DNA of 23,489 nt from Planctomycetota bacterium (lineage in GTDB: Bacteria > Planctomycetota > GCA-002687715 > DRQF01): assembly GCA_015485455.1 (NCBI GenBank), contig WFTN01000005.1, forward strand, positions 1 to 23,489, read 5' to 3'. The position numbers were made by a program, and so were the translations under genes. Position 1 is the first letter of the stretch, and each line of letters opens with the position of its first letter. The notes under the pieces are model-generated. The model was not told where the DNA came from. It worked only from the letters and a program-made list of their open reading frames with translations, and searched no databases. Shown piece after piece: positions 1 to 23,489 of the stretch.

Positions 1-2334
1 ATTTTAGCCCATGGTCAGACTTCTGCAGAAGTTGATCAGGGTTTCATGAATGGACAAGCTATCATCAAGTTTCAGGATTGGGTCCCACTTTCCCACCAAC
101 GACAGATTCTCAAAGAAAACGGCCTGGAAGTTCTCTACTTCTACCCTGTGATCAAAGGCTTCTTTGTCAGTTTCGACAAAGGCATCGCCGTGAACACCAT
201 GGTTGCCCGATTCCGCAGCATGAGAGATGTCAAATGGGCTCAAGCCAACAACCTTGGCCGACGCACTCAGACTTTCCCCAATGATCCGAACTTCGGTCAA
301 AGTTATGCCCTCCACAATACGGGGCAGAACATCGGCGGCAGTTCAGGGACCAACGACGCCGATATGGACGCTCCTGAAGCCTGGGACCTCATCACCGATG
401 CATCCAACGTGATTATCGCAGTTGTGGATTCTGGTTGTCGCATTGGTCATCAAGATCTCAACGCCAACATCTGGGTGAATGCGGGGGAGATCGCAGGCAA
501 CGGTCTCGACGATGATGGGAATGGCAAAATAGACGACATCAATGGTTGGGATTTCTTAGGCAACGACAACAACCCATCAGATCAGGACGGCCACGGCACA
601 AATGTCGCTGGGTGCATCGGCATGGTGGGCAACAATGGCGTGGGTAGCTCCGGGGTTTGCTGGCAGGCGCAAATGATGATTCTGAAAGATGGCGACACCG
701 TTCCCCAAGTCGCCTTGTCAGCGGCGGCTATGGAGTACGCTGCCATGAATGGAGCGATCTCTTGTAACTTCTCCACCGGCTACGGCGGCGGAAGTTATCC
801 CGTTCTGCAGGCTGCCATCAATGTAGCCCAAACTGCTGGCATGATCATCTGTGTTGCCGCAGGCAACTCATCCACAAATCTCAATACCACCAGCGATTTT
901 CCAGCCACCTACACCAATGACAACCTGGTTGTGGTGGCGGCAACAGACAATGACGACAATTTGACCAACTTCAGCAGCTTCGGCAACGTTCATGTGGATG
1001 TGGCGGCTGCCGGTCTCGATGTCTACACCACCTCACGTTTTAGCAACTCTTCATACGGTCTGGTTTCTGGCACCTCATTCTCTGCACCCCTAACCACTGG
1101 GGTGGTGGGTCTCATTCGTGCCTACAACCCTGGCGCTTCTTACCAGTCTGTACGCACCGCCCTCATCACCACCAGTGATCCCGTGGGCAGCTTGAGCGGC
1201 TTGGTTGCCGCCAATGGCCGCATCAACCTTTTCGCCGCCCTCAATCTCATCGGCCCTGGTGGTGGTACGGGTGCTCTGACTCCTGACCCAATGACCTTCT
1301 TGACACCACCTGCGGTACTCAACAGCACATCCATCACCATGACAGCGACCCCAGCCACACCGGCACCGGTGGAATATAAATTCACACTCACCGCAAGCAC
1401 GGGAACTGGGGGGAGCTCCAGTCCTTGGACGACCTCCGCAACTTATGTGCAAACCGGCTTGCAGCCAGCATCTTCCTACACCTATACCGTCAAAGCTCGA
1501 AACGCAAACACCTTGGTAGAGACCCAGCCATCCGCTCCCTCCACTGTTAACACCAATGCAGTGGAGCCTGGCATTGTTTCCTTCAGCGTCATTAAGAATA
1601 CATCTGCGACGATTTCCTCAGTCGACGGCAATGGCAATCCTTCCACCACGGACATTGCCATTCGCTTAGGGTTCACCTACATCGGGCCTGGTGGCACCAT
1701 CCAGTTCATTCCCTATTGGCAGCCCCTCAGTGCTTGGGATGGTTTCAAGATCAACGACTTAACCCCTCAGACCGCGTATTCAATTCGGGCCGTCTCCCGA
1801 AGTCAGTTAGGAGCGACTCCCTTGTTCGGTCCAGAGTTTGGATTCATGACTCCACTCCTGCCACCTTCCGCAGAAGGGGTGGTTGCAGACCAAGCTGGAC
1901 CCGCTGAACAAATCATGACAATCAACGGATCAAATGGAGGTCCCGACCGCGTCATTGCTCTGTCTGTGGGCGATTCCTACAGCTTACAAGTAGCAAACCC
2001 CTCCACTATGAGTATTCCAGCCAACTTCGCCATTGTGGCCTGGTTCGGCGTTCCTTCCGACGCTTGGGAGTTGACCATCCCAGCACCATACGGCAGGGGA
2101 ACATTGTGCTTCACACCCTGTGACGTCGATCCTGGTTTGCCTACCTTCAACTTGGTCAGTACCTTCGGGTCCACATGTGGGGAATACACCTCGACGTTTG
2201 GTCAGTTAGCGACCTGGACCACCCCTTCCCAGAGTTTCCCTTTCCCACTTCCGGAGCTAACGCTTCAGGTTTTTGTCGAAGAATCGCCCGGTTCGTTCGC
2301 CGTTGGAAATGCCCTCGTCTTCCGATATTTCTGA
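1..2334 (+). CDS. Secreted subtilisin-like serine protease (S8 family) with fibronectin III-like repeats, 5' partial
   Basis: The reading frame is open to the first base of the window, so the true start lies upstream. The first codons (ILAHGQTSAEVDQGF) resemble the end of a signal peptide with an AHG|Q cut site. Numbered from the internal ATG at 46, all catalytic elements of a subtilase are present: Asp128 (VVDSG), His183 (GHGTNVAG), the oxyanion Asn274 (AAGN) and Ser344 (SGTSFSAP). Residues 1-75 look like a propeptide that would be removed on maturation. The acidic stretch at 153-164 (GLDDDGNGKIDD) is a plausible calcium site. After the protease come two fibronectin III-like beta domains (about 409-508 and 509-605) and an unrecognised beta-rich end (606-762). 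No membrane anchor or sorting signal is visible at the C terminus. The likely role is an extracellular or periplasmic protease; the substrate is unknown. An intrinsic terminator follows directly. Confidence 0.93.
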   Translation: MLAHGQTSAEVDQGFMNGQAIIKFQDWVPLSHQRQILKENGLEVLYFYPVIKGFFVSFDKGIAVNTMVARFRSMRDVKWAQANNLGRRTQTFPNDPNFGQSYALHNTGQNIGGSSGTNDADMDAPEAWDLITDASNVIIAVVDSGCRIGHQDLNANIWVNAGEIAGNGLDDDGNGKIDDINGWDFLGNDNNPSDQDGHGTNVAGCIGMVGNNGVGSSGVCWQAQMMILKDGDTVPQVALSAAAMEYAAMNGAISCNFSTGYGGGSYPVLQAAINVAQTAGMIICVAAGNSSTNLNTTSDFPATYTNDNLVVVAATDNDDNLTNFSSFGNVHVDVAAAGLDVYTTSRFSNSSYGLVSGTSFSAPLTTGVVGLIRAYNPGASYQSVRTALITTSDPVGSLSGLVAANGRINLFAALNLIGPGGGTGALTPDPMTFLTPPAVLNSTSITMTATPATPAPVEYKFTLTASTGTGGSSSPWTTSATYVQTGLQPASSYTYTVKARNANTLVETQPSAPSTVNTNAVEPGIVSFSVIKNTSATISSVDGNGNPSTTDIAIRLGFTYIGPGGTIQFIPYWQPLSAWDGFKINDLTPQTAYSIRAVSRSQLGATPLFGPEFGFMTPLLPPSAEGVVADQAGPAEQIMTINGSNGGPDRVIALSVGDSYSLQVANPSTMSIPANFAIVAWFGVPSDAWELTIPAPYGRGTLCFTPCDVDPGLPTFNLVSTFGSTCGEYTSTFGQLATWTTPSQSFPFPLPELTLQVFVEESPGSFAVGNALVFRYF

Positions 2335-2354
2335 TTCTCAGCCCTGTGCAAGAA

Positions 2355-2390
2355 CCCCGTTGCAGCGCCGTTGCAACGGGGTTTTTTCTT
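2355..2390 (+). terminator. Rho-independent terminator of the protease gene
   Basis: A perfect 10-bp stem (CCCCGTTGCA at 2355-2364 pairing with TGCAACGGGG at 2372-2381) with a 7-base loop is followed by six T residues. It begins 20 bases after the protease stop codon and separates it from the kinase gene. Confidence 0.92.
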
Positions 2391-2393
2391 ACC

Positions 2394-2422
2394 TTGACGG
2401 TTAGCTCTGAGAGTGCTGCAAT
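2394..2422 (+). promoter_or_regulatory. Candidate promoter of the kinase gene
   Basis: TTGACG (2394-2399, 5 of 6 to the -35 consensus) and TGCAAT (2417-2422, 4 of 6 to the -10) are separated by exactly 17 bases, just after the terminator. Transcription would start close to the ATG at 2429, which has no ribosome binding site before it. This would make the message leaderless. Inference from consensus matching only. Confidence 0.35.
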
Positions 2423-2428
2423 GCAGCC

Positions 2429-4954
2429 ATGGAATCTGGAGATCAGAAGAAAAGCCGGCTGACAATTGATGAGCAAACCGGTTCATTCTTCATGGATGGT
2501 TTGACCTATGCCCCCGGGGCTGGCAAGAACGCCGAGATTGCCCTACCCGAACCAACGGATGAATTTTGTTTCATCCGTGTTTTGGGAGCCGGCGGTATGG
2601 GGGTTGTCTTCGAAGCCGAAGAAACCCGCACAGGTCGCCGCGTTGCCCTCAAGGTCATCGCACCTCGACTGAGCCCATCCCAAGATGTTCTCGATCGTTT
2701 TCAACAAGAAGCTCGTGCCAGTGCTTCCCTCTCACATGATCATTGTGTCTTTGTCTATGGGGCCTATCAGGTCCACAATAACCCAGCGATCGCCATGGAG
2801 CTGATGAGTGGCGAGACTTTGGATGATCGAATCAAGAGCAAGAAGAAAATCTCCATTCTGCAAGCAGTCAAATGGACGCACCAAATGCTCGAAGGGCTGT
2901 CTTCGGCCCACGAGTCCAACTTGATCCACCGGGACATCAAACCCTCCAACATTTTCATGGCCGCCAACAACACGGTGAAAGTTGGCGACTTTGGCTTGAC
3001 CCAATCAAACACGGAAGACTTATCCCAGTCTCAAAGTGGTGTTTTCATGGGATCTCCTCTTTTTGCCAGTCCAGAACAAGTACGTGGCTACCAACTGGAC
3101 CATAGATCAGACCTTTATTCCGTTGGTGCCACCCTCTATGCCCTCCTATCTGGCTCTGCGCCTCATACATCGACCACGATCGGCGACCTTTTTGCCAAGA
3201 TCGCAACAGAAGATGCACCTTCATTGCGAACGGTTCGCCGGAGGGTCCCCAAAGACCTAGAAGCCATCGTCTTCAAAGCCTTGGCAAAAAAACCAGAAGA
3301 CCGCTTTGACGACTGTGCGGCCTTTCAGCAGGCTCTTGCGCCATTCTTGAGAGCCAGAGGCGGGACACCTCAATTGTCTTCACGAATCGCAGCTTACTGC
3401 ATCGACACCTTGGTTTTCTTGATCCCCATCGCCGCCCTCGCAATAGCGCAAGACCTCCTTGCGCACAGTGGGAGTGAATTTTCCATCTCCTTGTCCATGG
3501 AAACCACCCGCACCTCGGCTCGGTTCATATTCGCCCTTCACTTCGTCGTCATCGAAGGACGATACGGCGCCAGCTTGGGCAAGCGCATCTTGGGTCTCAG
3601 GGTTGTCACGATGTCTGGCGATCGCCCGGGAATACGGCGAGCATTCCTGCGGTATCTCATATTCGATCTTGACTTCCTCATGTCTTTTCTTGGCCTGAAG
3701 AGCAGCTTCTGGGGTTGGATCTGGTTTGCTGCCCTCTTCAGTACAGCGAGCAGGCGAAGCGGACGACGAGGCCTCCATGAACGGGTAAGCGGAACCCGCG
3801 TCATCGAGGTTAACGAAACTTTCTTCAAGAGGAGCCGGGCCAGGGACGTCCTGGATCCGAAAAGAAACACCAGTGAGCTCCCTCAGGGCTCTTGCGGTCC
3901 CTATCAACTCTTAGATCAGCTCCATGAGACGAACCAAGGCGATTTGTGGTTAGGCCGGGATGAGAAGCTCGGAAGAGATGTCTGGATTCTGAGTAATTCT
4001 CAGGAATTCTTCGTCGGTGACGACACCAACAGCAATCTCCATTTCCTCGACCGGATCGAAGACTCAAATGGTGTCCACCGAGTCTTCGAAGCACCAGGGG
4101 GAGCGCCACTTCTGGAGTATGTAACAGCCAATCGAACCTTGCCATGGCCAATTGCCAGGCAAGTCATCTTAGATCTCATCGGCATCCTCAGTGACTCCAA
4201 CAAACACCCAATCATGGAGCAGGTGTGGATCGACCGCAAAGGAAAACTACGATTGCTGCCTTTTTGCTTGTCACAAGAGGAATACCACAGCACAGAATCG
4301 TTCGCCCCGGATGTTTGCCGCGCTATATTTGGCCTCAACGATGACAAGGGGCGACTGCCGGAAGACATCCCTCAAGAAGCCAGGTCCTCAATTCATACCC
4401 TCATCAGCAACGACTTTCATCACTCTAACCTCAAGGAGATGCGCAAGGACATTGATGCGACTGACTCAAACCCACGTTTCGTCCCCCGAGCCACCCGCAT
4501 GATGCAATTAGCATTCTCATCTCTTGTCCCCATCGCTTCCGCTATTGCTTGGTTGGTCTTTGAATTCGACCAGGCTTTAGGCAGCGAGATAAGCAACCCG
4601 GAAGACCTGACCGGATTTCAGTATGGGGCCCTGTGTATTCTTCTACCGGGAATTATCTCAGCCTACGCTTTTCGCGGTAGCTTAGGGTTCACGGTATTTT
4701 CTATTCGTATTGTCGACAGTCAGGCTCACCGCATTTCCCGGTTCCGATGTGCCTATCGCGCTGCTCTCACCTGGCTGCCTCTCGTGCTCATACCATTAAG
4801 CAACCATGTGACCATCATGTTCCTCGAAGAAAGATGGGTGAGCTACAGCAACGTGCTGCTCTTTGTTCTCTTCGTACTCATTGGTTGCTCCAGTATCTGG
4901 ACTCCTTCGCGGTCAAGAATCGACGCGATCTTAGGAACCAACCTGGTGCGTTAG
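2429..4954 (+). CDS. Serine/threonine protein kinase with duplicated kinase-RDD architecture (second kinase domain degenerate)
   Basis: Residues 47-308 form a Hanks-type kinase with every key motif: glycine loop GAGGMG (53-58), Lys75, HRD 167-169 with KPSN, DFG 187-189 and SPE 214-216. Residues 316-460 form an RDD membrane domain (Arg319, Asp326, GASLGKRILGLRVV at 380-393, LHERVSGT at 449-456). The protein then repeats itself. Residues 490-680 resemble a kinase (YQLLDQL, then DLWLGRDEKLGRDVWI at 505-520) but lack the glycine loop, the lysine (Leu521), the HRD, and the DFG (Leu610-Pro611-Phe612-Cys613). Residues 690-841 are a worn RDD copy (GSLGFTVFSIRIV at 750-762). The kinase parts should face the cytoplasm and the hydrophobic segments anchor the protein. 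The active kinase probably signals to unknown targets, with the pseudokinase as scaffold or allosteric partner. The start at 2429 is the first ATG in frame after the terminator; 2492 is an alternative. Neither has a Shine-Dalgarno sequence. Confidence 0.93.
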   Translation: MESGDQKKSRLTIDEQTGSFFMDGLTYAPGAGKNAEIALPEPTDEFCFIRVLGAGGMGVVFEAEETRTGRRVALKVIAPRLSPSQDVLDRFQQEARASASLSHDHCVFVYGAYQVHNNPAIAMELMSGETLDDRIKSKKKISILQAVKWTHQMLEGLSSAHESNLIHRDIKPSNIFMAANNTVKVGDFGLTQSNTEDLSQSQSGVFMGSPLFASPEQVRGYQLDHRSDLYSVGATLYALLSGSAPHTSTTIGDLFAKIATEDAPSLRTVRRRVPKDLEAIVFKALAKKPEDRFDDCAAFQQALAPFLRARGGTPQLSSRIAAYCIDTLVFLIPIAALAIAQDLLAHSGSEFSISLSMETTRTSARFIFALHFVVIEGRYGASLGKRILGLRVVTMSGDRPGIRRAFLRYLIFDLDFLMSFLGLKSSFWGWIWFAALFSTASRRSGRRGLHERVSGTRVIEVNETFFKRSRARDVLDPKRNTSELPQGSCGPYQLLDQLHETNQGDLWLGRDEKLGRDVWILSNSQEFFVGDDTNSNLHFLDRIEDSNGVHRVFEAPGGAPLLEYVTANRTLPWPIARQVILDLIGILSDSNKHPIMEQVWIDRKGKLRLLPFCLSQEEYHSTESFAPDVCRAIFGLNDDKGRLPEDIPQEARSSIHTLISNDFHHSNLKEMRKDIDATDSNPRFVPRATRMMQLAFSSLVPIASAIAWLVFEFDQALGSEISNPEDLTGFQYGALCILLPGIISAYAFRGSLGFTVFSIRIVDSQAHRISRFRCAYRAALTWLPLVLIPLSNHVTIMFLEERWVSYSNVLLFVLFVLIGCSSIWTPSRSRIDAILGTNLVR

Positions 4955-5090
4955 CTTTCTATCCCAGAATGTTCCCATTCAAGAAAGGAAGTATCAACAA
5001 TGGCATTCGCACATGAACAATCAGTGAGATATTCTCTTCGTTGAAATGACGACGACATCGTGGGTAACCCCTGAGCAGCGATCTCTCCTC

Positions 5091-5119
5091 TTGTCTGACT
5101 GCAAGATTTAGACGAGAAT
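5091..5119 (+). promoter_or_regulatory. Candidate promoter of the octahaem cytochrome operon
   Basis: The 213-base gap 4955-5167 holds no gene. TTGTCT (5091-5096) and GAGAAT (5114-5119) sit 17 bases apart, about 50 bases before the cytochrome start. The -35 and -10 each match 4 of 6 consensus positions. No clear terminator for the kinase gene and no FNR-type palindrome was seen in the gap. A purine-rich AGAGAGAGAAC stretch before the ATG can serve as ribosome binding site. Confidence 0.28.
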
Positions 5120-5167
5120 GCCCGCTAATTCCAAGCATCTCGCCCTTGTCGGCAAGAGAGAGAACAA

Positions 5168-6403
5168 ATGAACAACTTCAAAGCCGTTTTCGTCGCCGTC
5201 TTCCTGGGCGCCGCTATCATCGTCGCAGCCGTCATCGTGAACTCCAAACGACCGACTCCACGAGCCGGTTACGAAAACGCCAGCTTCACCAAGGCAACGG
5301 GAAAATGTGCCGCCTGTCACCGCCGGGAAACGGCAGCGGTGGTCGCCCAATACGAATCGAGTAAGCATGCCGCCGTCGGAGTCACATGCTTAGAATGCCA
5401 CAGCGCCGCTGAAGGCCAACAGCCAGTCGACCACAAGGGCTTCGCGATCACCACCAATCCAACTTCCAAGAACTGCGCCCAATGCCATAGCACGGAGTAC
5501 GAGCAATTCGCCCGAAGCCGCCACGCAGCTTCCACCTGGGCCGCAGTCAGAGGCACCGCTGACTTCACCGCAGAGCAAATCGCCCACGGTGAAGAATATC
5601 ACAAGGGAATGGTGGACCGCCCGGCTAACGCTTTGGCCATGTTGGAAGGAAAAGGGGCCATCGAAGCTGGTTGCGCTCGATGCCACGCCATTGGTCAACC
5701 AAATCCAGATGGATCCATAGGCACATGTACGGAATGTCATTCCCGCCACGCGGCCAGTGTCGAATTGGCTCGGCAACCAGCAACATGCGGCCAATGTCAT
5801 ATGGGTCCCGACCATTCCCAGCTCGAAATCTACAACGAATCGAAGCACGGTGCTCTTTTTGCCATGCAGCGTCACACGTTCAATATGACCGCCAAGTCAA
5901 AAGAGCTCACTTCATCCGATATGCCCGTACCCACTTGCGCCACCTGTCATATGAGCGGTATGGACGGCCTGAAAGTCACCCATGACACGACAGAACGTCT
6001 CTCCTGGACCCTCTACGCCCCCGTTTCACAAAAGCGCCCCAACTTTCAACGTGGCCAAGATGAAATGAAAGAAACTTGCCTGAAATGTCACGCCCAAGGG
6101 GGAATCGAAAAGATCTACGCCGAAGCAGAAACAGTAGTCAAAGCCACCAATAAGAAGGTCATTGCCATGAAAAAACTAATGCAAGACCTCCGTGCCGAAG
6201 GATTATTAACACCAGAACCCTTTGATCAGCCAATCGACTTCCTCGAATTCGACTTTTGGCATTATTATGGACGAACAGCGAAACATGGCGCCTTCATGGG
6301 TGGCGCAGATTTCGTCCAATGGCATGGTAACTACGAGCTGCTCAAGATCATGGCTGAGATGGAAGAAATCGCTCACCAACTGCGGAAGAACAAGGGTAAA
6401 TAG
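5168..6403 (+). CDS. Octahaem cytochrome c, hydroxylamine oxidoreductase (HAO) family
   Basis: The protein has eight CXXCH haem sites, at residues 47, 74, 103, 169, 187, 207, 257 and 304. The spacing and the signature around haems 4-6 (CARCHAIG, DGSIGTCTECHSRH, CGQCHMGPDH, then YNESKHG at 222-228) are those of HAO and hydrazine dehydrogenase relatives. A single hydrophobic segment at about 6-24 exports the protein and may stay as an anchor. At 411 residues it is shorter than classical HAO: it lacks the C-terminal tail and ends 29 residues after the conserved-looking block that begins at Trp364 (WHYYGR). In known oxidative HAO a tyrosine cross-links to the catalytic P460 haem. My alignment places it at Phe382 here (ADFVQWHG), which would fit the reductive branch of the family that acts on nitrite, hydroxylamine or NO. 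The substrate is therefore inferred, not shown. The gene forms an operon with the membrane protein 8 bases downstream. Confidence 0.93.
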   Translation: MNNFKAVFVAVFLGAAIIVAAVIVNSKRPTPRAGYENASFTKATGKCAACHRRETAAVVAQYESSKHAAVGVTCLECHSAAEGQQPVDHKGFAITTNPTSKNCAQCHSTEYEQFARSRHAASTWAAVRGTADFTAEQIAHGEEYHKGMVDRPANALAMLEGKGAIEAGCARCHAIGQPNPDGSIGTCTECHSRHAASVELARQPATCGQCHMGPDHSQLEIYNESKHGALFAMQRHTFNMTAKSKELTSSDMPVPTCATCHMSGMDGLKVTHDTTERLSWTLYAPVSQKRPNFQRGQDEMKETCLKCHAQGGIEKIYAEAETVVKATNKKVIAMKKLMQDLRAEGLLTPEPFDQPIDFLEFDFWHYYGRTAKHGAFMGGADFVQWHGNYELLKIMAEMEEIAHQLRKNKGK

Positions 6404-6411
6404 GCTGCCCC

Positions 6412-7245
6412 ATGACCCACCCAAAAACAGCTGGGGCTCAAGACGTTCCCGCATTCCGCCAGCGGATGCTCGAGTGCTTTGCCATCGGAAACCTCGCTTT
6501 CCTGGCCGTCGACATTTACTTGGCTCATGCCTATAACGATTTCGCTCTCAAGTCCGAGTGGATTCCGTTTGTGTTCTCAATCCTTGGTTCTATCGCTCTC
6601 TTGCCTCAACTCTTGAGATCATTCCGAGGTGGGTCGTTTTCGAGGAGAATGGGGATCGCCGTTGGATCCCTTTCGATCTTGGTGGGATTCGTCGGTTTCC
6701 TTTTTCATTTGGAGAGCCAATTCTTGATCCTCGGCAACGTCATGAGTTTGGTGTATTCCGCTCCTTTGGCCGCCCCGCTGGCCTATTGCGGTATTGGCAT
6801 GTTGCTTCTTCTCAATCGCCTTGAAGTCGAAAATCAGGACTGGGGAGCTTGGGTCGTTTTCCTAGCTGCGGGAGGGTTCTTTGGCAATTTTGCTTTGACG
6901 TTGCTGGATCATGCCCAGAATGGATTCGCTCATGAAAGTGAATGGCTCGCAGTTGGGTCCTCTGCTTTCGCCTGGTCTTTCCTCATTGTCGCCTCAACGC
7001 CATGGGCCAACGCCACACTGCTGAAGGCCACCGCATGGATTATGGCTCTACAAATTATTGTGGGGACATTAGGGGCATTTCTGCACTTCCGAGCCAACGC
7101 AAACGGAGTGTCCGAGTCGATCTGGGACAATTTCGTCTACGGAGCGCCATTCTTCGCCCCTCTGCTCATGTGCGACATGGCAATTCTTGGACTCCTCGGC
7201 CTATACGACCGAGGAGCCAACAAGAACCTGACACCCACGTCTTAA
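6412..7245 (+). CDS. Eight-helix membrane protein with internal duplication, partner of the octahaem cytochrome
   Basis: I do not recognise this family. The 277-residue protein is very hydrophobic, with about eight predicted membrane helices and a soluble start (1-18). It consists of two homologous halves, about 20-138 and 152-266. Matched positions are His39/His167, Glu49-Trp50/Glu177-Trp178, His99/His225, Tyr115/Tyr243, the AP pairs at 117 and 121/245 and 249, and Cys126/Cys254. Histidines repeated in both halves of a helical bundle suggest b-haem or metal ligands. The gene starts 8 bases after the cytochrome stop, so the two are almost surely co-transcribed. A sensible but unproven role is a membrane quinol or haem module that passes electrons to or from the HAO-like cytochrome on the outer face of the membrane. 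It is not the NrfH or cytochrome cM552 type of quinol oxidase, since it has no CXXCH. Confidence 0.88.
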   Translation: MTHPKTAGAQDVPAFRQRMLECFAIGNLAFLAVDIYLAHAYNDFALKSEWIPFVFSILGSIALLPQLLRSFRGGSFSRRMGIAVGSLSILVGFVGFLFHLESQFLILGNVMSLVYSAPLAAPLAYCGIGMLLLLNRLEVENQDWGAWVVFLAAGGFFGNFALTLLDHAQNGFAHESEWLAVGSSAFAWSFLIVASTPWANATLLKATAWIMALQIIVGTLGAFLHFRANANGVSESIWDNFVYGAPFFAPLLMCDMAILGLLGLYDRGANKNLTPTS

Positions 7246-7272
7246 TCCCCTCCCTCATTCAGGGACAGCGGT

Positions 7273-8958
7273 TTAGAAGACAGAAATCTGGGCACCCTGG
7301 GATGCGGAGAAGGTCCAGGCAGCGGGACTACTTGGATCGTAGACCCACCATTGAACGTAACGAACGAAACCAGCCAAACTGGGTAAGTTGGGAATTGGGA
7401 AATGGAGAGTCGCGACGCCATCACCGGCACCAACACCCCCAGTCGCCGTAGTTACATAACCAAAGCTTGGGTCATTGACGTCCACCGCAATAGGAACTCC
7501 CCCAAACTGTGTTCCTGGAGCAGCAGGGACATCTGAGTAGAGCAAATAAGCTTGAGTACCCCCGCGCGCATTGGTGACACCAAGGCGATAGTCGATGTTT
7601 CCGACGTTGGATGGATCAAAAGCTAACATCACCGGTGAGAATCCTCCCAAGCCCGGAAGAGCTGGTCCGAAAGTCGGAGACCCTAAGGGCTGAACTTCGC
7701 TATGAAGAGTAGGACGGTCAAAGGGAAACGTAGCTTGGGCAACACGAGGGTCCGTAAGGGCATTGGCCAAGAAATCCACCAATGCTGCTTGAGAAGCCAA
7801 AGGCACGCTTGTGACCGCCATCAACGGATCGATGTTGGTGACAAAATCTCCACCCCGATCATAGAACGCCAAGACTTGGAATAAATCCGTGAACTGACCG
7901 TTGTGCATGAATTGGCTCTTGAGGCCAATATTACGCAAGGTCGGCGTCTTGAACTTACCGAGATCGGAAGGGTTGCCAGTCACATTCATGCGCCCCGGAT
8001 CCTCTGCGGGAGGTCGCACTCCGATGTTGCGGAAGCCGTGATCTGTCGTCAAAGCACCACTATGGCAAATGGAGCAGTTACCCGTTGTGAGATATGTCAT
8101 CATCCCCTGGCGTTGAGACAAGGTCATGGCATTGGTATTTCCGGCCAAGAACTGATCAAACGGAGTTTGATCCGAAATCAGTGTTCTTTGGTAAGTCGCA
8201 ATAGCCATGGCAATTTTGGCAGCAGTAATTTGGTTGCTACCAAAGGCAGCTTGGAAGAGACTTGGATAGTCTGGATTTAAGGTCAAAGCCGCGGCCATAT
8301 CAGCAGGCACATTGCTGGCTAGTTTAAGTGGGGTGACCAAGGCAAGCTTCGCCACAATCTCTGGCCAGTTCCGCATGTCATGAGCCATTTCGGCGCCGGA
8401 CAATGGCGGCCCTACAGCTTGGCTTTCCAACGCTGCCCCAGAAGGCAAGACGGTCACTCCTGTTTGGGGGTCAACAAAGTCATTCGTCGCCCGACCATCC
8501 CAAAAGAGAACAGGAGCAAAGGCAGCATTGATCATTGTGGGTGTTGTGCGCCCAGTCACTTGAGGAAACAAGGCAAAGGCAGGATCGATAACGAAGTTGT
8601 TGTTGACATCTGCTCGGCGGACACCCGGAGAACCGAAGACGTCGTCCGCTGTTCCGAAAGATCCATCCGCACCTGGGTTCACACCGACACGAGGATCAAC
8701 ACCTCCGACTCCAGGACGATGGCAGGTTCCGCAAGCCATGCGGTTGTCGCTGGACATCTGTTCATCCCAGAAGAGAATTTTACCAAGAACAGCTTTTTGA
8801 GCTGTGATCGGATTGCCTGCAGGAACGACCAATGCTGGCAAAGGCGCGATGGGAGGTCCTCCGCCACCAGGGCCAGGCCCAATTTGAGACCAAGCCGGGG
8901 TAGACAAGACAAGAACAAGCAAGAACAGACAGGAAGTCACTTGTTTCAAAGCGCGCAT
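7273..8958 (-). CDS. Secreted di-haem cytochrome c peroxidase/MauG-family protein with C-terminal beta domain
   Basis: A signal peptide (1-24, ending PAWSQ) is followed by a proline/glycine-rich linker. The peroxidase core (about 45-430) carries two haem sites, CGTCH at 76-80 and CSICH at 295-299. It also has family blocks ILFWDEQMSSDNRMACGTC near haem 1, LGKFKTPTLRNI at 343-354 and MHNGQFTDL at 361-369. It probably reduces peroxide in the periplasm or oxidises an outside substrate; bacterial CCP and MauG cannot be told apart from sequence alone. Residues about 430-561 form an added beta-rich domain (GDGVATLHFPIPNLPSLAG, then QWWVYD and a final SQGAQISVF). This resembles the C-terminal domains of many secreted planctomycete proteins. 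A GGAG ribosome binding site lies 8 bases before the ATG. The gene is convergent with the membrane protein at 6412, with only 27 bases between them. Confidence 0.92.
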   Translation of the reverse strand: MRALKQVTSCLFLLVLVLSTPAWSQIGPGPGGGGPPIAPLPALVVPAGNPITAQKAVLGKILFWDEQMSSDNRMACGTCHRPGVGGVDPRVGVNPGADGSFGTADDVFGSPGVRRADVNNNFVIDPAFALFPQVTGRTTPTMINAAFAPVLFWDGRATNDFVDPQTGVTVLPSGAALESQAVGPPLSGAEMAHDMRNWPEIVAKLALVTPLKLASNVPADMAAALTLNPDYPSLFQAAFGSNQITAAKIAMAIATYQRTLISDQTPFDQFLAGNTNAMTLSQRQGMMTYLTTGNCSICHSGALTTDHGFRNIGVRPPAEDPGRMNVTGNPSDLGKFKTPTLRNIGLKSQFMHNGQFTDLFQVLAFYDRGGDFVTNIDPLMAVTSVPLASQAALVDFLANALTDPRVAQATFPFDRPTLHSEVQPLGSPTFGPALPGLGGFSPVMLAFDPSNVGNIDYRLGVTNARGGTQAYLLYSDVPAAPGTQFGGVPIAVDVNDPSFGYVTTATGGVGAGDGVATLHFPIPNLPSLAGFVRYVQWWVYDPSSPAAWTFSASQGAQISVF

Positions 8959-9030
8959 GGGGAATTCTCCGTTGGAAAAAGGGTTCCAAAGATGACTCCT
9001 TTTAGATCACTTTTTCGGAGAAGAGAAACA

Positions 9031-9078
9031 GAAAAAAGAATCGGATGGAGAGCTTGGATAATCACCCAAGCTCTCCAT
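9031..9078 (-). terminator. Intrinsic terminator of the HEAT-repeat gene
   Basis: A perfect 13-bp inverted repeat (ATGGAGAGCTTGG at 9045-9057 with its complement at 9066-9078) has an 8-base loop. Read on the minus strand it is followed after 7 bases by six T residues (9032-9037). It lies just past the stop codon at 9094, so the upstream solenoid gene and the peroxidase gene are probably transcribed separately. Confidence 0.85.
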
Positions 9079-9093
9079 TCGGGTTCTTCTTGA

Positions 9094-11661
9094 TCAATTC
9101 AGATTAAAGCCCATTTCAGCAAAGCGTTTAAGACCCAGGTTCGCATAAGAAGAAACTTGAGGGTCCCGGAGTAAAGCCCGCAACGAGTCGATCGAGTCCA
9201 GCATGAGAAGGTGACTGGCTGCCAACGCTGACCTCTGGCGCATCTCAACAGACTCACTCTTCAGTCCGGCGAGGATCAAAGGACCCGCTTCCTTGTTTTG
9301 GCAAAATGCAGCCAAGTGAATCAGCTCTGCCTTAATCTTCGGACTCCATTCAGGATCTGCCAACATGGCCTTGAGTGTAGGCCAGAAGACATCCTCGCCC
9401 ATTTGGTGAATTAACCGAAGTTGAAGAGATGTCCTCACAGTCCTTTTGGTCTCCAGTATATATCCGCTCTTTGAGCGATAATAGGACGGCTGTTCTTTGA
9501 GGCTAACCAGCATGAGCTGCACAGACTTGGCACCCAATTCCCGAGCGGCTAATTCAAGGACTATTCCAACTTGTGTCCCGTCCGTAATCTCTTTTGAGCT
9601 CACCCGCCCCATCAAAACTCGAATCACATCACCATGGCTCTTTTCTTTCAGTAAATCAAGAACCCGATTTAGCCGCCCGCCGTTGCTGATGCGCGCTTCG
9701 TTGAGGACCAATCCAAGAAGGTAGGGCCCCATCCGTTGGTTGAGGGCAGCGCGTATGTCCTTCATGGAGTTGGCCCCAATTTTACCATCCCAATAAAAAC
9801 TGACTAATCGATTGAGGTCCAAATTGCCTTTCCAATTCGCCAAAGCCGATGCTGCTTGAACGATGGCGTCACGACGGCCCCCACGAAGGAAACCAAAAAT
9901 CGTATCTTCCAAACTGCTTGTCTCTTTCAGTTGAGGCAAGAAATGAAACAACAAGGCGGAAGAATACCAGGGGCTTTTCGATTGATTGATGGTCTTAAGA
10001 ATGATCTCTTGATCCCAGTCCTTCTTGAGCCGGGTGAGTCCTTGCAAAACATCTTTAAATTCGCTCGCCTGGCCTGGGAACTGATCCATGCCAACCATCA
10101 TGGTATAGAGCTCCGAAACTCGTTCATTTTCAATCAAGAAGCGAACAAGTTGGGCTATACCGATGGAATAGACATCTTGAACCCCTTCTCTGGCGTCGGC
10201 CCGCCCATAGGGGAGATCGCGGGGCCCTAATTTCTGCCAGACCTTCATGATTCGGGGCAGAGCTTCCACATCCTTGTGCCGAAGAAAGTAGTAGAGTGCT
10301 CCTGCTCGATAGTCATCATTCGGGTTATTGAGAAGCAAGAGAAATTCTCGGCGATAGTCTTTCCTTCCGGCAATGGCCAATTTGGAAATAGCAAATGCCA
10401 AAGAGCCACTCCGAATGCTGCGTCTTAGAACTTGCGCTAAGAACTCTTCGTTGACGGGATCTGCCACGATCTTGGCTGCTGAGAATGAACGAAGAACCTC
10501 AACAGCTTCGCTGCTGATCTGGCTATCCCGTGTAGCCAAATGAGGCACATAGTGCCCGATGTCCTCAAGGCGAAGCAAGTTCTTTTGCCGCAATAGGGAT
10601 AGGCTCTGGGCGACAATGGCTGAAGAAGATTCGGAAAGCGAGTCTATGAGTCGTTTGCGAACTTCAGGTCCGGGAAACCGTTTGGCGAATTCACGAAATG
10701 CATGGGCTCGATTATGAGAATTGGATTTGTCGGCGAGAATGCCCCTCACGATAGCATTCCCCAGGTCCATGCCATCACGATCGATCAGACCTAGGTTATA
10801 CAAAGCCCAAGATTGATTTCTTGGCGCTTCATCTTTGGCAGCAAGCTTGAAAATCGCCCTAAGAGTTTCGGCCTTGATCGCACCATAATTGTCCCGAGTA
10901 ATCGACAGCGCCCGTGTACGCACCATATGATGACGATCCTGGGCCGCCTTGATCAAAAAGGGCCCCCCAACGTCATCGAGATGTTTCAGACAACTGACAG
11001 CCGCGCTCCTTACATCCGATTTCGGGTTTTCTAACCCCTTACGAATCACGTCTTCCCAACCGCTATCTTTGTCGATTTCCGGAAAGGTCGCAATGTGATT
11101 CATGAGAAGAGAGGGATTCTTCATCACGCCTCGATCCAGAATTTGGAGAACAATGGCAGGAAGATCGTCACCCCCAAGAGCGAACAGAGCGCGGACGGCA
11201 CGCCTTGAAGAATCACCTTCGCAAAGCTGAACAAGAATTGGTCGCACATCCATACCCAATTCGACGACTCCTTGGACATCATTGTTGCTGAGGAGTCGTT
11301 TCACTTGCTGCCTCAAGGCTCCCGGATCCAGGGCAGAAACTTGAGACCGCAAAGTGTCGAACTGCAAAACCACATCCCCAGCTTTCTGGAGAGCACTCAA
11401 TGAAACCACTTCGGCTTGAGCTTTTTCCCAGTCTTTAAGTTTCACTAAACAGCGTAGTTTCCCCATTGCCCCTTGCCACCAAAGAGACTCCCCTTCGGGA
11501 GCTTTTTTCTTTGCCGCCTCAAAAAGCGCCAAAGCCCCACGCACATCCGCCTGCCCTTCCAAACGGATGGCATCGGCTATGAGGGACTCCGCTTGAGTGT
11601 CCTGAGCGTGCGCCAAGTTGCCAAACAAAAAGATGACCAAGATTAGGAAACGCGTATTCAT
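9094..11661 (-). CDS. Secreted TPR/HEAT-repeat solenoid protein
   Basis: The start at 11661 is chosen because GGAGGT stands 5 bases before this ATG and the product then opens with a clean signal peptide (MNTRFLILVIFLFGNLAHA|Q). The longer frame from 11727 adds 22 unlikely residues. The 855-residue protein is almost wholly alpha-helical. TPR-like helices at about 25-100 (ALALFEAAKKKAPEGESLW, LKDWEKAQAEVVSL) are followed by many HEAT-like repeats from about 140 to the end, such as SDVRSAAVSCLKHLDDVG and HHMVRTRALSITRDN. There is no catalytic motif and no membrane segment after the signal peptide. Such solenoids usually act as binding scaffolds; here it would be in the periplasm. The partner is unknown. 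The nearby phosphatase-fold lipoprotein and the HEAT-bearing sulfatase-fold enzyme are candidates by position only. It may be cut off from the lipoprotein gene by a 142-base gap with its own candidate operator. Confidence 0.9.
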   Translation of the reverse strand: MNTRFLILVIFLFGNLAHAQDTQAESLIADAIRLEGQADVRGALALFEAAKKKAPEGESLWWQGAMGKLRCLVKLKDWEKAQAEVVSLSALQKAGDVVLQFDTLRSQVSALDPGALRQQVKRLLSNNDVQGVVELGMDVRPILVQLCEGDSSRRAVRALFALGGDDLPAIVLQILDRGVMKNPSLLMNHIATFPEIDKDSGWEDVIRKGLENPKSDVRSAAVSCLKHLDDVGGPFLIKAAQDRHHMVRTRALSITRDNYGAIKAETLRAIFKLAAKDEAPRNQSWALYNLGLIDRDGMDLGNAIVRGILADKSNSHNRAHAFREFAKRFPGPEVRKRLIDSLSESSSAIVAQSLSLLRQKNLLRLEDIGHYVPHLATRDSQISSEAVEVLRSFSAAKIVADPVNEEFLAQVLRRSIRSGSLAFAISKLAIAGRKDYRREFLLLLNNPNDDYRAGALYYFLRHKDVEALPRIMKVWQKLGPRDLPYGRADAREGVQDVYSIGIAQLVRFLIENERVSELYTMMVGMDQFPGQASEFKDVLQGLTRLKKDWDQEIILKTINQSKSPWYSSALLFHFLPQLKETSSLEDTIFGFLRGGRRDAIVQAASALANWKGNLDLNRLVSFYWDGKIGANSMKDIRAALNQRMGPYLLGLVLNEARISNGGRLNRVLDLLKEKSHGDVIRVLMGRVSSKEITDGTQVGIVLELAARELGAKSVQLMLVSLKEQPSYYRSKSGYILETKRTVRTSLQLRLIHQMGEDVFWPTLKAMLADPEWSPKIKAELIHLAAFCQNKEAGPLILAGLKSESVEMRQRSALAASHLLMLDSIDSLRALLRDPQVSSYANLGLKRFAEMGFNLN

Positions 11662-11665
11662 AATG

Positions 11666-11671
11666 ACCTCC
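11666..11671 (-). promoter_or_regulatory. Ribosome binding site fixing the start of the solenoid gene
   Basis: GGAGGT on the minus strand, 4-5 bases from the ATG at 11661, is the strongest Shine-Dalgarno sequence in the window. It decides against the longer reading frame. Confidence 0.8.
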
Positions 11672-11729
11672 AGTCTTCGTTGCTCCACATCCATAAGACG
11701 AAAAAAGCAAGAAGAAGTCTGCCACATTG

Positions 11730-11759
11730 ATATGACGAAGTCGTAACAAGATGTAACAG
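11730..11759 (-). promoter_or_regulatory. Three imperfect 10-bp direct repeats upstream of the solenoid gene
   Basis: On the minus strand the units read CTGTTACATC, TTGTTACGAC and TTCGTCATAT. The first two share TGTTAC at one helical turn, and the third is looser. Spaced direct repeats of about 10-11 bp are typical of OmpR/PhoB-type binding sites, and a regulator of that type is encoded at 17023. The link is inference. A weak -10-like TATCAA follows at the end of the array. Confidence 0.35.
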
Positions 11760-11803
11760 AGATGAGGTGGCGAGTTCAGGCCAGGAGCAATCGACAAGAA
11801 GAA

Positions 11804-13150
11804 CTAGCGAACTTTGATCCCAGCGACGAAACGGAGCATTTGCCCTGTCCAACTGCCATCCTTCCCTCCTTGAGAGAAGTCACTTGGGCCATGGCCTTCA
11901 AACGTCCAAATTTCGCCTTTGTGAACAAAAGAGCAATAGAAGCGCCCACTGCTGAGGTCTTGAGGGTCCAAACGAAGCACCTCCCATCGGGCGGGATGAT
12001 GCCAGATAGTGAGATCACCTCCAGAAATGGGTTGTATCCGAGGATGTGCCGAAAGAAGAGCTGCCCCTCGATTCCTGAGCCAAGACTCCCAGGTCATCCC
12101 TGGGGGAAGTTGCCTCCGGTTCACAAGCAATGTCAACTGAAGAGCAGGGTCGAGGAATTCAAAAGACTGGGGCTTAGCACCTTTCTTGAAAACCCATGAC
12201 TCAGGGGCCCAAACCCAGGCGCCATCAACACCATGGACTTTCCAAGACTCTGTGACATTAAAATTCTGATACCAAGAGTCGGTAAGGGGAATCGCCAAGG
12301 CCCGAGGCAAGATGTGTACGCCTTCAGCATCAACTGTCAGTTCTAGATAGACGTTAATGCCCTCGCCATTGGTCTCTTCCGTTTCTCCTCGACGGAAAAC
12401 GAAAGACGTCATGATGTAGTGAATCTTTTTGCCTTCATAGTCCTGCTCAAATCGTTTTGGCCCTCCGGGAGTATGGTCGCCGCAGATAACGTAATCCACA
12501 ACTCCCGCCAACTTAGGCACAACGTCCTTATTCCAGTTGCTCACACCGGGGTAGGGCTCGTGAGGATCTTGACCCGGTTGAGATTCATTCCAGTTAATCA
12601 TGTTGTAGTGGGTCAGAACGAAAACTTGACGGAAGCTCTTGGCATCCGCCAACTCCCGATCAAGAAAATTAAGGTCGTCCTTCTCTAAAACGCATTTGTT
12701 ATCCAAGAGAATGAACTTACAGTTCTTTATCACGAGGGCTGAATTGCCCAGCCCTCCATGCTGGCGAAAAGCATCAACGTTGCGGTAATCATGGTTCCCA
12801 GAAATGCGATAAGCGGGGGTCTTCATCTCTGCGAAAGCCTTGTCCACCAACTGCCATTCCTCTTCCGTTGAAAAACGCGTGGTATCTCCTAGCAAGAAGA
12901 GTGCGTCCGGATGGCTTGCGTCTACTTCCTGAGCAAAAAGTTCGATCCATTTGGATGTCAAGATCCCCGGCCCTTTGGCTTCCGAGCGATCTGAGGCATA
13001 GAGGCTATAGAGATGGCCCGCCAAGATTACTCTTAGGTCTTTCTCTTCCTTGGTGGACAGGCCCTCACCCCGATCGCAGCCAAAAAGTAAGACCATGATG
13101 CCAAGGCCCACGTAGGTAAAGAGTTTGAGGATAGGCGGGGTTCTTCTCAT
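11804..13150 (-). CDS. Calcineurin-like metallophosphatase-fold lipoprotein with incomplete metal motifs
   Basis: The start at 13150 gives a lipoprotein signal peptide (about residues 1-24, LLFGC with Cys25 as lipid site). Longer versions up to 13558 run antisense to the coding part of the neighbouring sulfatase-fold gene and are rejected. The fold is recognised from the ordered motifs of the metallophosphatase superfamily: GD at 88-89, GNHD at 118-121, and VLTHYN with His171. The first motif, normally DxH, reads Ala44-Gly45-His46, and the last, normally GHxH, reads GDHTPGG from 214. Two metal-ligand sites thus appear altered, so catalysis may be weak, changed or lost. Residues from about 290 to 448 form an extra unrecognised domain rich in tryptophan. 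The protein should sit on the outer face of the inner membrane or in the outer membrane. It is divergent from the sulfatase-fold gene and lies upstream of the solenoid gene on the same strand. Confidence 0.85.
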   Translation of the reverse strand: MRRTPPILKLFTYVGLGIMVLLFGCDRGEGLSTKEEKDLRVILAGHLYSLYASDRSEAKGPGILTSKWIELFAQEVDASHPDALFLLGDTTRFSTEEEWQLVDKAFAEMKTPAYRISGNHDYRNVDAFRQHGGLGNSALVIKNCKFILLDNKCVLEKDDLNFLDRELADAKSFRQVFVLTHYNMINWNESQPGQDPHEPYPGVSNWNKDVVPKLAGVVDYVICGDHTPGGPKRFEQDYEGKKIHYIMTSFVFRRGETEETNGEGINVYLELTVDAEGVHILPRALAIPLTDSWYQNFNVTESWKVHGVDGAWVWAPESWVFKKGAKPQSFEFLDPALQLTLLVNRRQLPPGMTWESWLRNRGAALLSAHPRIQPISGGDLTIWHHPARWEVLRLDPQDLSSGRFYCSFVHKGEIWTFEGHGPSDFSQGGKDGSWTGQMLRFVAGIKVR

Positions 13151-13367
13151 GGCAGAATCATAATCGATGAACACCATAGCCGCTACCTCATTGAGAATCC
13201 CTCGGCAGAGAAATCCGGGCATCATAGCCAGGGCGACTGCTTGAGCCTGGGCGCAGGCGATGAATATTGTCTGTCCCCATGGCAGCAATCGTTCCATGGC
13301 GTATACTCCTACTGAAGGGTCTAACCCTGAGATTGTCAACAAAAGCAGACAAAAACGACTGAATGAC
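13151..13367. promoter_or_regulatory. Divergent intergenic region between lipoprotein and sulfatase-fold genes
   Basis: This 217-base region must hold both promoters. Visible elements are a TATACT -10-like hexamer for the plus strand (13302-13307, without a good -35) and two CCATGG palindromes 16 bases apart (13278-13283 and 13294-13299). No strong ribosome binding site precedes any of the possible plus-strand starts (13260, 13296, 13368). Nothing here identifies a regulator. Confidence 0.4.
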
Positions 13368-16300
13368 ATGCCAGCCAAAAACACAGAGACGGCAAATTCG
13401 AATTCTCTCCAAGGACTTGGGGCCACTCTTCCTTTCGCCTCAGCCTTTTTGGGTGCTCTCGCCGTTGTGTTCTTTGATGTCTTCCTGACCAAGGGGTCAA
13501 CAGGCACTATTCTTAGCTGGCCGACCCTGTCTGCCGTCGGCGGTTTTTCGGGCATCATCGCTTGGACTACCGGGGTGCTGATGAGCCTGAGTCAGTGGAC
13601 TCTAAGCCGCCCCAAAAGGGGCAGAGTCTTAGGTTTTGTCCTTGAGTCACTGCCCTTTTCTCTACCGCTGGCGATGTTGGCCACCACCCTCTTCGAAGGT
13701 GGCATGATGCGCACCTACGCCTTCGGTGGGCTCGGCCCTATCTTCGTATTCCTGGTGGGCACTATTGCTGTGACCATCACCTCCAGATCATGGCGAAACT
13801 GGACAGAAATAAGAACTGTCCACGGCATGGTGCTCCTGCTCGCCTTTGGTGGGCTCATTTTTTTCGTCGATCGCACTTATTACGTCGGCCTCTATCCTGG
13901 CATTCATCAAGTCCTGAGCTTCACTGTTTTCGCCACCTCTGCCATCGTTGCTCAACGTACCTTGCGGCACCTCCCGTCAAGAAAGATCTGCCAAGGTCTC
14001 ACTTCCCTCGCTCTTGTGGGCGCCTGTTGGATTACCTTTTTTTTGTTCCAAGGCCCTCCTGCTCCCCGGGCTCTATTATTCGAAGACCTGTCATCAACAA
14101 GAAGTATCTGTGGTCTTTGGTGGTTCAAGCGTCCTTCAGTGCAAGAAGTCAATCCCAGCGCTCTGTCACTTCGCTTTCAGAACTGGGAGACTTTGCGAGA
14201 TAAGAGCCGCCAAGAACTAAGCGGCCTCCGGGGTGGTAAGAAATTTAACTTACTCTTTGTCTCCGTGGATGCTGTGCGCCGGGACCACACAACCCTTCAC
14301 GGTTACAAACGAAACACGACGCCCTTCCTCGAAGAGCTTGCAGAGAAATCCTTCGTTTTCGACGACGCCAGATCGCCCTCCACTTCCAGCTTCTTCTCCC
14401 TCATGAGTATCTTGAGCGGCAGCTACCCCAGTGGAATTAGCCTCAGTGGCGGCCAAGAGCCCGACCTCTTGGGGCGATCACTTCACAGCGCCGGCTACAC
14501 CAGTTTGGGTATCTACACCGATGCCGTATTCACTGCCCGTCCAAATCACTGGCCTCGACCTGACTTGCGCCTGGGGCAAGACGTTTATGAATTCAACACG
14601 ACTGAGTCAAAGAAAATGATTGGTCGTGTGCTGGAGGCCGTGAGTACCATCAAGAGTCCCTTCTTTTTGTTTACCCATTTGATGGACCCTCATGCCCCTT
14701 ACCGCAAGCACGATGCTTTCGACTTTGGATCAAGAGATATCGATCGATACGATAGTGAAGTCGCATTTGCCGACTCCCAACTCCGGCGTTTATTCATTGG
14801 CCTTGAAGAACAGGAACTCTTGGAGTCGACCGTCGTGGTCATCACCTCCGATCACGGCGAGGCCTTCGGAGAACACGGGGCTTTTCTCCACGGAGGATTG
14901 CCCCATGAGGAACAGTGCCGAGTTCCTCTCCTCATCTTCGTGCCCTACATGGAGGGAGGCAAGTTGGTACAAGGCTCTGTGTCTTTGACGTCTTTGGCTC
15001 CGACCTTGGTCGATCTCTTAGGAAGCAGAAAACTCGCAAACTCTGAGGCCGCAAGCCTTGCTCCTCTCATGTTGGGTCACACCAACCCCGAAGATTACTA
15101 CGCAGTTTCCGAGCGTCCCTCCATCCATGAGGACGAAGACCTCTCTTCCGTCACAACTTTGGTGCAAGGGAAATACAAGTTTCGCGCTCAGTATGAAGCT
15201 GGACTTAGAACCCTCTACGACTTAGAGAAAGATTCGCTGGAAAAGAATGACATTTCTCAATCTGATCCAAAAGCCTTCACTGCTATGAGTCAGCTATTTC
15301 GGGAATGGCAAAGCGATTGTGTCTTCAAGCGGCATCAAGGGCACAATCTGAACCCTCAGTTCAATGCCTTGCGCGACGAGATTTTGCTGGGCAGCAATGA
15401 TGAAATCCCATTGGTCTTCGATTTCTTGAAGATGGAGGATCAAACAGTCCAGATTGAAGCGGCACTCCTCCTTTTCGATTTGGAGGTCGAAGGCCGCATA
15501 CCAGGAAGCAATGGGCTGTGCTCCTTTGAAGCCAACAAGAAAGACAAAACACTGATCGGGCTTCAAGATTTGTTGGGAGCACGAAGAGAAAAGCGCCCTT
15601 TTCGGCAGGCCGCAGCCCTGCTGACCTCGACCAACGTGATCCTACGTCGCCGGGCAGCTTGGACTCTCTGGGACTTGTATGACCTTCCCTTTGCCCCCGT
15701 CATCGCCAAGGTCCGCCTCCCCCAAGAGAAAGACCCGCAAACTCGGGCAGACCTTCTGGGTGTACTGGCACGCAATCAGGAAAAAGTAGATATCCCCGAG
15801 CTCTTGAAGATAGCGACAAAAATGAAGGGGCCCCCGGCCACGCGCCTGCTCATCAGCTTGATGACCCGTCAGGAAGAAGCGATTGAAACTTTTATTGAGG
15901 AAACCATCAGCCAAGAAGACTCACCCTTGGCTCACACCCTCATTCGCTACTTAGGGGCGTCAGATACCCCCCGCAGACGAAAATTAGTCACGAGGCTCTT
16001 ACGTTTAGATCGCTACACACTTCGAGCATCAACAGTGGAGGCTCTGAAGACCTTCCCTCCCAGCCCATGGTTAGCAAGTCTGTTCAGAAGGCTCATTCTT
16101 CATGAACCCCATCGTGTTCTTCGATTAAAAGCCGCCAAATTATTGGCCACTTACCCCGGAGACCAGAATGCCCAAGCAATGCTCACATCTCTGGGTACCT
16201 ATCCGGGGTCGGCTTTGGGCATGGGATACCTCTTGGCAAATCACCACAAGCAAGCAATCGAGAACTGGTCTCTCAAGGAAACTGACCTCAAATTGCCCCT

Positions 16301-17030
16301 TCAGGTTGGGGAGGTCGGCACAATTGATATCGACACGACAACCCCTCAAAAGCAATATGCCCGCCGACTCATCGCCACGATTGTGAAACGGGAACGGGGC
16401 CCAAGTATCAGCGATCGATTTCAAGTTTGGGACGCTGGAGGCACTATGCTTCTGGATCAACCCTGCAGCGAACGCACCCAGGTCATTTGCCTCAATCTCA
16501 TCATCAGTCGCAAGACCATCAAGCTACCTTTATCGCTGCGCTTCATCGCCCCAAAAAGAAAAAACACCAAAGATTTGGGTGTCATGTTAGCGACCATCAT
16601 TCCATTGATGACGCCTTTCGAATTATGGCCAGCGGAAATGACGAATTTGGACCAAGTCGGTATTCTGCAGAGGTTCTCTCCTGGGTGGCGAACCACGATG
16701 ACAAACCCCGACCTTTGTTTCATGCCACAAACGGGAGGCAGCCTCATGCTCAAAGGTGCTCAAGAAGAAAAATCAACAGCCACAGTTCAATTGATCACAG
16801 CCAAGACTCCCTGCCTCATCGAAATCAGTATGTTTGGGGAAGACCTTGGCACCTTCAAGTTAGCGGGAGGAAGAATTCCACGTACCATCCACTTGAAAGG
16901 GATAAATCGTCGCTACCGTAAGAAGGCCACCAACCAATTCGACTTCGCCATCAAGCCACTCCCCGGAGGGACATTACCAATCGGCACTCCAGGAGATACC
17001 GTCGCTTTGAAAACCTTCCGGCTCAATTAG
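13368..17030 (+). CDS. Membrane sulfatase/alkaline-phosphatase superfamily enzyme fused to HEAT repeats and a beta-rich C terminus
   Basis: Numbered from the ATG at 13368 (starts at 13260 or 13296 would add 36 or 24 residues). About seven membrane helices lie between residues 20 and 228. The catalytic domain (about 292-645) should face outside. Its metal sites are VSVDAVRRDH with Asp301 and Asp306, and TSDHGEAFGEHG with Asp495 and His496; THLMDPHAPY (436-445) is also family-typical. The nucleophile region reads SPSTSSFFSLMS: the C/S-x-P-x-R signature of true sulfatases is absent, and Thr339 or a nearby serine is the likely nucleophile, as in lipoteichoic-acid synthase or phosphoethanolamine transferases. 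HEAT-like helices follow (about 680-940, for example VILRRRAAWTLWDL). A beta-rich region that may bind sugar completes the protein (about 977-1220). Likely role: hydrolysis or transfer of phospho- or sulfo-groups on an envelope glycan or lipid. The stop overlaps the convergent regulator gene by 8 bases. Confidence 0.9.
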   Translation: MPAKNTETANSNSLQGLGATLPFASAFLGALAVVFFDVFLTKGSTGTILSWPTLSAVGGFSGIIAWTTGVLMSLSQWTLSRPKRGRVLGFVLESLPFSLPLAMLATTLFEGGMMRTYAFGGLGPIFVFLVGTIAVTITSRSWRNWTEIRTVHGMVLLLAFGGLIFFVDRTYYVGLYPGIHQVLSFTVFATSAIVAQRTLRHLPSRKICQGLTSLALVGACWITFFLFQGPPAPRALLFEDLSSTRSICGLWWFKRPSVQEVNPSALSLRFQNWETLRDKSRQELSGLRGGKKFNLLFVSVDAVRRDHTTLHGYKRNTTPFLEELAEKSFVFDDARSPSTSSFFSLMSILSGSYPSGISLSGGQEPDLLGRSLHSAGYTSLGIYTDAVFTARPNHWPRPDLRLGQDVYEFNTTESKKMIGRVLEAVSTIKSPFFLFTHLMDPHAPYRKHDAFDFGSRDIDRYDSEVAFADSQLRRLFIGLEEQELLESTVVVITSDHGEAFGEHGAFLHGGLPHEEQCRVPLLIFVPYMEGGKLVQGSVSLTSLAPTLVDLLGSRKLANSEAASLAPLMLGHTNPEDYYAVSERPSIHEDEDLSSVTTLVQGKYKFRAQYEAGLRTLYDLEKDSLEKNDISQSDPKAFTAMSQLFREWQSDCVFKRHQGHNLNPQFNALRDEILLGSNDEIPLVFDFLKMEDQTVQIEAALLLFDLEVEGRIPGSNGLCSFEANKKDKTLIGLQDLLGARREKRPFRQAAALLTSTNVILRRRAAWTLWDLYDLPFAPVIAKVRLPQEKDPQTRADLLGVLARNQEKVDIPELLKIATKMKGPPATRLLISLMTRQEEAIETFIEETISQEDSPLAHTLIRYLGASDTPRRRKLVTRLLRLDRYTLRASTVEALKTFPPSPWLASLFRRLILHEPHRVLRLKAAKLLATYPGDQNAQAMLTSLGTYPGSALGMGYLLANHHKQAIENWSLKETDLKLPLQVGEVGTIDIDTTTPQKQYARRLIATIVKRERGPSISDRFQVWDAGGTMLLDQPCSERTQVICLNLIISRKTIKLPLSLRFIAPKRKNTKDLGVMLATIIPLMTPFELWPAEMTNLDQVGILQRFSPGWRTTMTNPDLCFMPQTGGSLMLKGAQEEKSTATVQLITAKTPCLIEISMFGEDLGTFKLAGGRIPRTIHLKGINRRYRKKATNQFDFAIKPLPGGTLPIGTPGDTVALKTFRLN

Positions 17031-17706
17031 AATTGGTGGCCAGCTTGTAGCCAATGCCATGAACCGTAAGAAGAATTGTTGGTTCTTTCGGGTCAAGTTC
17101 AATTTTTCTGCGAAGCCTGGCGACATGATTATCTAAGGTTCGCGTTAAGGTTGACATCCCTGGCCCCCATACTTTCTCCAAGAGATCTTCCCGAGAGACA
17201 ACCGCCCCCGGATTCGCCAAGAGCAATTGAAGAATAGCGCATTCCATGTTGGTCAAAGCCATGACCTGGTCATTGCGGCTTATGCGATAATTATCAAGGT
17301 CCAATGTCCAAGGGCCGATTGTCCCCAGAGGTACCCCGGTTTGAGGAAGGCGCCTTAAGATTCGTCTCAGTCTAGCAATGAGTTCACTGACGCCAAAAGG
17401 CTTCCGGACATAATCGTCCGCCCCCAGTTCGAGGGCTACAACAGCATCGGATTCATCCGAGCGGGCAGTCAGCATCACCACGGGACAACTCTGATCTTTC
17501 TGTCGAATTGTTTCTAACATTTCCAGGCCAGACATCCCCGGCAACATGATGTCGAGTAGGAAGAGATTACAATCAGAATCCCTCCAAGCGTCAAGACCAG
17601 ATTCCGCAGACGAACAGCCAGTCACCAAGAACCCCTCCTTCTTTAGATTGAATTCCAAGCCATACCTCAAATGCTCTTCGTCTTCCACGAGTATGATTCT
17701 ATGCAT
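17023..17706 (-). CDS. OmpR/PhoB-family response regulator
   Basis: The receiver domain (1-115) has acidic EDE at 8-10, phospho-acceptor Asp52 (LLDIMLPG), Thr80 and Lys102 (RKPF). A winged-helix DNA-binding domain follows (about 130-227), with LTNMECAILQLLL and the closing VHGIGYKL. It is a transcription factor activated by the sensor kinase encoded just upstream. The ATG at 17706 is preferred: it overlaps the kinase stop by 8 bases and has a weak GGTG before it. A GTG at 17715 would add three residues. The overlap implies translational coupling with the kinase. Its target genes are not known; the 10-bp repeats at 11730-11759 are one candidate site. Confidence 0.93.
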   Translation of the reverse strand: MHRIILVEDEEHLRYGLEFNLKKEGFLVTGCSSAESGLDAWRDSDCNLFLLDIMLPGMSGLEMLETIRQKDQSCPVVMLTARSDESDAVVALELGADDYVRKPFGVSELIARLRRILRRLPQTGVPLGTIGPWTLDLDNYRISRNDQVMALTNMECAILQLLLANPGAVVSREDLLEKVWGPGMSTLTRTLDNHVARLRRKIELDPKEPTILLTVHGIGYKLATNSN

Positions 17707-19576
17707 TGTTGTCACCAGTCTCTGCTGGAATTCGAAACAGCATCGTCGTACCTCCGTTTCCAGTTTTCAAGATCTTCAGAGTCCCTTGGGCCCGTTCAGT
17801 TGCAATCTTTGCGATATGAAGCCCCAAACCCGTCCCTGTCCCTTGTCGGGCCAAAGCATGCTCACCCCGGTAGAAGCGATCGAAAACCCGAACCTGATCA
17901 TCTTTCGGGATTCCTGGGCCTTGATCCGATACGGCAATCTCGACTTGATCATCTTTCACTTGAGCTAAAATCTCAACACACCCAGCTTCCGGGCTAAATG
18001 CCAAAGCATTCTCCACCACATTGTCCAATCCGTCCGCCAATGACGTGGCATCACCACGAATGAAAGGAAGCTCGCCGCGAATGCTCAACCGAAGCCGGAG
18101 GCCGCGGAGTGAGGCCGTCTCCTGCCATTGCTCCAACCGCGCCAACAAGACCTGCTTGAGGTCGATCGTAACCGAAACGAATTCGGTCTTGTCCAAACGA
18201 GCCTCCCCCATGATGTGATGAAGGAAATGACCAAGACGAGTTGATTCACGGATCAAGATATCCAGCATTCGTCGGCGCTCCCTTTCATCATCCACATGAT
18301 CTCCCGCCAACGTTTCTGCGAACAGCCGAAGATTGGCCACAGGGGTCTTAAGTTGATGGGAAACGTTGGCCAGAAACCCGCTTTTGGCAGTCAAAGCCCG
18401 GCGATGTTCAGCCAGGGATTTTTGCTCCCTCACCCAACCGAACCGCAAGATTCCTAAACCAAAAAGAACAAACGTCGCCACAAGCGCACTACGCCAGGGA
18501 AAAACCCGCGGCGTCGCTTCATGGGTGAAAGCCAAGAGAAGTCCTCCCCCTGCGCTCCCCAATGAAAAGGTTTGCTGGTCTTTGTTTTGCGGTGATCTGA
18601 GCAAGCAGAATTTATTGACTTCGTCAGCCTCTATGAGTTTTCCAAGGGCATGCCGATGTCGAGATTGGAGTCCGTGGAATTCGATTCTCTCTTTCTCTTT
18701 GTTTTCCTCAGCCCACCAAACGAAGTGGAGCCGACCCTGACTCGACCCAAGGGCGCCAGCGACTATGTCAGTCTTGGCGAAGTCTTCGCCCATGAGAAGA
18801 GACCGCAATCGCAGACTGTCAAGTTTATCGTTGATGCTATTCTGAATGTCCTTTCGCAAATCAGGAGAGATTGGCTTGAGCAGGGAGGCGATCTCTTGGA
18901 GCCAAAGGTATGCTGGGTCCCGGGGCTCAGAAAGAACAGGAAGTAAAGTAGAGATGGCGACCTTCACCAGGCGTCGTTGCCCTTCTTGCGAATCCATTTC
19001 AGGAGCACAACGAATAAGAAGGTCTGCTATCACTCCTTGAGGAAGGAAGGTTAGCGAATCATGAGACAAGAGTGGAATTCGAGTTTTCTTGGCTTCAATC
19101 GAACGCCCATCTTTGTCAAGCAGATTGGCCAAGTGGTATTGCAAAAGCGCTTGGGTCGGATTCGAGAGGTTCTTTGGAGCCTGAGCTATTTTGGCGATGG
19201 CGTCATCGACTCGGGCAACATAGATGGCGGACAGAACCCCCTGAAGAAAACTTCTTTCCGCCGATGAGACTTGCAGTAGAAAGTCATCGACCAAAAGAAT
19301 TCCCCTCATCTCTGGGGTAACTATTCTGCCGCTTCGATCAATCACCGTTGACACAAAGGATTGAGGATCGTAGGAGGCACCAGTGCGAATCGCTATAATT
19401 TGGGCATCAAGCTGGGCCAGAAGAGAGCGCCCCGCTGCTTCCAATTCGAGCTCACGATTAGACTGGTACAAGGAGATCGCACGCTGCCTCTCTGTTTCGA
19501 AACTCCACCAAGAGAACGTCCCTAAGCTGAGAAATCCCAAGGTAAAGATAATCAGTCCTGTGTGCTTGCCGTTCAT
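17699..19576 (-). CDS. Sensor histidine kinase with large extracytoplasmic helical domain
   Basis: A first membrane helix (about 8-24) and a second (about 361-380) enclose a 330-residue extracytoplasmic region of no family I recognise. Parts of it (PTQALLQYHLANLLDKDGRS at 140-159 and nearby) look like TPR-type helices. The cytoplasmic kinase is complete: H-box FLANVSHQLKTP with His407, N-box with Asn523 (VENALAFSPEAG), G1 box DQGPGI (551-556), F-box FDRFYRG and G2 box GTGTGLGL (579-586). The layout matches EnvZ/PhoR-class kinases without PAS or HAMP. GGAG (19581-19584 on the minus strand) precedes the ATG. It pairs with the overlapping regulator at 17023. The gene starts 70 bases after the RegA-like stop on the same strand, so it may be read from the same transcript or from its own promoter. 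Confidence 0.93.
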   Translation of the reverse strand: MNGKHTGLIIFTLGFLSLGTFSWWSFETERQRAISLYQSNRELELEAAGRSLLAQLDAQIIAIRTGASYDPQSFVSTVIDRSGRIVTPEMRGILLVDDFLLQVSSAERSFLQGVLSAIYVARVDDAIAKIAQAPKNLSNPTQALLQYHLANLLDKDGRSIEAKKTRIPLLSHDSLTFLPQGVIADLLIRCAPEMDSQEGQRRLVKVAISTLLPVLSEPRDPAYLWLQEIASLLKPISPDLRKDIQNSINDKLDSLRLRSLLMGEDFAKTDIVAGALGSSQGRLHFVWWAEENKEKERIEFHGLQSRHRHALGKLIEADEVNKFCLLRSPQNKDQQTFSLGSAGGGLLLAFTHEATPRVFPWRSALVATFVLFGLGILRFGWVREQKSLAEHRRALTAKSGFLANVSHQLKTPVANLRLFAETLAGDHVDDERERRRMLDILIRESTRLGHFLHHIMGEARLDKTEFVSVTIDLKQVLLARLEQWQETASLRGLRLRLSIRGELPFIRGDATSLADGLDNVVENALAFSPEAGCVEILAQVKDDQVEIAVSDQGPGIPKDDQVRVFDRFYRGEHALARQGTGTGLGLHIAKIATERAQGTLKILKTGNGGTTMLFRIPAETGDNNA

Positions 19577-19646
19577 GGGACTCCACTATAGCAGGAGTTC
19601 CGATTGGGACCGCCTTATTCAGAAGAAGGTGGTCAGGCCGTCGACA

Positions 19647-20228
19647 TCATTGCCTTGGGGCGTACTTTTGCAACTTGCGCTGCAAAGAACGTCGATGAAT
19701 CCCCAGTCGCCGGGCTGCTTCAGAGATGTTGTTGCCACAATCCGCCAAGACACGATTGATATGTTCCCACTCCACTCGGGCCAAACTGGGTGCCTTATAA
19801 TCCACACTGCTTGGGTCCAGGGCTTCCCCTTCGCTGCGATCAAAAGCGGCGAGGATATCATCCACGTCGGCAGGTTTCGAAAGGTAGCTCAAAGCCCCTA
19901 ACTTCACCGCATCAACTGCCGTGGCAATGCTGCCATAGCCAGTGAGCACCAGTACTTTCGTTGACGGATCGATGGCAATGAGGTCGCGCACAACTTCCAG
20001 ACCGTTGCCATCGGGCATCTTCAAGTCGACAATGGCATACTCGGGGGAATCTTTCTTGGCAGCGGCACATGCTTCCGTTCGTCCACCGGCAGCAGTGACT
20101 TCATAGCCTCGCTTGGTAAATGCCCGGGTCAAGCGGTCTCGCAACGCCGGATCATCGTCAACGATTAACAAAGTATGTGCCTCGAGTTTTCCGGCACCAT
20201 CGGCGGCGTTCGTGATTGGCGTTGGCAT
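19647..20228 (-). CDS. RegA/PrrA/ActR-like redox response regulator
   Basis: The receiver domain has IVDDD at 22-26, phospho-acceptor Asp68 (IVDLKMPDGNG) and Lys118 (LSKPADVDD). A linker leads to a Fis-type helix-turn-helix at about 151-190 (NNISEAARRLGIHRRSLQRK), whose wording is characteristic of the RegA family. At 193 residues it has the usual family length, with about 15 extra residues in front. In proteobacteria this protein controls respiration, photosynthesis, and carbon and nitrogen fixation genes in response to redox state. The gene begins 17 bases after the RegB-like kinase, which makes them a pair. No sigma54 AAA domain is present, so it is not an NtrC-type activator. Confidence 0.93.
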   Translation of the reverse strand: MPTPITNAADGAGKLEAHTLLIVDDDPALRDRLTRAFTKRGYEVTAAGGRTEACAAAKKDSPEYAIVDLKMPDGNGLEVVRDLIAIDPSTKVLVLTGYGSIATAVDAVKLGALSYLSKPADVDDILAAFDRSEGEALDPSSVDYKAPSLARVEWEHINRVLADCGNNISEAARRLGIHRRSLQRKLQKYAPRQ

Positions 20229-20245
20229 GCTCTTGTCTTTCAGGA

Positions 20246-21631
20246 TTATGAGTCACTCGCAGGGTCTAGCTTGGCCGCCCCCGGGATTTCATCCAGATTC
20301 TGTTTCGAAAACAAAGGAATCGATGCTCGCATCACTGTTCCTTTTGTTCCTGTTGTTATCAACTCAACAACACCACCCAAGCGTTCCACAACCGATCGGC
20401 TGAGATAGAGCCCCAGGCCCATTCCCCGGCCCGTGGATTTGGTGGTGAAAAATGGTTCAAACGCGCGGCTCGAGACCTCAGGGCTCATTCCTGTCCCATG
20501 ATCGGTCACCAGTAAGATCATGTTATCTCCCTGACGCTCGATCGCCAACTTGACGTCGTGATCTCCCCGGCCAGCGTCTAAGGCGTTGGTCACCAGCCCC
20601 CTGAGGGCTCGTGTGAGGGCTTTTCGCGGAAAACTGATCTTTTTGTCCAACAAATCATCCTCAATCTCGATTTGAGCTCGCTCACCATTGGGAATGGGAT
20701 CGAGAATCCACTGGAGGAGCTCCCCGAGAGATGCCTGGACCATAGGCTCCCCAGAAAGCTCTCCGGAATCCGCAGACATTTGCTCAAGAATATCGCGACA
20801 ACGCTTCACTTGGGCGCGAATCAGGGCCACGTCGGCCACTGAATCTTGGTTGAGTCCCCTCGATGGATCGAGGTTTTCCAAATCATGCTGCAATTCACCG
20901 GCGGCAACAGCGATGGTTGAAAGTGGAGTCGAAAGCTCATGGGCCGCCCCCGCCGCTAGGGTGACCAAAGACTCGATGCGATCGTGGCGGGATTGTTTCA
21001 AGCGCACATTCACCAGATCTTGCTCACGCTTGGACAACTCCTCGTTAATGTGAACAACAAACCACGCTATGGTGAGGGCAACGGTGGAAAATGCCGCCAA
21101 GCCGCCCCAGTGCAAGAGATCATTGAGATCTTGGTGGGCACCGTGCTGCAGAAGTGATTCATGCTGAACAAAGACGAAACTGAAGCACAGCAAGCATTCC
21201 AAAGCCAATGCCCAGGCCCAAAAGGGGCGCAAGATGATCGCCGCCAAAACAACATGAACAAGATAGAAAATGGCGAAAGGATTCTCAGAACCGCCAGTGA
21301 CATAGAGCAAGCCACTGAAGAGCACCACATCAAAGGCCATGATGGCCAAGAGTTCAGATTCGTTGAGAATGGCACTTTTGGAATCAGAATTCCGTGCCAT
21401 GCCAAAGCGAATATGCAAGACCAGGTTGGTAACAGCGGTCACCCCAACGATGACAACCAATTGCACAAAAGGAAGATCGGCTGACACCAGAGCGATCACA
21501 AAGGCAATCGTCAGCAATTGGCCAACAACCGCGGCCCAACGCAATTTGAGCAACCAACGATAGTTGATGCGAACCCGCTCTAAGGCGGTCAATGCCTCTT
21601 GTTCTTTAACCTGATCGAGATTCGGTGACAT
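20246..21631 (-). CDS. RegB/PrrB-like redox-sensing membrane histidine kinase
   Basis: Numbered from the ATG at 21631; a GTG at 21679 is the longer alternative and neither has a strong ribosome binding site. Five or six membrane helices span about 30-195. They contain GGSENPF (113-119), the GGxxNPF quinone-binding motif of RegB. The H-box is LAAGAAHELSTPLSTIAV with His231. Cys278 lies between basic residues (VKRCRDIL), matching the redox-active cysteine of RegB. The ATPase part has Asn349, DHGTGM (377-382) and GRGMGLGL (401-408). In known systems oxidised quinone or disulfide formation turns the kinase off. The same is expected here because both sensing elements are kept. It is upstream of and co-oriented with the RegA-like gene. 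A hairpin sits in the leader between this gene and the sigma gene. Confidence 0.93.
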   Translation of the reverse strand: MSPNLDQVKEQEALTALERVRINYRWLLKLRWAAVVGQLLTIAFVIALVSADLPFVQLVVIVGVTAVTNLVLHIRFGMARNSDSKSAILNESELLAIMAFDVVLFSGLLYVTGGSENPFAIFYLVHVVLAAIILRPFWAWALALECLLCFSFVFVQHESLLQHGAHQDLNDLLHWGGLAAFSTVALTIAWFVVHINEELSKREQDLVNVRLKQSRHDRIESLVTLAAGAAHELSTPLSTIAVAAGELQHDLENLDPSRGLNQDSVADVALIRAQVKRCRDILEQMSADSGELSGEPMVQASLGELLQWILDPIPNGERAQIEIEDDLLDKKISFPRKALTRALRGLVTNALDAGRGDHDVKLAIERQGDNMILLVTDHGTGMSPEVSSRAFEPFFTTKSTGRGMGLGLYLSRSVVERLGGVVELITTGTKGTVMRASIPLFSKQNLDEIPGAAKLDPASDS

Positions 21632-21698
21632 GGGCCGATCATATGAATTCCTTATGGGAAGCGATATGCCGTTTCCCACAATCTTCCATCAGAGGCCG

Positions 21699-21733
21699 TT
21701 TTTGAGGTCCAAGAGTCGTGGATGCCTCAAAAA
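21699..21733. repeat. Hairpin-forming inverted repeat between sigma factor and RegB-like genes
   Basis: TTTTTGAGG (21699-21707) pairs perfectly with CCTCAAAAA (21725-21733). Inside it, TCCA and TGGA can pair across a small bulge. There is no T-run after the stem in the minus-strand direction, so it is not a standard intrinsic terminator. It may limit read-through or affect translation of the kinase gene. Confidence 0.5.
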
Positions 21734-21741
21734 TGGTTGAG

Positions 21742-22983
21742 TCACCCGGTGCTGAGCTCTTTCAGAACACCGCTGTCAGGACCTTCCCGAAGAAACTTGA
21801 GCGCCTCTTCCTGCAACTGACGGATGCGCTCAGAAGAAACTCCCAAAATGGCTCCAATCTCCCCCAACGTATGGGGTCGCTTGGTCTCGATGCCGAATCG
21901 CAGTCTGAGGATCTTCCTCAAGCGCTCCGGCAACGTAGAGATGGAGCTCTTGACAAAATTGGAGAGGTCTAATCCCATCACCTTTTCGTCTGGCTGAGGA
22001 AGAACGCGGTCCGCTATCGTGTCAGCAAAACCATGATCTTCTCCCGACCGGGCATTGTCGAGGCTGACCATGCCGCCCGTGACAGATGGATTCGACATCA
22101 ACTTGGGGATCTTGTACTTCTTGCCTTGGTAATTGACCACTTCGGGCATGGGTTTGTCGGCGTCATGCTCTTTGGCAACTTTGCGCAGCAGATGAGTGAG
22201 ATGAACTGGCAGACGGATGATTCGGCTTTTTTCTTCCAAAGCCCGAATGACGCTCTGCTTGATCCAGAGGAATGCATAAGTCGAAAAGCGAACGCTGAAT
22301 CGTTCGTTGAAAGATTCTGCCGCCCGCATCAGGCCAATATTGCCTTCTTGGATCAACTCATCGAATGTCATGGGGCCTGGGACATACTGCCAAGCCACCT
22401 TGAGCACCAACCGCAGATTGCGCTCAATCAGTGGTCGCCTCGTTTCATCGAATTTCGCCCGTGTCTGTGCTACACGCTCTGCCACAGAAGAACCGTGGAC
22501 GGCGATGGCAGCGTCCCGATAGCGCTCCATGGGGCGAGGTCTAAAACCAATGAACAAAACAGATCGAACCAGACGGCGTGTGCGCCTGCGAAAGCGATAT
22601 TGAAAGGGCCTTTTGCCGCTATAGCGGACAAATTTTGAAAAAATCCCGTATAGCCGTTTCAGATGATCATCTGGACCAATTTGTCCTGGCTTGAGACGAG
22701 GTGGCCCTGGAATGAGAGAACTTCCGGCGATTTCTTCGCGGTTCCATTTCTGGATATCGCTCCAAACAGCCTCTAAGGCTGCTTCTGTGTGCATGTAGGA
22801 CGTCGCCCACGCATCACGGTCCTGAACCAATTGGCTGAGCAAGGCTTTCTCTTCTGCCTTGGTGAGGAGCTTATGGGATTCAACATCCCGCATATAGAGG
22901 TCGAGGGGCTCCGTAGGTCTCGAGCGACCACGCCCACTACCTTTGATAGCTTTCTTTGACGTAAAGCTTTTGTCGTACGTCAT
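21742..22983 (-). CDS. Sigma-70 family RNA polymerase sigma factor (primary-like, divergent)
   Basis: Region 1.2 is at 24-56 (PLDLYMRDVESHKLLTKAEE), region 2 at 187-262 (DELIQEGNIGLM, FSTYAFLWIKQ, then IIRLPVHL), and region 3 around 263-340. Region 4 at 350-398 ends in the helix-turn-helix TLGEIGAILGVSSERIRQLQ. Region 1.1 is missing, as in many group 2 factors. A 130-residue spacer between regions 1.2 and 2 contains a very basic stretch (RFRRRTRRLVR at 130-140). In the -10 reading helix, primary factors have WWIRQAIT; here it is Leu239-Trp240-IKQSVI. One stacking tryptophan and the threonine are thus replaced. This suggests an alternative factor with altered -10 preference rather than the housekeeping one. 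GGAAG lies 7 bases before the ATG. The gene is divergent from the SufR-like gene and heads a row of regulatory genes. Confidence 0.92.
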   Translation of the reverse strand: MTYDKSFTSKKAIKGSGRGRSRPTEPLDLYMRDVESHKLLTKAEEKALLSQLVQDRDAWATSYMHTEAALEAVWSDIQKWNREEIAGSSLIPGPPRLKPGQIGPDDHLKRLYGIFSKFVRYSGKRPFQYRFRRRTRRLVRSVLFIGFRPRPMERYRDAAIAVHGSSVAERVAQTRAKFDETRRPLIERNLRLVLKVAWQYVPGPMTFDELIQEGNIGLMRAAESFNERFSVRFSTYAFLWIKQSVIRALEEKSRIIRLPVHLTHLLRKVAKEHDADKPMPEVVNYQGKKYKIPKLMSNPSVTGGMVSLDNARSGEDHGFADTIADRVLPQPDEKVMGLDLSNFVKSSISTLPERLRKILRLRFGIETKRPHTLGEIGAILGVSSERIRQLQEEALKFLREGPDSGVLKELSTG

Positions 22984-23123
22984 TTATCTTCTTCCTATGC
23001 AAGATAAGCGGCAATTAAATAAGCCATTGCTTCTTAAAATAGCACTTTAGAATTTCTCTGCAAGTTGCGTTAGAATCGAAAAGAGAATTCTGAAAGTTTC
23101 CCCATACGATTGGGACGAAAATC
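22984..23123. promoter_or_regulatory. Divergent AT-rich promoter region of sigma and SufR-like genes
   Basis: The stretch is visibly richer in AT than its surroundings. It has two TTAGAAT copies (23047-23053 and 23070-23076), each containing a -10-like TAGAAT for the plus strand. A short palindrome GCAAgTTGC (23060-23068) lies between them, a position suited to an operator for the SufR-like protein. The first TAGAAT has a TTGCTT 15 bases upstream. The known cyanobacterial SufR operator (CAAC-N6-GTTG) was not found. Evidence is pattern only. Confidence 0.35.
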
Positions 23124-23489
23124 ATGCATCTCGATACAACAACACGGGCCCGAGACAAAATCATCCTTCTTCTCAAAATGAAGGGCCCTTTGTCGTCCAG
23201 TAATATGTCTGAGCTATTAGAGATCACTTCGATCGCCGTTCGACAGCATTTGCAAAGCCTCGAAAATGATGGCTTGGTCGCTCACATTCTCAAGAAGGGT
23301 AAAGTTGGTCGTCCAGCCCACATTTGGAGCTTGACGGAAAAGGCCAACGAACACTTCCCGGATAACCATAGTTTGCTGGCAACCCTTTTAGTCGACGGAA
23401 TTCGTGAGAATTTTGGTGAAAGCGGCCTCAAACAAGTCCTGGAATACGTGATCAAGACTCAATCCGAGACTGCTCGGTCTTTATTAGAC
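23124..23489 (+). CDS. SufR-like (COG2345) winged-helix transcriptional regulator, 3' partial
   Basis: The frame opens at ATG 23124 (MHLDTTTRARDKIILLLKMK) and stays open for 122 codons to the window end. The DNA-binding part is visible: GPLSSSNMSELLEITSIAVR then QHLQSLENDGLV, followed by the wing KKGKVGRPAHIWSLTEKA. The FPDNHSLLATLL segment and the GESGLKQVLEYV helix are also typical of the COG2345/SufR group. Family members often repress the suf iron-sulfur assembly genes, sensing their own cluster through cysteines in the C-terminal half. That half lies outside the window, so the cluster cannot be checked. No stronger start exists upstream in this frame. GGGA 9 bases before the ATG is a weak ribosome binding site. 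The gene is divergent from the sigma factor gene. Confidence 0.85.
   Translation, partial: MHLDTTTRARDKIILLLKMKGPLSSSNMSELLEITSIAVRQHLQSLENDGLVAHILKKGKVGRPAHIWSLTEKANEHFPDNHSLLATLLVDGIRENFGESGLKQVLEYVIKTQSETARSLLD

What the first reader, a model, noticed from the sequence alone, without database searches (positions are those of the whole stretch)
5168..7245. HAO-family octahaem cytochrome paired with an unrecognised eight-helix membrane protein
Seen: an eight-CXXCH protein with HAO signatures is followed after 8 bases by a polytopic protein with repeated histidines. Known: HAO-type enzymes usually sit beside c-type quinone partners (cM552 or NrfH-like), not beside a protein lacking CXXCH. Inference: this is a different electron-transfer module linking nitrogen-oxide chemistry to the membrane, and the best candidate for an undescribed system in the window.
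Basis: partly seen in the sequence, partly recalled or inferred. Interest (0 to 1): 0.7.

Follow-up and report, generated by a model that had tools for sequence, protein, structure and literature searches.

The report
Octahaem reductase with unnamed membrane partner
A bacterial enzyme that probably reduces nitrogen oxides is encoded next to a membrane protein of a family that seems to have no name yet, and that protein probably feeds it electrons from the respiratory chain.

Summary
At 5168-6403 lies an octahaem cytochrome of the HAO superfamily (411 aa, 8 CXXCH, PF13447). Eight bases later, at 6412-7245, lies a 277-aa, eight-helix membrane protein without CXXCH ("P2"). P2 matches no Pfam or NCBIfam family over cut-off and no PDB sequence, yet has 1,269 homologues.

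The pairing is real. In a sample of 392 genomes of the phylum, the 12 with full-length P2 are exactly the 12 with this clade of short octahaem cytochrome, adjacent in all 12. Of 19 related octahaem loci examined, 12 sit instead beside cytochrome b, NrfD or NapC-type quinone modules; none has P2.

P2 is a duplicated four-helix repeat. Each copy keeps an Asp, two His and mostly a Glu-Trp; the four His are invariant in 131 of 131 close homologues and lie on the predicted periplasmic side. The cytochrome keeps HAO's distal Asp-His pair but lacks the tyrosine of oxidative HAO.

Best reading: P2 is a quinol dehydrogenase, probably with two b haems, feeding a membrane-anchored reductive octahaem enzyme that acts on nitrite, NO or hydroxylamine. 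Haem, quinol and substrate are inferred. New variant of a known kind.

The parts
5168..6403 (+). Octahaem c-type cytochrome (411 aa), short HAO-superfamily clade, reductive type by residue content
   Evidence: 8 CXXCH; PF13447 E 8.4e-28; profile match to 4qo5 E 1.8e-47 and to HAO 2.2e-28
5171..5245 (+). N-terminal transmembrane helix (residues 2-26), probable uncleaved membrane anchor
   Evidence: helix 2-26 in the AF2 model, pLDDT 81 and 92 for residues 1-20, although the model as a whole is poor; hydrophobic in nearly all rows of A2
5672..5686 (+). Haem 4 motif C169-A-R-C-H173, aligned with the catalytic P460 haem motif C229-H233 of Nitrosomonas HAO
   Evidence: profile alignment to 4fas/1fgj; that these are HAO's P460 ligands is recalled
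5810..5815 (+). D215-H216, aligned with HAO D267-H268; invariant in the family alignment
   Evidence: that these are HAO's distal residues is recalled
6317..6322 (+). Q384-W385 at the position of the HAO cross-link tyrosine (Y467): no tyrosine
   Evidence: MAFFT column of the Ruegeria HAO Tyr and HOX-like Tyr falls on Q384, next to W385; Q in 30 of 30 family rows; that Y467 is the cross-link residue is recalled
6412..7245 (+). P2: 277-aa eight-TM membrane protein of an unnamed family, proposed quinol dehydrogenase partner
6451..6810 (+). P2 repeat 1 (residues 14-133)
   Evidence: hhalign N half vs C half E 9.7e-14
6838..7194 (+). P2 repeat 2 (residues about 143-261)
   Evidence: repeat alignment A4
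6526..6528 (+). P2 His39, end of helix 1, invariant
   Evidence: 131 of 131; helices
6706..6708 (+). P2 His99, end of helix 3, invariant, in GxxGxxxH
   Evidence: 131 of 131; G92, G95 invariant in 32 of 32
6910..6912 (+). P2 His167, end of helix 5, invariant
   Evidence: 131 of 131; helices
7084..7086 (+). P2 His225, late helix 7, invariant, in GxxGxxxH
   Evidence: 131 of 131; G218, G221 invariant in 32 of 32

Best explanation
The two genes encode a two-subunit membrane complex. P2 sits in the cytoplasmic membrane with its cofactor side towards the periplasm. It probably holds two b haems, one per four-helix repeat (H39/H99 and H167/H225), oxidises quinol on that side with the help of the conserved Asp and Glu-Trp residues, and hands electrons to the periplasmic octahaem cytochrome, which is tethered beside it by its own N-terminal helix. 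The cytochrome's haem 4 site, which lacks the HAO tyrosine, reduces a nitrogen oxide (nitrite, NO or hydroxylamine). With quinol oxidation and substrate reduction on the same side the step would be electroneutral, as in NrfHA (recalled). Shown here by sequence: conserved exclusive pairing in one phylum, duplication, invariant His, topology by positive-inside, Asp-His kept, tyrosine absent. Inferred: complex formation, haem, quinol, direction, substrate.
For: Pairing: P2 in 13 of 392 genomes sampled (12 complete, 1 cut by a contig end); octahaem hits in 145 of 392, of which the 12 at 532-779 bits are exactly the 12 with complete P2, the next best being 331 bits in a genome without P2. 12 of 12 adjacent, same strand, cytochrome first; 11 of 12 overlap or lie within 8 nt by most upstream start, one has a 219-nt gap. 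Ten nearby genes scanned, from 8 of the 12 loci, have differing functions (8) or no family hit (2). Position: 12 of 19 other octahaem loci examined (18 of the next-best in the phylum plus contig C585 of the own genome) have a known quinone-module neighbour: cytochrome b 4, NrfD 6, NapC/NirT 2; 7 are unassigned; none had a P2. Partner types cluster on the octahaem tree, and the 12 P2-linked cytochromes with 8 database relatives of unknown neighbourhood form one group (SH-aLRT 100, branch 1.29). P2 anatomy: duplication; N, D, H, G, H and two P invariant in all 20 half-sequences of 10 genomes; four His, D34, D166 and E177 in 131 of 131; more K+R on the side opposite the His in 131 of 131. Active site: D215-H216; no Tyr at the cross-link column, 30 of 30; absence of this tyrosine marks reductive HAOs in PMC12758564 (section 9 read) and was used as support for nitrite reduction by epsilon-Hao in PMC5317091 (passage). 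NO chemistry in the same genome: NorR beside an NO reductase of the qNOR type on contig C397.
Confidence: 0.5

Rival explanations
1. P2 is the electron partner, but its four histidines bind metal ions or bind quinone directly, not b haem; electrons pass from quinol straight to the nearest c haem.
For: Each repeat has acidic residues beside the His (D34, E49; D166, E177), a set that also fits a metal site; best structural look-alike is named a metalloprotein (3d19); NrfD partners carry no haem (recalled).
Against: His on alternate helices (1/3 and 5/7) with Gly at i-4 and i-7 (G95, G92; G221, G218) suit a flat porphyrin; the 3d19 match is near chance level for helical bundles by the tool's own note.
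Confidence: 0.22
2. The pair runs oxidatively: the cytochrome oxidises hydroxylamine or NO and P2 reduces quinone, an HAO/cM552-like quinone reductase.
For: HAO superfamily membership and Asp-His kept; oxidase-superfamily genes in 12 of 12 host genomes; some database names such as 'hydroxylamine dehydrogenase'; Rieske/cytochrome b partners of sister enzymes could run either way.
Against: The tyrosine of oxidative HAO is absent in 30 of 30 rows; two sister loci carry NapC/NirT-type partners, a quinol-oxidising family (recalled), and a more distant NapC-linked member lies beside norR and an NO reductase.
Confidence: 0.13
3. P2 is an assembly or haem-handling factor, or a substrate channel, for the cytochrome, not an electron carrier.
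For: A dedicated, adjacent and closely spaced gene also fits a maturation factor; four periplasm-facing His could pass haem.
Against: 12 of 19 sister octahaem loci have a quinone module in this position, and no known one was seen beside the P2-linked cytochromes among the neighbours listed or scanned (neighbours not all scanned).
Confidence: 0.12

Closest known systems
Octahaem cytochrome of Ignicoccus hospitalis (PDB 4qo5)
   Same: Best PDB match by profile, E 1.8e-47; no tyrosine at the HAO position by my reading of that alignment; membrane-associated according to the title of Parey et al. 2016 (seen only in the reference list of PMC8840924). That 4qo5 is this protein is recalled
   Different: 521 aa against 411; its close anammox relatives (L067 matches it at E 2e-136) form a separate branch (L067, L068, L070, L072) and do not keep the distal His
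Octahaem cytochromes with cytochrome b (Rieske), NrfD or NapC partners, including the second one of this genome on contig C585
   Same: Same superfamily, same C-terminal WH..GR.ARHGA.M..D...WHG-like signature, same gene position beside a quinone module
   Different: Partner family; scored 331 bits or less with the P2-linked profile against 532 or more
NrfHA and epsilon-HAO systems
   Same: Membrane partner feeds a periplasmic multihaem reductase; working analogy (recalled; reviews seen as passages)
   Different: NrfH/NapC carries c haems; P2 has no CXXCH and eight helices
HaoB beside HAO (Ruegeria pomeroyi, L065)
   Same: Partner without CXXCH next to an octahaem gene
   Different: P2 profile against that HaoB gives E 0.5
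Haem A synthase CtaA
   Same: Eight TM, duplicated four-helix bundle, one His pair per half (recalled)
   Different: No detectable homology, hhalign E 0.16; no Pfam match of P2 to PF02628

Membership tests
HAO superfamily (PF13447) octahaem cytochromes | Eight CXXCH and PF13447 over cut-off | tested here: met
   8 CXXCH; 97.8 bits against cut-off 21.9
HAO superfamily (PF13447) octahaem cytochromes | Haem 4 as catalytic haem with distal Asp-His | tested here: met
   by alignment only: C169-H173 and D215-H216 with HAO C229-H233 and D267-H268
Oxidative hydroxylamine oxidoreductase (HAO, HOX, HDH) | C-terminal tyrosine cross-linked to haem P460 | tested here: not met
   Q in 30 of 30 rows at the tyrosine column, W next to it
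NapC/NirT/NrfH quinol dehydrogenases | c-haem CXXCH motifs in the membrane partner | tested here: not met
   0 CXXCH in P2; no PF03264 match
NrfD | PF03916 match | tested here: not met
   no match for P2 nor among the 25 of 29 families shown for 32 homologues; hhalign against one NrfD E 0.47
Cytochrome b of Rieske/b complexes | PF00033/PF13631 match | tested here: not met
   (25 of 29 families shown); hhalign against one cytochrome b E 0.24
HaoB | Homology to HaoB | tested here: not met
   hhalign against one HaoB E 0.5; a single sequence on that side
CtaA/COX15 | Homology to haem A synthase profile | tested here: not met
   hhalign against 7 CtaA sequences, E 0.16
b-type cytochrome quinol dehydrogenase (functional class) | Conserved His pairs placed to bind haem | tested here: inconclusive
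   four invariant His on one membrane side; coordinates of the model were not available to me, so distances were not measured
b-type cytochrome quinol dehydrogenase (functional class) | b haem and quinol oxidation | not testable with these tools
   needs spectroscopy and enzyme assays

The most novel reading that the evidence does not exclude
P2 founds a family of internally duplicated, periplasm-facing di-haem b quinol dehydrogenases of independent origin. It is a further kind of quinone module recruited by HAO-fold enzymes, besides NapC/NrfH, NrfD and Rieske/cytochrome b. Together with its cytochrome it forms a widespread reductive nitrogen-oxide complex in oxidase-bearing bacteria of several phyla, so that some 'hao' or 'hydroxylamine dehydrogenase' labels in non-nitrifiers point to this complex.
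Probability: 0.4. Interest if true: 0.75.

Novelty: new variant of a known kind. Interest (0 to 1): 0.6.

Why it matters
HAO-type enzymes sit at branch points of the nitrogen cycle, and how each is wired to the quinone pool bears on whether it respires, detoxifies or nitrifies. A conserved, exclusive, unnamed membrane partner with invariant His pairs is a concrete candidate for a new kind of quinol dehydrogenase. The few names that sources give place P2 in Planctomycetota, Acidobacteriota, Poribacteria and Marinimicrobia and the cytochrome in KSB1, Myxococcota, Desulfobacterales and Poribacteria. Some of these cytochromes are named 'hydroxylamine dehydrogenase' or 'ammonia-forming cytochrome c nitrite reductase' there, so functional surveys may count them as nitrifiers or ammonifiers without evidence. 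Two genes and a laboratory expression host are enough to test it.

Tried and rejected
Pfam and NCBIfam for P2: only hits far below the curated cut-offs. Among 32 members, Ceramidase (4 members, best E 0.065) and HlyIII (1 member, E 0.1) suggested the CREST hydrolases (recalled) and were dropped as composition noise. The best single hit was SecE in 2 members, E 0.00044, also taken as noise.

Search for single-repeat relatives with a profile of the halves: the length window still admitted near-full-length P2 proteins, which filled the 120 rows shown (248-268 aa) of 426, so it says nothing about single repeats.

Genome-contig scan with P2: one match over 28 residues in Microbulbifer; no P2 or octahaem ORF was found in that locus with the profiles at E 1e-5, so I take it as spurious. 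Plasmids: no P2 and three distant octahaem cytochromes at 25-33% identity. A copper nitrite reductase over cut-off in 0 of 12 pair-bearing genomes, with weaker matches in 5. Promoter and terminator scan: nothing above shuffles. AlphaFold of the cytochrome without haems: pLDDT 65, not searched.

Limits of the genome counts: the 392 genomes are a sample of the phylum, and the tool scores only the best few candidates per genome (up to 6 for P2, 4 for the cytochrome), so absences are not certain. P2 is patchy: 13 of 392, and the nearest relatives G002-G011 had no match.

Cross-phylum adjacency could not be tested directly. As a stand-in, equal longest-contig lengths among the top hits: 14 shared lengths against a control mean of 1.05 and maximum of 5 over 120 offsets.

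Tree caveats: quick mode, no bootstrap, long branches in the HAO/HOX outgroup and in one P2 row (L045), with a warning that long branches meet; 8 of 29 database members used, the window's duplicate L035 left out. The P2 label itself needed 5 changes, because database rows of unknown neighbourhood lie among the P2 rows. L063 was labelled NrfD by position only: its 135-aa piece had no Pfam hit. L059 and L061 were labelled before, and confirmed after, the tree; L054, unlabelled in it, later proved to have a NapC/NirT neighbour.

Literature: seven searches, seen as listings with abstract starts; passages seen in PMC10732223, PMC4429474, PMC5317091, PMC6896113, PMC10716430, PMC8840924, PMC12285233 and PMC12758564; section 9 of PMC12758564 read. 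None describes P2 in what I saw; the library lacks most subscription papers, so this is weak evidence of novelty.

Full report
What is there. The window holds two adjacent plus-strand genes, 5168-6403 (411 aa) and 6412-7245 (277 aa), 8 bases apart. The first has 8 CXXCH motifs, passes the Pfam cut-off for PF13447 (97.8 against 21.9 bits) and aligns with solved HAO-family enzymes. The closest is 4qo5, the Ignicoccus hospitalis octahaem cytochrome (identity of the entry recalled; profile E 1.8e-47), then Nitrosomonas HAO at 2.2e-28. It begins with a hydrophobic helix (residues 2-26) that is probably an uncleaved anchor. The second (P2) has no CXXCH, no Pfam or NCBIfam family over cut-off and no credible PDB sequence match, but 1,269 homologues at E up to 1e-3 among 6,245 candidates in the protein collection.

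The pair is conserved and exclusive in the phylum sampled. In 392 whole genomes drawn from the phylum, P2 was found in 13: 12 complete, and one fragment in G001 at the start of a contig. The cytochrome profile on 392 genomes of the phylum found HAO-superfamily hits in 145, with a clean break: 12 hits at 532-779 bits, then 331 bits and below. The 12 strong hits are exactly the 12 genomes with complete P2; G001 shows only weaker octahaem hits. In all 12 the genes are adjacent, on one strand, cytochrome first. By most upstream start, 11 of 12 overlap or lie within 8 nt, and one has a 219-nt gap. Counting G001 as P2 without cytochrome, Fisher's test gives 5.6e-22, or 1.2e-16 among the 145 genomes with any octahaem hit; genomes are not independent, so these are only indicative. 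Ten nearby genes from 8 of the 12 loci differ: glycosidase, universal stress protein, AsnC-type regulator, dicarboxylate symporter, TetR, EamA and others, two without a family. So the unit appears to be two genes. That the phylum is Planctomycetota is my inference, from names such as 'Planctomycetota bacterium' among close P2 hits and from a family (f43) with several octahaem paralogues, one of them close to solved enzymes of anammox bacteria.

What sister enzymes use instead. I looked at 18 of the next-best octahaem loci plus the second octahaem gene of the own genome (contig C585). Twelve of these 19 have an assigned neighbour: cytochrome b in 4 (a Rieske domain was found beside 2 of them), NrfD in 6 (including the own genome, where a tetrahaem and a 4Fe-4S gene precede it) and NapC/NirT in 2; 7 stayed unassigned, in part because only 1.5 kb of flank was held. 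None of the 19 had a P2. A more distant one on a Desulfosarcina plasmid has NapC/NirT beside it and norR and an NO reductase next door; Ruegeria haoA has haoB. On the tree, the P2-linked cytochromes and 8 database relatives form one group (SH-aLRT 100, branch 1.29) and partner types cluster (8 changes against a shuffled mean of 20.2). So P2 stands where related systems keep a quinone-module subunit. This is the main argument for its role.

Anatomy of P2. AlphaFold2 gives eight long helices with mean pLDDT 89.9 and pTM 0.88. The N and C halves are homologous (hhalign E 9.7e-14, probability 98.1%). In 20 half-sequences from 10 of the 12 genomes, N, D, H, G, H and two P are invariant, and E-W is present in at least 90%. 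In 131 sequences H39, H99, H167, H225, D34, D166, E177, Y115 and N27 are invariant, and E49 is in 128. The His lie at the late ends of helices 1, 3, 5 and 7, hence on one side of the membrane. In 131 of 131 sequences the other side carries more Lys and Arg (mean 10.7 against 3.0; helix limits from the model, loops widened by four residues), so the His side is predicted periplasmic, where the cytochrome should be. His on alternate helices behind GxxGxxxH would suit one haem per four-helix repeat; the Glu-Trp pair near the periplasmic surface recalls the quinol-site PEWY motif of cytochrome b (recalled, not tested). P2 is not detectably related to HaoB, cytochrome b, NrfD or CtaA (the first three against single sequences). 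No fold match stands out.

Active site of the cytochrome. Its haem 4 motif and D215-H216 align with C229-H233 and D267-H268 of HAO. At the column of the HAO cross-link tyrosine, which a Ruegeria HAO and a HOX-like protein fill with Tyr, 30 of 30 members of this family have Gln, with an invariant Trp next to it; the sister octahaem enzymes have no Tyr there either. PMC12758564, section 9, states that this tyrosine separates oxidative from reductive HAOs and predicts that the large majority of bacteria outside the anammox group have the reductive form. I therefore read the enzyme as a reductase.

Mechanism. Quinol is oxidised by P2 on the periplasmic side, electrons pass over its cofactors, probably two b haems, to the octahaem chain, and haem 4 reduces nitrite, NO or hydroxylamine. 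The own genome has NorR beside an NO reductase of the qNOR type, so it handles NO. All 12 pair-bearing genomes have genes of the haem-copper oxidase superfamily (PF00115, which includes NO reductases) and none has a copper nitrite reductase over cut-off. This fits a low-oxygen or detoxifying role but does not identify the substrate.

Verdict. I call it a new variant of a known kind. Main gaps: no haem or activity data, no model of the complex, and adjacency outside the phylum supported only indirectly.

Noticed in passing
Own genome contig C585 (L033, 64-4389): A second octahaem PF13447 cytochrome in the same genome, in a cluster tetrahaem - 4Fe-4S - NrfD - octahaem, followed by an 812-aa ORF and another tetrahaem ORF.
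   Followed up: partly
Own genome contig C397 (L094, 3764-7798): NorR (over NCBIfam cut-off) divergent from a 796-aa qNOR-type nitric oxide reductase (PF22085 plus PF00115).
   Followed up: partly
Own genome contig C516 (L093, 5162-11123): Multicopper-oxidase-like protein (CopA and laccase matches below cut-off, weak NirK match) next to an outer-membrane-efflux-like protein and a 795-aa COX1-family protein that no NCBIfam model matched.
   Followed up: no
7273-8958 (-): MauG/di-haem cytochrome c peroxidase-like protein (PF03150 E 1.1e-40) convergent with the pair; none of the ten neighbours scanned in other genomes was of this family.
   Followed up: partly
L052, 3008-4021 (+): A molybdopterin oxidoreductase ORF follows a cytochrome b - octahaem pair in another genome of the phylum.
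   Followed up: no
L064 (Desulfosarcina ovata plasmid): NapC/NirT plus octahaem cytochrome gene pair on a plasmid beside norR and an NO reductase, so such modules can sit on plasmids.
   Followed up: no
2429-4954 (+): Ser/Thr protein kinase with RDD domains upstream of the pair; other genes were seen near the pair in the other loci scanned.
   Followed up: no
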